Assembly (NCBI RefSeq): GCF_005543295.1 | Contig: NZ_SRSG01000009.1 | Location: forward strand, 62,001 to 126,000 | Reading direction: 5' to 3' | Length of the DNA: 64,000 nt | Source of the DNA: Halalkalirubrum salinum | GTDB taxonomy: Archaea; Halobacteriota; Halobacteria; Halobacteriales; Haloferacaceae | Shown here: positions 1-64,000 of the stretch, piece after piece | How positions within the stretch are numbered: the first letter of the stretch is position 1 | Layout of the letters: each line of letters begins with the position of its first letter | The notes under the pieces: generated by a model | What the model was told of the DNA's origin: nothing | Databases searched by the model: none | The model's input: the letters and a program-made list of their open reading frames with translations, nothing else | Made by a program: the position numbers and the translations under genes

Positions 1-372
1 CCACTCATGCGCGTCGCAACGACCGGTCCTGACGCGGTTCCGAGCGACGTTGCTGTTGTCATCTCTAACACCCTGCTTATAATAATGGCAATCGGTGTGT
101 TGTGGTATACAGGTCAAGGCTTTGTCGCTCACTTGTCCTCACCGAACATAGTGTACGTACTCGCCGCAGGCGTCTTTTTGGGGATTGGAATCCTCGCACT
201 GTACCGATCGCTGGCCCTGGGCCCAGTCAGCGTTGTCACGCCCATCTTCGCAATGTTTCTCGTGTTCTCTTCGGTAATCGGGTTTCTCCTGCTGGGCGAG
301 GAGTTCACCACCCGGAAAGCGCTCGGCATTGTCTTCGCCATACTCGCGGTGTATTTCGTTTCGGGCGCGTGA
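1..372 (+). CDS. EamA/DMT-type membrane transporter, 5' end outside window
   Basis: This is the C-terminal part of a small EamA (drug/metabolite transporter) domain protein. About 123 residues are visible, with four hydrophobic segments. They end in the usual EamA pattern: a Pro-Val-Ser-Val-Val-Thr-Pro stretch before the third segment, and a Gly-Glu-Glu-Phe loop before the last. The frame is open to base 1, so the ATG at 7 is probably internal. Single-domain EamA proteins of about 140 residues are common in haloarchaea, so perhaps only some 15-20 residues are missing, but a longer two-domain protein cannot be excluded. The substrate is unknown. The gene converges on the thiolase with a 30-base gap. 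Confidence 0.75.
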   Translation, partial: PLMRVATTGPDAVPSDVAVVISNTLLIIMAIGVLWYTGQGFVAHLSSPNIVYVLAAGVFLGIGILALYRSLALGPVSVVTPIFAMFLVFSSVIGFLLLGEEFTTRKALGIVFAILAVYFVSGA

Positions 373-402
373 GGACACAGCCGACACGATCGTCCCCGAT
401 GT

Positions 403-1545
403 TCACCGACTGAACTCGATCGCCGCACCCTGCCCAAACCCAACACACAGCGTCGCGAGCCCGCGATCGGCGTCGCGTTTTTGCATTTCATGAATGAGCG
501 TAACCGGTAGCCGTGCACCCGAGGCCCCGAGCGGATGGCCGATCGCGATCGCGCCGCCGTTGACGTTGTAGATCTCGGGGTCGATTCCAAGTTCGTCGCG
601 GGCGTAGACACACTGGCTTGCGAACGCCTCGTTGAGCTCGACGAGGTCGTAGTCGTCGATCGATCGGCCAGCGCGTTCGAGGAGGCTCCGGGTCGCCGGG
701 ACGGGGCCGATTCCCATTACCGTCGGGTCGACACCGGCGACGGCATTTGTGCCAATCTCAGCGAGGACGTCGAGCCCGTGGTCCTCGGCGAAGGCCTTGC
801 TCGTCACGAGCGTCGCCGACGCGCCGTCGGATATCTGTGAGGAGTTCCCGGCGGTGACGGTACCGTCGCCGGTGAACGCCGGCGAAAGTCCAGCCAGCGT
901 CTCGATCGTCGTGTCCGGACGGATACCCTCGTCGGCGTCGACCAGGCCGTCATCGGTTTCGATCGGAACGATCTCGTCGTCGAACCGGCCGGATTCAGTC
1001 GCCTCGGCGGCGCGCATGTGACTCTTATAGGCGTACTCGTCTTGGACCTCCCGGGAAACATCGTACTCTTCGGCGACTTTTTCGGCGGTCATCCCCATCT
1101 GGAGCTGAAAGATGTTGTACTGCTCGGAGAGTTCCGGATGGAGGTGCTGGTAGGAGTCACCATCCATCGGAACCCGCGACATATTCTCAACGCCGCCAGC
1201 GATGATCGCCTCGCGGTTGCCCGCCGCGATCGCGTCGCTCGCGGAGATAACCGACTGCATTGACGAGGCACACCATCGGTTGATCGTCGTCGCGGGAACG
1301 CTCTCACCCAGCTCGGACAACAGCGCGATGACCCGCGCGACATTGTTGTCCTGTTCGGTCCGCTGTTGGGCACAGCCCCACATCAGGTCGTCAACGTGCT
1401 CGCCTGTGAGGCCGGTTTCGGACAGGATGTGGTCAATGAGCGCGATCGAAAGGTCCTCGCTTCTGACGTCCGCGAAGACGCCGCCGCCTTTCCCCTGTGG
1501 AGTTCGGTAGGCTGCCGCGATTACCGGGGTCGTGGTGTCTGTCAT
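403..1545 (-). CDS. Thiolase family protein (acetyl-CoA C-acyltransferase)
   Basis: This 380-residue protein is of normal thiolase length. It should catalyse thiolytic cleavage of 3-ketoacyl-CoA or the reverse condensation of acyl-CoAs. The nucleophilic Cys92 lies in WCASSMQ, the NEAFA motif follows, the His sits in GGAIAIGHPLGASGAR, and the second catalytic Cys is in CVGFGQG near the C-terminus. A TATA-like element 24-31 bases before the ATG supports a leaderless start. No beta-oxidation partner genes lie next to it, so a degradative rather than biosynthetic role is not shown by context. Confidence 0.93.
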   Translation of the reverse strand: MTDTTTPVIAAAYRTPQGKGGGVFADVRSEDLSIALIDHILSETGLTGEHVDDLMWGCAQQRTEQDNNVARVIALLSELGESVPATTINRWCASSMQSVISASDAIAAGNREAIIAGGVENMSRVPMDGDSYQHLHPELSEQYNIFQLQMGMTAEKVAEEYDVSREVQDEYAYKSHMRAAEATESGRFDDEIVPIETDDGLVDADEGIRPDTTIETLAGLSPAFTGDGTVTAGNSSQISDGASATLVTSKAFAEDHGLDVLAEIGTNAVAGVDPTVMGIGPVPATRSLLERAGRSIDDYDLVELNEAFASQCVYARDELGIDPEIYNVNGGAIAIGHPLGASGARLPVTLIHEMQKRDADRGLATLCVGFGQGAAIEFSR

Positions 1546-1568
1546 ACCGGACGATTATTCTTCACGAT

Positions 1569-1576
1569 CTTAAATC
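1569..1576 (-). promoter_or_regulatory. TATA-like box of the thiolase gene
   Basis: Read on the minus strand, an AT-rich GATTTAAG element sits 24-31 bases upstream of the thiolase ATG. That is the spacing expected for a leaderless haloarchaeal transcript. It is called by eye only. Confidence 0.45.
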
Positions 1577-1653
1577 AGCCTGAAACTGCGAGGAATCGAC
1601 CGCGAGTTCACCGACGCCAATCCCCCAAGAGGATCCCGTCACTCAGCTACAAC

Positions 1654-1717
1654 GGTATGCGTTTGACCTGTCTGCCAGTCATGATGGTATGCGTTTGACC
1701 TGTCTGCCAGTCATGAT
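1654..1717. repeat. 32-bp exact tandem duplication in an intergenic region
   Basis: Two identical 32-base units lie head to tail at 1654-1685 and 1686-1717. The unit begins GGTATGCGTTTGACCTGTCT. They sit between the divergent thiolase promoter and the 3' end of mobA, outside any convincing gene. Confidence 0.9.
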
Positions 1718-1776
1718 GGCGTGCATGGAGCCAATAATGAGTGTGCACTGGGCGGGATAATCACCTCTGGATCGGC

Positions 1777-2433
1777 TCACAGAGGTCTCTTTTGTTGATC
1801 CAGCAGATCGTCGGGAGTGTTGATGTTCGTAAACGCCCTGTCGGGGACGTGGGCAAAGACCTCTGGTTCAGAGATGACGATCGGTTCGAGTTCGTCAATA
1901 AATCGAGGAAGAGAGGGGTCGCCCGAGCGGATAGCCGTCGTGCAGGCATCCTGGCCGGCCCGGACGTGGATCGCGGCCGGAAACGGCTGGGCCTGCCCAT
2001 CGACCTGTGCGAGCGCGCCGGTGTGATTCCGTGCACGGGTGAAAAGCGTCTCGACGAACGCAGTCGGCACATACGGCATATCGCACGGAAGGAGCGCCGC
2101 ATAGGCCGCTGCGGTCTCAGAGAGGGTGTCACGGAGTCCGAACACTGGGCCTCGTCCAGAAATTCGATCGGGAATGAATCGTACATCGAAATCCGAGAGA
2201 ACGGACTCAAATTCCTCAACTTGCCGATAGCGGCAGCTCACGAACAATTCGTCGACGATCGGGACGAGCGTCTCAACGGCGTGGGCGAGTAGTGGTGTCC
2301 CCGATAGCGGCGCAAGTGCCTTGTCGATCGTCGGGAATCGGGCGGATTCACCGCCGGCGAGAACGATCCCGGCACGGCCAGTATCGGGTTTGAGCGGTGC
2401 GGTTGGACCAGACAACGGGCGATCCTCAGCCAT
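1777..2433 (-). CDS. mobA: Molybdenum cofactor guanylyltransferase MobA
   Basis: The protein has 218 residues, close to the usual length. It is predicted to transfer GMP from GTP to molybdopterin to make the MGD form of the cofactor. The N-terminal nucleotide-binding motif GIVLAGGESARF, then DKAL, is at about residues 22-39. A CDMPY motif that binds the metal/nucleotide is near residue 115. The C-terminus has the typical INTPDDL stretch. An N-terminal leader of about 20 residues is rich in Pro and Thr, and an internal start is possible. The other Moco gene in the window, moaE, is 24 kb away. No molybdoenzyme is visible here. Confidence 0.88.
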   Translation of the reverse strand: MAEDRPLSGPTAPLKPDTGRAGIVLAGGESARFPTIDKALAPLSGTPLLAHAVETLVPIVDELFVSCRYRQVEEFESVLSDFDVRFIPDRISGRGPVFGLRDTLSETAAAYAALLPCDMPYVPTAFVETLFTRARNHTGALAQVDGQAQPFPAAIHVRAGQDACTTAIRSGDPSLPRFIDELEPIVISEPEVFAHVPDRAFTNINTPDDLLDQQKRPL

Positions 2434-3055
2434 CGATCGTCGATCTCTTCATTCGGTTGTTGCGGGCGCGGCTGTCCGGGTCGCGCAAACAAGTTCACGA
2501 TCAATGCTACCGAGCAGACGAGCGGACCACTGGCCGTCGAGGTCGATCGGTTCGCAGATCGTGCGGCTACACGCACGCTCGGAGGCCCTATGGCCACACA
2601 CATACCTCCGGGTTACTGAATGGGGCTCGCGAACCATGGTTGAGCCGTTCTGAACCGTCTCATATAGTGATCGTTTGTATACGATCGCAGCAGACAATCG
2701 GTGATTCATACAGTTGTTTCGTGTTGTGCTGACTGCCTGTATGAATAAAACGCTGACCGTTGAAATAATACAATTACATACACCCGGAACAGATATCTGT
2801 CAAATATATATATGTATGTATTGACCTAATATTTGTATTTGCGGATGAATCCTGAACAGAACTGTTTGATTGTCACGGAATGTTCGGTCGTTTCGAAATG
2901 CAGTATACTGCCCACTCGCCGTTCACGATCAGATCGCGGGCGGCTCAGATCGATCGCGCCGGGGAGTCGGTGTCCAGGCGCTGGCCACAGTGACGCCCCC
3001 CAGCGTGCCAGTCGCTTCGACGCGCTTAACCGCATACACCGAGAAGTTTTGTGAG
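2434..3055. other. 622-base gene-free region, AT-rich in its middle
   Basis: No convincing gene was found on either strand. The first 200 bases are GC-rich, with a short open plus-strand stretch that has no good start codon. Bases 2690-2860 are strongly AT-rich, including a TATATATATGTATGTA run. The last 50 bases hold the promoter of the AAA+ ATPase gene. The composition suggests a regulatory or decayed region. Confidence 0.6.
3024..3031 (+). promoter_or_regulatory. TATA-like box of the AAA+ ATPase gene
   Basis: A GCTTAACC element lies 25-32 bases before the ATG at 3056. This supports that start over an upstream in-frame ATG at 2870. Confidence 0.4.
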
Positions 3056-4558
3056 ATGAGTGACCCGGCCTTGGACGTGGTCGAGTTCGTGTTAACCGCA
3101 CATCTCTACACGGACAATCGATCGCTTGATGAGAATGATCTCCCGCCACGATTCAGGCGGGTCTTTTGGACCGAAAGTGACGAAGAGGGCGATCCCGGCG
3201 GGGTCGAACGGCCCCTGAAGGTGACAGACACGATCGCGAGAACAGCCACGGGGGTCGAACAGCCGTGGGAGGCAGTCTCAGAGCTGTTGTTTACCCAGCG
3301 AGCCGACTTCACCGGCGAGATCAGCCTCACACAGCCAGATATGGCGATCGAGTGGTTCCTCAACCACGCCGACGAAGATCGGCTCCAGACCAATCCGACG
3401 CTGGCAGCCGCGATCGAAGCCCATGAGGACTTCAACGCCAACGTGACCCACGAGGAGGCGCGTGAAAACACCCGCCCGATCGAGGCCGATCGGGTCTGGA
3501 TCGATGCGCTGTTAGCGGAGTACTTCGACGAGGAAGAGGACGCAGAGATGCTCGATCTCGTCAACGTCCGCGCGCCCGAAGAGATCGAGATGACGCTCGA
3601 CGACCTTGTGTTGACCCAGGATCAAGAAGACGAGATCGCAAAGATCGTCAAAGCGATCGAACACCGCGACTACCTCGCGGCGATCGGCCTTCGGGAAATC
3701 GGCAAACTGCTTTTCGTCGGTCCACCCGGCACCGGTAAGACGACGATCTCACGGGCGATCGCCCACGATCTCGGGCTGCCGTTCGTCGAAGTGAAGCTGT
3801 CGATGATCACAAGCCAGTACCTCGGCGAGACGGCGAAAAACGTCGAGAAGACCTTTGAGGTCGCAAAGCGGCTCTCGCCGTGTATCCTCTTTATTGACGA
3901 GTTCGACTCGGTCGCAAAGACCCGCCGCAGCGACGAACACGCCGCGCTCAAGCGCGCGGTCAACACCCTGTTAAAGTCGATCGACGACATCTCGTTAATC
4001 CGTGACGACGTGTTGTTGATCGCGGCGACGAACCACCCCGATCAGCTCGACGCAGCGGCGTGGCGGCGGTTCGACGAGATCGTCAACTTCCCGAAACCCG
4101 ACGTGGGGATGCGCGCAGACATTCTGCAGGTTATCACCAAGCAGATGGACATCGACGAGTTCGATCCCGCAGAGGTCGCCGAGCTCACGAGCGGGCTCAC
4201 CGGCAGTGATCTGCGGCTCGTCCTCCGAGAGGCGGTGCTCGAAGCACTCACTGAAGAGCGCATGCAGCTCACCCAGAAAGACCTGCTTTCAGCAGTCGAG
4301 GACTTCGAGGAACGCGACAACCTCAAGAATATGGACATGATCGACGGCGACGGCGCGGCGATCACCGGCGCGAGTGGTGATGGCCACGGCGGCCATAATC
4401 ATAGCGACGATGCGCACGACCACGATCACGATCACAGTGATGACGCTCACAGCCACGAAGGGGACGCACACGATAAGGAAAGTGACACAGACGAAAAGAG
4501 CGGCTCCGAGGATGCCGACACCGGCGATCGAGTCGAACCAACGGACCCAATTCGCTGA
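3056..4558 (+). CDS. AAA+ ATPase with His/Asp-rich C-terminal tail
   Basis: This 500-residue protein has one AAA module. Walker [10 protein letters not shown] is at about 222-230 and Walker B ILFIDEFD at about 277-284. A sensor-1 Asn lies in LIAATNHPD, and a helical C-domain follows. The N-terminal 200 residues are acidic and not recognised. From about residue 430 the tail has many His and Asp residues in alternating HDHDHDH-type runs, which could bind divalent metal. The frame is open further upstream to 2870, but the promoter position and the MSDPAL start favour 3056. Five bases downstream begins a PhnP-like metallohydrolase, so the two are probably co-transcribed. The target of the ATPase is unknown. 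Confidence 0.82.
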   Translation: MSDPALDVVEFVLTAHLYTDNRSLDENDLPPRFRRVFWTESDEEGDPGGVERPLKVTDTIARTATGVEQPWEAVSELLFTQRADFTGEISLTQPDMAIEWFLNHADEDRLQTNPTLAAAIEAHEDFNANVTHEEARENTRPIEADRVWIDALLAEYFDEEEDAEMLDLVNVRAPEEIEMTLDDLVLTQDQEDEIAKIVKAIEHRDYLAAIGLREIGKLLFVGPPGTGKTTISRAIAHDLGLPFVEVKLSMITSQYLGETAKNVEKTFEVAKRLSPCILFIDEFDSVAKTRRSDEHAALKRAVNTLLKSIDDISLIRDDVLLIAATNHPDQLDAAAWRRFDEIVNFPKPDVGMRADILQVITKQMDIDEFDPAEVAELTSGLTGSDLRLVLREAVLEALTEERMQLTQKDLLSAVEDFEERDNLKNMDMIDGDGAAITGASGDGHGGHNHSDDAHDHDHDHSDDAHSHEGDAHDKESDTDEKSGSEDADTGDRVEPTDPIR

Positions 4559-4563
4559 GCGCG

Positions 4564-5415
4564 ATGGAGGTCACACTACTTGGAACCGGCGACACGACCG
4601 GGACGCCGACCGTCGGCTGTGAGTGTGACACCTGCGCGGAAGCCCGCAAGCGCGGCGTCCACCGAAGCCGGTTTTCCGTCCACGTCCGCAACGAGCGAAC
4701 CGACGAATCACTCCTCGTTGACCTCAGCCCTGACTTTCGACACCAGTTTCTGACGACCGACGCATCGCTTCCTGACGAGGCGATCATCACCCACATCCAC
4801 TTCGATCACCTCGACGGGCTGGGCAACGCCTACCGGGTGTTCGATAACCTTCCGGTCCACGCGGCGAATACAGTCGATCCAATCACTGAGGAGTCGGTCG
4901 CCGACACGATCCGCCGGAAATACGACTACCTCGATCGAATCACCGTTGTCGATCATGATCCCTTCGAACCGTTCGAGGTCTGTGGGTTCTCGGTACGGTT
5001 GGTCCCGGTCGATCACCCGCCGCTCATCTGTTTCGGACTGACGATCGAAGACCCTGAAACCGGCGCAAAACTCTCGCTTTCGGGGGATTCGAGCTACGAC
5101 ATTCCCGAGGACTCTCGGACAGCACTCGCCGATCCAGATCTGTTTTTGGCCGACGCGATCGTTCCTGCATCGTTGTGTGAACACCACCCACTTGGTGGGA
5201 AAGACTACGATGACGAGGGGACGCCGCGGACGTTCGGCTCGAAGCACATGACCCGCGAGGGCGCACTCTCGCTGGCGGCAGAACTCAACGCGACGGAGAC
5301 GCGGCTCGTTCACACTGCGCACTTTTATCCGGTCGAGGAGGCCTTCGAGGAGCCGCTGGCGGTCGACGGCGAGCACTATCGGCTTGACGGCTCTGGTGTC
5401 GATCGACTCTGTTGA
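4564..5415 (+). CDS. MBL-fold metallohydrolase, PhnP-like
   Basis: This 283-residue metallo-beta-lactamase-fold hydrolase starts MEVTLLGTGDTTGTP. Next come a Cys cluster (Cys19, Cys21, Cys24) and the metal motif HIHFDH at 77-82. A later SGDSSYD motif and further His residues complete the site. The Gly-Cys-x-Cys-x-x-Cys element near the N-terminus is shared with PhnP, a cyclic ribosyl phosphodiesterase, where Cys/His residues hold a structural zinc. No other phn genes are near, so the substrate is uncertain. The tight spacing to the His-tailed AAA+ ATPase suggests a functional pair. Confidence 0.8.
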   Translation: MEVTLLGTGDTTGTPTVGCECDTCAEARKRGVHRSRFSVHVRNERTDESLLVDLSPDFRHQFLTTDASLPDEAIITHIHFDHLDGLGNAYRVFDNLPVHAANTVDPITEESVADTIRRKYDYLDRITVVDHDPFEPFEVCGFSVRLVPVDHPPLICFGLTIEDPETGAKLSLSGDSSYDIPEDSRTALADPDLFLADAIVPASLCEHHPLGGKDYDDEGTPRTFGSKHMTREGALSLAAELNATETRLVHTAHFYPVEEAFEEPLAVDGEHYRLDGSGVDRLC

Positions 5416-5435
5416 ATCAGCTATGTCTGGGCGGG

Positions 5436-6395
5436 TTACCCGAACCGATCGAGCCCTGCCTGTCGTTTCACTACCCCATCCGGGTCGCGGACCCACGGCG
5501 ATCGATCGTCTCTGAGCGCCGCGAGGTCGACTGCTGGCTGATCGGCCGGCTCGTGGCGGGGACAGTCGGTCCCACAGTCAGTGGCGGGATCGACGATGCG
5601 ATCGTACGCCGAACAGTAGGGCAATCCAGCCTCGGTCGCCTCGGCGTGTTCGCAGGCCGGCATGTCGTACGTTCGCCAGCCCTTCCCATAGGCCCGTTCG
5701 GCGATCCGGAGCCGCTTCCGGCGCTTAGCGTCGGGTGTCACCGTCTCGATGTCTGTCGAAAGTGGGTTGTACGCGATCGGTTCGACGCCCGACTCGTCGA
5801 CTGGGAGTGGTTCTGGCTCACGGATTACCGTTAATTCACGGCCGTCGAGGTCAAACCGCCAGACGCCCACCTCGGGCGGGAGGCGGTTCAGGTGGGCGCG
5901 GGTAACGTAGCTTTCGGTTGCGAGGATCACCTCTTCGAAGAGTGCAAGCGAGACATCGAGGCGCAACTGGCGTTCGAGATCGCCCGGCCGACCCAGATCC
6001 GGCTTGTTTTCGATCGCGACGAGGCCGTCGAACCAGCGCTCAGGGTACCGGGTTGCCTGACGGACGTACCGGCGGCCGCCGCGGCGCTCGGACGCAAAAA
6101 AGCCAATGTCGATCGCCCGATCGGTCACACTCCGGGCGCGATCGGGGTGGCAGTCAAACGCGCTTCCCGGGCGGACCGCCGCCCCAGTACCGACGTCGCT
6201 TTCGATCGCTGCGAGCGGGATTGCCGCAGAAGTAATCGCTGTTCGGCGATCGAACGCGGGGCCCGGTTCGAGGAGGCAAACGTCGACGATCCGGCTGCCG
6301 GGCTCGGCGACCGCGCCGCCGAGTTGGCGGGCGATGACGGCGTCAGTTTGCGCTTCGAGGTGGGTGCACAACGCGAGCTCGAAGCCGAACTCCAT
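5436..6395 (-). CDS. DUF5787-type haloarchaeal protein of unknown function
   Basis: The predicted protein has 319 residues, starting at MEFGFELALCTHLEA. The open frame extends 24 codons further upstream, but this start fits the family pattern as I recall it. A conserved core includes a RIVDVCLLEPG stretch near residue 55 and an AIENKPDLGR stretch near 140. The Asp followed by a Glu-x-Lys resembles a PD-(D/E)XK nuclease core. A Cys-rich C-terminal part (CEHAEA, PYCSAY, DCGTDCPRH) may bind zinc. It converges with the PhnP-like gene. The nuclease idea is inference only. Confidence 0.65.
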   Translation of the reverse strand: MEFGFELALCTHLEAQTDAVIARQLGGAVAEPGSRIVDVCLLEPGPAFDRRTAITSAAIPLAAIESDVGTGAAVRPGSAFDCHPDRARSVTDRAIDIGFFASERRGGRRYVRQATRYPERWFDGLVAIENKPDLGRPGDLERQLRLDVSLALFEEVILATESYVTRAHLNRLPPEVGVWRFDLDGRELTVIREPEPLPVDESGVEPIAYNPLSTDIETVTPDAKRRKRLRIAERAYGKGWRTYDMPACEHAEATEAGLPYCSAYDRIVDPATDCGTDCPRHEPADQPAVDLAALRDDRSPWVRDPDGVVKRQAGLDRFG

Positions 6396-6470
6396 ACGAA
6401 GTCGGGGGGTTCTGTGGGCAAAAACCGATCGGCCACTGCGGCCCGATCGGCCGGTAATCTGCGACACGTA

Positions 6471-6860
6471 TCAGTCGTCGTCGCCGATGATACCCTCCGC
6501 GACGGCCGTGTCCTCGACACTCGGATCGTCCGCAGACGCCCGAAGGACGAACCGCTTGCGGAGCAGGTCAGCCATGTAAATCACCGTTCCGACAATGATC
6601 AGCGTGTCGCCGGGCAGCCGTGCCCAAAACAGCGTCTAGACGATCGGCTGCTCGTAGAACGCGAGGCTCCGTGCGGCGGCGTAGCTTTCTGTGAACGCGA
6701 CGTCCAACTGGAGGAATCCAACCGGCAACACGGAGACGAACACCATGAGCGCGAGGCCAACGTTCCAGCACCAGAATACCGCCCGCAGCCACGAGCCGTC
6801 CCAGTGCTTGGGATCGATCGACAGGTCGAAACCGGTATCCGACGAGGAAGCCTACGAGCG
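6471..6860 (-). pseudogene. norB: Relic of the C-terminus of a norB-type nitric oxide reductase
   Basis: On the minus strand one frame reads from about 6860 to the stop at 6471-6473. It gives GFDLSIDPKHWDGSWLRAVF, then WNVGLALMVFVSVLPVGFLQ, an in-frame TAG at 6636-6638, then TLFWARLPGDTLIIVGTVIY and a short acidic tail. This matches my memory of the last two membrane helices of haloarchaeal quinol-dependent NO reductase. The rest of the roughly 750-residue protein is absent, and an intact small gene begins at 6863. The TAG sits where a Gln codon (CAG) would be expected. The truncation and the stop together mark a dead remnant. No other denitrification genes are nearby. Confidence 0.75.
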
Positions 6861-6862
6861 GT

Positions 6863-7258
6863 ATGCACCGGTGGACGCGGTATACCCTCTGGGCGATCGG
6901 GATCATCGTCGTCGGCCTGCTGGCGCTGGGTGCGCTGCCCGGGCTGACGGGTTCGGGCCCGACGTACCACCTGACCGTCGAGACCACGACAGACGATGGC
7001 GGGGAAGCGACGAACGTAACCGATGTCTCCGAGCGTCGCTACCCGTATCTCGTGAGCGCGCTCGAAGCCGAAGACGGTCAATCAGACGGCTACCAGCGCG
7101 GCCTCGGCGGCCTGAAAGACGCGTTCACGCACTCGCCGTTCGACGAGTTCGACTCGCTAACCCAACAGACCCCCGACGCGGCTCGCGACGACGGCGATCG
7201 GGTGCTCGTCGAGCACGACGGACAGTATTATCTCGTTTCGATTACGGAGGGCACGTAA
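6863..7258 (+). CDS. Small membrane-anchored haloarchaeal protein, unknown function
   Basis: This 131-residue protein has one N-terminal membrane segment (about residues 8-28) and a hydrophilic, probably extracytoplasmic domain. That domain contains a YPYLVSALEA stretch and ends EHDGQYYLVSITEGT. I recognise no named domain. Its TAA stop overlaps the ATG of the Nudix gene by one base, so the two form an operon. Its start lies directly against the norB relic on the other strand, suggesting the gene was placed or retained where norB was lost. Confidence 0.7.
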   Translation: MHRWTRYTLWAIGIIVVGLLALGALPGLTGSGPTYHLTVETTTDDGGEATNVTDVSERRYPYLVSALEAEDGQSDGYQRGLGGLKDAFTHSPFDEFDSLTQQTPDAARDDGDRVLVEHDGQYYLVSITEGT

Positions 7259-7893
7259 TGAGCGACGACAACCATCACGGCGGGGATGGGACGGCCGACG
7301 AGAAGAATCACAGCGAGGGCACAAGGGCCGAGAAAAGACACCACAAACAGGCACTCTCGGAGCCTGAATGGGACGTGATCGAATCAGTGCCAGAGTACGA
7401 AACCGGCTGGTTCACCGGCGGCTACGATCTGGTCGAACAGCCGGACGGGACGACAAAGCGGTACTACTGGGCAGAACTGCCCCCCGCGGTCGTGATCGTC
7501 GCAGTGACAGACGAGCACGTCCTGTTCGTCGAGCAGTACCGGCCAACGATCAGAGAGACCCAACTGGAACTGCCGGCGGGCATCGTCGAATCGGGCGAAT
7601 CGTTCACCGCCGCGGCAGAGCGCGAACTCCGCGAAGAGACCGGTTTCTCGCCCGAGGCAGTCTCGCTGTTGCAGACCTGTTGGTGTACGACTGGGCTGTT
7701 GCGGCACCGCCGAGGGTTTGTGTTTGCGACAGGGCTCACGCCGGGCGATCGCACCCTCGATACCAACGAGTTTCTGGTCCCGCGAGCAATTCCGATCGAG
7801 GAGGCGATCGACACAGCCCGTGAAGCGCCGACGAACGATGCGACACTCGAAGGCGTCCTCTTGGCTGCTCGCGATGGGCTGTTGGCCGAGTGA
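7258..7893 (+). CDS. Nudix hydrolase, ADP-ribose pyrophosphatase-like
   Basis: This 211-residue protein has a complete Nudix box of the form Gx5Ex7REUxEExGU, reading GIVESGESFTAAAERELREE then TGF, at about residues 105-127. Such enzymes split nucleoside diphosphates linked to another group using Mg2+. The upstream ELPAGIVE context and the Gly residues after the box resemble ADP-ribose and ADP-sugar pyrophosphatases. The first 35 residues are His- and Glu-rich and disordered-looking. It is translationally coupled to the membrane protein upstream. The substrate cannot be fixed from sequence. Confidence 0.88.
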   Translation: MSDDNHHGGDGTADEKNHSEGTRAEKRHHKQALSEPEWDVIESVPEYETGWFTGGYDLVEQPDGTTKRYYWAELPPAVVIVAVTDEHVLFVEQYRPTIRETQLELPAGIVESGESFTAAAERELREETGFSPEAVSLLQTCWCTTGLLRHRRGFVFATGLTPGDRTLDTNEFLVPRAIPIEEAIDTAREAPTNDATLEGVLLAARDGLLAE

Positions 7894-7954
7894 ACGAGCG
7901 CCGTTTGGGTGGTCGGCCGACGCGGCTTTGTGACCCCGGTGAGTATGGCCGCCG

Positions 7955-10396
7955 ATGACCGGAGCCAGTGACAGATCGTTGCCACCAGCGGTTTGTACGG
8001 CGTTGTTCAACGACGGCAGCTATCGGTGGCTTCTCGCAGCCAACGGATTGGTCGTCGAACGGAACGACGCCGCAGCGACGCTCGGAGAGAGCCAGCGTGC
8101 CTCAGTGTGGGGCGATGGCGACTGGTGGGACGAGGCCGATCGCGATCGCCTAGCCGAAACGATCCAACGAGTAGTCGATTGTCCGGAGACAGGCCGCACC
8201 ACAACGACGATCGAAGCGAGCATGATCGTTCCATCTGATGACGGTGAGTCTCGCTCGAACGACCCAGCCGAGACCAACCAGACGATCCCGGTCGAGGTAC
8301 AGGTTGAAGCACTCGGGCCCGATCGGCTGCTGGCGACCGCCAAAGACATTGGCGAGCGGGCACAGTTGGCCGATCGGCTCAAACGATCCGAGGAACTCCA
8401 CCGAGTCACACTCAACAACATGACCGACACGGTGTTGGTTACCGACGCAGACGGGGAGTTTACGTACATCTGTCCGAACGTACAGTTCATTTTCGGGTAC
8501 ACCGTCGAGGAGATCGAAGCGTTCGGCACTGTCGACAAACTGCTTGGGGAGAGATTGTTTGATCCAGATCGGCTGGACGAGAAAGGTGTCTTGACGAACA
8601 TCGAAACGACGACCACTGACGCGTTCGGACACGAACACACGCTGCTTATTAATGTCAAGCGTGTTGACATTCAGGGCGGCACAACACTGTACAGCTGTCG
8701 GGACATTACGACAAGAAAGCGCCGAGAGACGGCGGTATCTGTCGTACACGATACCGCAAAACAACTCCTGTACGCCGGAACTCGCGAAGAGATTGCGTCA
8801 CTGACAATCGACGGGATCGAACGAGTTCCCGGATTCGATGCGGCGATCATGTATCGTTACGACGGCGAGACGAACAAACTCGTCCCCTCATCCCACACCG
8901 ATGCAGCGACCGCGTCGTTCGGGCAAGTCACACCGGTTGCGATCGGCGACAACAAGTTGAGTCGAGCGTTCCTGGACGCGGAGTTGCGGACCGGGTCGAT
9001 CCTTTCGGCCGCTGGAACGCAGGTGTGCGTACCGATGGACGAACACGGTGTGCTCGTGGTCGATCCATCCGACAGTGAACCGATGGCCGCCGCGGAGGGA
9101 GCGACAGACATCGCGATCGAGATTGCCGAACTCTTTGCCGCAACGGTCGAGGCAGCCTTCGATCGCGTGACTCGTGAGGAGCGACTTCGTGAGCACGACC
9201 GAACGCTGCAGTCGCGAAACGAGCGCTTAGAGCGTATGAACGAGATCAATACCCTCATCCGGTCGGTCGATCGGGACCTCGTAACCGCCGAATCGCGGTC
9301 AGCGATCGAGCGAGCCGTCTGTGAGCAGCTAACTGCCGATCGGTTCGCGTTCGCGTGGATTGGCTCGTCAGTCGGAGAGGGTGCACTCGAGCCACGGGCG
9401 TGGGCCGGCAGTCCGGGAGCGTATCTCGATGCGATCGAGGGAGATCCCAACGAGCCGGGCGCGGAGGCGCACCGTCGTGGTGAGCCGATCGCGATCGACA
9501 ACGTCGCGGCTGAGCCGCGGGGAGCCGCATGGCGACGAACGGCACTCACCTACGGCTATCAGTCCGTCGCAAGTGTCCCACTGACAGTCGATGGGGTGAC
9601 ACATGGCGTATTAACCGTCTACGCCGCTAGCCCCGACGCGTTCAATGGAGAGATATTCGACGTTCTCACTGAATTAGGCCACACTGTCGCCGCGGCAATA
9701 AGCGCGGTCGCACGGAAGGCGGCGCTCGTCGGCGACGGAGCGACAGAAACGGTCCGACGGTACGAAACCGACGCCCCGGCAGGGTTTGTCGGCCGAGTTG
9801 CAGCCGAACTCGAGACCACGATCTCAGTGGTCGGAATGGACGCTGACGGCCGGACGTTGTTCATCGACGCGGCGAGTGTTCCCGCCGAGCGGGCCCGTCA
9901 GGTAATTGTGGATCGATCGGGCGTCGAAGACGTAACGATCGTTTCCGAGCGCGACACAACAGTCTCGCTTCGGGTTCGGTTCCAATCAGGCACAGAATTC
10001 CTGCCGGCAGCGCTTGCGGATCACGGCGTCCGAGTCGAGCGTTTTACGAGCGACGCCGAGCAGACTACGCTCATTGTCGCTGTTGGTGAACCGACGGGCG
10101 TGACTGCAGTGAATGCAATTGTCAACACTCATCTTCCGAACGCTCGGCTCGTCACGCAAACCAAACGATCGGGTGCCGTCGACAACGACCGCACACACCC
10201 CTCGTTGACTGACAAACAGCGCGAGGCTGTACGGACCGCGTACCACGCGGGATACTTCGAAATCCCACGGGCATGTTCGGGTGAAGACGTCGCCACAGCC
10301 CTCGATATCTCCCCACAGGCATTTTATCAGCGGCTCCGTGGCGCACAAAAGCGGCAGTACAAAGCGATGTTTGATCGATCTGTTCAGGACATGTAA
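7955..10396 (+). CDS. PAS/GAF/HTH regulator of the bacterio-opsin activator type
   Basis: The 813-residue protein is a soluble sensor-regulator. A PAS domain lies at about 145-265 (RVTLNNMTDTVLVTDADGEF). Two GAF-like regions follow at about 270-400 and 430-590, joined by a coiled segment. A BAT-associated region leads to the C-terminal HTH-10 domain. That domain runs from LTDKQREAVRTAYHAGYFEI through EDVATALDISPQAFYQRLR. No transmembrane segment or kinase domain is present, so it probably senses a ligand or redox state and binds DNA directly. Bat in Halobacterium controls purple-membrane genes, but many haloarchaeal homologues have other unknown targets. Confidence 0.87.
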   Translation: MTGASDRSLPPAVCTALFNDGSYRWLLAANGLVVERNDAAATLGESQRASVWGDGDWWDEADRDRLAETIQRVVDCPETGRTTTTIEASMIVPSDDGESRSNDPAETNQTIPVEVQVEALGPDRLLATAKDIGERAQLADRLKRSEELHRVTLNNMTDTVLVTDADGEFTYICPNVQFIFGYTVEEIEAFGTVDKLLGERLFDPDRLDEKGVLTNIETTTTDAFGHEHTLLINVKRVDIQGGTTLYSCRDITTRKRRETAVSVVHDTAKQLLYAGTREEIASLTIDGIERVPGFDAAIMYRYDGETNKLVPSSHTDAATASFGQVTPVAIGDNKLSRAFLDAELRTGSILSAAGTQVCVPMDEHGVLVVDPSDSEPMAAAEGATDIAIEIAELFAATVEAAFDRVTREERLREHDRTLQSRNERLERMNEINTLIRSVDRDLVTAESRSAIERAVCEQLTADRFAFAWIGSSVGEGALEPRAWAGSPGAYLDAIEGDPNEPGAEAHRRGEPIAIDNVAAEPRGAAWRRTALTYGYQSVASVPLTVDGVTHGVLTVYAASPDAFNGEIFDVLTELGHTVAAAISAVARKAALVGDGATETVRRYETDAPAGFVGRVAAELETTISVVGMDADGRTLFIDAASVPAERARQVIVDRSGVEDVTIVSERDTTVSLRVRFQSGTEFLPAALADHGVRVERFTSDAEQTTLIVAVGEPTGVTAVNAIVNTHLPNARLVTQTKRSGAVDNDRTHPSLTDKQREAVRTAYHAGYFEIPRACSGEDVATALDISPQAFYQRLRGAQKRQYKAMFDRSVQDM

Positions 10397-10443
10397 TAGT
10401 CAAGGCTTGTTATTCTTATCCCTTTAATTGTAAAATATAACGG

Positions 10444-10450
10444 TTATATC
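10444..10450 (+). promoter_or_regulatory. TATA-like box before the zinc-ribbon/gdh pair
   Basis: TTATATC lies 23-29 bases before the ATG at 10473, the expected position for a leaderless transcript covering the small zinc-ribbon gene and glutamate dehydrogenase. Confidence 0.5.
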
Positions 10451-10472
10451 TGCAGGCAAATATTGCAACACC

Positions 10473-10649
10473 ATGTCCGAGCAGGATACCGACCACTCGT
10501 CACGATTCTGGGATAGCGGGTACGACACCACGACCCCGACAACGTTTGAGTGTCTCAACTGTGGGGCGACGATCGTCTCTGAGGATTCAATTGGGACGTG
10601 TGAGCGTTGCGGCGGTGGACTCCGCAATAAGTCGATGCCCATTGAGTGA
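10473..10649 (+). CDS. Small rubrerythrin-like zinc-ribbon protein
   Basis: A 58-residue ORF begins MSEQDTDHSSRFWDSGYD. It carries two Cys pairs, CLNCG and CERCGG, spaced as in a rubredoxin or zinc-ribbon knuckle, and ends NKSMPIE. It has its own promoter and stops three bases before gdh, so it is probably co-transcribed with it. Small proteins of this kind are annotated as rubrerythrin-like in haloarchaea. The role is unknown. Confidence 0.75.
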   Translation: MSEQDTDHSSRFWDSGYDTTTPTTFECLNCGATIVSEDSIGTCERCGGGLRNKSMPIE

Positions 10650-10652
10650 GTC

Positions 10653-11960
10653 ATGCAACGGCACACTGCGCAGTCAGCCGACGCCGAGAGGACGAGTGAG
10701 ACGACCACAAGCGAACCGTCATCGACACTTGAGGACGCGCTGTTACAACTCGAACGCGCCGCCGAACTCGTCGATGTCGATCCAAACGTAATAGAACGGC
10801 TTCGACACCCGACACGCGTCGTACAGGTATCGGTGCCGCTTCGGCGTGATAGCGGCGAGGTTGAGGTGCTCTCTGGCTATCGAGCCCAACACGATGACGT
10901 TCGGGGACCGTACAAAGGAGGCCTGCGCTATCACCCGGCAGTAACAGCCGAAGAGTGCACCGGGCTTGCGATGTGGATGACCTGGAAATGTGCAGTGATG
11001 GACCTTCCGTTTGGGGGCGCAAAGGGCGGGATTGCCGTCGATCCAAAGGCGCTCTCTGCAGCCGAAACCGAGCGACTCACACGACGGTTTGCTGAGGAAA
11101 TCCGCGACGTCATCGGTCCGACGCGAGATGTACCCGCACCGGATATGGGGACAGATGCCCAGACGATGGCGTGGTTCATGGACGCCTACAGCATGCAGGA
11201 AGGTGAAACGATTCCCGGTGTCGTTACTGGCAAGCCACCAGTCATCGGTGGGAGCGAAGGTCGAGAAGAAGCACCGGGACGGAGTGTCGCGATCGTTGCC
11301 CGTGAGGCAGCACGATACTATGGAAAGTCGATCGACGGACTGACCGTCGCGGTTCAGGGCTTCGGCAGCGTCGGGGCGAACGCTGCGCGATTGCTTGACG
11401 AGTGGGGTGCAGCGGTCGTCGCCGTCAGTGACGTTGGCGGAGCAGTGTACGATCCGACGGGACTAGAGTTATCGGCGATTCCCGACCACGAAACGCAACC
11501 CGAAGCAGTCACAACCTTCGAAGATGCGCCAGAACAGCGCTCAAACGCGGAGTTGTTGGAACTAGACGTAGACATATTGATTCCTGCCGCGATCGGCGGC
11601 GTGATCACGGAAGCGAACGCGGATGTCATCGCTGCCGACATTATTGTCGAAGGAGCTAACGGCCCGACGACGTTCGATGCGGACACGGTACTTGAAGACC
11701 GAGGTGTACCGGTTATCCCCGACATTTTAGCTAACGCCGGGGGTGTAACCGTTTCGTACTTCGAATGGCTCCAGGATATCAATCGCCAATCGTGGACCGA
11801 AGCAGAGATCGAAGCCAAACTTACGACGAAGATGCAATCCGCCTGGGAAGACGTTGAGGCGGTCTACGATCCTGCGATGATGACGTGGCGAGATGCAGCG
11901 TACGCGGTTGCATTGTCTCGAATTGCTCGCGCGAAGGGCGCTCGCGGGCTCTGGCCCTAA
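10653..11960 (+). CDS. gdh: Glu/Leu/Phe/Val dehydrogenase family (glutamate dehydrogenase)
   Basis: This 435-residue enzyme of typical length is predicted to interconvert glutamate with 2-oxoglutarate and ammonia using NAD(P). The substrate-binding element KGGLRYHP is at about 88-95. The catalytic lysine lies in [10 protein letters not shown] near residue 124. A Rossmann motif [17 protein letters not shown] is near residue 232. The N-terminal 25 residues are Ser/Thr-rich, probably disordered. Coenzyme preference is not evident. It follows the zinc-ribbon peptide by three bases and converges with a secreted peptidase-like gene. Confidence 0.93.
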
Positions 11961-12046
11961 CGTGAACGATCGCAGATCGGGTGAGACGTAGCTTTTGTAT
12001 TTCGCACACCCAATGTCGGAGTCTGTGGAAGTCTCGCTTTGTTACA

Positions 12047-14137
12047 TCACCGACTCCGCCGACAAGCGATCAAAATGCTCAGCAAAAGGGCCACGATCGC
12101 CACACCAGATGTGAACCCCGGCACGGTTCCATCAATCCCGACGGCATCACCAGTGCCCTCGTCTGAGACCTCAATCGTCACCGACTGATTGGCAATCATC
12201 ACTGTGTGACTCCCCGGTTCGTCGAACGACTCCGTCACCGCAATCGTCTCGTTCGCGCCGCGGTCAAGATGAACAGTGCGGCTGCCACGTTCGGTTCCGT
12301 CCACGGCGATCGAAAACTCCCCACGGCCGGGGATTGACGCGGTGTTCTCGACACTTGCGGCAACTTCAACTGACTCGTTCAGGCCGACAGTTGAGCGGTT
12401 CGTTTCGATCGAACCGACAGACAGCGGTGCTGGCGATTCGACGCGGACGACAAACCGGCTGTCTCCGGCGACGACTGGGAACCGTCCGGGCGTGTCGAAC
12501 ATGTGCTCAAAGGTGACCACGGTGCGATCGCCAGGATCAAGCGTGCCGGCGTCACTGGCAACGATTGAATCGTTCACGGCGAAATCGACAGTGTACTCGC
12601 CGGCAGTACCGCCGTAGTTTTCCACTGGAATTTCGAGTGCAATTGACTCGTCGGTGACGAGCCGAATCGGCGTCTGAGAGAGGGTTGCTGTCGTGTTTCT
12701 GTACGGACCGCCGACGCCGATCGTCGTGGGCTGATCGGCTTCAATCTGAGCAGGAAGCGAACCGAACGTCGTGTCGTGTTCAGTTCTGCCCCACATCGAT
12801 GGGACCGCCCGGGTCGATACGTAGCGGTCGTGTGCCGTGACCGTTTCTGATCCGCCAGCGTCGTCAACGGCACTCCGGAAGCGATCGGTCGTCACCGGCT
12901 CCGAACGGGCGTTGAGCGCAGAAAAGACTCGGTCGATCGATGCTGCTCCTCCCGACTCCGACCGTATCTGCCGATCGAGCTCGCCGGCCACGAGCGCACC
13001 CTTGCGGTACTGCGCGCCAGGAGTCCACGTCTCGGGATCCGCGAGGACAGCATCCTCGTAGGCGGGTGCCTCCCCGCGGGCAAGCTCACGTTGGAATTCC
13101 TCGAACCGGATATCACCCGCTTCGAGTGTCAACCGAGCGGCGTAGTAGCTTGCACCACCCTCAATGAACCACTTGGTGTCAGTTGTCGATTCGAAGCTCT
13201 GTCTCGTGTGGACGTATTCGTGCAGCCAGACGTTACTCGGATCATCGAGGCGTTCGTCGTCGCCGACCCACATATCAGCATCAGCAGTTTGCAGTCCACG
13301 GACAGCCCACGGAACATCTCCTGTTGGTGCAGCGACGACGAACACCTCCGAATCGCGGTCACCCACGCGTAATGCGTCGGAAGCGAAGACAATTTGATCA
13401 AGGATTGCTTCGGGATCGGCTGCGAGCTCGGCATCATCGGGGACAATCAGCCGAATCGTTTGCCCGTGGGCGGTCCGGGTGTGTTCGGTATGTTCGCCGA
13501 GAAAGACCATCGACTCACCGGTTGCACCGGAACCGACGATCGATCGCGTTCGATCGACGCCGACGCGGGCAGTGTTTCCGGTCCACGACCAGCTGAGCCC
13601 TGGCCCAATCGGTCGAACGATCGCCCAGTCAGGGGTTTCTGCGAACGCTAAGCGGCCGTCAACTCCGATTGGGCCCTCCTGTTGGGTCGTCTGGTTCGAC
13701 GACAACTGATAGGTAATCGACGGTGCCTCCGTGGCTCCATCCCAAGAGTACTCGCGATCGTCTGTCGCGTCAAAGCCACTGGTTTCGACGGCCGACGCCG
13801 CTGAAGGCACCGTCGCACTGAGCCGGGTCACACGGTCAGGGATTGTATAGTGGAGTTCAACAGTGAACTCACCAACCTGTGATGGCGTCCGATCGATCCG
13901 CATCGTCTGTTCGATATTGTCTCGATCATGTGTCGACGCGGGAGTGTCGGAGTCGTCGATCGCCGTAGTTTCGTTCGGTACGACAGTCGTATCGCGTGGC
14001 TGGGTGAGAGGATCTGGATCACTTGGCTGCGCAGAAAGCATCGACGAGCCAGCGGTGGCGCCTGCGATCGGCGCAGTAGCGAGCGAGAGACACACGACCA
14101 GACAGAGACAGACGACCGAAATCCGAAGCCGGCGCAT
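12047..14137 (-). CDS. Secreted HExxH peptidase-like protein with PGF-CTERM anchor
   Basis: This 696-residue protein begins with an export signal (MRRLRISVVCLCLVVCLSLA then TAPIAGA). A zinc peptidase motif HEYVH is at about 306-310, with a downstream Glu in WFIEGGASYY near 326, as in gluzincin peptidases. Two CARDB-like beta domains follow (about 500-660). The C-terminus is PGF, then a hydrophobic helix, then ACRRSR: the PGF-CTERM signal that archaeosortase processes for lipid anchoring. It should act outside the cell, anchored at the surface. No substrate is known. It stands alone, converging with gdh. Confidence 0.82.
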   Translation of the reverse strand: MRRLRISVVCLCLVVCLSLATAPIAGATAGSSMLSAQPSDPDPLTQPRDTTVVPNETTAIDDSDTPASTHDRDNIEQTMRIDRTPSQVGEFTVELHYTIPDRVTRLSATVPSAASAVETSGFDATDDREYSWDGATEAPSITYQLSSNQTTQQEGPIGVDGRLAFAETPDWAIVRPIGPGLSWSWTGNTARVGVDRTRSIVGSGATGESMVFLGEHTEHTRTAHGQTIRLIVPDDAELAADPEAILDQIVFASDALRVGDRDSEVFVVAAPTGDVPWAVRGLQTADADMWVGDDERLDDPSNVWLHEYVHTRQSFESTTDTKWFIEGGASYYAARLTLEAGDIRFEEFQRELARGEAPAYEDAVLADPETWTPGAQYRKGALVAGELDRQIRSESGGAASIDRVFSALNARSEPVTTDRFRSAVDDAGGSETVTAHDRYVSTRAVPSMWGRTEHDTTFGSLPAQIEADQPTTIGVGGPYRNTTATLSQTPIRLVTDESIALEIPVENYGGTAGEYTVDFAVNDSIVASDAGTLDPGDRTVVTFEHMFDTPGRFPVVAGDSRFVVRVESPAPLSVGSIETNRSTVGLNESVEVAASVENTASIPGRGEFSIAVDGTERGSRTVHLDRGANETIAVTESFDEPGSHTVMIANQSVTIEVSDEGTGDAVGIDGTVPGFTSGVAIVALLLSILIACRRSR

Positions 14138-14211
14138 ACGCTCACCAGCAACTGGGAATAAAAAAACGCTCGGGGTGGACCCGCGTCGGGGCTCGACGGC
14201 GGAACTGTGGG

Positions 14212-14517
<306 letters not shown>

Positions 14518-14530
14518 CTACAGCACGATC

Positions 14531-14538
14531 ATATTAAA
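14531..14538 (-). promoter_or_regulatory. TATA-like box of the SUI1 gene
   Basis: On the minus strand TTTAATAT sits 26-33 bases before the ATG of the SUI1 gene, fitting a leaderless transcript. Confidence 0.5.
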
Positions 14539-14601
14539 CAGTGTCGGGACCTGCCACAGCGATCGCACAGCCGGATTGCTGACCACAGCGATCACGGTCA
14601 G

Positions 14602-16884
14602 TTATCGTCCGATGAGCGATCGGATCGAGACGAGTTCTCGGACAAGTTCGTCGACATTGTCAACGACAGCGTCAGCAGCCTGACGATCGATCTGTGCATC
14701 GTACCGCGCACGTTCGTACGCGATTCGAATGTGATCGACTCGATCGTCGTCGGGACGAACCGACTGCAGATACGTCCGCATGGTTTCGCCCGTCCGTCGT
14801 GGGCGGTACCGCAGCGCAAGCGCAGTCTCCAGCCGATCGACAGCGCGTTCAATATCGTCGGCTGGCGAGCGATCGCCCCACTGGTACCGAACCCAAAGCA
14901 GACGATAGCCTCGTTCAGTGTACCCCAATCGCCGCGCGCCGATCACCGCACCAAGCAGCCCCATTCCAAGGAGACCGTACGTTTCGGTTGGGATGCCGTC
15001 GTCGTCAGACCCTTCCCCGGAGCCGGTCGTCCCGGGCGTCGCAAACTGATCGCCGACGGTTTCGACCGAGCCGCGATCAAGCTGTCCGCTTGGGGCGGTT
15101 GACGGGACCGAGCCATTGGTGGTGTTCGTATCCGTCGAGCCGTTCGTATCGGTCTCGTTTGCGCGATCGTCCGATCCGGATCCCGCGGTCTCCTCGTCTG
15201 TTGAGTCTTCGAACTCGGGCTGTGTTCCGGCGGCAGCGGCCGCGCTCTCTTCGGTGTCGACGCCCTCGCTTCCGGACTGTCTGGCCTCTGATAGACGGCT
15301 ATCGCGGGCATCGTCGTAGGCATCGCGTGGCGTCGGCTCGAAGGCGATCCACCCGTGTCCGGGGAAGTACACCTCAACCCACGCGTGGGCGTTCTGCCCG
15401 CGGACAACCCACGTGTCGTCTTCGACCTGTTGGCCCTGTGAGTAGCCGGTGACGAACCGCGCGGGAATCCCCTGGGTCCGAAGCATGGTCACCATGGTCG
15501 TCGCGTAGTAAGTGCAGTAGCCGGCGTCCATCTCGAAGAGGAACGCGTCGGCGATGTCACCCTCTGGTCGGGTCACCGACAGCGAGTACTCTCGCTCGGT
15601 TCGGAGATACGTCTCAACGGTTTGTGCGACTTCGTAGGGCGTCTCGTCGTCTTCGGTGAGATCAGCGGTGAACGCGCCAACCCGATCGGGCGTCGTCTCC
15701 GGAAGCTGAGTGTATCTCGATCGAACCTCAGCGGGATAGGCGGTTCCAGCTGCCTGTAGCTCGTCACTGTCGGCATCCGGGCGCTGGCTCACGACGACGT
15801 ACTCGTCGCCCGCGCCGATCGGTTCACCAAGCTGGAGGTCGCCGGTTTCTGTCACCTGCGTTCGGTCTTCGACCCCGCTGACGCGTTCGGGCCGCCAGGC
15901 CGCCGGCAGCGCCGTCATCGTGGATTCTGCACGGATTCGCTGGGTGAGTTCACGAGTCTCGCCGGGCGGTCCCGAAAGCGATTCGTCGTAGGCACTCGAC
16001 TCACCTGTCCGGACCCACCCGTCACCCGTGTATCGATCGTAGCTGGCAGTGCGCCAGTAGGCCGCCTCCTCACTTTCGACGGTGAAGCGAACCTCCGGGG
16101 AGAGTTCGATCGAGCCGACGACAGCCAGTTCCTCTTCGCTGGTGACGAGGTTTGCTTCGGAGTCAACCGCGTCACGATCGGCAAACAACGGCTGCGTGGC
16201 CCCGCCCGGAACAACAGTAACCGTTGCCGAGAGCACTAACGCCGCGAGCACGATGGTCGCCGTCGTGTCCCAGTGCGCGCGGAGCCCACCGGCAGCGGTC
16301 CGAAACGAGACGGCGATCGCCGCGCCAGCGACCCCCACTGCGGTCACGAGAAAGCCCGCATCGCCCGTGAGCACAAAGAACAGCAGCGTTGAGCCCGCAG
16401 CAGCGGTTGCGAGCACGTCACGGCCGCGAACCAAGAGATACCACGTCAAAAACGTCGGTACCGGCGCGATCGAGATTATCCAGATACGCGCGGCCGTCAG
16501 CCTGAGCACCGAAAACCCCGTCAGTAGCGATGCCGTGTCGGTGAACACGCGATTGACGGTAAATAGCGATCGCTGGCTTGCTGGAATTGCAAGCAGGTAG
16601 CTGGCGAACCCAAGACAGAGCAACGCTCCTGAAAGGACCAATCCAGCCCGGAGCGACACTGTCCGTCCAGTGATCGTTGCCGCGAAAATCGCGACTACCA
16701 GGACAATAGTGAGTCGCACAGTGCCGCCAACGACGCCAGTTACCGAATAAAACACCGACAACGTTGCCACGAGGAGGACGACAATGCCGATCGCCGGCGG
16801 ACGAAACACCCCCGCAACAGCGTTCGTATCGGCCTCTACCGATCGAGCCCGAACCACATTCAAGAAGGTCGTCCGCACACTCAT
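14602..16884 (-). CDS. Membrane transglutaminase-like protein, TgpA family
   Basis: The 760-residue protein has about six membrane helices in its first 220 residues. A large extracytoplasmic part follows with a transglutaminase core: the Cys is in MDAGYCTYYATT near residue 458, and the His is in RGQNAHAWVEVYFPGHGW near 500. A Ser/Asp/Thr-rich linker, one more helix near 650 and a cytoplasmic tail of DUF4129 type complete it. Its ATG overlaps the end of the DUF58 gene by four bases. MoxR, DUF58 and transglutaminase genes form a widely conserved operon of unsettled function, probably in envelope protein processing. Confidence 0.88.
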   Translation of the reverse strand: MSVRTTFLNVVRARSVEADTNAVAGVFRPPAIGIVVLLVATLSVFYSVTGVVGGTVRLTIVLVVAIFAATITGRTVSLRAGLVLSGALLCLGFASYLLAIPASQRSLFTVNRVFTDTASLLTGFSVLRLTAARIWIISIAPVPTFLTWYLLVRGRDVLATAAAGSTLLFFVLTGDAGFLVTAVGVAGAAIAVSFRTAAGGLRAHWDTTATIVLAALVLSATVTVVPGGATQPLFADRDAVDSEANLVTSEEELAVVGSIELSPEVRFTVESEEAAYWRTASYDRYTGDGWVRTGESSAYDESLSGPPGETRELTQRIRAESTMTALPAAWRPERVSGVEDRTQVTETGDLQLGEPIGAGDEYVVVSQRPDADSDELQAAGTAYPAEVRSRYTQLPETTPDRVGAFTADLTEDDETPYEVAQTVETYLRTEREYSLSVTRPEGDIADAFLFEMDAGYCTYYATTMVTMLRTQGIPARFVTGYSQGQQVEDDTWVVRGQNAHAWVEVYFPGHGWIAFEPTPRDAYDDARDSRLSEARQSGSEGVDTEESAAAAAGTQPEFEDSTDEETAGSGSDDRANETDTNGSTDTNTTNGSVPSTAPSGQLDRGSVETVGDQFATPGTTGSGEGSDDDGIPTETYGLLGMGLLGAVIGARRLGYTERGYRLLWVRYQWGDRSPADDIERAVDRLETALALRYRPRRTGETMRTYLQSVRPDDDRVDHIRIAYERARYDAQIDRQAADAVVDNVDELVRELVSIRSLIGR

Positions 16885-17939
16885 ACAGACACCTCCATCC
16901 GGCGTTGCTCATTCGTTGAGTGATGTGTTTGCCCCCAGCTGTCAGGGATCGGTCCGGTAATCGGCTCCGATCCACTTTTGAGATCCTCGAAGCGCCAGGT
17001 TGTCTCACCGATCTGGACCGTGGTGTCCTCGCGGCCAGCATCGACCACGATATCGGCGTCTGGATCGGGGACGGCCCCTGGTCCAACGGTCGCAAGACGA
17101 GTCAAAAGCACCATCGTAGCGCCTGAATCGGCGGCTGACAGCGTTCCATTCGGTAGCGAGACCGTAATTGGCAACCCCAAGTCAAGTAACGCAAGTGCGA
17201 CGCTTGTGACCGCAGTAGCGAGTTCATCAGCCCGCCCGGACGCTGCGCCGCCGCTCAGTGTGAGATCGCCCTCACCAGTTGGGGCGGCGAAAGACTTGAC
17301 CACGAGTTCGTCGCGCTTTGCGGTTGTCGGCCAGTGGATGTCTCTGAGGCTGTCGCCCCGATCGTACTCGCGGAGGCGATCGAATTCGTCGCGCTGGCGA
17401 CTCACGTCGACCGAGTCGCCTCTCGAGACGACCGACTGGGCCAATGCGATCGAATACCGTGGTGGGTAGACGAGACACGAGTCGGTGCCGCGGCGACGCT
17501 TGCGGGTTTCGAGCAGTCCAAACACATCGCGTACCACGAACGTTGTCGGACCGAGGCGGTGTTCGCCACGAGCAGTATATCGCACCGTGTAGTCGATCGG
17601 GCTACCATCGCCGAGTTGCCCGCCCGGAGTCTCCGCGGTCAGTCCCGCCCCAAGGTCGTCGCAAACGCTCGCAACGGGCGGACGCCGCAGTTGCCCCCCG
17701 TCGACGGGATCGAGAAACCGGAGCCGGACGGTGTGGGCCTTGCCGACGAAGTCGTCCGGCGGCACCTCACGACTGACCTGCGGGACCGTAACCGAGCGAA
17801 GCTGGAAATACCCCGCCACGAGCGCGACAGCTCCGCTAACGACGACGAGGTTTAGACTCCGGGCACCAAAGGCTACGCCGAGTGCGAAGGCGCCGATCGT
17901 GATCGCAAGCACAGTTCGTCCTCGTCGAGTGAGTCTCAT
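16881..17939 (-). CDS. DUF58 family protein
   Basis: The 352-residue protein has two N-terminal membrane helices. The DUF58 signature EYDRGDSLRDIHWPTTAKRD is near residues 195-214, followed by a von Willebrand A-like fold. It overlaps the MoxR gene upstream and the transglutaminase gene downstream by four bases each, so the three are translated together. By analogy with other MoxR-DUF58 pairs it is probably a partner acted on by the MoxR ATPase. The direct role is not known. Confidence 0.88.
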   Translation of the reverse strand: MRLTRRGRTVLAITIGAFALGVAFGARSLNLVVVSGAVALVAGYFQLRSVTVPQVSREVPPDDFVGKAHTVRLRFLDPVDGGQLRRPPVASVCDDLGAGLTAETPGGQLGDGSPIDYTVRYTARGEHRLGPTTFVVRDVFGLLETRKRRRGTDSCLVYPPRYSIALAQSVVSRGDSVDVSRQRDEFDRLREYDRGDSLRDIHWPTTAKRDELVVKSFAAPTGEGDLTLSGGAASGRADELATAVTSVALALLDLGLPITVSLPNGTLSAADSGATMVLLTRLATVGPGAVPDPDADIVVDAGREDTTVQIGETTWRFEDLKSGSEPITGPIPDSWGQTHHSTNEQRRMEVSV

Positions 17940-18898
17940 TCCACAGTAACCGTTTTCAGGGCGCGTTCGACGATCGATTCACCCGAATCTCCGCCGCTGT
18001 CGGACCTGATCCGATGGGACAACACCGTTTTGGCCTCTGTCTGGACATCGTCGGGGACGACGTAATCGCGTCCGTCGAGAATTGCCCGGGCCTGTGCGCC
18101 GCGCATAAGCGCGATGCTCCCGCGAGGGCTGACCCCAAGTGCGGCGTGGTTTCGGGTATACTCGACGAGCGCGGCAATGTAGGCACGAACCGGCTCGGAG
18201 ACGTCGACTGCGCCGACCGTGTTTTTGGCGCGAAGAAGATTCGCGGTGCTGACAACGGAGCCGATCGTGTCGATCGGATGAGTGCCCGAGACTCGCTCGA
18301 GCAGCGCAGTCTCCTCGGTGGTGCTCGGGTAGCCGAGGCGAATCTTCTTCATGAACCGATCGATCTCTGCGAGCGGCAGCTCGTAGGTGCGTCCCGGCTC
18401 GACGTCGTTTTGGGTTGCAATAACAGTGAAGGGGTCCGGCAGCTCACGGGTCGTCCCGTCGGTCGTCACCTGCCGTTCTTCCATCGCCTCAAGCAGTGCA
18501 GACTGGGTCTTTGGCGGCGCACGATTGATTTCGTCACCCAGGACGACGTTCGCGAACACCGGCCCGGGTTGGAAGTCGAACTCACGTGTCTGCTGGTTGA
18601 ACACATTGACACCAGTCACGTCAGAGGGCAGTAGATCGGGAGTGAACTGCACGCGTTTGAACGAGCAGTCGATCGACGCGGCGAGCGCGCGAGCGAGCAT
18701 GGTCTTTCCAACGCCTGGGACGTCTTCGACAAGGACGTGACCGTCGGCGAACACCGCGACAATGATGTGTTCGATTTCCGTGCGATTACCGACAATAACT
18801 TGCTGGACATTGTCGAGTATCGCCTCGGCGACGGCGGCAGCCTCCGTAACCGGGAGTGGCCTCGGCACATGATCCGTATCGGTCGATGCGTCAGTCAT
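17936..18898 (-). CDS. MoxR-type AAA+ ATPase
   Basis: The 320-residue protein has Walker A in DVPGVGKTMLARAL near residue 60. The MoxR-specific stretch GDEINRAPPKTQSALLEAME at about 120-139 carries the Walker B acids. A second insert and a C-terminal lid domain follow. MoxR ATPases act as chaperones in maturing partner complexes. It is the first gene of the three-gene operon with DUF58 and the transglutaminase-like protein, and is divergent from mutS. Confidence 0.92.
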   Translation of the reverse strand: MTDASTDTDHVPRPLPVTEAAAVAEAILDNVQQVIVGNRTEIEHIIVAVFADGHVLVEDVPGVGKTMLARALAASIDCSFKRVQFTPDLLPSDVTGVNVFNQQTREFDFQPGPVFANVVLGDEINRAPPKTQSALLEAMEERQVTTDGTTRELPDPFTVIATQNDVEPGRTYELPLAEIDRFMKKIRLGYPSTTEETALLERVSGTHPIDTIGSVVSTANLLRAKNTVGAVDVSEPVRAYIAALVEYTRNHAALGVSPRGSIALMRGAQARAILDGRDYVVPDDVQTEAKTVLSHRIRSDSGGDSGESIVERALKTVTVE

Positions 18899-19130
18899 CG
18901 ATATCGGGAGTGAATGTGACTCTGGCGACGTGTACTCGTCGGCGGTTCGGAGCGGTCGTCACATGTGGCGTGTGGACAGTACACATTCTCCGTTGTGGTT
19001 GCGCAAAGGTAACTCTGCCGGGCAAATGCACAGGATCCGGCCACGAGCGGTCAATACGGGTATATACACCACACGAGAGCGGCCATCTGCAGCCGTGTCG
19101 CTTATCTGCGATCGGATCGCCCGTTCGGAT

Positions 19131-21779
19131 ATGGACGATCCGACCGGCGCACCCGAGCCGATGGCCGCGAAGCAATCGGAGCTGACGCCGATGCTGTCGC
19201 AGTACCTACAGCTTTGTCTCGACCACGAGGAGGCGATCGTGCTGTTTCAGGTCGGCGACTTCTACGAGGCGTTTTGTGAAGCCGCCGAGGCAGTCGCACG
19301 GATCTGTGAGGTGACGCTCACGAAGCGTGAGGATTCGACGGGAACATACCCGATGGCTGGGATCCCGATCGACAACGCGGCCTCATACCTCGAACGGCTC
19401 CTCGATGCGGGCTACCGGGTCGCGATCGCCGATCAGGTCGAAGACGCCGACGCCAGTACGGGACTCGTCGATCGGGCAGTCACGCAGGTGTTGACGCCGG
19501 GGACAATCGTCGACGAGACGCTGCTCGCGGCGGGAACGACGAACTATCTCGTCGCGATTGCGGCGAACGAAACCACCGACACAACAGATACCGGCGGGCC
19601 CGAGCAGTTTGCGATCGCCGCGATCGACGTCTCGACGGGCGAGTGGTTCGTCGTCCCCACACCAGACACCGCAGCGATAGAGACGGAGCTTCGACGGATC
19701 GACCCCGCAGAGGTACTCGTCGAGCCATCGACCGCGGACATCGAAGCAATTGCGGCCGGCTCGTGGGCAGTCTCCCAAACCAGTCGACTTGAAGCGACGG
19801 CCCCAAACGATCGGCTGGACGCCTACGACACCGCAGCACTCGAAACCGACCTCGAACGACGCGCCTGCGCTGCGGTGGTCGGCTACGCTGAATACACCCA
19901 GGGCGACGACGGCTCGCTCGGATACGTCGGAGCCGTTCGGCGAGAGACCCGTCACGAGCGGCTGCGGCTCGACGGCGCGGCGCTGGCCAGCCTCGAACTG
20001 TTTGAAACCCGCGAGCGAGCAGGTGGGGCGACCCTGTTCGAAACGATCGACGCGACGTCCTCGGCGCTTGGTCGGCGATGTCTCGAGCGCTGGCTCCGCC
20101 GGCCGTTGGTCGACCGTGCGGCGATCGAATCACGGCTGAGTGCGGTTGCGGCACTCGCCGAGGCGTCGATCGCCCGCGAGGAACTTCGTGACGGGCTGGC
20201 GGATGCCTACGACCTCGAACGCCTTGCCGGGCGACTCTCCCGGGAGCGCGCGAACGCCCGAGACCTCAGATCGCTTGCGTCGACGCTTGCGGTCGTGCCC
20301 GAACTCCGAGCTGCCCTGGAGCCACTCTCGAGTGAGTCCGAGGCGATCGCCGCCCTGGCCGATCGGCTCGACCCACTGTCGGCCGTCAGCGAGCGAATCG
20401 AGGCTGCGATCCGGCCTGATCCGCCGATGGAAATTACCGACGGGGGAGTGATCCGAGAGGGATTCAACGAAGATCTCGACAACGTACGAGCAACCGCACA
20501 GGACGGCCGCGAGTGGGTCTCACAGTTAGAAAAACGCGAGCGCGAACGGACCGGGATCGACTCGCTGGCTGTGGGACACAATCAGGTCCACGGCTACTAC
20601 ATCGAGGTGACAAATCCCAACCTCGAGCACGTGCCCGAGGAGTACACCCGCAGACAGACGCTCAAAAACGCTGAGCGATTTTACACACCAGAACTGAAAG
20701 CGCGCGAAGACGAGATTTTCGCCGCCGAAGAGCGCGCCGAGAACCTCGAATACGAGCTTTTCACCTCGCTTCGCGAGGAACTCGCCGGTGAAACCGATCG
20801 AATCACGGCGCTTGCGGGCGCGATCGGCGAACTCGACGCGCTGTGTTCGCTTGCGAGTACGGCGGTCAACCGCGACTACGTCCGACCGACGGTCGCCGAT
20901 CCAGGCGCAGCTATCCGTATCGAAGGCGGACGGCATCCGGTCGTCGAGTCAACAGAACGGGAGTTCGTCCCGAACGACACCGACCTCGCGCGCGGAGAGA
21001 TTGCGATCATCACCGGACCGAACATGAGCGGCAAGTCGACGTACATGCGGCAGGTCGCGCTCATTGTCCTCCTCACACAGCTTGGGAGCTTCGTCCCCGC
21101 CGAGGCCGCCCGCGTGCCGATCGTCGATCGGCTCTTCACCCGCGTGGGCGCGAGCGACGACATCGCCGGCGGGCAGTCGACGTTCATGCGCGAGATGACC
21201 GAGCTGACCGACATCCTCACCGAGGCAACCGACCGATCGCTCGTCTTGCTCGATGAGGTTGGCCGCGGCACGAGTACGACCGACGGGCGGGCGATCGCAG
21301 CGGCGACAACGGAATACATCCACGACGAGATCGGCGCGACAACCCTATTTGCCACCCACTACCACGAGCTAACCGCGCTCGAATCGCAGTACGATCGCGT
21401 CGTCAACCGCCACTTCGCCGCAACGCGGGAGGGTGAGTCGGTGACGTTTCTGCATCGGATCGCTCGCGGCGGCTCGTCGGCGTCCTATGGGATCGAGGTC
21501 GCCCGGATGGCGGGCGTCCCAGAGGCAGTCGTCGAGGAGGCGTACGCGATCGTCGACGAAGAGGTGACAGAAACAGAGGAAACGGTCAGTCCGTCAACAG
21601 ACGGAGACCAATCGCCGGCAGGCTCTGCAAGCGGCTCGGAGACCGATCCGGACGGTGGTGAGGGCGAAGCCGAAACGCTCGCCGAGATCGCTGCAGAGCT
21701 GGAGTCACTCGACATTGCCCGAACAACGCCGATCGAGGCGCTGACACTGCTGGACTCGCTGCAGTCGAAGCTCCGGTGA
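19131..21779 (+). CDS. mutS: DNA mismatch repair protein MutS
   Basis: The protein has 882 residues from the ATG at 19131. Upstream in-frame starts would add sequence unlike MutS. The mismatch-recognition motif GDFYEAF is at about 42-48. The clamp and lever domains follow. The ATPase core has Walker A GPNMSGKST near residue 630, then DEVGRGTSTTDG and the ATHYHELT motif. A Glu/Ser/Asp-rich linker precedes a short C-terminal helix (ARTTPIEALTLLDSLQSKLR). It binds mispaired bases and recruits MutL. mutL follows 63 bases later with its own promoter. Confidence 0.96.
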   Translation: MDDPTGAPEPMAAKQSELTPMLSQYLQLCLDHEEAIVLFQVGDFYEAFCEAAEAVARICEVTLTKREDSTGTYPMAGIPIDNAASYLERLLDAGYRVAIADQVEDADASTGLVDRAVTQVLTPGTIVDETLLAAGTTNYLVAIAANETTDTTDTGGPEQFAIAAIDVSTGEWFVVPTPDTAAIETELRRIDPAEVLVEPSTADIEAIAAGSWAVSQTSRLEATAPNDRLDAYDTAALETDLERRACAAVVGYAEYTQGDDGSLGYVGAVRRETRHERLRLDGAALASLELFETRERAGGATLFETIDATSSALGRRCLERWLRRPLVDRAAIESRLSAVAALAEASIAREELRDGLADAYDLERLAGRLSRERANARDLRSLASTLAVVPELRAALEPLSSESEAIAALADRLDPLSAVSERIEAAIRPDPPMEITDGGVIREGFNEDLDNVRATAQDGREWVSQLEKRERERTGIDSLAVGHNQVHGYYIEVTNPNLEHVPEEYTRRQTLKNAERFYTPELKAREDEIFAAEERAENLEYELFTSLREELAGETDRITALAGAIGELDALCSLASTAVNRDYVRPTVADPGAAIRIEGGRHPVVESTEREFVPNDTDLARGEIAIITGPNMSGKSTYMRQVALIVLLTQLGSFVPAEAARVPIVDRLFTRVGASDDIAGGQSTFMREMTELTDILTEATDRSLVLLDEVGRGTSTTDGRAIAAATTEYIHDEIGATTLFATHYHELTALESQYDRVVNRHFAATREGESVTFLHRIARGGSSASYGIEVARMAGVPEAVVEEAYAIVDEEVTETEETVSPSTDGDQSPAGSASGSETDPDGGEGEAETLAEIAAELESLDIARTTPIEALTLLDSLQSKLR

Positions 21780-21810
21780 GCAGACAGGGACACGAAGCCC
21801 GGCGGTAACG

Positions 21811-21818
21811 CATATATT
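21811..21818 (+). promoter_or_regulatory. TATA-like box of mutL
   Basis: CATATATT lies 25-32 bases before the mutL ATG, in the 63-base gap after mutS. It suggests mutL can be transcribed on its own. Confidence 0.45.
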
Positions 21819-21842
21819 CGCTGGACTGTTTTTGCCGGACGT

Positions 21843-23525
21843 ATGGCCGAGAGATCGATCCGCAGGCTGCCCCAGACGGTCGTCGATCGCATCGCCGCCG
21901 GCGAGGTGATCACCCGCCCGAGTCGCGTCGTGACCGAGCTCATCGACAACGCGCTCGATGCCGGCGCGAGTGCTATCGAGATCGAGGTCGCTGGGGGCGG
22001 GACTGAGCGGATCGCCGTCTCCGATGACGGGTGTGGAATGGCGCGGGCGGACGCCGAGCGGGCGATCGACCGGCACACGACGAGCAAGCTCGATCCAGCC
22101 GACGACGCGGCAATCGGTCGTATCGACACGCTCGGATTTCGGGGAGAGGCGCTGGCGTCGATCGCCGCGTGTGCGACCGTGTCGATCGTGACGAGCGACG
22201 GTCGTGCGGTTGGGACGAAGCTACACCACGAACCGCAAGCAGACGAACCAACAGTGACCGACGCCGGACGGGCGCAGGGGACAACCGTGACGGTAACCAA
22301 CCTGTTCGACACGATGCCCGCACGCCGGCAGTCACTTGCTGGGGCGGCCACGGAGTTCCGCCGGATCGTCGATCGGGTGACCGCCTACGCGCTGGGTCGC
22401 CCTGACGTGCGGTTTACGCTTCGACACGACGGCTCGGAGACGATCTCAACGACCGGGCGGGGATTCACCGACGCGCTGCTCGGAATCTACGATCGGGAGG
22501 TTGCCTCCCACGCGAGCACCTTCGACCACGAGCGGGCAGTTACTGTCGGAGAAACTGAAGAGTCAGTCGACGTGTCGATCGACGGCGCGTTGGTCTCTCC
22601 CGCAATCGATCGGTCGCGCAAAGATCATATCAGAGTCGCGGTGAACGGTCGTCCCGTGTTGAATGGGGCGATCGAAACAGCGGTACGGGAGGGGTACGGA
22701 CCGCGGCTCCCCTCCGAGCGGTTCCCAATCGCAGTCGTCCGTCTCGACGTGCCGCCAGCGCTGGTCGATCCGAACGTCCACCCCGCAAAAGAAACCGTCG
22801 GACTCGTCGGCGAGGACGCGATCGGGCCGGCGCTCACCGACGCGATCGACACCGCGCTATCGTCGGGAGACGATCGCCGTGCAAGCGCCGTCGCGACCGA
22901 TCTTGACACGGCGATCGAGACCGGCAGGCCAGCCTCACGGTTCGACGAGCTGTCGGTAATCGGGACGTTTCGATCGCTGTACCTGCTTTGTGAGGCTGAT
23001 GCCGAACTGATTGTGATCGATCAACACGCCGCCCACGAGCGGGTGAACTACGAGCGCCTCCGTGCGGTGTTCGACGGCCGTCCAATCGAGACTGCCAAGC
23101 TCGATCCGCCGGCGACGGTATCGCTTTCGCCAACAGCGCGGGCAAGGCTCGACGCACACGCTGAGGCGATTACCGAACTCGGCTACGAGGTCGAGCCGTT
23201 CGATGACTCGACGGTCAGGGTCAAAACGGTCCCCGCGCCGTTCGGCCGGACGGCAACGGCGGCGTCGATCCGCGATGCCGTGGGATCGGTCGCCAACGAC
23301 GGCTCTGGGGCGGATCCACGCGAAGTGCTGTTGGCGGAGCTCGCCTGCCACCCATCAATCAAAGCCGGCGACGAGCTGTCTGCCGAGGCTGCACAGGCAC
23401 TCATCGATCGGCTCGGGGAGTGCGCGGATCCGTACCGGTGCCCGCACGGCCGGCCGACAATGACTACATTGTCGGAGGCATCGCTGGCGAGCGCGTTCGA
23501 TCGACAGGCAACCCGGTTTCAATGA
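21843..23525 (+). CDS. mutL: DNA mismatch repair protein MutL
   Basis: The 560-residue protein has the GHKL ATPase motifs near the N-terminus: ELIDNALDAGA, DDGCGM and GFRGEALASI. The C-terminal dimerisation domain holds DQHAAHERVNYE, near residue 392. This fits the DQHA(x)2E(x)4E endonuclease metal motif, and CPHGRPT lies near the end. It is therefore expected to nick DNA during repair, like the MutL of organisms without MutH. It follows mutS directly. Confidence 0.95.
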   Translation: MAERSIRRLPQTVVDRIAAGEVITRPSRVVTELIDNALDAGASAIEIEVAGGGTERIAVSDDGCGMARADAERAIDRHTTSKLDPADDAAIGRIDTLGFRGEALASIAACATVSIVTSDGRAVGTKLHHEPQADEPTVTDAGRAQGTTVTVTNLFDTMPARRQSLAGAATEFRRIVDRVTAYALGRPDVRFTLRHDGSETISTTGRGFTDALLGIYDREVASHASTFDHERAVTVGETEESVDVSIDGALVSPAIDRSRKDHIRVAVNGRPVLNGAIETAVREGYGPRLPSERFPIAVVRLDVPPALVDPNVHPAKETVGLVGEDAIGPALTDAIDTALSSGDDRRASAVATDLDTAIETGRPASRFDELSVIGTFRSLYLLCEADAELIVIDQHAAHERVNYERLRAVFDGRPIETAKLDPPATVSLSPTARARLDAHAEAITELGYEVEPFDDSTVRVKTVPAPFGRTATAASIRDAVGSVANDGSGADPREVLLAELACHPSIKAGDELSAEAAQALIDRLGECADPYRCPHGRPTMTTLSEASLASAFDRQATRFQ

Positions 23526-23532
23526 GTCGTGG

Positions 23533-23910
23533 TCACCAGTCTTTGCAGGATCGACACACGTAGCGATCGCCGTCGCGCCACAGCGCGGTGACCGACACAC
23601 CACAGCCCGGACACTCGGTCGGCTCCGGCGAGAACCGGTAGACTGCGATCGAACCTATTGGGTTGGAGGGATTATCAGGCGAGTCTTTGTCGGGGCTCTG
23701 GGAGTTTGCGTCGGTGAAGGCTGTAGGTTCAGCACTCGCGGTATCAGGATCGGCCGAGTCTGCGGAGGCTGTGGGTTCAGCACTCGCGGTATCAGGATCG
23801 GCCGAGTCTGGGCTCGCGGCGTCGACTGCGCCTGTGGGATCGGTGTGTGCGTCGTCGTCGGTATCCGAACTGGTGTCGAGAAAATCGTCCAGCGATCGGT
23901 TCTCGCCCAT
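23533..23910 (-). CDS. Acidic zinc-ribbon protein, unknown function
   Basis: This 125-residue protein starts MGENRSLDDFLDTSSD. It has a long acidic, Pro/Ala/Ser-rich, low-complexity middle and a C-terminal zinc ribbon with CPGCG and CRSCKDW. The middle contains two nearly identical copies of SADPDTASAEPTA produced by a 48-base duplication. Its ATG overlaps the lysS stop by one base, so it is in an operon with pyrH and lysS. It resembles a small conserved haloarchaeal family with the same ends, but I assign no function. Confidence 0.72.
   Translation of the reverse strand: MGENRSLDDFLDTSSDTDDDAHTDPTGAVDAASPDSADPDTASAEPTASADSADPDTASAEPTAFTDANSQSPDKDSPDNPSNPIGSIAVYRFSPEPTECPGCGVSVTALWRDGDRYVCRSCKDW
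23719..23810. repeat. Direct repeat, two 44-bp near-identical copies, 48-bp period
   Basis: Copies at 23719-23762 and 23767-23810 differ by one base as read by eye. They encode the duplicated 16-residue segment of the zinc-ribbon protein. A whole number of codons per unit keeps the frame. Confidence 0.85.
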
Positions 23911-25796
23911 CAGGCTTCTCTACGCAGTCGATCGACAACAAACTCCCGCTCGAGTTCGCCGAGGAACTCCCCGAGCCGTGGGCCTTGCGTCTCATCAAAG
24001 AACAGGCGGTAGCCTGCTTCGAACAGCTCGCTCACGTCGAGATCGTGCTCGCGTGCTGTCTCGTAGATTTCGCTTTGGATCGCCTCGCCGTCGTGGCCCA
24101 CCTCGACGAACGACGCCAGCGAATCAAGCGCGGCGGCGGTCGCGTCGTCGAAGGAAACGTCGGGCAGTTCCGCCTGCAGCCGGTAGTTGTAGGCGTTGTC
24201 CATCCGCTCAGCCCAGGTTCGAGCCTTCTCAACGCGGGCGAGCGCGGCGTCGATCGCCGCCTGACTCGCATCGTCGGGGATGTGCCCCTCGTCACGGGCG
24301 AGCTGTTCGCGGAACGCGGGGTCCTCAACCATGCCAAGCACGGCCGCGAAGGTGTAGGGCAGTCGGATTCGGTCGGGGTCTATCTCGTCGACGACAAACG
24401 GATACGCCCGCTCGGCGAAGGAAGTGAGATCCTCGTCGTCGACCTCGCCAAAGTACGCGCGCTCGAAGCGATCGAAGTCATCGACCAGCTGATCGAGCCG
24501 CGAGAGGTCGAGATCCCGCGCCTTCCGCGGATTGAGCGCGAAAAAGTACCGCAGTACCTCGGGTTCGAGCAGTTCGAGAATCTCGGGGACGGTAACGATA
24601 TTGCCCGCTGAAGAGGACAGCGCCTCGCCGTTGAGCGTGAACCACTCGTATGTCATCGGGACCGGCGGGTCGATATCGAGGACTGTCCGGGCAATGTCTT
24701 CGCCGGAGGGCCAGGAGCCTTCCGCGTGGTCCTTGCCGAACGGCTCGAAATCGACGCCGAGCACCTGCCACTGGCCGGGCCACTCGAAGCGCCACGGCAG
24801 TTTGCCCTCCCGGAACGTGGCAGTTCCTTCGTGGTCACAGCCCTCGATCGTTCGATCGCCGACCGTCAGGTCCGTGCAGACGTAGTCGATCGTGTTGGCC
24901 GCGAGATCGATCGAGGTGACTGTTTCGGTGATCTTCCCGCAGTTCTCACAGACCGGATTGAATGGAACGTACGAGTCGTCGACTTTGTCTTGATACGCCG
25001 ACAGCACCTCACGAGCAGTCTCGACCTCCGAGAGCACACACTCGACGACCGAATCGAATGCGCCCTCGGCGTACAAGTCGGTGTTCGAGAGCATCTCAAC
25101 GGGAACCCCGAGGCGATCGGCGTCGGCCTGCAGGAGCGACGCGAAGTGGGCGGCGTACGAGTCGGCTTCTCCGAAGGGATCAGGGATGTCGGTGTAGGGC
25201 TTGCCAAGATTCCGCCCGAGCGCACCGGCATCAACGTCGCCCAACCCAACAATGTTCCCCTCGCTGTCAGCAAGTTTTCTGGGAAGTTTGCGAAGCGGAT
25301 CCTTGTCGTCAGAGGTAAACACCTGTCGAACCTCGTGGCCCCGCTCGCGAAGCACCGCGGCGACGAAGTACCCGCGCATGATCTCGTTGAAGTTCCCGAG
25401 GTGGGCGACACCAGACGGTGAGACCCCGCCTTTGATCACGATCGGCTCGGCTGGATCGCGTGCTTCGATCGTATCAGCCACCTCGTCGGCCCAGAAGGCG
25501 TGGTGGGGAATGTCGCTGTCCTCGCGATCGATCGCAGAGAGGACGTGCGGTGAGGATGATTCGTGGTCGGTCTCCGTGTCGGCAGACGTATCAATGGCGT
25601 CAGTCTCGTCGGTCTCGTCGGTCGCGTCAGCCGTGTCAGTCGCGTCGGTCGCGTCAGCTGTGTCAGATGTGTCAGTCGCGTCGGCCGGATCAGATGTGTC
25701 AGTCGCGTCGGCCGGGTCAGATGTGTCAGTCGCGTCGGCCGGGTCAGATGTGTCAGTCGCGTCAGCCGGGTCAGTCGTATCAGTCGTGTCGTTCAT
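23910..25796 (-). CDS. lysS: Lysyl-tRNA synthetase, class I
   Basis: The 628-residue protein is longer than the usual 530-550. The class I signature is PSGVAHLGN (the HIGH equivalent) near residue 127. A KMSKS-like LSSSAGN lies near 395. A zinc site (CENCGK with later Cys) and the helical anticodon-binding part follow. It charges tRNA-Lys and is the archaeal, non-class-II form. The first 75 or so residues are low-complexity, with repeats of ATDTSDPAD. The start is supported by a four-base overlap with the pyrH stop. The synthetase core begins near residue 78 (SPHVLSAIDRED). Confidence 0.93.
   Translation of the reverse strand: MNDTTDTTDPADATDTSDPADATDTSDPADATDTSDPADATDTSDTADATDATDTADATDETDETDAIDTSADTETDHESSSPHVLSAIDREDSDIPHHAFWADEVADTIEARDPAEPIVIKGGVSPSGVAHLGNFNEIMRGYFVAAVLRERGHEVRQVFTSDDKDPLRKLPRKLADSEGNIVGLGDVDAGALGRNLGKPYTDIPDPFGEADSYAAHFASLLQADADRLGVPVEMLSNTDLYAEGAFDSVVECVLSEVETAREVLSAYQDKVDDSYVPFNPVCENCGKITETVTSIDLAANTIDYVCTDLTVGDRTIEGCDHEGTATFREGKLPWRFEWPGQWQVLGVDFEPFGKDHAEGSWPSGEDIARTVLDIDPPVPMTYEWFTLNGEALSSSAGNIVTVPEILELLEPEVLRYFFALNPRKARDLDLSRLDQLVDDFDRFERAYFGEVDDEDLTSFAERAYPFVVDEIDPDRIRLPYTFAAVLGMVEDPAFREQLARDEGHIPDDASQAAIDAALARVEKARTWAERMDNAYNYRLQAELPDVSFDDATAAALDSLASFVEVGHDGEAIQSEIYETAREHDLDVSELFEAGYRLFFDETQGPRLGEFLGELEREFVVDRLRREA
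25669..25776. repeat. 27-bp tandem repeat, about four copies, inside lysS
   Basis: Units start at 25669, 25696, 25723 and 25750. The second and third look identical by eye and the outer ones differ by a few bases. Each encodes nine residues (ATDTSDPAD type), so copy-number change would keep the lysS frame. Degenerate related units extend towards 25590. Confidence 0.88.
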
Positions 25797-26512
25797 ACGG
25801 TCTGGGCCCAGTAGGTCGGTTCGTCACTTCCATCGGGGATGATGTCAGTTCCGGTGTGATCGCCGTCGAGAACCGCAGATTTGATCCGCCGGGGATCGTT
25901 GCCGTCGAGAACGACAGAGCGCATCGCCGATCGCTCGATGAGCTTCGCAGCAAGCAGATCAACCGGTGCGGACGCACCCGCATCCCGGCTCATTGGGACG
26001 ATTACGTCGACGAGCTCAGCGGGCGACATCGACTCGAACTTGCGGGCGTCGTCGTTCATCGCGGGATCGCTGTCGTACACCCCGTCAGCGCCGGTTGCGT
26101 AGACGAGCAGGTCGGCGCCGATGTACTCGGCGAACGCCGCGGCGACCGCGTCAGTCGTCTGGCCGGGCATGACCCCACCCATGACGGTGACGTCACCGCG
26201 TCTGAGTGATTCGCCAGCCTCGTCGTAGTCCGTTGCTGGTGTCGGACGGGTCCCCGGGCCGAGCGCCGAAATGAGCAGGCGGGCGTTGATCCGGGTCACG
26301 TCGATCCCAATCTGGTCGAGTTGGACCTCGTTTGCCCCGAGGTTGCGGGCAGCCCCGATGTACTCGCGGGCGACGCCACCGCCGCCGACGACAACCCCAA
26401 GCTCACAGCCCTCCGCGGCAAGCGACTCGATGACGTCGGCGTGTGCAGCGACCCGATCGGGATCGAGTTCGGGCGCAAGGACGCTTCCGCCCAACGAAAT
26501 CACGACTCTCAT
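25793..26512 (-). CDS. pyrH: Uridylate kinase (UMP kinase)
   Basis: The 239-residue enzyme starts MRVVISLGGSVLAPEL, a classic amino-acid-kinase opening. It also has VVGGGGVAREYIGAA near residue 50 and the ATGADGVYDSDP motif near 150. It phosphorylates UMP to UDP for pyrimidine nucleotide synthesis. The open frame extends 17 codons upstream, but the MRVV start matches the family. Its stop overlaps the lysS start by four bases, so the two are translationally coupled. Confidence 0.94.
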   Translation of the reverse strand: MRVVISLGGSVLAPELDPDRVAAHADVIESLAAEGCELGVVVGGGGVAREYIGAARNLGANEVQLDQIGIDVTRINARLLISALGPGTRPTPATDYDEAGESLRRGDVTVMGGVMPGQTTDAVAAAFAEYIGADLLVYATGADGVYDSDPAMNDDARKFESMSPAELVDVIVPMSRDAGASAPVDLLAAKLIERSAMRSVVLDGNDPRRIKSAVLDGDHTGTDIIPDGSDEPTYWAQTV

Positions 26513-26641
26513 TGGAGAGTCGTAGCTTTGATCCGGCCTTAAGAGTTGCCAACTATCGGCCACACGGACCGAAACAGAATGGACTGTTGCCGCCCAGCGC
26601 GCCCCGACACGCTCAAGCGGCTCGATGCCTCGATGTGTGGT

Positions 26642-27433
26642 ATGCAGACGCTCAGCGTGCTCGGACCCGGTGCGGCCGAGGTTGTTGGCAGCCTCGCCGC
26701 AGTGCTTGATGGACGGGTCGCAACGATCGATCGAACGGAGACGAACCCTGTTGAGCCCGAAACCGCCGACGGAGCCTACGAGCTTGGGCCCGAGGGGTCG
26801 TGGCGGGGAACGACTGCGGGGAGCGGCCTCCAGTCGCTACTCGATGACCTTGCCGGCGAGTTCGACTACGCGTTGCTCGCGGGTGTGAGCCGGACCCGAA
26901 TGCCGACAGTTGTGATCGGCGATCACGAGCTACCGGAGGGAGCACTGCTCCTCGAACGCGTGGCCGATCGATCGGCGCTCGAACTTGAGGCGATCGCAAC
27001 GACACTTGAAGAGACCGAACCGTACGTGACGCTCGAAACCCTCATCGATCGTGTTAAAGCCTCTCCAAAGGCCGAGCGATCGGGCGCGATCGCAACCTTC
27101 ACCGGCCGGGTCCGCGCAAAAGACGCCCCAGACGACAGCCCGACAGAAGCGCTCACCTTCGAGAAGTACGAAGGCGTCGCCGAAACGGCTATGTCCCGGA
27201 TCGAATCTGAACTGGCCGAGCGCGACGGTGTCCTGGCGGTCCAGATGCACCACCGCGTCGGTCGGATCGAAGATGGCGAGGATATCGTCTTTGTTGTCGT
27301 GCTCGCCGGCCACCGGACCGAGGCGTTCAGAGCCGTCGAAGACGGCATCAACCGACTCAAAGACGAGGTCCCGATATTCAAAAGAGAGACTACCGCTGAT
27401 GCAGAGTTTTGGGTCCACGAGCGATCGGAGTGA
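26642..27433 (+). CDS. moaE: Molybdopterin synthase catalytic subunit MoaE with MobB-like N-terminus
   Basis: The protein has 263 residues from MQTLSVLGPGA. The C-terminal half (about 125-263) is a MoaE domain, with SGAIATFTGRVR, QMHHRVGRIEDGEDIVFVVV and the lysine region VPIFKRE. It transfers sulfur to precursor Z with MoaD. The N-terminal 115 residues resemble the MobB fold (DDLAGEFDYALLAGVSRTRM, then an ELPEG-type stretch) but have no clear P-loop, so they may be structural. The open frame begins at 26546, and another start at 26633 is possible. mobA lies 24 kb away. Confidence 0.88.
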   Translation: MQTLSVLGPGAAEVVGSLAAVLDGRVATIDRTETNPVEPETADGAYELGPEGSWRGTTAGSGLQSLLDDLAGEFDYALLAGVSRTRMPTVVIGDHELPEGALLLERVADRSALELEAIATTLEETEPYVTLETLIDRVKASPKAERSGAIATFTGRVRAKDAPDDSPTEALTFEKYEGVAETAMSRIESELAERDGVLAVQMHHRVGRIEDGEDIVFVVVLAGHRTEAFRAVEDGINRLKDEVPIFKRETTADAEFWVHERSE

Positions 27434-27782
27434 CACAGAAGGCTGGCGTATCGTTCGGGAACTGAAGTCGCATACTGGTCGTTTTGGTCGGGCGATCGCG
27501 ATGCGGGCGGCACGCCGATCGACGAGTAACCGGCAATTATTGTAACAAATAAGCGCGATCGGGCGGCGGTAGTGCGAGTATCGTCAGACAATAATATTTA
27601 GAGTATAATTTTGAAATAAAATTCGAGGCGAGAGAATAAATAATCTTAGCTTCTCTAAGTTGTTTTCAGGAGCGATCGTTTTTGGCCTTTTACGAGGTGA
27701 ATACCGTAAATCATATTGAACCACATCCAACGGTCTGGAGTTTATATACCCACCCAGCGGTAATCCGAAGTTGAGGTTGACA
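27434..27782. other. 349-base gene-free region, AT-rich in the second half
   Basis: I see no gene here. Bases 27580-27720 are markedly AT-rich, with several AATAAT and TAAATAA runs. The last 45 bases hold a TATA box for the following gene. No stable terminator hairpin is obvious after moaE. Confidence 0.6.
27741..27748 (+). promoter_or_regulatory. TATA box before the DUF7123-type gene
   Basis: TTTATATA lies 35-42 bases before the ATG at 27783. This is slightly farther than leaderless spacing, so the transcript probably has a leader of about 10 bases. Confidence 0.5.
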
Positions 27783-28028
27783 ATGAGCGCAACAGCATCC
27801 CCCTCCACCGCGGACAATCCGAAAGAAGAACGTCTCAAACAGTACCTGCTCGATCGCGCGAAAGACGGCGAGATGTACTTCAAAGGGAAGTTTATCGCTG
27901 ACGACGTCGGACTCTCGCCGAAAGAGATCGGCGCGTTGATGGTCAAACTTCGCGACTCGGCCACTGAGCTGACCGTCGAAAAGTGGTCCTACACGGGCGC
28001 GACGACCTGGCGCGTCGAAACGGCGTAA
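27783..28028 (+). CDS. Small winged-helix-like haloarchaeal protein (DUF7123 type)
   Basis: This 81-residue protein begins MSATASPSTADNPKEERLKQ. Its core (YFKGKFIADDVGLSPKEIGA then LMVKL) looks like a helix-turn-helix or winged-helix fold. It ends in a Trp-rich beta stretch, KWSYTGATTWRVETA. Very similar small proteins are widespread in haloarchaea. A DNA-binding role is suggested by the fold pattern but not shown. It has its own promoter, and the site-2 protease gene follows 113 bases later on the same strand. Confidence 0.75.
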   Translation: MSATASPSTADNPKEERLKQYLLDRAKDGEMYFKGKFIADDVGLSPKEIGALMVKLRDSATELTVEKWSYTGATTWRVETA

Positions 28029-28141
28029 GCGCTCCAGCTGGTCCCCATCGTTTTTTACCGGCGATAGTTCAGCAGCCACATGAGCGATCGCTTTCACCGT
28101 CGACGACAACACATAAACTCCCGTATCCCATATCTCCCGTG

Positions 28142-29299
28142 ATGGCTGACGACGATCCGGTCGCGACATCCGTTGATGGGTCGGTCCCACGCCCCCCCGA
28201 GCTGGAGTCGTGGTACCACCTGACCGATATTCGGGTCGACGGCGATCGAATCCTGTACTACGGCGAGCCGTTGATTCCAAGAAAGCGGCTGCTCGGCGAG
28301 CTGTGGGAGCCGTTTCAGCGTCGTGGGTACGACCTCAAGCTGGCTCGGGTCGACGGCGACCTCGCACTCGTCGCCGAGCCGATCGGCAGCAGCAGCCGTG
28401 ACGGGATTCCGTGGACGAACGTGATCATGTTCGCCGCGACGGTGATCTCGACGCTCTTTGTCGGTGCATATGGGTGGTACTACATTCCCATGGAAGAGAT
28501 CACCGCAAATCCCCTCTCCGTACTGGAGGCGTGGCCGTTCACGGCTGCGGTCCTCGGAGTGTTGATGATTCACGAGCTGGGTCACTACGCGATGGGGCGA
28601 TACCACGGGGTAGACGTCTCGCTGCCGTACGTGATCCCGTTCGTCTTCCCATTTGGAACCCTCGGCGCGATCATTCGTATGCGTGGCCGGATGCCCAGTC
28701 GAAAGGTGCTTTTCGACATCGGCGTTGCGGGCCCGATCGCCGGGCTCATCGCAACGGTTGTCGTCACGGCGATCGGGCTGTCGCTCGGGCCGGTCGAGAT
28801 CCCCGCATCGGTGCTCCAACAGGCAGAGTCCGGCCAGACGATCACGTTCAACAACCCGCCGCTTTTGGATCTCATCGCGTGGGCGATCGGCGAGCAGGCG
28901 ACGTATTCGGATCCGGCATTGAACCCGCACCCGGTGATTATTGGCGGCTGGGTTGGGATGTTCTTTACCCTGCTTAACCTCCTCCCGGTGGGTCAACTTG
29001 ACGGCGGGCACATGGTTCGGGCGATGGTCGGCGAGCGCCAGGAGACGATCGCCTCACTCGTCCCCGCCGCACTGTTCGGAATTGCGGGGTATCTGTACTA
29101 CATTCGTGGCCTCGGGATTAACGAGTCGGTCGGGCTGTGGGCCTTCTGGGGCGTGTTCGCCATGGCGATCGCCTACAGTGGCCCCGCAAATCCGACCGAC
29201 GAGTCGTCGATCGGCTGGCCGCGGATCGCGATCGGGTTCGCGACCTTCGGCGTCGGCCTGTTGTGTTTCATGCTCGTGCCGATTCAGGTCGTCGGGTGA
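28142..29299 (+). CDS. Site-2 protease family (M50) membrane metalloprotease
   Basis: The protein has 385 residues from MADDDPVATSVDG. About eight hydrophobic segments begin near residue 90. The zinc site is HELGH near residue 143, and the third ligand lies in the NLLPVGQLDGGHM motif near 285. It is expected to cut transmembrane segments of substrate proteins within the membrane. The N-terminal 90 residues form a soluble domain seen in archaeal S2P relatives (WYHLTDIRVDGDRILYYGEP). An earlier in-frame start exists at 27983 but would run through the preceding gene. Confidence 0.92.
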   Translation: MADDDPVATSVDGSVPRPPELESWYHLTDIRVDGDRILYYGEPLIPRKRLLGELWEPFQRRGYDLKLARVDGDLALVAEPIGSSSRDGIPWTNVIMFAATVISTLFVGAYGWYYIPMEEITANPLSVLEAWPFTAAVLGVLMIHELGHYAMGRYHGVDVSLPYVIPFVFPFGTLGAIIRMRGRMPSRKVLFDIGVAGPIAGLIATVVVTAIGLSLGPVEIPASVLQQAESGQTITFNNPPLLDLIAWAIGEQATYSDPALNPHPVIIGGWVGMFFTLLNLLPVGQLDGGHMVRAMVGERQETIASLVPAALFGIAGYLYYIRGLGINESVGLWAFWGVFAMAIAYSGPANPTDESSIGWPRIAIGFATFGVGLLCFMLVPIQVVG

Positions 29300-29376
29300 T
29301 CCTGTGGAGGTCGGGACAGCAATCGACACTACCCAATGCCATTGGTCGCCACAAATCCCGACAAAAACCAGCGAGA

Positions 29377-29384
29377 GATATAAC
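29377..29384 (+). promoter_or_regulatory. TATA-like box of the CoA-transferase gene
   Basis: GATATAAC lies 25-32 bases before the ATG at 29409, supporting that start and a leaderless transcript. Confidence 0.5.
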
Positions 29385-29408
29385 TCATCGAGCACAAAAG
29401 AGAGACGA

Positions 29409-30638
29409 ATGGCTGGGGAAGCACGCGATCCAGACGGGACAGCCGGTCCACTGTCGGGCGTAACGGTCGTAGACATCTCACAGGTACTCGTTGGACCCTT
29501 TTGTACGATGCAACTGGGCGATCTCGGTGCGGACGTCATCAAGATCGAACAGCCCGAAACCGGCGATCAAACGCGGGGATGGTATCCACCGGCATTCGAG
29601 GATGACGAATCGATGAGCGCGTACTACGCGAGTGTGAACCGCAACAAACGATCGATGACGCTGAATCTCAAAACCGATCGCGGCCGGGCGGTGGTACGAG
29701 AGCTGTGTGCAGACGCAGATGTGTTCGTCGAGAACTTCCGCGTGGGAACGACTGAGAAGTGGGGGCTCGGCTACGAGGATCTCATCGAAGCGAACCCGGA
29801 TTTGGTATACTGTTCACTCTCGGGGTACGGCGAGTGGGGGCCAGCAGCCGATCGGCCCGCGTACGATCTGGTGATGCAGGCCGAAGGTGGATTCATGAGC
29901 ATCACTGGCGAGCCCGATGGTGAACCCGTCCGAGTTGGGGTCGCGATCGCGGATATCGGGGCGGGAATGTACGCAACACAGGCGATTCTCGCGGCGCTGT
30001 TTCGACGGGCGTTCGCCGACGAAGGTGGACAAAAAATCGACGTGAGTCTCTTTGACGGACAGCTCGCATGGCTCTCATATATGGCGAGCTACTGGTTTGC
30101 GAGCGGTGAGAGCCCAACGAAGATGGGCTCGAAACACCCAACGATCGTGCCCTATCAGGCGTTTTCGACCCGAGATGGCCACGTTGTGGTTGCGGCCGCC
30201 TCTGAGGCCATCTGGGAGCGGTTGTGTCATGCACTCGATCGTCCGGACCTTCTTGATGACGATCGATTCGAGACGAATGCCGACCGTGTCGAAAACCGGG
30301 ACGTACTCGACCCACTGCTCGAACGCGAGTTCGCCGGCTACAAGACCGAGGAGGTGCTCACGCTGTTGTCGGCCGCAGACGTGCCAGCAACCGCGATCAA
30401 CGACATCGAGGCGGCACTGTCGCACCCCCAGGCGGCAGCCCGAAAGATGAAAACGACAGTTGAACACCCACAGGCAGGACCGATCGAGATGGTGTCGAGC
30501 CCGATGCATCTCTCGGAGTCACCGGCGACCATCCGCCGGCACCCACCGTCACTCGGGGAACACACAAATGAGATTCTTTCAGAACTCGGATACACCGAAG
30601 CGTCGATCGACCGGCTCCGAGCCGAGGGCGTCGTGTGA
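29409..30638 (+). CDS. CoA-transferase of the CaiB/BaiF family
   Basis: This 409-residue class III CoA-transferase has the N-terminal DISQVLVGPFCTMQLGDLGA then DVIKIE signature. The catalytic Asp is in RPAYDLVMQAEGG near residue 158. The C-terminal half is normal. It moves CoA between carboxylic acids in a ping-pong manner. The substrate is not fixed by sequence. A VOC-family protein follows 73 bases downstream with its own promoter, so a shared pathway is possible but unproven. The open frame starts at 28941, but the TATA box and MAGEARD start favour 29409. Confidence 0.9.
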   Translation: MAGEARDPDGTAGPLSGVTVVDISQVLVGPFCTMQLGDLGADVIKIEQPETGDQTRGWYPPAFEDDESMSAYYASVNRNKRSMTLNLKTDRGRAVVRELCADADVFVENFRVGTTEKWGLGYEDLIEANPDLVYCSLSGYGEWGPAADRPAYDLVMQAEGGFMSITGEPDGEPVRVGVAIADIGAGMYATQAILAALFRRAFADEGGQKIDVSLFDGQLAWLSYMASYWFASGESPTKMGSKHPTIVPYQAFSTRDGHVVVAAASEAIWERLCHALDRPDLLDDDRFETNADRVENRDVLDPLLEREFAGYKTEEVLTLLSAADVPATAINDIEAALSHPQAAARKMKTTVEHPQAGPIEMVSSPMHLSESPATIRRHPPSLGEHTNEILSELGYTEASIDRLRAEGVV

Positions 30639-30680
30639 ACCAGTGGATTGTCCGCGAAATGGAGTCTCCACTGGTGAGCG

Positions 30681-30688
30681 AATTTATT
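30681..30688 (+). promoter_or_regulatory. TATA-like box of the VOC gene
   Basis: AATTTATT lies 24-31 bases before the ATG at 30712. It favours this ATG over the one six bases upstream. Confidence 0.45.
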
Positions 30689-30711
30689 GGTCACGAACAC
30701 GATCGATGCAT

Positions 30712-31110
30712 ATGGAGATTGACGCGATCGACCACGTGAACCTCAAAATACCCGCGGACGGCATCGAGGCTGCGATCGAGTTTTATCACGACGGGCTCAG
30801 ATTCGATATCGAGAACCGCGAGCTGTACGAGGCCGGCGAGAAGCCGTTCGTCTCGGTTCGGCTGAACGATTCCGCAGTCATCCACCTTCGACCGAGTGAA
30901 GCGTTTGTGCCGCCTGAAAAGGACAGCTACGATCACCTCGCGATCGTGACGCCCGAACCGATCGACGCTGTCAAACACCGACTCGAAACAGCCAAAATCG
31001 AGATCGACCAAGAGCTTGAACCCTTAGGCGCAACCGGCGTCGCCCCAGCGGTGTACGTCACCGATCCGTTTGGCTACTTCATCGAAATAAAAACGACAGT
31101 CAATGCGTAG
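30712..31110 (+). CDS. VOC superfamily protein (glyoxalase/dioxygenase fold)
   Basis: This 132-residue single-domain protein has the two beta-alpha-beta-beta-beta modules of the vicinal oxygen chelate fold. Candidate metal ligands are His8 (IDHVNLKI), a Glu near 41-56, His in DHLAIVTPE near 80 and Glu in FGYFIEIK near the end. Such proteins include glyoxalase I, dioxygenases and resistance proteins. The exact reaction is unknown. It follows the CoA-transferase on the same strand. Confidence 0.85.
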   Translation: MEIDAIDHVNLKIPADGIEAAIEFYHDGLRFDIENRELYEAGEKPFVSVRLNDSAVIHLRPSEAFVPPEKDSYDHLAIVTPEPIDAVKHRLETAKIEIDQELEPLGATGVAPAVYVTDPFGYFIEIKTTVNA

Positions 31111-31125
31111 CGCTGGGAGCCAGTG

Positions 31126-32364
31126 CTAGGCGATCGGCGTTCGGAGTGCCCAGACGTCCTCCGTTGGATCGAGTCGGTGTGGTTCCGCACCGCGATCGGT
31201 CAGAACCCCCGCGTGGTACAACATCGCCTTGAGCTGAAAGACCGTTGGCGAGTGGTACACCGATCCGTCGGCGAGCGCATCCACGTTGAGACGACCGTCG
31301 GCGTCAAGGACGCGGCTGCGAACGGCCGATCGCCCGGAAAGGAACAGCTCAACAGTAAACGTTGGATGGTGCGTGTGAAGCCACGCAACGAAGTCAACAA
31401 GCGACGGCCGGGTGATTCCGTCGTTGTGCATCGTCTGTAGCTCCTCGGCGAGCAGTTGCGTCGCCGGATAGGCCCACACAACGCGGCGGGTCAACAGTCC
31501 CCATTTGGGAGCCAGCTCGCAGAACCGCTTGCGCGATCGCTTCCAGCCGTCGAACGGCGACAAGGCCGCATCGACGGACCCGTACTGCTCGATTCCAAAA
31601 CGGACAACCTCTCGGCCGAGCGGCGTGAGCCGATCGCGATCCGGATCGCGATCGATCAATCCGAGGAACGCCGCTCCCCGCCGAGCACCGTCGACGGCCG
31701 CAACAACACGATCTTCAAGTACGCGTTGGGTGGGCGCGGGGTGATAGACACAGAGCGGGTACGCGAGATAGTTCTTTGGATGATTCAACCCGAACGACGC
31801 GTCGGCGACGCCCTGTGCGCTCGCCTGAAACCGGATTGCGGTCGCGTCTGGCGAAGTCCGATTGCCAACCACGCGAGGGGTTTCGATCGGCTCAACCGTC
31901 CCGTTCGCGTCGACACCCAGCACACCAACGTTGAGCTCACGAGCCAGCGTTCGAGCGGTTTCAGAAACCGCGTCTGTCGGTGCAGCGACGTACGCGGCGT
32001 TCGCCTCTGCGAGGCGATCGTACGCCTGCAGAATCCCGCGTTCAACGTCGATCGCCGCGTCTGCGCGATAGCCCTTGGCTTCGATCGCGATGAGCGGCGG
32101 CTCCTCGCCAAAGCGCTCGACTGCGAGCAACTCCGAGGGGAGCGCGCGGACACCCACGAGATCGGGGTATCCCGACCCGAGCCGGACGTGATTGAACGGT
32201 GCCAGCACCGCTTGGATGTCTGGATCGATCGGCTGTCCGGCGAGCCAGTTGTCGGTTCCAAACTGCGTGTCGACGACAGCGTACGTCTGCTCGGCCGCCT
32301 CGGGGAACAGCCGCTGTTTGGCGTGCGCGAGGACCGCTGGCTCCGAAAGCGCGGCGCTTGCCAT
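31126..32364 (-). CDS. Putative PD-(D/E)XK nuclease-like protein with C-terminal helical/winged part
   Basis: I do not recognise a named family for this 412-residue protein. In the N-terminal part GYPDLVG places an Asp at 68. PLIAIEAKGYR places Glu95 and Lys97, and a helix with Gln113 and Tyr115 follows (ERGILQAYDRL). This spacing matches the PD-(D/E)XK core plus its usual Gln/Tyr helix. The next region (ELNVGVLGVDANG) is alpha/beta. The last 190 residues contain a winged-helix-like stretch (LTPLGREVVRFG). DNA cleavage or end recognition is inferred from the motif. It is convergent with the VOC gene and has no modification or restriction gene beside it. Confidence 0.6.
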   Translation of the reverse strand: MASAALSEPAVLAHAKQRLFPEAAEQTYAVVDTQFGTDNWLAGQPIDPDIQAVLAPFNHVRLGSGYPDLVGVRALPSELLAVERFGEEPPLIAIEAKGYRADAAIDVERGILQAYDRLAEANAAYVAAPTDAVSETARTLARELNVGVLGVDANGTVEPIETPRVVGNRTSPDATAIRFQASAQGVADASFGLNHPKNYLAYPLCVYHPAPTQRVLEDRVVAAVDGARRGAAFLGLIDRDPDRDRLTPLGREVVRFGIEQYGSVDAALSPFDGWKRSRKRFCELAPKWGLLTRRVVWAYPATQLLAEELQTMHNDGITRPSLVDFVAWLHTHHPTFTVELFLSGRSAVRSRVLDADGRLNVDALADGSVYHSPTVFQLKAMLYHAGVLTDRGAEPHRLDPTEDVWALRTPIA

Positions 32365-32433
32365 ACATCACTTCTCAGGACGGATCGTCATCAACGTTCG
32401 CGTCTGGAGGGCGATCTCTCGGCCGCTAAGTGG

Positions 32434-32505
32434 GTTCGATCGCCGACCCAATCGTTTGTTCGATCGCCGACCCAATCGTTTGTTCGATCGCCGACCCAGC
32501 CGTTT
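32434..32505. repeat. 24-bp tandem repeat, three copies, upstream of the SDR gene
   Basis: Units at 32434-32457, 32458-32481 and 32482-32505 read GTTCGATCGCCGACCCAATC then GTTT. The first two are identical and the third differs by one or two bases. The array ends 25 bases before the SDR start, in the expected promoter zone. Confidence 0.9.
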
Positions 32506-32530
32506 TGAGGTTCACCCACGACAGAGTGGT

Positions 32531-33349
32531 ATGGAACGAGCCGAGCGCACCGACAGAACGACGAGCGATCGATCGAAGCGGTCGCTCGCGCTTGTCACCG
32601 GTGCGGCCTCGGGGATCGGCAAGGCGCTGGCGTCGATCGTCGCGCGAAACGGCCACGATCTCTTGTTGATCGATGTCGACGAGGAGCCCCTCGCCGAACA
32701 CGCCGATCGACTCGCAGACGTACACGGTGTGTGGACCGAGCCGCTAGCGCTCGATCTCACAGCCGACGGAGCTGTCGATCGCATCGACGACCGGCTGGCG
32801 GCGATCGACGGCCGCGTGGACGTATTGTGTAACAACGCCGGCGTTCCGGTGTACGGCCGGTTCACCGAGACAGACTTCGATGACGAACGGGCAATGATCG
32901 AGCTGAATGTGGTTGCAACAACGGCGTTGACAAAACGGATCGCGCCGCGGATGGTCGATCGCGGCCACGGGCACATCCTCCACACCGCGTCGCTGGCGGG
33001 TGTGGTACCAGTCCCGACCGCTGCGATCTACGGGGCAACGAAGGCGTACGTCCGATCGTTCTCGCTGGCACTCGCGACCGAGCTACGGGGTACAGGCGTC
33101 ACGGTTACCACACTGTGTCCGGGTGAAACGAATACGGCGTTTCTCACTCGAGGCGGAATGGATCGATCGGCGATTCCAGGGCGACGCCTGCAGTCGCCGC
33201 GATCGGTTGCAGAAGTAGCCTATCAGGGGATGATCGCCGGCGATCGGGTCGTGGTCCCCAGTCAGTGGGACAGGCTACGGTACATCCTTGGAAAACTGCT
33301 CCCGGAGGCGATATCTGCACGGATTACCGAGCGGTTCTGGTCGGGATGA
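32531..33349 (+). CDS. Short-chain dehydrogenase/reductase (SDR) family protein
   Basis: The 272-residue protein has the classical SDR motifs. The nucleotide-binding TGAASGIGKA is near residue 23, then NNAG near 106. The catalytic Ser is in HTASLAGV and the YGATK (YxxxK) pair is near 165. It reduces or oxidises an alcohol or ketone with NAD(P). The last 60 residues (SVAEVAYQGM, then VVVPSQWDRL) resemble DltE-like SDRs. The substrate is unknown. The 24-bp tandem array lies just upstream. Confidence 0.9.
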   Translation: MERAERTDRTTSDRSKRSLALVTGAASGIGKALASIVARNGHDLLLIDVDEEPLAEHADRLADVHGVWTEPLALDLTADGAVDRIDDRLAAIDGRVDVLCNNAGVPVYGRFTETDFDDERAMIELNVVATTALTKRIAPRMVDRGHGHILHTASLAGVVPVPTAAIYGATKAYVRSFSLALATELRGTGVTVTTLCPGETNTAFLTRGGMDRSAIPGRRLQSPRSVAEVAYQGMIAGDRVVVPSQWDRLRYILGKLLPEAISARITERFWSG

Positions 33350-33419
33350 GCGGGCGATCGCTCCAATGTGATCAACGGGACACGATGCAAAAACGGAACT
33401 CGGGACGTGGGAGGTGGGT

Positions 33420-33803
33420 CTACCGGCCGGTCGGTGTGACTGAATCGCCGATCGCGCTCATAACCTGCATGGCTGCGCTCGCTGCCAGCCCCTGGGCGAC
33501 CTCGTTCGCGTCAGTCTCATCCAGCCCGGAGGCCAGTTCATCGATTTCCGGGGAGAACCCAGCGGTGACAGGGTGCCCAGCCGGGGGCTCGACAGCGACA
33601 GTTGCAAGTGGCCCTGTGCCGTCAAACGATAGCTCAGAGCCGACGTGGTATCCCTCCGGAAGGTACGACTCAGTCCGGGAGACGATGCCTGCAACCTCCT
33701 GGCGGAGTGCCTGTTTTTGTTCACCGGATAGCTCTACGTCGTTCGTCGGTTGGCCGGCCTCGACGACGCCGGGGGCCCCCGCATAGGGGTTGTTTCCGTT
33801 CAT
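33420..33803 (-). CDS. Conserved haloarchaeal protein of unknown function (DUF5811 type)
   Basis: The protein has 127 residues from MNGNNPYAGAPG. It is acidic and has a helical segment (LSGEQKQALRQEVAGIVSRT), a beta part with LPEGYHVGSEL, and a C-terminal helical run EVAQGLAASAAMQVMSAIGD. I recall short proteins with this NNPYAG start as a haloarchaea-only family. No catalytic motif is visible. The open frame upstream is non-coding in character. The arginine decarboxylase gene lies 88 bases upstream on the same strand. Confidence 0.72.
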   Translation of the reverse strand: MNGNNPYAGAPGVVEAGQPTNDVELSGEQKQALRQEVAGIVSRTESYLPEGYHVGSELSFDGTGPLATVAVEPPAGHPVTAGFSPEIDELASGLDETDANEVAQGLAASAAMQVMSAIGDSVTPTGR

Positions 33804-33891
33804 GTGAGAGGCTGTAGGCAGTATGTCACACCAGCGTATAAAACCGTCGGGCAGCCGGATTCCGATCGCACAGCCAGTCTGGCCGCGTGTA

Positions 33892-34374
33892 TCACCGAAA
33901 CATCGGCGCGCTGTCGCCGTAGGCCGCAAGCACAACCGCGACAACGCACTCGTCGGCTGCTGGCTCTGCGATCGACACCTCATAGCCGCGATCGGGACAG
34001 GACCACTCCCTGAGCGACAACCCCGCCGTAAGCCCAACGTCAAGTTCGTCCCGAACCGCCTCGGCGTCTGGCCCTGTCGCCTCGTAGAACAGTCCGGGGC
34101 CGGGGCCGATCGCCCATCCCAATCCGGCCGCGATCGGCTCCTCCTCACCGGGCGCGGCGACGGCTTTCGACTGGACGACGAACAGCCGGTTTCCAGCCGT
34201 CCCGAGGTCCGGTGCGGCCTCGACCTGCTGGATGGTTCCGCGATCGGGCACGATAGACGAAACAGTCACCAGGTTGTAGTTGTGGAGGTTGATCTCCGCG
34301 AGCGCGGCGTCGTAGGCGGCGATCTCGGTCGGGCCGCGGCCGACACCGCCAGCCACGTAGATCGTGGGGTTCAT
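33892..34374 (-). CDS. pdaD: Pyruvoyl-dependent arginine decarboxylase
   Basis: The 160-residue proenzyme has the self-cleavage site between Ser39 and Ser40 in VTVSSIVP, where the new N-terminal Ser becomes the pyruvoyl cofactor. The GPGPGLFYEATG stretch near 90-101 and the C-terminal part match the family length and pattern. It makes agmatine from arginine. In archaea agmatine feeds polyamine synthesis and is needed for the agmatidine modification of tRNA-Ile2, a role that fits haloarchaea with little polyamine. Confidence 0.92.
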   Translation of the reverse strand: MNPTIYVAGGVGRGPTEIAAYDAALAEINLHNYNLVTVSSIVPDRGTIQQVEAAPDLGTAGNRLFVVQSKAVAAPGEEEPIAAGLGWAIGPGPGLFYEATGPDAEAVRDELDVGLTAGLSLREWSCPDRGYEVSIAEPAADECVVAVVLAAYGDSAPMFR

Positions 34375-34503
34375 TGGCCGATGTAGTCGGTCACGCGAAT
34401 AAGGGGTTACGAAACGCTGCGATGGATGTCAAAAGAGCGTACGTAGCTGTCGAACAGTGAAGACGGCCCTGGAGGCTGTCCCACTGCGTGGCTGTCGGGT
34501 CGT

Positions 34504-35727
34504 TCAGTACTGGTATTTGATAACGCCGTCAGGCTCGTCCTCGGAGCGATCGAGCTTCTCGCGGGCGGCCTCGAAGTCTGCGGTCGTTACCGCGGTGCGA
34601 TCGTCGCGGATAGCGAACATTCCCGCCTCCGTCGAGAGGCTCTTGATGTCCGCGCCGCTGTATCCAGAGAGCTCGTCGGCAATCGAGTCGAGGTCGACGT
34701 CGTCAGCGAGGTTCATGTCCTCGGTGTGGATTTTAAGGATCCGACGGCGGCCCTCAAGTTCAGGTTTGGGTACCTCAATGAGTCGATCGAAGCGGCCGGG
34801 GCGAAGGATCGCCTCGTCAAGCATATCAAATCGGTTGGTTGCAGCGATGATGCGGATCTCGCCGCGATCGTCGAAGCCATCCATCTCACTGAGCAGTTGC
34901 ATCATTGTCCGCTGGACCTCCGCATCACCGGAGGTCTTCGAGTCCGTCCGTCGCGACGCAACCGCGTCGATTTCGTCGATGAAAACGACTGCCGGCTCGC
35001 GCTCGGCGGCGAGTTTGAACAGATCGCGAACCAGCCGCGAGCCCTCGCCAATGAACTTCTGGACGAGTTCAGAACCGGCCATCTTGATGAACGTCGCGTC
35101 GGTCTCGTTGGCGACCGCCTTCGCGAGCATCGTCTTGCCGGTTCCCGGTGGACCGTGCAACAACACCCCGGACGGCGGCTCGACGCCAACGGCGTCGAAC
35201 AGCTCTGGGTTCGACAGTGGATCTTCGACGGCCTCGCGAACCTCGCGAATCTGCTCGTCGATCCCGCCGATATCCGCGTAGCTCACCGCGGGTGAATCGG
35301 TGATCTCCATCGCTTGCGCGCGCGAGTCGGTCTCGTCGTCGAGGACGAGTTCGATCCCGAACGACTCGTTTATTGCCACGCGATCGCCCGCTTCGATATC
35401 GTTGAGAACACCCGGAGAGACCTCAGTAAGTACCTCTTGGTTGTTGCCATGTTGTTTGATGATGACGCCGTCTTCGGATATCTCTTCGACAGAGGCGATG
35501 TACAACGCCGAGGCTTTCAGTGCATTGTTACGATGTTTGAGCCGCTGGACCTCCTCGCGGAGGTCCTGGCGGCGATCGGTCGCATCTGTGAGGCGGTCAT
35601 CGAGCTCCTCGTTGACCGTGAGGATGCGCTCGAAGTGCTGTTTGAGCGCGGTGAGGCGTTCAGTATCGGACATCTCCGGATCCAACTCCAATCGCGGTTG
35701 GTCCGGGAGCGACGGGCTACGTGACAT
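34504..35727 (-). CDS. pan: Proteasome-activating nucleotidase (PAN)
   Basis: The 407-residue protein has an N-terminal coiled coil (about 25-75), an OB-like domain, then an AAA module. Walker [19 protein letters not shown] is near residue 193, and Walker [10 protein letters not shown] and the SRH follow. It unfolds proteins and feeds them to the 20S proteasome. The C-terminus is GVIKYQY. The last three residues are Tyr-Gln-Tyr, so the strict HbYX gate-opening motif (Tyr second from the end) is not present as written. A TATA-like box lies upstream. No proteasome subunit gene is adjacent. Confidence 0.95.
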
Positions 35728-35751
35728 TCGCTATGATCCCTTTGTGTCGGG

Positions 35752-35759
35752 GATAAATG
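35752..35759 (-). promoter_or_regulatory. TATA-like box of pan
   Basis: On the minus strand CATTTATC sits 25-32 bases before the pan ATG. Confidence 0.45.
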
Positions 35760-35827
35760 TGCCTTTGGGTCGCGGACGCACCACGGATACCACAAGAACG
35801 CAAAAAACTGATCAGGCGAGAACGGGG

Positions 35828-37627
35828 CTACGCCAGATCCTGCAGTTCTGCCATTCGATCGAGATACACGCCGTACACCGACAGTGCGGCCTCGATCGGC
35901 TCGGGGTCGGTCATATCGATGCCCGCGATTTCGAGCGCCTCGATCGGGTAGACGCTTCCACCGGCTTCGAGCATCTTGCGATACTCGGCGGCGGCCGAGT
36001 CGCCCTCCTCGCGGATCCGCGCAACGATCGCAGCTGCCGCAGAAATGCCCGTCGCGTACTGGTACACGTAGAAGTTGTAGTAGAAGTGGGGAATTCGCTC
36101 CCACTCGCGAGCGATTCGATCGTCGGTCTCCGCAGGCGCGTAGAACTCCGCTTTCAGGTCGCCGTAGATCTCGTCGAAGACATCCGGCGTGAGCGGCTGA
36201 TCGACCTCGGCGAGCGCGTGAATCTCCTGTTCGAAGTCGGCGAACATCGTCTGGCGGAACAGCGTCGATCGGAACCGCTCGAGATACTCGTCGAGCACAG
36301 CCGTTCGGAGTTCGTCGTCTTCGAGGGTTTCGAGCAGGTAGTGAGTGAGAAGCGTCTCGTTGACCGTCGAAGCGACCTCTGCGACGAAGATCTCATAGCC
36401 CGCGTCGTGCCACGCCTGTTCATCCTGGGCGAGCTCCGAGTGCATCGAGTGGCCGAGTTCGTGCGCCAGCGTGAACATCGAGGCGATGTCGTCCTGGTAG
36501 TTCATCATGATGAATGGCTGGGTGTCGTAGGTACCAGACGAGAACGCGCCCGCGCGCTTGCCGCGGTTCTCGTAGACGTCGACCCAGCGATCCTCAAGGC
36601 CCTCGGCCATCCGCGACTGATATTCTTCCCCAAGCGGTTCAACTGCCTCGATCACCCATGTCTTTGCCTGCTCGTAGCTGACTTCGGGTCCTTCCTCACC
36701 AGTGATCGACATGTACAGGTCCCACATTTGAAGCTCGTCAAGTCCGAGCGCGTCGCGCTTCAACTCGGCGTGGCGGTGGAGATACTTGAGGTTGTTCCGG
36801 ACCGTATCAACGAGGGTGTCGTATACCTCGACAGGCACATTTGGACCGTCGAGTGCAGCCTCACGGGCTGAGTCGTAGTTTCTCGCACGCGCCATCTTGA
36901 CGTCCTTGCGAACCTGGTTTTGCAACGATGTCCCGACAGTGTTTCGGACGTCTTCCCACTCGTCGTAGAACTCTTCGTAGACGAGTTTACGGAACGCCCG
37001 ATCTTCGTGTTTTTGCAGCTTCGTGAAGTTGCCCTGGCTGATCTCGATCGCATCGCCGTCAGGATCTTCGACAGTGGGAAACTCCATATCGGCGTTCGCG
37101 AGCATTGAGTAGATCTCGCTGGGCGAACTCGTGATCTCACTGAGTTCCGCGAGGAGTTCTTCGACCTCCGCCGATCGAGTGTGTTCCTTTCCGCGCAGTA
37201 CGTCGTCGAAGTAGTGTTCGTACTCCGCAAGTGCCGGCTCGGCGTCGATGAACGCCTCGATGTCGTCGTCGTCGAGTTCCTGTAGCTCCGGTTCGAGATA
37301 CGAGATCGCGCTCGCGGCCTCCGAAGACAGCGACTGCGCTTTCGCCGACAGCGCCTGGTACTCCTGGTTTCTGGTGTCTTCGCTGCTTCGAAGGTTTGCG
37401 TACACGCTTACCTGTGAGACGTCTCGCATGATCTCCTCGCGGAGCGATAACAACTCATGGAGGGTTTCGGCGTCCTCGGTGACCTGCCCTTCGTAGCGGC
37501 GCAACGCATCGATCTGTTCGGAAACCGCCTCGTAGGCCGCCTCCCAGCCCGAGTCGGTCGCATAGATGCTCTCGAGAGACCACTTGTACTCCTCGTCGAT
37601 CTCACCACGTTCGGGAACCGAACTCAT
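35828..37627 (-). CDS. pepF: Oligoendopeptidase F (M3 family)
   Basis: The protein has 599 residues from MSSVPERGEIDEEYKW; an earlier Met 13 codons upstream is less likely. It has the M3 zinc motif LAHELGHSMHSEL near residue 388 and the mostly helical fold with an acidic N-terminal half. It hydrolyses short peptides in the cytoplasm. It is transcribed in the same direction as pan, and intracellular protein turnover by proteasome then oligopeptidase is a reasonable link. The M28 peptidase gene is divergent. Confidence 0.94.
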   Translation of the reverse strand: MSSVPERGEIDEEYKWSLESIYATDSGWEAAYEAVSEQIDALRRYEGQVTEDAETLHELLSLREEIMRDVSQVSVYANLRSSEDTRNQEYQALSAKAQSLSSEAASAISYLEPELQELDDDDIEAFIDAEPALAEYEHYFDDVLRGKEHTRSAEVEELLAELSEITSSPSEIYSMLANADMEFPTVEDPDGDAIEISQGNFTKLQKHEDRAFRKLVYEEFYDEWEDVRNTVGTSLQNQVRKDVKMARARNYDSAREAALDGPNVPVEVYDTLVDTVRNNLKYLHRHAELKRDALGLDELQMWDLYMSITGEEGPEVSYEQAKTWVIEAVEPLGEEYQSRMAEGLEDRWVDVYENRGKRAGAFSSGTYDTQPFIMMNYQDDIASMFTLAHELGHSMHSELAQDEQAWHDAGYEIFVAEVASTVNETLLTHYLLETLEDDELRTAVLDEYLERFRSTLFRQTMFADFEQEIHALAEVDQPLTPDVFDEIYGDLKAEFYAPAETDDRIAREWERIPHFYYNFYVYQYATGISAAAAIVARIREEGDSAAAEYRKMLEAGGSVYPIEALEIAGIDMTDPEPIEAALSVYGVYLDRMAELQDLA

Positions 37628-37725
37628 ACCAATCGGGACGGGTGGCTCAATCGTAAGCCTTGCCAATCAGCGGCTTCGATCGCCACAACACGTATCATTT
37701 TGCCCACGCTCACTAACCAGGGTGT

Positions 37726-39084
37726 ATGAGTAACACCGAGCGATCGGCCGCCCTCTCGGCGGCGATCGGACGGACATGGACGGATGAAACGCCGTGGCAG
37801 TTCCTAACCGACCTGACGGCGATCGGTAACCGCATGGGCGGCAGTGAGGGCGAACGAGAAGCCGCCGAACGCGTCGGCACCGCCTTCGAAGACACCGGGC
37901 TCGAGGACGTCTCAATCGATCCCTTCGAGATGGACGAGTGGCGACGAGGATCGAGTGAACTCGAGCTTCGCGGGTCGACAAACCGGTCTGGTCGATCTTT
38001 CGAGTCGATCGCACTGCCGTACTCCCCGAGCGGGGCCGAAACTGCCCCGTTCGTCGACGCCGGCTACGGAACGCCCGCGGAGATTGACGAACTGAACGTG
38101 GAGGACCGGATTGTCGTCGCGAGTACGACAACCCCCGAAGGTGGCCGATTTATTCACCGTATGGAGAAGTTTGGCTACGCGATCGAATCCGGCGCAGTCG
38201 GGTTCGTGTTCGTCAACCACACACCCGGACAGCTGCCGCCGACAGGCGCACTCAAATTCGGCCAAGAGGCCGCGGCGATCGCCGTCGGGGTCAGCAAGGA
38301 GACGGGCACGTGGCTCCGCGAATACGCCGAAAACACAGCGGGACCGAGCGCTGAGCTATCGGTGTCTGTCGAGGCCGAAACCGTCGCCGGCGAGAGTCAG
38401 AACGTCGTCGGTCGACTCGGCCCCAAGACCGACGAGGAGCTGTTTCTCGTCGCACACTACGACGCGCACGATATCGCCGAGGGAGCGCTGGACAACGGCT
38501 GTGGGATCGCAACCGTGCTCGCGGCAGTGCGAATCCTCGCGGCTGCCGAAGACAAACTGACACGAGGGGTTCGGGTCGTCGCGGTCGGTTGTGAGGAAAT
38601 CGGACTCCTGGGCGCAGAGCACCTCGCGGCGGCGATCGATCACGAGCGCGTCCACGGAGTGCTGAACGTCGACGGCGCAGGGCGGTTCCGCGACCTCGTC
38701 GCGTTGGCACACGGCTCTGAGACAGTCGTGGATGTGGCCGAGTCGATCGCAACGGAGACGAACCAGCCGATCCGAACGGAGCTCGAACCGCACCCGTTCA
38801 GCGACCAGTGGCCGTTCGTCCGCGCGGGCATTCCCGCTCTCCAGCTACACAGCGACAGCGATGATCGCGGCCGTGGCTGGGGCCACACTCACGCCGATAC
38901 CCGCGACAAGGTCGACGACAGAAACATCCGCGAGCACGGGATCCTCACGGCGCTGTTGGCGATCGAACTGGCCGATCGGGAGCTCCCCCGACTCGAAGTC
39001 AACGACCTGGCCGATCGGTTCCGTGAGGCCGACTTCGAACCGGGGATGCGTGCGGCTGACTTGTGGCCTGACAACTGGGAGTGA
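37726..39084 (+). CDS. M28 family zinc aminopeptidase
   Basis: The 452-residue protein has an M28 metal site. His and Asp lie in VAHYDAHDIAEGALDNGCG near 242-260. Glu residues lie in GCEEIGLLGAEH near 290. A further Asp lies in VLNVDGAGR, and a His lies near the end (GWGHTHADTRDKV). An inserted PA-like region occupies about 100-215. There is no signal peptide, so it acts in the cytoplasm, probably removing N-terminal residues from peptides. It is divergent from pepF, so two peptidases share a control region. Confidence 0.9.
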   Translation: MSNTERSAALSAAIGRTWTDETPWQFLTDLTAIGNRMGGSEGEREAAERVGTAFEDTGLEDVSIDPFEMDEWRRGSSELELRGSTNRSGRSFESIALPYSPSGAETAPFVDAGYGTPAEIDELNVEDRIVVASTTTPEGGRFIHRMEKFGYAIESGAVGFVFVNHTPGQLPPTGALKFGQEAAAIAVGVSKETGTWLREYAENTAGPSAELSVSVEAETVAGESQNVVGRLGPKTDEELFLVAHYDAHDIAEGALDNGCGIATVLAAVRILAAAEDKLTRGVRVVAVGCEEIGLLGAEHLAAAIDHERVHGVLNVDGAGRFRDLVALAHGSETVVDVAESIATETNQPIRTELEPHPFSDQWPFVRAGIPALQLHSDSDDRGRGWGHTHADTRDKVDDRNIREHGILTALLAIELADRELPRLEVNDLADRFREADFEPGMRAADLWPDNWE

Positions 39085-39112
39085 CCGGACAGTATTCCGC
39101 AATTTCACCGAC

Positions 39113-39763
39113 TCAGACAGCGATCGCCGACAGTTCCTCCAGCGACTCGATCTCGTAGGTCGGGTCGGCGACGAGCTGGTAGTCTGCCCGGTGGGGCCGG
39201 CGGATGAATGCGACGTCCAAGCCGGCGCGATCGGCCGCGAGCACGTCGACGTTGCTGTCGCCGACGTACAGCGCCGAGTCGACGCCGATCGCCGAAACCG
39301 CGTCTTCTAAGAAGTCTGGCTGGGGTTTACGCCGCTGAAAGCCCTCCAGTGTTGGCGGGCGGCCCGTCGCGTAGCCAAACAGTGCAGACAGGTCGAAGCG
39401 GTCGACGATCGATTCGACCGTCTCGTGTTGGTTGTTGCTCACGATTCCAAGCGGTGCATCGAGTTCTGCGAGCGTTCCGACGTCTGCGTACAGCGTTTTC
39501 CGGCCGTCTTCGAGCGCCGATCGCTGTGTAGCGGCGACCGCCGACTCGCGTTGGGCCCACAGCGCCGCTGGGTCGATCTCGTAGCGCTCGGCGATCTGCT
39601 GAATCCGCGTGATATCGGCGTCGATCATCCCATCGACGACCGCATCGTCGGGCGTGACACCGAATTCGGCGAACGCGTCACGAACGCCCTGCCGAAGGAC
39701 CGATCGCGGCGTTGGATACGTCAACACGCCGTCGTTGTCGAAAACGACCGCATCGTAGCACAT
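39113..39763 (-). CDS. HAD family hydrolase (phosphatase)
   Basis: The protein has 216 residues from MCYDAVVFDNDGVLTYP, where Asp9 and Asp11 form the HAD nucleophile/acid pair. Motif II lies in LGIVSNNQ near 112. Motif III Lys is in FQRRKPQPDF, and motif IV is in LYVGDSNVDVLAADRAG. The cap between motifs I and II is helical, as in phosphoglycolate phosphatase-like enzymes. The substrate is not known. The open frame runs nine codons further upstream, but this start matches the family. Confidence 0.9.
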   Translation of the reverse strand: MCYDAVVFDNDGVLTYPTPRSVLRQGVRDAFAEFGVTPDDAVVDGMIDADITRIQQIAERYEIDPAALWAQRESAVAATQRSALEDGRKTLYADVGTLAELDAPLGIVSNNQHETVESIVDRFDLSALFGYATGRPPTLEGFQRRKPQPDFLEDAVSAIGVDSALYVGDSNVDVLAADRAGLDVAFIRRPHRADYQLVADPTYEIESLEELSAIAV

Positions 39764-39855
39764 ACTGGGCGTTCGGGCCCGATCGAACAAAAAGTTGCTA
39801 TGAGGGGAGGGGAGCGCTACTGTGAGCTGTATTCACACGCTCGGCGGTAGGTATC

Positions 39856-40740
39856 TTACCGTTCATCGCTCGACGCTACGTCGCCGGCGTCGCGGAGCCC
39901 CTCGACGATCGACGCGTTGGTCCGTTCGACAATCGCGCCCTCGATCGCTCGACCGCCGATCGCCTCAATCGCGCGCTCGCGGGCAGCCTCGTCGACGACG
40001 AACGAGAGTTGCGGGTAGATGACGTCTGAGAGTACGAGCGGCTCCGGTGGGGCCGGCGGGATCCCGTCACCGCCCTCGATCGATTCGGAGCCTAGCAGGC
40101 GATCGATGAAGTCAATCGACAGTTCTCCGGTCCCCACGCGGTGGACAACAGTCACGAGCCGTCGAACCAGCTCACGGGCAAATCCGCCGGCCGCGAATCG
40201 GACGACGAGGAAGCCTCCATCTCGATCGAGCCGTCCAGAGAGCCCTCGGTGGGTGCCCTCCGCATCAGGCGTGAGGTTGTGAAAATCGTGGCTGCCGCAG
40301 AGCTGCTCGAGCGCGGCTGCGGCCCGCTCGTCGTCGATCGGCGGCAGACTGGCGATTGGTGGCAGACTAGCGATCGACTGTTGCTCACCTGTGGGCGCAT
40401 AGAGATGATAGCTGTACTCGCGGCGATAGGCGTGATGCGTCGGGTGAAACCCGTCCGGAGCATCAGCGGCCGCGTACGCGCGGATCGAACCGGGGAGTTC
40501 GCTGTTGAGCGCTCGCGGGGTGAGCCACCCGGGGGCGTCGAACGCGATCGTCTGTGCGATCGCCGACACCCCGGCGTCCGTCCGGCCTGCGGCGGCGTAC
40601 CCCGGCGGGGCACGATCGGGCGCACAGACATCGAGCGAACGGAGGGTAGAAAAGAGATCCCCCTCGACGGTGCGGACGTCCGGCTGTCGCTGATAGCCGT
40701 GAAACGGCCGGCCGTCGTAGGCGAGCCGGAACGCGCGCAT
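39856..40740 (-). CDS. truA: tRNA pseudouridine(38-40) synthase TruA
   Basis: The protein has 294 residues from MRAFRLAYDGRPFHGYQRQP. The catalytic Asp55 is in AAGRTDAGVSA and the second domain has FAAGGFARELVRRLV. It makes pseudouridine in the tRNA anticodon arm. The hisS stop lies two bases upstream of its ATG, so the genes are co-transcribed. An imperfect duplication (SLPPIASLPPI, near residue 125) arises from a short in-frame DNA repeat. Confidence 0.94.
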   Translation of the reverse strand: MRAFRLAYDGRPFHGYQRQPDVRTVEGDLFSTLRSLDVCAPDRAPPGYAAAGRTDAGVSAIAQTIAFDAPGWLTPRALNSELPGSIRAYAAADAPDGFHPTHHAYRREYSYHLYAPTGEQQSIASLPPIASLPPIDDERAAAALEQLCGSHDFHNLTPDAEGTHRGLSGRLDRDGGFLVVRFAAGGFARELVRRLVTVVHRVGTGELSIDFIDRLLGSESIEGGDGIPPAPPEPLVLSDVIYPQLSFVVDEAARERAIEAIGGRAIEGAIVERTNASIVEGLRDAGDVASSDER

Positions 40741-40741
40741 C

Positions 40742-42037
40742 TCAGAAGTCGTCGTACGTCGGTCGATCGAACGCCCCGGGGAAGGCGTCGACATCGACAG
40801 TTGTCTGGTCGCCGGAGGCCATGTCTTTGACCGTCACGTTGTCGTCGGCCAAGTCCCGTTCGCCGACGATGACGACCGTCTCCGCGCCGATCGAGTCCGC
40901 ATAGCCCATCTGTGCGCCGAAGCTGCGATCGGAGAGGTCCGTCTCGACGACGTTGCCTCGATCGCGGAGGTCGCGGGCGATATCCGCGGCGACCGATCGG
41001 GTATCGCCAACGGTCAACACGTAGTAGTCGATCGTCGCCGCGTCATCGGGCCAGACGCCGGCGCGCTGTAACAAGAGGCCAAGCGGTGCGTGGCCGGGCG
41101 CAACGCCAACCGCGGGCGTTGGCTGGCCGCCAAAGGATTCGATCAGATCATCGTAGCGCCCGCCGCCGAACACCGAGCGGCCGATCTCGCCGGTCGAGTC
41201 GAAGCACTCGAAGACGACGCCAGTGTAGTAATCTAATCCGCGGGCGGTCTCGAGCGAAACTGTGCAGTACTCTCGGGCACCGAAGTCTTCAGCGGCTTCT
41301 AGCACAGCTTCGAGGTTCTCAACAGCGTCGGCGACGCGATCGGTCTCCGCGAACGCCGTGAGATCCGAGAGATCGTCGGTGTCGAGCAGGTCGTCAAATT
41401 CAGCGGCCTGGGCGGCACTCAGGCCGGCGTCGACGAGGAGGTTGTGGTACTCGGCCGTCTCGATCTTCGCGCTTTTGTCGACCGCACGGATTGCGGCCTG
41501 CGTATCCACGTCGGCGTCAAAGGCGTCCAACAGCCCGCCGAGGATGTCGCGGTGAGAGACCCGGAACTCGAAGTCTTTTGCAGTGAGGCCAAGCCCGGTC
41601 AAGGCGTCCGCGGCAACGGCGAGCACCTCGGCGTCGGCAGTCGGTTCGCTCGATCCGAAGATGTCGACGTTCGTCTGGTAGAACTCCCGAAAACGGCCCT
41701 GCTGGACCTGCTCGTAGCGCCAAAACGGCCGCGTGGAGTACCACTTAATCGGCTTCGAGAGCGCCTGCGCCTTCGCGACGACCATCCGTGCGACCGTCGG
41801 GGTCAACTCGGGCGTGAGCGCCACGTCCCGATCGCCTTTGTCGGTAAAGTTGTACAGCTCCTCGACGATCTCCTCGCCGGACTTGTCGACGTACATCTCG
41901 GTCCGTTCGAGCGCCGGCGTCCCGATCTCGCGGAAGCCGTACCGCGCGGCCGCGGTCTCGACCGTGTCGATGACCTCCCGGCGAGGAGCCATCTCCTCAG
42001 GGTAGAAGTCACGAAATCCTTTGAGCCCTTGGTACAT
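40742..42037 (-). CDS. hisS: Histidyl-tRNA synthetase
   Basis: The 431-residue class II synthetase has motif 1 in the N-terminal MYQGLKGFRDFYPEEMAPRR region and motif 2 in WRYEQVQQGRFREFYQTNVD near 105-125. The histidine-A loop is in ARGLDYYTGVVFE, and motif 3 in GGGRYDDL precedes a C-terminal anticodon domain. It charges tRNA-His. It sits directly upstream of truA, making a small tRNA-related operon. Confidence 0.95.
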   Translation of the reverse strand: MYQGLKGFRDFYPEEMAPRREVIDTVETAAARYGFREIGTPALERTEMYVDKSGEEIVEELYNFTDKGDRDVALTPELTPTVARMVVAKAQALSKPIKWYSTRPFWRYEQVQQGRFREFYQTNVDIFGSSEPTADAEVLAVAADALTGLGLTAKDFEFRVSHRDILGGLLDAFDADVDTQAAIRAVDKSAKIETAEYHNLLVDAGLSAAQAAEFDDLLDTDDLSDLTAFAETDRVADAVENLEAVLEAAEDFGAREYCTVSLETARGLDYYTGVVFECFDSTGEIGRSVFGGGRYDDLIESFGGQPTPAVGVAPGHAPLGLLLQRAGVWPDDAATIDYYVLTVGDTRSVAADIARDLRDRGNVVETDLSDRSFGAQMGYADSIGAETVVIVGERDLADDNVTVKDMASGDQTTVDVDAFPGAFDRPTYDDF

Positions 42038-42127
42038 GCAAAGGGGTTTTCGAGCGATCGTCTGAAAGCTGTCGGTTCGGCCGCGACCTCGTTGGGACAG
42101 AATGCCCGTAAAGACGAAGTCCCACGA

Positions 42128-43000
42128 TCAGATCGCGATCATCGTTACCCCGATAACCGCGAGCACAGCCGCGACGAGCCGAAGCCGAAAGTAGCGCTCG
42201 CCGAGAATGATTCCGCCGAGAACGACCGCCACGATCGCCTGCGTGTTGATCACCGGGGAAGCGATGCTCGCAGGCAACAGCGAAAATGCGATCGTCGTGG
42301 TGTGTTCACCGAGGGCGACGATCGCGCCGCCGCCGGCAAACAGCGGGATCGATCGCCGCGAAAGCGTCGGTGGGTTCTTGATTGCACTCGGCAGGAGCAC
42401 GATCGCGACCCCGGATAACAGGAGGGGCACCCAAAGCGTTCCGGGGATCGCGAGCTCCTGGAGGGCAACCCGTTTGCCCACGTCGGAGATCGCATAACAG
42501 ACGGCACTCAACAGCGCAAACTGTGCGGGCCGAGACTTCGCGGCTTTGCGGAACGGCTCGAAGAACCCGCCCGGCTCGTAGTTCGCGACGTACACCGCAA
42601 GCGTCGCGACGACGAGGCCGCCGACCTGCAGCGGCGTCAGCACCTGTCCGAGGACAAGAATCTCGATCGGCAACACAAACACCGGGACGATCTTGTTAAT
42701 CGGTGTAACGTAGGAGACGTCGCCGTCGTCGATCGCCCACAGAAACAGAATAAACGCAGCCGCGGTGGTCACGATCGTGAGCGCGACCACGCCGATTGCC
42801 GTCGCGTCAATGCCGGTGAACTGGCTCGCTTCGAGATCCGTCTGGGTAATCGCAACCGGCAGGTACCACGTGATCGCCGAGATATTGATGAGCACGGTCA
42901 GCGCTGCGGGCGGAATACCAACGAACGATCGCTTCAGGACAAAAATATACACGCCCCACACGAGCGCGGCAGCGACAGCGAACCCGAGTCCGGCATCCAT
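42128..43000 (-). CDS. EamA/DMT superfamily transporter
   Basis: The 290-residue membrane protein has about ten helices in two EamA repeats. The second repeat starts near residue 150 (QFALLSAVCYAISDVGKRVA) and ends in the ILGERYFRLRLVAAVLAVIG pattern. Such proteins export metabolites or amino acids. The substrate is unknown. It is a complete counterpart of the partial EamA gene at the left end of the window. The 43-bp tandem array lies upstream, between this gene and the PP-loop gene. Confidence 0.9.
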   Translation of the reverse strand: MDAGLGFAVAAALVWGVYIFVLKRSFVGIPPAALTVLINISAITWYLPVAITQTDLEASQFTGIDATAIGVVALTIVTTAAAFILFLWAIDDGDVSYVTPINKIVPVFVLPIEILVLGQVLTPLQVGGLVVATLAVYVANYEPGGFFEPFRKAAKSRPAQFALLSAVCYAISDVGKRVALQELAIPGTLWVPLLLSGVAIVLLPSAIKNPPTLSRRSIPLFAGGGAIVALGEHTTTIAFSLLPASIASPVINTQAIVAVVLGGIILGERYFRLRLVAAVLAVIGVTMIAI

Positions 43001-43068
43001 TGAATCGGTCGAGGGCCAGCCGCGACAAGAGTGGTTCGATCACACCTGCAGACACCCGAAAGCGAGAG

Positions 43069-43179
43069 CGGCCACTCAGCGGCACTTAGCAATCACTCAG
43101 CGGTCACTCAACGGCCGCTCAGCGGCACTTAGCAATCACTCAGCGGTCACTCAACGGCCGCTCAGCGGCACTTAGCAAT
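43069..43179. repeat. 43-bp tandem repeat, about 2.6 copies, intergenic
   Basis: Full units at 43094-43136 and 43137-43179 begin CACTCAGCGGTCACTCAACG, and a partial unit precedes them from about 43069. The units themselves contain shorter ACTCA/GCGG sub-repeats. The last unit touches the stop codon of the PP-loop gene. There are no spacers, so this is not CRISPR. Confidence 0.92.
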
Positions 43180-43772
43180 CACTCGATCGATCCGCGGACG
43201 TACGTCTGTTCGTGCTCGGGGAACACGTCAGTGACAGCGTCGGCCCCGTATTTGTCGGCCAGGAGCGCTCGAAGTTCACCCTCGTAATCGGCTTTCGGGA
43301 TCACCTCACTCGGTCCCGATTCGACCTCGAACGTCGCCTCAACGAGCCGATCGACGGCGCCGCGGCCGAACCCCGAAAGCGGCGAAATATAGTCGACGCC
43401 GTAGCGATCCTCGATGCTTTGTGCCTGTGCGCGGGTGACGGTCGGGACGCGATCGTCACGTCGGGTCCCGTCAGCAATCGCGTCAACAGACAGTTCTGCG
43501 ACCGTTTCGAGCGCGTGGTGGTGGACCATCTGGATGCCGTTACGCGGAAAGCCGTCCTCGTACATCCGTTCGGCTGCGGCGTCGGCGGTCGATCGATCGA
43601 GTTCGACGGTCTCGAAGGGAAACGACAGCGACTCGGCGGCGGCTTCGGCATGTTGCCAGTCGTCGGTGATACCAAAGTGCGCAGTGACGAGTGTGACGTC
43701 GTAGAAACGATCGACCAACAGGGCTGCCAGCGAGGAGTCTTTGCCGCCGCTGTACAAGAGTGCGAGGTCCAT
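43179..43772 (-). CDS. PP-loop (N-type ATP pyrophosphatase) family protein
   Basis: The 197-residue protein starts MDLALLYSGGKDSSLAALLV, with the SGGKDS PP-loop that binds ATP and adenylates a substrate. A HAEAAAESLSFPFETVEL segment and a C-terminal GFGRGAVDRLVEATF follow. Related proteins act in tRNA thiolation, diphthamide formation or asparagine synthesis. This short form lacks the extra domains of each, so the reaction is open. It abuts the PDCD5-like gene with no gap, in the S19e-PDCD5 cluster typical of haloarchaea, hinting at a translation-related role. Confidence 0.8.
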   Translation of the reverse strand: MDLALLYSGGKDSSLAALLVDRFYDVTLVTAHFGITDDWQHAEAAAESLSFPFETVELDRSTADAAAERMYEDGFPRNGIQMVHHHALETVAELSVDAIADGTRRDDRVPTVTRAQAQSIEDRYGVDYISPLSGFGRGAVDRLVEATFEVESGPSEVIPKADYEGELRALLADKYGADAVTDVFPEHEQTYVRGSIE

Positions 43773-44123
43773 CTACCGCCGGCGGATGTTGAACGATTTC
43801 GATTCGGGCTGAAGCTCTTTGAGCAGCGACTTCATCTGGTCTTCGTCAATACGGTCCTGTAGCCGCCCACTGCGGGCGAGTGCGACAATCTGTTGTTCGA
43901 CCTGCTGGGCGAACTCGGGTTTCGACATCTGCACAGCGTTGAGTCGCTGGCGTGCGCCGTCGGTGAGATGCTGGCGGAGCATCGCCTCTTTTTGCGCCTC
44001 CGCCTGCTGTTGGGCGGCCTCTTGAGCCTCCTCGTTGGCGCCGGATTCCGCGCGGTCTTGCAGCTCTTTGAGCTTCTGTTCTCGGAGTTCCTCGAGTTTT
44101 TCGTCGTCAGGGCTTCCGCTCAT
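43773..44123 (-). CDS. PDCD5-like DNA-binding protein
   Basis: The protein has 116 residues from [21 protein letters not shown] long charged N-terminal helix is followed by a three-helix core ([20 protein letters not shown]) and a basic C-terminus FNIRRR. It matches the archaeal homologue of the eukaryotic TFAR19/PDCD5 protein, a small nucleic-acid-binding protein of uncertain role. It lies between S19e and the PP-loop gene in one operon-like cluster. Confidence 0.9.
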
Positions 44124-44197
44124 GGCTGTATATTCTCGATCCGGCAATGAAAACCATTTCGGAGGCCACAGCGAAAGCAATCGGACCGCGGCGCCGA

Positions 44198-44653
44198 TCA
44201 GGCGTAGCGCTCGAGTTCCGGGTTGTCGATCGATTCGAAGACCGCTTCGGCAGCCTCGTCGAGGAACGCACGGCCCTCGTCGGTGATGCGGCGCCCCTCG
44301 CCCTGTGCGGTCTGGACGAAGCCCTCGTCTTCGAGCTGGGCGAGCGCGGTGCGGATGATCTTCCGGGAGCCGCCGGCGTGGCTCGGCGGGGCAACCCGAT
44401 AGCGGGTCGAGCCGCGGGTCGAGCCGCCGTATTCGGTCGCGAGTCGCTCGATGCCGATCGGCCCGTTCATCGCGACCTTCCGGAGCAGCGACGCCGCGCG
44501 AGTCTCCCAGAAGTCGTCCTGCTCTGGCGGGAGCTCTCTATCTGCACCGGATTTCGTGTAGTTGACCCACTCGGGGGTTTCAAGCCGATCCGCAAGCCGG
44601 TCCGACAGCTCCTCGATGAGCGCGTCGGCCGGAACGTCGTAGATGGTTACCAT
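44198..44653 (-). CDS. rps19e: Ribosomal protein S19e
   Basis: The protein has 151 residues from [20 protein letters not shown]. The helical S19e fold is shown by [20 protein letters not shown] and by [21 protein letters not shown] near 80-100. It is a small-subunit protein found only in archaea and eukaryotes. It starts the S19e-PDCD5-PP-loop cluster and has a clear TATA-like box. Confidence 0.95.
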
Positions 44654-44677
44654 GACGAGCAATTCCCGCTTGCGTCG

Positions 44678-44685
44678 TTTAAACC
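44678..44685 (-). promoter_or_regulatory. TATA-like box of the S19e gene
   Basis: GTTTAAAC lies 25-32 bases before the S19e ATG on the minus strand, fitting a leaderless transcript. Confidence 0.5.
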
Positions 44686-44831
44686 CATCGTAATCGACCG
44701 AGAGCGGGTGTGTGGAGCCCTAACGCGCACGATGAACCAGATCGCCAAACCTGGTGTCCCTGCTTCTAGCTCGGTGCCGAACGCGGGCCGATCGGACCGT
44801 TTTTGCGGCAATCGCCCGAACGACAGACAGG

Positions 44832-45746
44832 ATGGACGAACGAACCGCACTCGGGCTCGTTGGGTCGGCGATCGAACATGCCGGCGACGACGCGGCCGTG
44901 GTCGGCTCAACGGTGCTCACGACGGATATGCTCCACGAGACGACCGATTTCCCCGAGGGAACGACACGCTACACCGCCGGGTGGCGATCGGTCGGCGCGT
45001 CGCTGTCGGACGTGGCAGCGATGGGTGCCGACGCAACCGCCGCTGTCGCCGTCTACGCAGACACGACCTTCGACGAACAGGAGCTGACAGCGTTCATAAC
45101 GGGTGCGTGTGACGTGTGTGACGCCGTCGGCGGGGCCTACGTCGGCGGCGATTTAGACGAGTACGTCGAGTTCACGGTCGCGACGACCGCGATCGGCGAC
45201 CTCGGCGACCGCGAGCCAGTTCTGCGATCGGGAGCGACACCAGGAGAACACGTCTGTGTGACCGGGACGCTCGGTCGGAGTGCGGCGGCGCTGGCACTGT
45301 TCGAGGCGGGCGAAGCCGAGGCGGCAAACGAGCTGTTCCGGTTCGAACCGCGGATCGCCGCCGGCAGAACGCTCGCCGAACAGGCGACTGCGATGATGGA
45401 CTCAAGTGACGGGCTCGCGCGATCGCTGCACCAACTCGCCGAGGCGAGCGACTGTGGGTTCGCCATCGACCGTGCGGCGGTGCCGGTGGACGATCGGCTC
45501 GTCGAACTGGCGGCCAGCAACCAGCTCAACGAAGACGAAAGCGGAGACGGCGATCCCTGGCGGACAGCAGTCACGTTCGGCGAGGACTTCGAGTTGGTCT
45601 GTACGCTACCGCCGGAGGCACTGTCCGTGGTCCGCGATCGGCTCGACGTGCAGATGACGCCGATCGGGACGGTCGTGACGGCCGACGAAGGGGTGACTGT
45701 TGACAGTGAGCCGCTCGCCGACAAGGGATACACCCACGGGAGGTGA
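44832..45746 (+). CDS. thiL: Thiamine-monophosphate kinase ThiL
   Basis: The protein has 304 residues from MDERTALGLVGSAIEHAGDD. The family pattern includes DDAAVVG, DMLHETTDFPEGTT (Mg-ATP binding), MGADATAAV, a GDLDEY stretch and MDSSDGLARSL near 195. It phosphorylates thiamine monophosphate to thiamine pyrophosphate. An earlier in-frame Met at 44754 would add an unlike N-terminus. It is divergent from S19e. Confidence 0.92.
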   Translation: MDERTALGLVGSAIEHAGDDAAVVGSTVLTTDMLHETTDFPEGTTRYTAGWRSVGASLSDVAAMGADATAAVAVYADTTFDEQELTAFITGACDVCDAVGGAYVGGDLDEYVEFTVATTAIGDLGDREPVLRSGATPGEHVCVTGTLGRSAAALALFEAGEAEAANELFRFEPRIAAGRTLAEQATAMMDSSDGLARSLHQLAEASDCGFAIDRAAVPVDDRLVELAASNQLNEDESGDGDPWRTAVTFGEDFELVCTLPPEALSVVRDRLDVQMTPIGTVVTADEGVTVDSEPLADKGYTHGR

Positions 45747-45777
45747 GAGAGCGAGGAGTGAAACACGGTGTCGAGAG

Positions 45778-46137
45778 CTACGACACCGCGTTCGTCACCG
45801 TCTCACGGAGTTCGTCCGCGTCGATCGGCTTCAGGACGTAGCCGTCCGCGCCGGCTGTGACCGCCTCGCGCATTTTTTCTTCCTGGCCAACGCTCGTACA
45901 CATCACGATCACCGTCTCTGGAGACTGTTCTTTGATCTTTGCGGTCGCCTCAATCCCGTTGAGTTCGGGCATCATGATGTCCATCGTCACGAGATCGGGA
46001 TCGTGTTCCAGGAAGGCTTTGATCGCCGCACGGCCGTTTTCAGCCTCCGCGACGATCTCAAATTGCTCGGCCAAGGCGTCTGCGATAATGCTGCGCTGCA
46101 ATGCTGAGTCGTCGACAACAAGTACCCTGTGTGTCAT
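45778..46137 (-). CDS. cheY: CheY-type response regulator
   Basis: The 119-residue single receiver domain has acidic Asp9/Asp10 (LVVDDSALQR), the phosphoacceptor Asp53 (TMDIMMPELNG), Thr in CTSVGQEEK near 84 and Lys in YVLKPIDA near 102. It has no output domain, as for chemotaxis CheY, which controls the archaellum motor through adaptor proteins. No other che or arl genes are in the window, so it may be a stand-alone paralogue serving another pathway. Confidence 0.9.
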   Translation of the reverse strand: MTHRVLVVDDSALQRSIIADALAEQFEIVAEAENGRAAIKAFLEHDPDLVTMDIMMPELNGIEATAKIKEQSPETVIVMCTSVGQEEKMREAVTAGADGYVLKPIDADELRETVTNAVS

Positions 46138-46243
46138 GGAAGTGAAACGCTAACGTATTGGTGAGTAGCCGACCGAACCAATAAAGCTGACTTCACAGAT
46201 CGATCGCGGTGCTCAGCGATCAGCGCTCGGCGATTGCCAACAG

Positions 46244-46993
46244 TCACACCAATGCGTCGATCGCGCCCTCGTCGATCGCTCCCCGGAGGCGACGGGTCGC
46301 CGACTCGTCGAACCACAGCCGCCGTCGCCACCACGGCCCCTTCCCCGAGTCGTTCGAGAGATCGGTGACGATCGAGTTCGCCGCCGATCCCTGTTGTGGG
46401 TTGCTCAGCGGCACCGCTCGATCGAACAGCGCCGAGTCGGCAGTCCCGAGAACGAGCACCTTCGCGTCAGGCGGGTCGCGCTTGCGGTGAGCGTTGTCTG
46501 CGAACGGCTCGCGCTCGCGTGGCGACAACGAAGCGTACGCCTCGGCGGTCACGACGCGATCGATCCGAAACTCGCCGATGAGGTACGCGCCCCACTCGGG
46601 GGCGATCCAGTCGACGGTCGGGCCGGTGTCGATCCCCTCGGGCGGGTCGTGCGCCGAGAGCGTTGCGTAAAAGTACAGCGAGTCACCGGGATCGAGCTCG
46701 GCGATCGGTCCCGCCTTCACGCCGTGCTCGTCGCCGTAGGTATACCGCTCGCAGAACGGATACTCGGGGAACTCGGGGTCGAGGTGGACATGCGTGTCAC
46801 CGACATCCGGAGCGACAGTGAACGGCAGCGGATCGAGCACCGACAGCAGATCGCCGTAGGTCGGGACCGATCGGGCTGTCGGCTCGCGCTCTGGGATTGG
46901 CAGGTAGACGAACGATCCGTCGGGATAGATCGGCCCGCGAAAGCCGGGGATGTTCGTGTTCGCAGCGACGTTGATCGCGAGCGCACGGGGCAC
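46244..46993 (-). CDS. Nmad3-like putative nucleotide-modification protein
   Basis: A GTG start at 46993 gives 249 residues beginning PRALAINVAANTNIPGFRGP. The pattern PIYPDGSFVYLPIPE, then a TYGDL stretch, then HVHLDPEF and a GPIAELDPGDSLYFYATL stretch matches my memory of the Nmad3 domain (nucleotide-modification associated domain 3). That domain is best known in phages and bacteria and has no proven enzyme activity. An ATG further upstream is possible, but a TATA-like box lies 23-30 bases before this GTG. It stands between cheY and a divergent small membrane protein gene. The assignment rests on motif recall. Confidence 0.55.
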   Translation of the reverse strand: MPRALAINVAANTNIPGFRGPIYPDGSFVYLPIPEREPTARSVPTYGDLLSVLDPLPFTVAPDVGDTHVHLDPEFPEYPFCERYTYGDEHGVKAGPIAELDPGDSLYFYATLSAHDPPEGIDTGPTVDWIAPEWGAYLIGEFRIDRVVTAEAYASLSPREREPFADNAHRKRDPPDAKVLVLGTADSALFDRAVPLSNPQQGSAANSIVTDLSNDSGKGPWWRRRLWFDESATRRLRGAIDEGAIDALV

Positions 46994-47015
46994 AGCAGTC
47001 TGTACCTCGCCCAGG

Positions 47016-47023
47016 AGATTAAG
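47016..47023 (-). promoter_or_regulatory. TATA-like box supporting the GTG start of the Nmad3-like gene
   Basis: On the minus strand CTTAATCT lies 23-30 bases before the GTG at 46993. This fits leaderless initiation at GTG rather than at the upstream ATG, which would place the box inside the coding region. Confidence 0.4.
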
Positions 47024-47074
47024 TCGACTGAAACGGGCCGACAGGGATTTTTTCATGGCAATCGAACCGCGCAC

Positions 47075-47374
47075 ATGGCCGTCACCGAAACCGCCGTGCT
47101 CGGGTTTAGCGCCGCCGTTTGTGTGCTTCTCGGATACATGATTCGCTACCGCGGGGCGGTCGGGCTGATTGCCGGCTACAATCCGGGCGATCTTCCGCCC
47201 GCCGAGGAGGCCAGTCTCGCACGCGACGCGAGCCGTGTGACGTTTGTCGCCGCCGCACTGATGCTCGCGGCGATCGTGCAAGAATGGACGCGACCCGTTC
47301 CGGGCTTTTGGGCGGGCTTCACCGGAGTACTTTTCGCGCTATCCGGCTGGGTAGTGTGGAAATACAACCGATGA
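47075..47374 (+). CDS. Small DUF3784-like membrane protein
   Basis: The 99-residue protein has three predicted membrane helices, at about 5-22, 55-72 and 77-93. The stretch MIRYRGAVGLIAGYNPGD at about 22-39 is like the DUF3784 core with its AGYN. No catalytic residues are evident. The family's function is unknown. It is divergent from the Nmad3-like gene and converges with the CMP-kinase-like gene. Confidence 0.78.
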   Translation: MAVTETAVLGFSAAVCVLLGYMIRYRGAVGLIAGYNPGDLPPAEEASLARDASRVTFVAAALMLAAIVQEWTRPVPGFWAGFTGVLFALSGWVVWKYNR

Positions 47375-47407
47375 GTCGAAGATTGCGGCAATCAACTGGG
47401 TCCGACA

Positions 47408-48016
47408 CTACATATTGACAGTCGGCGTCTCGAAGGCTCCCTCGTCGAGTTCGGGATCGTACGCCTCGATTGACGCACGGACAATTTCGAAGACGCCGTC
47501 TTTGCTCCAGCGGGCAGTGTTGAGGTGCAGATCGTAGAACTCTCGATCGTCGATGTCGATATCGTAGTACGACTGGTAGCGACCGGCCTCGCTGACCTCG
47601 CGGACCCGCATTTCGGGTTCGGTCTCCTCACGATCGCTAATTCGCTCGAGGCGAACGTCCTCTGGAGCGTCCAACCAGATGCGAAGATCTGCGCGCTCGC
47701 CAGCGATCCAGCCAGCCAGGCGGGATTCAAGGATGAATGGCTTGCTCGACATCCCCCACTTTTCGGCGATCATTCGCAGGCGCTCGTCGAGGGCGCGATC
47801 GATCTCGTCTGTGGCCTCCGCCTGCGCAGTGAGCTGATTGAGCGAGATCCCGCGATCGTCGGCGAGTTCGCGGAAAATGTCGCCGCCAGAGACGTACGGA
47901 CAGCCGAGCGCGTCCGCAAGCTGGGTACAAAGCGTCGTCGCGCCACAGCCTGGTGGTCCAGAAACGGTAATAAACAGATTGCTGTCGATAGGCTCAGGCG
48001 AGGATGTCGAAGTCAT
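47408..48016 (-). CDS. Cytidylate-kinase-like protein with altered P-loop
   Basis: The 202-residue protein has the fold order of archaeal CMP kinases, including SGGDIFRELADDRGISLNQ near 38-56 and NTARWSKDGV near 168. However, the P-loop reads SGPPGCGATTL (about 20-30), with Ala at the position of the invariant Walker A Lys. I recall this GCGATT form as a recurring haloarchaeal paralogue of Cmk. Whether it still phosphorylates CMP is unclear. It may bind nucleotide without normal catalysis. The next gene upstream is an acyltransferase. Confidence 0.72.
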   Translation of the reverse strand: MTSTSSPEPIDSNLFITVSGPPGCGATTLCTQLADALGCPYVSGGDIFRELADDRGISLNQLTAQAEATDEIDRALDERLRMIAEKWGMSSKPFILESRLAGWIAGERADLRIWLDAPEDVRLERISDREETEPEMRVREVSEAGRYQSYYDIDIDDREFYDLHLNTARWSKDGVFEIVRASIEAYDPELDEGAFETPTVNM

Positions 48017-48060
48017 TAGCCGACACATGTACGTCGAGGCCCGTCAGCGTGTCGGTCGAT

Positions 48061-48126
48061 CCGACGTGGGGTGTAGATCGATCGTGATGAGCCATCGACC
48101 ACCCGACGTGGGGTGTAGATCGATCG
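48061..48126. repeat. Two 24-bp copies with 42-bp period between genes
   Basis: CCGACGTGGGGTGTAGATCG then ATCG occurs exactly at 48061-48084 and 48103-48126. The stretches between are partly similar. It lies just after the 3' end of the acyltransferase gene and before the CMP-kinase-like gene. Confidence 0.85.
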
Positions 48127-48133
48127 CGGTGGC

Positions 48134-49042
48134 CTATCGGCCACCTGGCGGCGAAAGATCTCGCTGGAACTCGTCGAAGACCTCGAAATCCGCGGGTACA
48201 TCGTACTCGATTTCGCGCTCGTGCTGACGGTTTTCGAGTTTGCCGTCGTCGATCGGCTCGGCAACGTCTTCCCAGCCAGGTTTGATCTTGACGCTCTGGG
48301 CGGGCATGCCAACCACGATGTGGTGGGCGGGAACGTCTCCCTGAACGGCCGCGCGTGCGCCGACGATCGAGTTCTCGCCGACCCGACAGCCAGCACGCAC
48401 CATCGAATCGAACGTCACGCGAGCGTTGTCCTCGATCACTGTGTGGAAGTTCCGGACCGCCGTCTGGTCGACGATATCGTGGTCGTGGCTGTAGATGTGT
48501 GCGCCGTCGGAGATCGAGACGCGATCGCCGATCGTCAGCCGGCCTCGATCGTCGAGGTGAACATCGTCGTGGACGACGGTGTTGTCACCGATCGTGATGT
48601 TGTGTCCGTAGGTGAACGTGATTCCTTTGAAAAAGCGGCAGTTGTCCCCACACTCCTCGAAGAGATGGTCCGCGAGCATCTGTCGGAATCGGAGCGCGAA
48701 CTCGACGTTGTCGGCCATCGGGGTCGCGTCGAACTGCCGCCAGAGCCACTGGAGGTGTTTCGATCGCGTGAACGCCGCCTCGTCCTTTTCGGCGTAGTAC
48801 TCTGATTCGAGCGTCGCATTACACGGGTCGTACCCCTGCAGGCGGACCCGCGTGGCGTGTGAGACGTCCTCACCGGCCTGCCAGCGATCGTAGGCCTCGC
48901 GATCGCCGAACAGATCGACGAGTACGTCCTCGACGACAGCACAGGTGTCTTCATCCGAGGAAAGCCGTTCGTCAACCGATTCGATGAAGCCTCGGACTCC
49001 CGACTCGGCCTCGTCGGGGAGTGACACGTGTCGCTTGGTCAT
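48134..49042 (-). CDS. Hexapeptide-repeat acyltransferase
   Basis: The protein has 302 residues from MTKRHVSLPDEAESG. The first 110 are helical, with a DPCNATLESEYYAEKDEAAF stretch near 73-92. A left-handed beta helix follows: repeats such as ITIGDNTVVHDDVHL, LTIGDRVSISDGAHI and GENSIVGARAAV, ending in the HHIVVGMPAQ cap. The pattern HIYSHDHDI is typical of maltose/galactoside acetyltransferase relatives. It probably transfers an acetyl group from acetyl-CoA to a sugar. The acceptor is unknown. It is divergent from the GH68 gene, 135 bases away. Confidence 0.87.
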   Translation of the reverse strand: MTKRHVSLPDEAESGVRGFIESVDERLSSDEDTCAVVEDVLVDLFGDREAYDRWQAGEDVSHATRVRLQGYDPCNATLESEYYAEKDEAAFTRSKHLQWLWRQFDATPMADNVEFALRFRQMLADHLFEECGDNCRFFKGITFTYGHNITIGDNTVVHDDVHLDDRGRLTIGDRVSISDGAHIYSHDHDIVDQTAVRNFHTVIEDNARVTFDSMVRAGCRVGENSIVGARAAVQGDVPAHHIVVGMPAQSVKIKPGWEDVAEPIDDGKLENRQHEREIEYDVPADFEVFDEFQRDLSPPGGR

Positions 49043-49177
49043 TGACGCTTCTTCGACAGCGGGCCACAAATCCGTTCGGATGTGCACGGAGGTCGTCAAG
49101 CCGCACCGCGCCAAAAGAAGTACTACACCCCGAGTAAAACGGTGAAACCTAAGAGCGTTCGCCGTCGAGCCTAAGCC

Positions 49178-50503
49178 ATGACAGACGATTCGGGCGGTCG
49201 AGGCCGAATCAGCCGCAACACACCAGCGTGGACCCGCGAGCACGCCGCGCGGCTCGCACGCACCGACGATACCGTCGCGCCGATCATCTATCCACCGGAG
49301 TCGCCGATCGACCCCGAGTTGCACCTGTGGGACACCTGGCTGCTTCGCGATCGAGACGGCTCTGTTGCCGAGATCGACGGCTATCGGGTCATCCTCGCGC
49401 TGACGTCGACCTCGGCGCTGTTGCCCGGCAAGCGCCACGACGTCGCAACAATTCGGTACTCCTACTCGGCTGATGGGAAAAACTGGCACACCGGCGGGCC
49501 CGTCTTCAAAAACGACGCAGGCGAGATCGAGGGCGATCGCCCCTTCGGCTCTCGGCAGTGGGCCGGTTCGGCACTATACGACGACGGCACCGTCTACGCA
49601 TACTACACCGCATCGGGACAACGCGACGAAGCGGAGCTCAGTTACACCCAGCGGCTCGCGGTCGGTCATGGCGGAACCGTCCATACCGATAGCGAGGGGC
49701 TGTCGATCGAGGGACCGTGGACCCACGAGATCATCACCGGACCTGACGGTGATCGCTACGAGACTGAAGCCCAATCGCGAGGCATGATCTACACCTTCCG
49801 CGATCCGTGGTTCTTCGAGGACGAGACCGGGACGTACCTCGTGTTCGAGGCGAACACGCCCGTCCCTGAGGGGTCTGCGGCCTGCGGCGGCGACCAAGCA
49901 CAACAAGAGTTCAACGGCAGCGTCGGGATTGCCGAGTCGCCAACCGGCGACCCAACCGATTTCGGGCTACGAGAGCCGCTGTTGGACGCCGTATGTGTGA
50001 ATCAAGAGCTCGAACGGCCACACATCGTTGTGCGGGACGGGACGTACTACCTGTTCATCTCGAGTCACATGCACACGTTCGCCCCGGGGATCGAAGGATA
50101 CGACGCGCTCTATGGGTTCGCTGCGGACTCGCTTTTCGGCGAGTACGAACCGCTGAACGACAGTGGCCTCGTGGTAACAAACCCCGCAAACGCGCCGTTT
50201 CAGGCGTACTCGTGGCTCGTCTACGATCACGGCGACGAACTGCTCGTGAACTCGTTTTTCAATTACTACGACTTCGATCGCCCGAGCCTCGACGACGTGG
50301 CACTCCTGCCAGAGCCAGAACAGCGTCGGCGCTTCGGCGGCACCCCCGCGCCCACAGTCCGAATCGGGGTCGACGGTCGACGGACGCGCGTCCTCGGCGT
50401 ACTCGATCACGGACACCTGCTGCTCCCGCACGAGCCGCTACCGTCCTCGCCGTTCGACGGCCGTGGCGATCGCGACGGTCGTGGGTCGTACCACTCAACC
50501 TAG
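49178..50503 (+). CDS. GH68 fructosyltransferase (levansucrase/inulosucrase type)
   Basis: The 441-residue protein has the three GH68 catalytic parts. The nucleophile Asp52 is in HLWDTWLLRD, the transition-state Asp209 in TFRDPWFF, and the acid/base Glu279 in LERPHIV. It cleaves sucrose and builds fructan or transfers fructose. No signal peptide or membrane segment is visible at the N-terminus (MTDDSGGRGRISRNTPAWTR), unlike many bacterial levansucrases, so a cytoplasmic or unconventional location is implied. The linkage (beta-2,6 or 2,1) cannot be told. A GH32 fructosidase lies 1.4 kb away on the other strand. Confidence 0.9.
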   Translation: MTDDSGGRGRISRNTPAWTREHAARLARTDDTVAPIIYPPESPIDPELHLWDTWLLRDRDGSVAEIDGYRVILALTSTSALLPGKRHDVATIRYSYSADGKNWHTGGPVFKNDAGEIEGDRPFGSRQWAGSALYDDGTVYAYYTASGQRDEAELSYTQRLAVGHGGTVHTDSEGLSIEGPWTHEIITGPDGDRYETEAQSRGMIYTFRDPWFFEDETGTYLVFEANTPVPEGSAACGGDQAQQEFNGSVGIAESPTGDPTDFGLREPLLDAVCVNQELERPHIVVRDGTYYLFISSHMHTFAPGIEGYDALYGFAADSLFGEYEPLNDSGLVVTNPANAPFQAYSWLVYDHGDELLVNSFFNYYDFDRPSLDDVALLPEPEQRRRFGGTPAPTVRIGVDGRRTRVLGVLDHGHLLLPHEPLPSSPFDGRGDRDGRGSYHST

Positions 50504-50507
50504 CCGC

Positions 50508-51857
50508 TTACGTCCCTGAGTCGTCTCTGGTCGATGGCACCGCAACCGGTTTCGACCCGTCGGTGATGTCGAAGCGAGCGCCGCCATCAGCGCTCCGACT
50601 CGCTGACACGGTCCAGCCGTGGGCTTCGACGATCCGGTGGACGATCGTCAACCCAATTCCGGAGCTGCCGGTCGTCGAATACCCCGCAGACAACACGTCC
50701 TCGTAGGCGTCGTCGGCAATTCCGGGGCCGTCGTCGGCGACGTAGAACCCGACAGGACCGGCGAGTGCCGCTGATCGGGTCGACGTCTCGATCGGCTCGA
50801 TCGGGCCGACGCGGATTCTGACGGGACCGTCGGCGTTCTCGATCGCGTTGTGGAAGAGATTTTCGAGCGCCTGTGCGAGGCGATCGGCGTCACACGAGGT
50901 CTGGAAATCACCTTCCAGATCAAGCCTCGCATCGGGTGCGTGGACGACACTCCAGGCCTGTTCGGCGACGCGCTGCAACGAGACGGTCGAGCGGTCAGTG
51001 ACGAGCTCGCCCTGCTTTGCGAGCTCGAGTAGATCCTCGACGAGTGCGTTCATGCGAGTGAGCGCCGTCTCGATCGTCTCGAAGGAGTCGACAGCGCCGG
51101 TACACTCCGACCGAGCAATTTCGAGGTGCCCGCTGGCGATGTTGAGCGGGTTTTTTAGGTCATGAGAGACAAAGCTCACAAACTCTGAGAGCTGCTCGCG
51201 TTGCACGCGGAGTGCGTGTTCGTGATCCGATCGCTCCAAGGCGCTCGTCACGCTCTCAGCGAGGATACGGCCGAGCTGGACCGACCGCGGCGGTGGAGTG
51301 TCGGTCGAACTGTCGTCCGCGGCCGAATCAGTGGAAATGGTATCTGTGGCGATCGAATCCTCGACGTGGACCGCAAGCACGCCATGCGCACCCAGTCGAA
51401 AAGCCACGACTGTGCCTGACGGCTGGCGAGAAGCCTCGCTAGAGTCGGTCGAATCGATCGAATCGAACGAATTGGTCGAGTCAGCCGAGTTGGTCGAGTC
51501 AGCCGAATTGGTCGTGTCAGTCGAGTTGGTCGTGTCAGTCGTGTTAGCTAAGTCGATCGAGCTGATCGAGCTGATCGAGACATCCTCACCGTCAAATGCG
51601 GTCCACACCGGATGGTCGCTACCGGCGGGAATCACCCACTCGAACAGGGTAGCTGTGGGATCTGCCTGTGCAACTAGCCGGAGTTGATCGGAATCGGATT
51701 CGGCGATCCAGATCCCACAGTGTGTGGCCGAAAGAACCGTTTGCGCCGATCGAACCGCGACCTCGTAGATTTCTCGACGATTGCTCATCGAAGACAGCCG
51801 CTGTGTGGCCGTCGAGAGCGCGCCCAGATCTCGCGGATCTGTGGATGGCCCGGACAT
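50508..51857 (-). CDS. GAF-containing sensor histidine kinase
   Basis: The 449-residue soluble kinase has an N-terminal GAF domain (about 20-190). A HisKA motif FVSHDLKNPLNIASG carries the phosphorylated His near 235. The HATPase motifs are the N box ENLFHNAIENA and DDGPGIADD, ending in GSSGIGLTIVHRIVEAHG. The GAF domain is interrupted at about 105-150 by a low-complexity run of Asp, Thr, Ser and Asn repeats. No receiver domain or partner regulator is next to it. It lies between the GH68 and GH32 genes, which may or may not mean it senses their state. Confidence 0.88.
   Translation of the reverse strand: MSGPSTDPRDLGALSTATQRLSSMSNRREIYEVAVRSAQTVLSATHCGIWIAESDSDQLRLVAQADPTATLFEWVIPAGSDHPVWTAFDGEDVSISSISSIDLANTTDTTNSTDTTNSADSTNSADSTNSFDSIDSTDSSEASRQPSGTVVAFRLGAHGVLAVHVEDSIATDTISTDSAADDSSTDTPPPRSVQLGRILAESVTSALERSDHEHALRVQREQLSEFVSFVSHDLKNPLNIASGHLEIARSECTGAVDSFETIETALTRMNALVEDLLELAKQGELVTDRSTVSLQRVAEQAWSVVHAPDARLDLEGDFQTSCDADRLAQALENLFHNAIENADGPVRIRVGPIEPIETSTRSAALAGPVGFYVADDGPGIADDAYEDVLSAGYSTTGSSGIGLTIVHRIVEAHGWTVSASRSADGGARFDITDGSKPVAVPSTRDDSGT
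51460..51580. repeat. Degenerate 9-18 bp repeats in the histidine kinase gene
   Basis: Plus-strand units such as GTCGAGTCAGCCGAGTTG and GTCGTGTCAGTCGAGTTG recur about six times. They encode the Thr/Ser/Asp/Asn run inside the GAF domain. The edges are approximate. Confidence 0.75.
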
Positions 51858-51893
51858 GGCTTGGTACACCGATGGAGGATCGGGCGTAAAGAA

Positions 51894-54080
51894 CTACTGG
51901 CGGTCTTGGCGGTTCCGAAACGCACGATCGCCCGACGACGCCTCAAGCGGCCAGGCCGTCAACGATCGAACCGAGAGATCACCGTCGAACGCGGCGACAG
52001 AGACCCCAGTCGCGTCCGAGCGGGACGGGTACACCCGCGTCGTGAGACAGTGTCGATCGTTCGCGAAGACAGTGAGGATCGACCCGTCGACGAAGACCCG
52101 CAGCGACACGCCGTCAGATCCGTCGGCGTCGATCGGCATCCGGACCGAGGATGTGTCTGGATCGGGATCGTGCGTCGAGTTGGATCGATCGACGACAATC
52201 CCATCGCGTCGACAGCGGACAACAGTTCGTTCAGAGCGGGCAGGCGATTCGAAGAGGCCCAGTTCGAAGGAGACGTCACCGAGCGGCTCGATCTCGGCAC
52301 GGAGCTCCAAGGCGTTGTTCGTCGCGGCGATCGGTCGGTGCTCACCTGCGGTGAGATCGGCGCTCCCGTCGAAAGTCGGCTCTGAACGCAAGGCGCGGAG
52401 CTCTCGGGCGGGCTGTTGGACGAGATCACCGGCCGAGCCGATTGACAACTCCCGGGGAATCGAAAGCGCACCCGACCAGCCGGCGCGCCACTGGCCGTCG
52501 ACACTTCTGGTTTCTTTAATCCAGCCCCACATGAGCACACGGCCGTCGGGAGTCGTTGTCGACTGTGGAGCATAGAGCGCGCCGTGATCGAGCAGCCCCT
52601 CAGTTTCCACTGCAAATCCGGGCGTCGACAGATCAGCCACCCCGAGGAAGTACCGAACGTCGCGGTAGTTCGAGACGTGGAGCAACGACACCTCGCCAAG
52701 ATCGAGCAGTTCGGGGCATTCCCACACCGTGTCCGCTACGTCGTGATCGCCGCTCAGGAGCGGACCCACGTACTCCCAGTCGCGCAGGGTATCACCGCGG
52801 TACAAAAGCGCCGCACCCCCACCCTCGGACAGTCCCGCTCCGATCAGATGGTACCACGTGTCGCCGACGGCCCAGACATTGTGGTCGCGAAACTCCGCGT
52901 CCCAGTCGTCGGTCGCGAGCACCGCCGGATCGTCTGGCGCGGCCGGAATAATCGGGTTCGCTGGATCCTTGCGCCACGAGTGCAGTCGATCGTCGCCAGC
53001 GGTCGCCAGACACGGCAGCTGATCGCTGCCGCGCCCTCCTGTGTAGAGGATCGTCGGTGTCCCGCCGGCGTCGACAACCGCACAGCCGGACCAACAGCCG
53101 TCCCGATCGGGGCCGTCTGGGTCCGGCGACAGCGCAACCGGTTCGTCACACCAGGTGCGCAGATCTTCGCTCGTCGCGTGTCCCCAGTGGATCGTCCCGT
53201 GGAACGGCCCCATCGGGTTATACTGATAGAACACGTGGTAGGTCCCGTCGTGGTGGATGATCCCGTTGGGGTCGTTGAGCCATCCCGCCGGCGGCGAGAG
53301 GTGATAGGTGGGTCGGTGGTGATCGTCGGCGAACCGAGCGCGGAGTCGATCGAACCCCGCGGCGTCTGTCGGCCGATCGGTGAACGTCGGGCGACGATCG
53401 CCGCCAAGTGTTGCGAGGATGTTCGAGACGAAGCGATCGCGATCGACTGAAAACTCACCAGCGGCGTTGTCAGCGAACTCAACGCGCGCGCCGACACCGT
53501 AAACGTGACCCTCGCCCACGCGCCACGAAAGGATCTCTTTGTGTGCGGGGAGCAACTCGCCGGCGTGAACGGCTGATCCCAGCAGCTGACCGCGGGCTGG
53601 CGCGACAGCCTCGTAGCGGGCAAACGGTCGATTCTCGCCCGCCGGAAGGGTGTAGAACCGATCGACGAAGCCCTCGAAGACAGGGTGGTCGCTGTGGATC
53701 GCCTTCGCCGCAAAGCCGCTCGGGTGGTCGATCCGCTCGGTGCCGGCCGCGTCGGGAGCGATCGGATCGATATCTAACGGTTCGACCGCCGACAGCGCGT
53801 GCAACGAGAGAAACAGTCTCCCACCGGATTCGAGAACGCCGCGGATTGCCGGCGCGGCCGCGGCGATCGCCTTGCGGTCGAGTTCGACTGGCTCATCACG
53901 GTGCCACCACAGGACGTCGTAGGTAGCGAGGTCGGCGTCAATCACAGAATCTGACTCGGGTGTGACATCGATCGTGTCGACGCGAGCACCGCGGGACTGA
54001 CACCACTCGACGGCTGCGGTCTGTTCTGTGGTTCGGTCGCCAACAGAAAGACAGCCAATACGAACCGAAAGAGCGTCCAT
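51894..54080 (-). CDS. GH32 fructosidase with N-terminal GATase-like domain
   Basis: The protein has 728 residues from MDALSVRIGCLS. Residues 1-230 resemble a glutamine-amidotransferase-like or ThuA-type fold (YDVLWWHRDEP, then GGRLFLSLHALSAV, then YGVGARVEFADNAAGEF). The GH32 five-blade domain follows, with nucleophile Asp270 in WLNDPNG, Asp399 in EFRDHNVW and acid/base Glu454 in WECPEL. A C-terminal beta-sandwich ends near 715. It should remove fructose from sucrose, levan or inulin. No signal peptide is seen. The pairing with GH68 makes a fructan make-and-break locus. The Met at 54104 is an alternative start. Confidence 0.9.
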   Translation of the reverse strand: MDALSVRIGCLSVGDRTTEQTAAVEWCQSRGARVDTIDVTPESDSVIDADLATYDVLWWHRDEPVELDRKAIAAAAPAIRGVLESGGRLFLSLHALSAVEPLDIDPIAPDAAGTERIDHPSGFAAKAIHSDHPVFEGFVDRFYTLPAGENRPFARYEAVAPARGQLLGSAVHAGELLPAHKEILSWRVGEGHVYGVGARVEFADNAAGEFSVDRDRFVSNILATLGGDRRPTFTDRPTDAAGFDRLRARFADDHHRPTYHLSPPAGWLNDPNGIIHHDGTYHVFYQYNPMGPFHGTIHWGHATSEDLRTWCDEPVALSPDPDGPDRDGCWSGCAVVDAGGTPTILYTGGRGSDQLPCLATAGDDRLHSWRKDPANPIIPAAPDDPAVLATDDWDAEFRDHNVWAVGDTWYHLIGAGLSEGGGAALLYRGDTLRDWEYVGPLLSGDHDVADTVWECPELLDLGEVSLLHVSNYRDVRYFLGVADLSTPGFAVETEGLLDHGALYAPQSTTTPDGRVLMWGWIKETRSVDGQWRAGWSGALSIPRELSIGSAGDLVQQPARELRALRSEPTFDGSADLTAGEHRPIAATNNALELRAEIEPLGDVSFELGLFESPARSERTVVRCRRDGIVVDRSNSTHDPDPDTSSVRMPIDADGSDGVSLRVFVDGSILTVFANDRHCLTTRVYPSRSDATGVSVAAFDGDLSVRSLTAWPLEASSGDRAFRNRQDRQ

Positions 54081-54158
54081 CCCCCGGTGGTGAGCGATCG
54101 GCAAAATTAAGCCTTGTTATCGCTCGACAGCCCGGCGAAACGATCAAATCGATCGACT

Positions 54159-54166
54159 GGGAGGAG
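54159..54166 (+). promoter_or_regulatory. Strong Shine-Dalgarno sequence before the CBS gene
   Basis: GGGAGGAG lies five bases before the ATG at 54172. Good Shine-Dalgarno sites are uncommon before first genes in haloarchaea, so this one probably fixes the start and implies a leader. Confidence 0.55.
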
Positions 54167-54171
54167 TTGGT

Positions 54172-54618
54172 ATGCTCGTTCAAGAGGCGATGAGCACCGG
54201 TCTCGTGACAGTCCCGCTGGCTGCGAGCGTTCGTGAGGCGGTTAAACGAATGCTCCATGCAGGCGTCGGCAGCGTGGTCGTCACACACGAGGACGATCCA
54301 GTCGGCATCCTCACCGAAACCGACGCACTCATCGCCGGCTATCGAACGGCGAGATCGTTCGATGAGATCCCTGTCAAGCCGGCAATGAGCCGTCCGTTAC
54401 AAACGATCGCGCCGCGAGCGACAGTCAGGGCAGCGGTCGATCGGATGCACCGCGAAGAAATCAAGAAACTAGCAGTCGTCGAGGGACTCAATCTGGTTGG
54501 AATTATCACTGCGACAGACATTGCCACGAAACACGATGCGCTCGTTGCAGAAGCGTTGGCGCTCGATCGCGATCGGACACGGTGGGAAGACGACAAATCT
54601 GACGCGTCTGACTCGTGA
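54172..54618 (+). CDS. CBS-domain pair protein
   Basis: The 148-residue protein is made of two CBS motifs: MSTGLVTVPLAASVREAVKR onward to GSVVVTHEDDPVGILTETD, and MSRPLQTIAPRATVRAAVDR onward to KKLAVVEGLNLVGIITATDI. It ends in a charged tail. CBS pairs bind adenine nucleotides or S-adenosylmethionine and serve as energy sensors. With no catalytic domain, it probably acts on a partner protein, which is not shown here. It is divergent from GH32 and lies 39 bases before the aldo/keto reductase on the same strand. Confidence 0.9.
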   Translation: MLVQEAMSTGLVTVPLAASVREAVKRMLHAGVGSVVVTHEDDPVGILTETDALIAGYRTARSFDEIPVKPAMSRPLQTIAPRATVRAAVDRMHREEIKKLAVVEGLNLVGIITATDIATKHDALVAEALALDRDRTRWEDDKSDASDS

Positions 54619-54657
54619 ACCAGACCCGCTAAGTGTCACGATGACCTACTGGGGTGT

Positions 54658-55716
54658 ATGCAATACCGGGAACTCGGCGAGACCGGAATCACCGTGAGCG
54701 AAGTGGGCTTTGGTGCATGGGTCGTTGGGACCGACTGGTGGGGCGATCGCTCCGAGTCGGACGCGATCGACATGATCCACCACGCGATCGACGAGGGCAT
54801 CACCTACTTTGACACGGGCGACGTGTACGGCCACGGCAACTCCGAGGAAGTCCTCGGGCGCGCACTCGAAGACTACCGCGAGGACGTAACCCTCGCAACG
54901 AAGGTCGGCTACGATTTCTACAACAATCCACAGGCCGGCCACGGCGAACTCCCAAAGGAGATGAGCCCCGAGTACATCCGCGAGGCGACAGAGCGGAGTC
55001 TCGATCGCCTCGGCGTCGACTCCGTCGACGTGTTGCAGCTACACAACGCGAACGTTGATGAGGTCGACAAGGACATCCTCGAAACCTTCGACGAACTCGA
55101 AGAGGAGGGGTTGATCCGCGCGAAGGGGTGGGCGCTCGGGCCGTCGATCGGCTGGCTCGCGGAGGGCGACATGGCGATCCGCGAGGAGTTCGACACGCTG
55201 CAGCTCGTCTGGAACGCCTTCGAACAGGACGTGGGCAACCACTTCCTCGAGACGATCGAGGAGACGGGCTCGTCGACGAGTCTCATTCCGCGAGTGCCAC
55301 ACTCCTCGGGGCTGCTCAACGAGCAGGTCCGCCCCGAAACGGAACTCGGCTCGGGTGATCACCGCGGCTTCCGGCCTGACGAGTGGTACGAGACCGGCTG
55401 GGAGAAACTCGAGACCCTTCGCTTCCTCGAGCGCGACGGCGAGCGAACGATGGCACAGGCGTCGATCGCGTACCTCCTCAGCTACGCGCCAGTCGCAACA
55501 GTGACTCCGACGTTCCGCACCAAGAAGGATATCACCGAGTGGAGTGCCGCGTCAGACGTTCCGTCGCTCACCGACGAGGAAGTCGAGCGCGTCGAGTCGC
55601 TGTACGCCGAGAACTTCGGGATCGATCGCTTCGACGGGATGGACGAACTCCGCTCGTCGGTCGACGGCGAGGACCTGCGATCTGCCGGATTGACTCACAA
55701 AGTTACGAGCGACTGA
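54658..55716 (+). CDS. Aldo/keto reductase family protein
   Basis: The 352-residue protein has the AKR tetrad: Asp52 and Tyr57 in YFDTGDVYGHGNSEE, Lys82 in TLATKVGYDF, and His near 122 in VDVLQLHNANVDE. It should reduce carbonyl groups with NADPH in the cytoplasm. The C-terminal half (MAQASIAYLLSYAPVATVTP) contains the cofactor region. The substrate is unknown. It follows the CBS protein gene by 39 bases, so they may be co-transcribed. Confidence 0.92.
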   Translation: MQYRELGETGITVSEVGFGAWVVGTDWWGDRSESDAIDMIHHAIDEGITYFDTGDVYGHGNSEEVLGRALEDYREDVTLATKVGYDFYNNPQAGHGELPKEMSPEYIREATERSLDRLGVDSVDVLQLHNANVDEVDKDILETFDELEEEGLIRAKGWALGPSIGWLAEGDMAIREEFDTLQLVWNAFEQDVGNHFLETIEETGSSTSLIPRVPHSSGLLNEQVRPETELGSGDHRGFRPDEWYETGWEKLETLRFLERDGERTMAQASIAYLLSYAPVATVTPTFRTKKDITEWSAASDVPSLTDEEVERVESLYAENFGIDRFDGMDELRSSVDGEDLRSAGLTHKVTSD

Positions 55717-55782
55717 CCGAGAGAGAAGTGGCTGTGTTCACCTCTTTCCAGCGCTAAATCGAAGACAGAGTATTGACATCCT

Positions 55783-55802
55783 CCCGCGCCTGAAGACGCG
55801 GG
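55783..55802. repeat. Terminal hairpin of the IS element (3' side of tnpB)
   Basis: The palindrome CCCGCG, an eight-base loop, then CGCGGG forms a stem of six pairs. It is the likely right end recognised by TnpA. Confidence 0.7.
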
Positions 55803-55890
55803 AATCCCACGGCACCGCACCGCTGGATTGGGATATTAAGGTTTGCAGCCTACCACCTCTGCCCGAGGTTGGAATCCTCGGGAGAGGTCA
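55783..55890 (-). ncRNA. Candidate omega/reRNA region at the tnpB 3' end
   Basis: The last part of tnpB contains a hairpin at 55862-55882 (CCCGAGG, loop, CCTCGGG), and the terminal hairpin lies beyond the stop. In IS200/IS605 elements the guide RNA of TnpB starts in the tnpB 3' end and runs over the right end into flanking DNA. Here the flank would begin with ATGTCAATACTCTGTC on the minus strand, after the hairpin and its GGAGG tail. This is inference from the layout. Confidence 0.35.
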
Positions 55891-57152
55891 TGAAGGTAGA
55901 CCCCGGGCTGTGCCAACCAGCCGGTACTCCTATCCTCGCCCAAACTGGCCGGAGACTCGGAGTTACTTTGATTGATGTCGAGACGGATGTTCTCCGCCCC
56001 GTTCACATCAGCATTGAACGCATCGTCGTGTTCCTCACACACGTACAGGCCGCGTTCAACACGCTGACTCTCGTCTTCTCTACCGCACATACAACACGTC
56101 TTGCTCGTGTTTCGTTCTGGAATTTTTACGACATCGATACCTTCGACTTTTGCCTTGTATTCGAGGATATTGGTGAAGCGGTCGAACGCCCAGCCGTGCA
56201 GGTCAAGGTTGCCGTGCCGACCCCAATTCTTCGAGTCGCCGTTTTCATCTTCTCGAACACCAGCGAGTTTGCCGACGTTGATTTGTCCAACTCCACGCTC
56301 GATACACTTTTCAACGATGTGTTTCGCCAACGAGTGGAAAAAGTGAGTTCGGCGCTCCGACCACTTTTTGTGAAGACGAGTGGCTCCTTCACCACCTGAA
56401 TCATCACATTTGGCGATTTCTTTCGGGAAGTAGTACCCGTCCTGTTTCAGACGGTTGCCGGGGTACAAGTCGGCTTGCTCGGTGCTGTACGCGACTGCCG
56501 CGAAGTTGCAGATGCCGAGGTCAACGCCAGCCGACTCTTCACCGGGGGCGTCGGGAGTCTCAACTTCTTGCTTACACACCAAGTGTAGTTCCCATCGGCC
56601 CTTCTCCTTGTCGTAGACTGCTCTGACCTGTTGCAGGTTCTCGACGGTGACACCGGGGCGGGTTTCGTATTCAACGAGGATGTACTCCCATGCTCGGGGG
56701 TGTTCCTTGTGGTTCGCGCCTTTTGACAGGCGCACTCGCCCGTTTTTGGTGTCGTGACGGATGCCTTTCTGCTTCCATGTCACCGTTGAACGAGGGTGTT
56801 CTTCGTGGACGCGACGGCCTTTATTGTCGTAGTAGTTTTTCTTGCGGTAGCCGGGTGGATTCGCGCGGTGGTCAGACTTGCGTTTGCCGTACCACGAGTT
56901 GAAGGCTTCAGCGAGTTCCTCCAGAACGCGCTGACTGGACTGACTATGCAGTCCTTTGTACTTGTTGTGAGTCTTCAACTCGCTTTTTAAGTCCGAATCA
57001 TCGGGAATCCCGCCCGTGTTCTCCCAGATTTGGCGGGAGTGGTAGTTAGCGACGTTCCACAGTTTCGATGCGCTCCACCCATGCCAGTCAAGCGATTCAT
57101 CTACCTCACAATGGTTGAGGATTGTCGCTCGGTAGGTTCGGTGGATGTGCAT
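55836..57152 (-). CDS. tnpB: TnpB (IS1341-type) protein with altered RuvC site
   Basis: The protein has 438 residues from MHIHRTYRATILNHCEVDES. An N-terminal OrfB_IS605 helical/beta part is followed by a RuvC core with Asp211 (GVDLGICNFAA) and the last Asp382 (FNADVNGAENIR). A zinc ribbon (CCMCG, then CEEHDD with His in place of one Cys) lies between. The region expected to hold the RuvC-II Glu reads INVGKLAGVRED (about 291-302), so the usual Glu is absent. A 40-residue C-terminal extension ends GCKP. TnpB is an RNA-guided nuclease linked to transposition. This copy may not cut DNA. The open frame extends 27 codons further upstream. Confidence 0.88.
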   Translation of the reverse strand: MHIHRTYRATILNHCEVDESLDWHGWSASKLWNVANYHSRQIWENTGGIPDDSDLKSELKTHNKYKGLHSQSSQRVLEELAEAFNSWYGKRKSDHRANPPGYRKKNYYDNKGRRVHEEHPRSTVTWKQKGIRHDTKNGRVRLSKGANHKEHPRAWEYILVEYETRPGVTVENLQQVRAVYDKEKGRWELHLVCKQEVETPDAPGEESAGVDLGICNFAAVAYSTEQADLYPGNRLKQDGYYFPKEIAKCDDSGGEGATRLHKKWSERRTHFFHSLAKHIVEKCIERGVGQINVGKLAGVREDENGDSKNWGRHGNLDLHGWAFDRFTNILEYKAKVEGIDVVKIPERNTSKTCCMCGREDESQRVERGLYVCEEHDDAFNADVNGAENIRLDINQSNSESPASLGEDRSTGWLAQPGVYLHDLSRGFQPRAEVVGCKP

Positions 57153-57267
57153 CGTGGAACGCTTCCATAACTTGTTATGTACTGTTGTATTATAAAAAAT
57201 CGGATTGGAACGTGGAATATCCGCCCCTGTCATCGAACGTGGTTAGTAGAGGAGTTGTCGGATTCAT

Positions 57268-57287
57268 CCCGCGCCTAAAGGCGCGGG
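57268..57287. repeat. Terminal hairpin of the IS element (5' side of tnpB)
   Basis: CCCGCGCC, loop TAAA, GGCGCGGG makes an eight-pair stem. It matches the 3'-side hairpin in its outer six pairs and is the likely left end. Confidence 0.75.
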
Positions 57288-57365
57288 TATTCTCCTCGAA
57301 TCTGTATAATTTTATCAACTACCCAAGGCCGTAGAGTTATGAGATCCGCTCAGGTAGAGTGATGC

Positions 57366-58043
57366 ATGACGTATTCGATCTGTGCAACTGACGGCGAATG
57401 CCACGGAGTCGCGATTGCAACGAAGGCACCGGCGGTGGGTTCGCTCGCACCGTGTCTGTCACGAAACGGCGTCGTCTCGACACAGGCGACGGTGAATATC
57501 CCACTTGGCGTCGTCGCGAAGCGGCTTCTCGATCGGGGAGCAAGCGTCGATCATGCCGTGGCGTCGGTACTCCGACAAGAAGACGACCCGGACGTTAGAC
57601 AGATCCACGGAGTCGATCGTAACGGAAACACAACGGTTCACTCTGGTGAAAACTGTGTCGAATGGTTTGGGAGCCGTGTTGGAAACGGGTACACCGTCGC
57701 CGGGAACATGTTGTCCGGTGAGCGGGTAGTCGAGGCGATCGCCGAGACGTTTGAGGAAGCTGCGGACAACCCGCTTGCCGAACGACTCTTGGCCGCGATC
57801 GAAGCCGGAGAGGCGGCAGGTGGAGACAAACGTGCACCCAATGCACAGAGCACAGCGATTAAAATCTATGACCCAACAGGGCCGAAGGTGTGTCACGATG
57901 TCAGGGTCGACGACCACGACGATCCGGTCGCAGAACTCCGCCGCGTGTACAAACTCGCGAAGGCAAAAGACGAAGAGTGGGGCGATCGCGAGCCTGGAAT
58001 GGTGCTGCAGCGCAACCCGCCGCTCGACGGTGATTGGGGGTAA
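57366..58043 (+). CDS. DUF1028 family protein (Ntn-hydrolase-like)
   Basis: The 225-residue protein has the DUF1028 opening MTYSICATDGECHGVAIATK. ASVDHAVASVLRQEDDPDVRQ, then HGVDRNGNTTVHSGENC, fits the family, as does the stretch YTVAGNMLSGERVVEAI. It has been proposed to be an Ntn hydrolase, with Ser or Thr near the N-terminus after processing, but no activity is proven. In many genomes it lies by peptide or amino-acid transport genes, and here it converges with an Opp operon 30 bases away, which suggests work on imported peptides or amides. Confidence 0.88.
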   Translation: MTYSICATDGECHGVAIATKAPAVGSLAPCLSRNGVVSTQATVNIPLGVVAKRLLDRGASVDHAVASVLRQEDDPDVRQIHGVDRNGNTTVHSGENCVEWFGSRVGNGYTVAGNMLSGERVVEAIAETFEEAADNPLAERLLAAIEAGEAAGGDKRAPNAQSTAIKIYDPTGPKVCHDVRVDDHDDPVAELRRVYKLAKAKDEEWGDREPGMVLQRNPPLDGDWG

Positions 58044-58073
58044 AGCAGCGCCAATCGAACGCCGCTGAGTGAA

Positions 58074-59396
58074 TTACTCCGGAGAGATGGTTGGAGTCAC
58101 CTCCGCAGTGAGCAGATGACAGGACGCCTGTGATGCACCCGAGACTTGCATCTCCGGCTTCGATTGCTTACACGGCGAGTCCAGCACGCCTTGGGCCGTT
58201 TCGATGGCCTGTTCGCGATTGTCCTCGATGAGATGTCTGGCAATCTCGTACATGACTGTTTGTACGTCATCCGGGAGCTCTTCGATCGGCATCTGGAACG
58301 ATTCGTCGAGCAACTGCGTTGCCACCGTGTCAGTGTCGGTGGATCGTCCTTCGTTCTCGAGTCGCTCGCGAACGAGATCAATCTCAAGCTCCTCGTGTAA
58401 GAGTCGGTTGTAAAACCGGAATGCCTCGCGGAACGTCGACTGATTGCCCGGCCACGCCGACGAAGGGATTACCTCGGGACACCGCGTGTGGAAACGGCAT
58501 CCGGATGGTGGATTAATTGGTGACGGCACGCTACCTTTGAGGAGAATGCGATCGGTGCGATCTGCGGCGTCGATCCGCGGAACCGCCGAAAGCAGCGCCC
58601 TCGTGTATGGATGTTGTGGACGTTCGAATATCTGTTCAACCGGACCAATTTCGACGATCTCGCCGAGGTACATGACGGCGACTCGATCGGCGATCTGGCT
58701 CACTACCGACAGGTCGTGGGTGATCGTCAGCAGCGACAGTCCATACGACGACTGGAGCTCTGAGAGGAGATTGAGGATCTGTGCTTGGACACTTACATCA
58801 AGCGCACTAACAGGCTCATCCGCAACAATAACCCGCGGCTCGAGCGCGAGCGCGCGGGCAATGCCGACCCGCTGTTGCTGGCCCCCGCTAAATTGGTGGG
58901 GGTATCGATCGGCGTGGCTCTCTTTGAGCCCAACCTGCACAAGGAGTTCCTCGACACGCTCGCGTCTGTCCGCCGCACTATCACCGATTCCGTGCACCTC
59001 CATCGGTGCGCTGATAATCTCGTTGACCGTTTGTCGTGGATTCAACGACGAGAGCGGATCCTGGAAGATGAGCTGGAGTTTCTGGCGATAGGGCTTCATT
59101 TCTTTGCCAGACAGGTGCGTGATATCCTCACCGCCGTAGCGGACAGTCCCGTCGGTCGGTTGGTGGAGATTGAGAATCGCACGTCCGAGTGTGCTCTTCC
59201 CGCAGCCTGACTCACCGACGACCGCGAGCGTCTCGCCCTCGTGAAGCGTCAAATCGACGCCGTCGACCGCCTTCACAGATTGTCCACCACCGAGAAGTCT
59301 ATCCGTCAGTCCGGTGGATGTATCGAAGTGTTTCTTCAGGTTTCGAACTGTAAGCAGCGGCTCTCCGTCATCGCTTTGGAGACTGGAGTCACTCAC
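58074..59396 (-). CDS. Oligopeptide/dipeptide ABC transporter ATP-binding protein (OppF-like)
   Basis: The 440-residue ATPase has Walker A GESGCGKSTLGR near 60, the signature FSGGQQQRVGIARAL near 165, Walker B VIVADEPVSALDVS and the H-loop. The oligopeptide C-terminal domain GCRFHTRCPEVIP starts near 310. About 110 residues lie between this motif and the closing SCHLL, much longer than usual. They are acidic and helical (FRFYNRLLHEELEIDLVRER). It powers uptake with its OppD partner. It overlaps oppD by eight bases and is last in the operon. Confidence 0.92.
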   Translation of the reverse strand: MSDSSLQSDDGEPLLTVRNLKKHFDTSTGLTDRLLGGGQSVKAVDGVDLTLHEGETLAVVGESGCGKSTLGRAILNLHQPTDGTVRYGGEDITHLSGKEMKPYRQKLQLIFQDPLSSLNPRQTVNEIISAPMEVHGIGDSAADRRERVEELLVQVGLKESHADRYPHQFSGGQQQRVGIARALALEPRVIVADEPVSALDVSVQAQILNLLSELQSSYGLSLLTITHDLSVVSQIADRVAVMYLGEIVEIGPVEQIFERPQHPYTRALLSAVPRIDAADRTDRILLKGSVPSPINPPSGCRFHTRCPEVIPSSAWPGNQSTFREAFRFYNRLLHEELEIDLVRERLENEGRSTDTDTVATQLLDESFQMPIEELPDDVQTVMYEIARHLIEDNREQAIETAQGVLDSPCKQSKPEMQVSGASQASCHLLTAEVTPTISPE

Positions 59397-60420
59397 GATC
59401 GCTCACCTCTGGATCTCTCTGGAGACATGCCGCAACATGATCTGGCCCCATCGATCTGAACTCGGGCTCCACGTCGTAACACTCCGCTGTCGACTCAGGA
59501 CACCGTGGAGCGAAATGACATGCGTACGAGATGTTTGTGAGATCAGGCACGTTCCCTGGAATTGGATCCAGTTTCCGGCGCTTGTTGGCCCGGGGCGTGC
59601 TTGCGAGCAGTCCCTGGGTATACGGATGCTGGGGATTGGCGAACAGTTCGTCAGCCGGTGCACGTTCGATAATATTTCCAGCATACATGACATTAACCCG
59701 ATCACACGTTTCTGCGACAACCGCCAGGTCGTGGGTAATCATCAAGATTGCTGTGTCGAATTCCTGGCTCAAGGACTTGAGGTCCTCAAGAATCTGTGCT
59801 TGTACGGTCACGTCGAGCGCCGTCGTCGGTTCGTCAGCGATCAAGAGATCTGGCTCACCGGCCAGTGCCATAGAAATCATTACACGTTGGCGCATCCCGC
59901 CCGAGAATTCGTGTGGGTACTCCGTGACCCGGACGCTCGGTTCGGGGATCCCGACCTCTTCGAGCAGTTCGATCGCGCGCCGCCAGGATTCGGTGTCCTT
60001 GGCTGCGCCGAAGATCTTGCGTTTCAGTTCGGCCGGCAGACTGATCGATTCACCCGTGTCGTTGTGGAGCCGAACAGCCTCTGCGATCTGCTCGCCCGTG
60101 GAGATCGTTGGGTTCAGGCTCGTCATCGGATCCTGGAACACCATCGCGATCTTTCCGCCGCGAAGCGTCCGCATCTCCGACTCCGTGAGTTGGTCGAGAC
60201 GTTGCCCATCGAAGACGATCGAGTCTGCGGTCACGACCCCTGGTTCTTCGACGAGCCCGACGACGCTCTCAGCGAGTACGGTTTTGCCGCTTCCACTCTC
60301 GCCGACGAGACCAACGAGCTCGCCGCGGTTGACGGTGAGATCGACGTCGTCGACCGCGGTGACAACACCCCGTCGCGTGTGGAATTCGGTCGTCAATCCT
60401 TTGACTGTAAGGAGACTCAT
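59389..60420 (-). CDS. Oligopeptide/dipeptide ABC transporter ATP-binding protein (OppD-like)
   Basis: The protein has 343 residues from MSLLTVKGLTTEFHTRRGVV. Walker A GESGSGKTVLAE is near 39, the signature is FSGGMRQRVMISMAL, and Walker B is LLIADEPTTALDVTVQ. The C-terminal Cys cluster (YACHFAPRCPESTAECYD) ends in AACLQRD. It is the second ATPase of the heterodimer. The start overlaps the permease gene by four bases. The longer frame to 60537 would run into that permease. Confidence 0.94.
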   Translation of the reverse strand: MSLLTVKGLTTEFHTRRGVVTAVDDVDLTVNRGELVGLVGESGSGKTVLAESVVGLVEEPGVVTADSIVFDGQRLDQLTESEMRTLRGGKIAMVFQDPMTSLNPTISTGEQIAEAVRLHNDTGESISLPAELKRKIFGAAKDTESWRRAIELLEEVGIPEPSVRVTEYPHEFSGGMRQRVMISMALAGEPDLLIADEPTTALDVTVQAQILEDLKSLSQEFDTAILMITHDLAVVAETCDRVNVMYAGNIIERAPADELFANPQHPYTQGLLASTPRANKRRKLDPIPGNVPDLTNISYACHFAPRCPESTAECYDVEPEFRSMGPDHVAACLQRDPEVSDRE

Positions 60421-61355
60421 CGGTCGAGCACCTCCCCTTCTTTGACGTCGAATGCGTCCCGCAGTCCGTCGCCGAAGGCGTTGAACGCCAATACGACGAT
60501 CATAATCGCGAACCCGGGGAAGATACTTAGCCACCACGCCTGCGTGATGAACTGGCGACCCTCGTTGAGCATGAGCCCCCAGGTGGGCGTCGTCGGCCGT
60601 ACACCGAGGCCGAGGAACGAAAGGGACGCCTCCGCGAGAATTGCGATAGGAATCATCAATGTAACCTGGACAATGAGCGATGCAACGGCGTTTGGGAGGA
60701 TTTCTTTGATCATAATTCGACGATCACTCATACCGATCGCTCGGGCAGCAACGACGTACTCTTTTTCACGGAGAGAAAGCACCTCACTGCGGACCAATCG
60801 GGCAAAGTCATCGATGAACGCGACGCCAACCGCGATGATTACATTGATCACCCCGAGGCTCCCGGAAACAGCGATGATCCCCGCGGCGAGTATCAGCGTC
60901 GGAAATGCCCACTGGAAATCGACGTAGCGCATGAGGAGCGAGTCGATCCAGCCGCCGTAGTACCCCGCAGCGAGTCCAATGGCTGTCCCGGTGGTAAAGG
61001 CGAAAAGCACGGTTACCAGTGCAACGAGCAGTGAAATACGAGCACCGAAAATAATCCGTGAAAAGATATCGTATCCGTACGAATCTGTGCCGAGAAGATG
61101 GTACGCCTCTCCGTCGGCAGTCTCGGAGTGGGTGTTCGGCGGCTCCATGATGCCGTACTCTTGTTCGGGGTCGACCGGGGCAACGTAAGGAGCAAAGATT
61201 GCGACCAATAGGAACGAGAGGATAACAATTGCCCCCAGCATCGATTTCTTATCCCGCTTGAGTGTCCCCCAAAGCCGCTTCCGAAGTGTCAGATGTTCTT
61301 CGACGTCATCGATCTCGTCTGCCTTGGCATCGATCGGTGACTGCGATGTGCTCAC
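60417..61355 (-). CDS. Oligopeptide/dipeptide ABC transporter permease (OppC/DppC-like)
   Basis: The 312-residue inner-membrane permease has six predicted helices, an N-terminal cytoplasmic stretch (EEHLTLRKRLWGTLKRDKKS) and a loop with LLGTDSYGYDIFSRIIFGAR, a DppC hallmark. The coupling EAA-type motif is at VVAARAIGMSDRRIMIKEIL. It pairs with the OppB-like permease. Overlaps of four bases on both sides show coupling within the operon. Confidence 0.95.
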   Translation of the reverse strand: MSTSQSPIDAKADEIDDVEEHLTLRKRLWGTLKRDKKSMLGAIVILSFLLVAIFAPYVAPVDPEQEYGIMEPPNTHSETADGEAYHLLGTDSYGYDIFSRIIFGARISLLVALVTVLFAFTTGTAIGLAAGYYGGWIDSLLMRYVDFQWAFPTLILAAGIIAVSGSLGVINVIIAVGVAFIDDFARLVRSEVLSLREKEYVVAARAIGMSDRRIMIKEILPNAVASLIVQVTLMIPIAILAEASLSFLGLGVRPTTPTWGLMLNEGRQFITQAWWLSIFPGFAIMIVVLAFNAFGDGLRDAFDVKEGEVLDR

Positions 61356-62308
61356 GTTTGTTCACCTCCGTAGCGGATTCGTGGATCAAGCACCGTATAG
61401 AGGAGGTCAACGACGATATTCGTGAACACGAGGATCCCGGCAACCACGAGGATGACCCCCTGTGTGACGGGATAGTCCTTGTCGAGGATCGAGTCGACGA
61501 GGAGCTGTCCAAGCCCCTGAATACCGAAGACGATCTCGACGGTAACGCTGCCAGCGAGCAGCAGTGCCGTCTGGATGCCGGCGATCGTCACGACGGGAAT
61601 CAACGCGTTTTGAGCCGCGTGCTTGTAGAGTCGCACTCGCCCGTTAACCCCTTTTGCGCGTGCGGTCTTCATGTACGGTTCGTTCATCACCTCGAGGAGC
61701 GAAGAGCGCATCATCCGCATAACGATCGCACCATACGGCAGACCGACAGCAATTCCGGGGAGAAGTAAACTCTCCAGCCACGGGAAGAATCCCTCGGTGA
61801 TCGAGACGTACCCGAAGATCGGTAACAGGTCGATCCAGACGCCGAAAACGACGGCGAGGAGGATGCCGATGAAGAACGCAGGCATCGACAACCCCATGAA
61901 CGAGATGAACGTCGCGGCGTAATCTTCCACCTCGTATTTTCGCGTAGCACTCAAGATACCGGCCGGTATCGCGATAGACATCCCGAAAACGAGTCCGATC
62001 AGTCCGATCGAAAGTGTCATTGGTGCGGCGTCAGCCAGTAGCGACGAAACGGGGCCACCCTTCGTGATGCTTCGCCCAAACTCGAACATCGCGAGATCTG
62101 TCATCCAGTCAATATACTGGACGTGCATTGGCTGATCGAGTCCGAGTTCGGCTCGAAGCGACTGGACGGCATCGTCGGTCGCTTCGGGACCAAGCATGGT
62201 TCGAACTGGATCGCCCGGAATCGCCCGGAGACCAAAAAAAACCACCGTAGCGACGAGCCACATGACGAAGATCCCGTACGCGATTCGTTTGGCAATGTAC
62301 GCTTTCAT
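61352..62308 (-). CDS. Oligopeptide/dipeptide ABC transporter permease (OppB/DppB-like)
   Basis: The 318-residue permease starts MKAYIAKRIAYGIFVMWLVA. The GDPVRTMLGPEATDD loop is typical of DppB, and the EAA-type loop is YMKTARAKGVNGRVRLYKHA. Six helices are predicted. It forms the channel with the OppC-like subunit. It starts three bases after the binding-protein stop. Confidence 0.95.
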   Translation of the reverse strand: MKAYIAKRIAYGIFVMWLVATVVFFGLRAIPGDPVRTMLGPEATDDAVQSLRAELGLDQPMHVQYIDWMTDLAMFEFGRSITKGGPVSSLLADAAPMTLSIGLIGLVFGMSIAIPAGILSATRKYEVEDYAATFISFMGLSMPAFFIGILLAVVFGVWIDLLPIFGYVSITEGFFPWLESLLLPGIAVGLPYGAIVMRMMRSSLLEVMNEPYMKTARAKGVNGRVRLYKHAAQNALIPVVTIAGIQTALLLAGSVTVEIVFGIQGLGQLLVDSILDKDYPVTQGVILVVAGILVFTNIVVDLLYTVLDPRIRYGGEQT

Positions 62309-62311
62309 AAC

Positions 62312-64000
62312 TTACTCATCCAGCCAGACGCCGGAGAAGTTCCGGAGGAAGGACGGAATAAAGGTGAAATTCTGCACAGCGGATGAATAACTCGTGAGAT
62401 CTTCGATGTGGACGAGGTAGACATCTGCGATGTCGGTGATGAGTTCGTCTTCGATCTCGTGGAGAATCTCCGCACGTGCCTCCTCATCAGTCTCTCGGCG
62501 CTGTTCTTCGAGAAGGTCGTGGACAGTCTCGTTTTCGTACTCCTCGTAGTTCCAGACGCCACCGTCGTCAGGCAGTCGGTAGTAGTTCCAGACGGTTTCC
62601 TCCGGATCTGGTTTATCTACCGTGCCAGAAATGACGCCATCGAAGTCCGCTTCCTCTTGGTATCGTTCCCAGAACGTCGATGTCGTGACCTGGTCGACCT
62701 CGACGTCAAGGCCGACGTCGCGCAACTGGTCTCGGACAACGCGCGTCGCTCGAAGTCCCTCGGAGTCAGACATAAGCGAGAAGCTGTGATCCATCATTCC
62801 CGACTCTTCAAGTAATTCTTCGGCGCGTTCTGGATCGTACGCCTGATCGTCTGGCTTTTCATCGGCGTCTCTACTAATCCACGCCGGGACATCGGTAAAG
62901 ACGCCTGTGGCGGGCTCTGCGTAGCCGAAGTACGCCCGTTGGGCCAGCGCTTCGTTGTCGATCGCCTTCGCGATACCGAGGCGAGCCTCTCTGTTGTTGT
63001 ACGGTTCACCGCGACTGACGTTGAGGTGCAGTCCGTTCCACGTATTACCGAGAGTGGATTCAATCTCAATATCGTCGATACCCTCCAGTTCTTCGACGTT
63101 CTCGTGGGGAACGAGGTTGATCATATCGAGATCACCACCTCGGAGCCCATTCACGAGCGTGCTCGGATCGCTAATGAGTTCGATATCGACACCGTCTAGG
63201 TACGGAAGTGCGTTGCCGTCCTCGTCCTCGCCGTAGTAGTCGTCGAACGCATCGAGCGTGATATTTGAGCCAGGACTGTGCTCGACAACTTCGAACGGTC
63301 CGGTCCCAACAGGTTCAAGTGCGTAGTCGTCCGCACCCATCTCCTCGTACGCCGTCTGGTTAATGATCGATGCAGCACGCCCAGGGCCACCGGTGAGGTG
63401 CGCAAGGAGAGCAGACACCGGTTCCTCGAAATTGAGTGTGACGGTGTAGTCGTCGACAACCTCGACCCCGTCTTCGTCAACTGGCTTGAGGTCTGAGAGT
63501 CGAGACATCGTCTGGGGGGCCTCTTCCTCGAAGTTTCGTTGGAGTGTATACCGAACGTCTTCAGCAGTAAACTCGTCACCGTTGTGGAAGGTGACATCGT
63601 CACGAAGTTCGAAGGTGTAACTCAAGCCACCATCTTCAGATTCCCAGTCAGTCGCGAGGTCGCCGGTGAAACTCAGGTCCGGCTCTAATTGGACCAAACC
63701 GCTGAAGATATTGTCATGAATCTGAAAGTGCTGGCCGACACCAACGAATGGTGGGTCAAGCGTCTGGACATCGCCGGTAAACCAACCGGCACGGAGGCGG
63801 CCGCCGGTTTGGACGTCACCGTCGGACCCGTCCGATCCATCAGATCCGTCCGATCCATCAGAATCGTCTTCGGAGCCACCGCCACCACCCAGACAACCGG
63901 CCGCTCCGGTCAGTCCGGCGGCAGCCAGAATTTTCATACTTGTTCGACGGTCAACCGTGGGACCGCTGCGTTCTGCGTCAGTTGGTGTGTCAGCGCTTCT
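62312..64000 (-). CDS. Peptide ABC transporter substrate-binding lipoprotein, 5' end outside window
   Basis: This family 5 extracellular solute-binding protein has 562 codons visible. In-frame sequence upstream of the Met at 63937 reads DAERSGPTVDRRTSMKILAA, a twin-arginine motif. A lipobox LTGAAGC follows, so the protein is exported by Tat and lipid-anchored. The true start lies beyond base 64000. A Ser-Asp-Gly repeat linker (GSDGSDGSDGSDGSDG) follows the Cys. The mature part has YTFELRDDVTFHNGDEFTAE then DVRYTL, the usual SBP_bac_5 signature. It delivers peptides or similar ligands to the four downstream Opp proteins. Confidence 0.93.
   Translation of the reverse strand, partial: RSADTPTDAERSGPTVDRRTSMKILAAAGLTGAAGCLGGGGGSEDDSDGSDGSDGSDGSDGDVQTGGRLRAGWFTGDVQTLDPPFVGVGQHFQIHDNIFSGLVQLEPDLSFTGDLATDWESEDGGLSYTFELRDDVTFHNGDEFTAEDVRYTLQRNFEEEAPQTMSRLSDLKPVDEDGVEVVDDYTVTLNFEEPVSALLAHLTGGPGRAASIINQTAYEEMGADDYALEPVGTGPFEVVEHSPGSNITLDAFDDYYGEDEDGNALPYLDGVDIELISDPSTLVNGLRGGDLDMINLVPHENVEELEGIDDIEIESTLGNTWNGLHLNVSRGEPYNNREARLGIAKAIDNEALAQRAYFGYAEPATGVFTDVPAWISRDADEKPDDQAYDPERAEELLEESGMMDHSFSLMSDSEGLRATRVVRDQLRDVGLDVEVDQVTTSTFWERYQEEADFDGVISGTVDKPDPEETVWNYYRLPDDGGVWNYEEYENETVHDLLEEQRRETDEEARAEILHEIEDELITDIADVYLVHIEDLTSYSSAVQNFTFIPSFLRNFSGVWLDE

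Follow-up and report, generated by a model that had tools for sequence, protein, structure and literature searches.

A norB remnant at a deletion junction in the haloarchaeon Halalkalirubrum salinum

Introduction

How did the end of a nitric oxide reductase gene come to lie, broken by a stop codon, between intact genes of a haloarchaeal genome, and what does it record about NO reduction in that lineage? The locus lies in a window of 64,000 nucleotides from Halalkalirubrum salinum, the whole stretch of DNA analyzed here, in which the minus strand of positions 6471-6860 translates into a hydrophobic NorB-like tail with one internal TAG. Haloarchaea are often partial denitrifiers, and gain as well as loss of genes could account for this state. 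In a survey of 122 haloarchaeal genomes, 58.2% were described as partial denitrifiers, with NirK-Nor as the commonest core, and nar and nos were proposed to have been acquired later through transfer (PMC8400030).

Results

Identity and extent of the norB relic

We searched the translation of this region against whole genomes and solved structures. The closest match was NorB of the one congener compared, "halophilic archaeon SHRA6" (G001), with 92% amino acid identity over its residues 645-763 (E 1.9e-71), and the frame matched in the whole-genome search was open over 784 aa. The same search gave identities of 74-83% for the NorBs of six other haloarchaea and of 40-60% for a more distant set of genomes. 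Among the solved qNor structures, the relic alone retrieved 3ayf at an E value of 8e-16, by sequence only. These matches exclude a chance resemblance to NorB, and the predicted minus-strand NorB remnant with an internal TAG was thus confirmed. A Pfam search with the relic alone returned no family, as expected at such a short length. The relic and its stop codons are as follows.

6471..6824, minus strand: 3' relic of norB (qNor), residues 647-763 plus the original stop, defined by matches to SHRA6 NorB and solved qNor
6471-6473, minus strand: TGA, the relic's own terminal stop and the original norB stop codon
6636..6638, minus strand: in-frame TAG in the relic, CAG (Gln) in SHRA6

The relic comprises 117 codons, approximately 15% of NorB, and 646 of the 763 residues (85%) are gone. 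The original prediction was therefore right about a major loss, although its figure of about 80% was too low. Its description of the tail as the last two helices is plausible, since hydrophobicity showed one clear stretch and a second, weaker one. The TAG is codon 63 of the relic, and its first base is C in SHRA6 and in all six outgroups. Shortened to this extent, with one TAG and with neither a native start codon, an upstream region nor metal ligands, the relic cannot be an enzyme.

The intact gene in SHRA6 and the deletion junction

In SHRA6, an intact norB (L021:8191-10482, minus strand, 763 aa) was found at the same place, between the DUF5787 gene and the genes for a 131-aa protein and a Nudix hydrolase, an outcome in favour of the original prediction, which had proposed this comparison. 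The window and the SHRA6 sequence were colinear over ~13.6 kb with 93-94% DNA identity, and blastn showed a single gap. The left block ended at window position 6824 (SHRA6 8544), the right block opened at 6825 (SHRA6 10612), and to the right of the junction an identity of 96% resumed immediately. The junction and its surroundings in the window are listed below.

5436..6395, minus strand: intact DUF5787 gene, 319 aa, left neighbour (PF19100, 318 bits; 96% identical in SHRA6)
6824..6825, no strand: deletion junction, where 2067 bp of SHRA6 (L021 8545-10611) are missing, from blastn blocks and base-level comparison
6825..6862, plus strand: 38 bp left of the intergenic DNA that precedes the 131-aa gene, aligned to the SHRA6 right arm
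6863..7258, plus strand: intact 131-aa gene, right neighbour (96% identical in SHRA6), with an N-terminal hydrophobic segment
7258..7893, plus strand: gene for a 211-aa Nudix hydrolase, following the 131-aa gene (96% identical in SHRA6; PF00293 in the SHRA6 copy)

The 131-aa protein matched no Pfam or NCBIfam family, and across many haloarchaea its gene keeps its place next to that for the Nudix hydrolase.

Within the lost 2067 bp lie the start codon and the codons for NorB residues 1-646, along with ~130 bp of intergenic DNA. A deletion junction had been placed at about 6860; the deletion itself was borne out, but the coordinate was ~36 bases off. The related claim that the plus-strand gene begins two or three bases beyond the break did not hold, as its ATG at 6863 lies 38 bases past the junction and these are all that is left of the former upstream region.

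At the breakpoint, the two arms overlapped by 1 nt, and the word TCGATCG occurred within 4 nt in both arms. SHRA6 differs by 3 nt in the right arm, and the ancestral bases there are therefore uncertain. TCGATCG is very frequent, with 139 copies in the 64-kb window. Because the word is so common, it does not decide the route of recombination. A long direct repeat was also considered as the cause of the deletion and was rejected: the blastn blocks overlapped by 18 bp, and base-level comparison reduced this to the single nucleotide. The junction is consistent with a single deletion, probably via illegitimate or microhomology recombination.

Loss of the catalytic parts

The SHRA6 protein contains a cytochrome c-like domain (PF22085) and a COX1 domain, which identifies it as a qNor, and its C-terminal 592 residues matched the Geobacillus qNOR structure 3ayf at E 9e-147. 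The motifs HID, HMWVE, SHHY and GHAH, which we take from knowledge of NOR structures to contain the ligands of haem b, haem b3 and FeB, lie at SHRA6 residues 326 to ~630. All of them precede residue 647, where the relic begins, and thus none of the metal ligands is left. In sequence, the relic resembles the last 117 residues of haloarchaeal qNor/NorB (NorZ) and of 3AYF, but it differs from these proteins in having 15% of the length and one TAG, and in lacking the upstream region, the start and the metal ligands.

A full-length NorB query found only the relic in this genome (62 contigs, 99.8% complete). Likewise, the N-terminal qNor domain PF22085 was not found anywhere in it and was found in SHRA6. 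With no other norB or qNor domain in the assembly, NO reduction by qNor would be lost, in agreement, as far as qNor is concerned, with the loss of NO reduction proposed originally for this lineage.

History of the site

Halonotius and other genera have an empty site. The DUF5787 and 131-aa genes stand next to each other in divergent orientation, ~80-130 bp apart, in four species of Halonotius (L032-L035) and in genomes G012, G013, G014, G021 and G023. G013 and G014 do possess norB, located elsewhere and without these neighbours. The trees of NorB and of the flank were discordant: SHRA6 NorB paired with that of G013 (support 100/99), whereas in the DUF5787 tree G013 paired with G014 (100/100) and the present genus grouped with G008 and Halonotius. 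Furthermore, NorB was 91% identical between SHRA6 and G013 over 500 residues, compared with only 58% for DUF5787 between this genus and G013. The empty sites together with the discordant trees indicate that norB arrived horizontally, an event that the original prediction had not included. On the best reading of the locus, norB was acquired horizontally at this site on the stem lineage of the genus and later deleted in the lineage of the window, an order of events that rests on one congener and more distant outgroups.

At the same DUF5787/131-aa site, G008, from a neighbouring genus, carries a different insertion of 2.3 kb (L100 4593-6940) without norB. Its genes encode a flavoprotein that by eye resembles geranylgeranyl reductase and a lipoprotein-like product. 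This intergenic site thus seems to be a recurrent target for new genes.

Decay and timing

Compared with SHRA6 and six outgroups, the 117 codons accumulated 14 changes on the window branch, of which nine are synonymous and five nonsynonymous, including the TAG. The five (R to H, A to V, Q to TAG, V to M and M to T) hit bases common to all seven other sequences. On the SHRA6 branch, the same codons showed two nonsynonymous and four silent changes, and one change was unassignable. Under an all-neutral model for the 14 changes, nine silent ones are unlikely (binomial p = 0.002). The synonymous excess (5N:9S) suggests that most of the divergence of the relic predates the loss and that, compared with the species split, the deletion is a recent event, on counts too small for a date or a rate test. 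The intact gene in SHRA6 and the TAG and conserved-site changes in the relic agree with the decay after deletion that had been proposed.

The rest of the denitrification pathway

We also searched for other genes of the pathway and found that nirK is absent while nosZ remains, a pattern beyond the scope of the original prediction. SHRA6 has two nirK copies; one protein query, a chimera of both, matched the two copies there and nothing in the present genome, which is 99.8% complete, in agreement with a separate nirK search. The first SHRA6 copy forms a segment with nosL where the nos cluster ends (contig C1, L117 13617-15483, 1.87 kb), and the corresponding interval here measures ~72 bp (contig C5, L116 13628-13700). 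Where SHRA6 carries its second copy, a TnpB-type (IS200/IS605-like) element and an unassigned gene lie in the present genome (contig C32, L121 1577-3580). In two further genomes, G013 and G054, nosL and nosZ are not neighbours, and loss of nirK here and gain in SHRA6 are therefore indistinguishable. A copy of nosL is retained elsewhere in the present genome.

The nosZ gene here is intact, with a TIGR04244 score of 722 bits against a cut-off of 625. TIGR04246, tried as a NosZ model, scored below its cut-off, and TIGR04244 is the right model. The gene is 98% identical to that of SHRA6 with a pN/pS of 0.066, indicating constraint. For NarG, a TIGR01580 search gave no convincing match in this genome or in SHRA6. 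Taken at face value, this gene content makes the organism look like a nos-only N2O reducer, with N2O reduction only as the predicted phenotype.

Discussion

What the locus offers is no new type of system but an unusually well documented case of ordinary gene decay, in a family and a pathway that were both known already. In the sequence of events that we propose, the ancestor of the genus would have received norB between the DUF5787 gene and the gene for the small membrane-anchored protein. In the present species, one deletion of ~2.07 kb would then have taken out every metal-ligand motif, together with the cytochrome c-like domain, the start codon and the upstream region. The 117 codons left over would be non-functional and their decay would have begun, as seen in the TAG that replaced Gln and in four further changes at positions that relatives conserve. 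We regard it as highly probable that a functional, horizontally acquired qNor gene suffered this deletion and left a non-functional, decaying remnant.

Other explanations account less well for these observations. The genome is a draft of 62 contigs and TCGATCG lies near both breakpoints, so an intact norB might have been misassembled by collapse of 2 kb between short repeats. This is very improbable, however, as the relic has a nonsense mutation of its own and four changes at conserved positions, neither any part of the missing 2 kb of norB nor the qNor N-terminal domain occurs anywhere in a nearly complete genome, and a word present 139 times in the window is nothing special. A role retained by the relic, such as encoding a short membrane peptide or giving an antisense RNA to neighbouring genes, could be seen in its mostly synonymous substitutions and preserved hydrophobic stretch. 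Constraint before the deletion explains the synonymous excess, though, and the five nonsynonymous changes strike bases shared by seven other sequences; as a TAG interrupts the frame, the promoter and native start are missing and every ligand and catalytic residue is gone, we give such a role very little credence. The least credible reading is that norB was never complete in this lineage and that a partial gene was transferred into the site. The empty sites of relatives do mark norB as a newcomer, but the complete gene stands at this position in SHRA6, with the same flanking DNA to its left and right, and a full insertion common to both species with a later deletion here is the simpler account.

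Given the deletion of norB and the absence of nirK, the organism is probably unable to make or reduce NO by NirK and qNor, and it may still reduce external N2O via NosZ. Non-denitrifying N2O reducers, which carry nosZ without nir or nor, are known in bacteria. The present genome is like them in that nosZ is retained and nirK and nor were not found. Unlike them, it has a TAT-type NosZ (TIGR04244), a haloarchaeal host and an ancestor with norB. In its account of partial denitrification in haloarchaea, the survey cited above describes a mosaic of Nar, NirK, Nor and Nos among relatives, with some transfer suspected (PMC8400030). The present locus differs in showing a physical trace of loss and in documenting gain as well as loss for nor, and a Nos-only set does not appear among the combinations that the survey text names (PMC8400030). 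A descendant of a NirK-qNor-Nos denitrifier might have shed nirK and norB under selection as a specialist consumer of the N2O of its neighbours, with the relic as the physical record; we offer this tentatively and consider it somewhat doubtful.

The locus thus presents a gain of norB followed by its loss at a single site, with the trace still visible in a genome that retains nosZ. Together with SHRA6, this organism forms a species pair that provides a concrete setting for measuring the effect on NO and N2O turnover.
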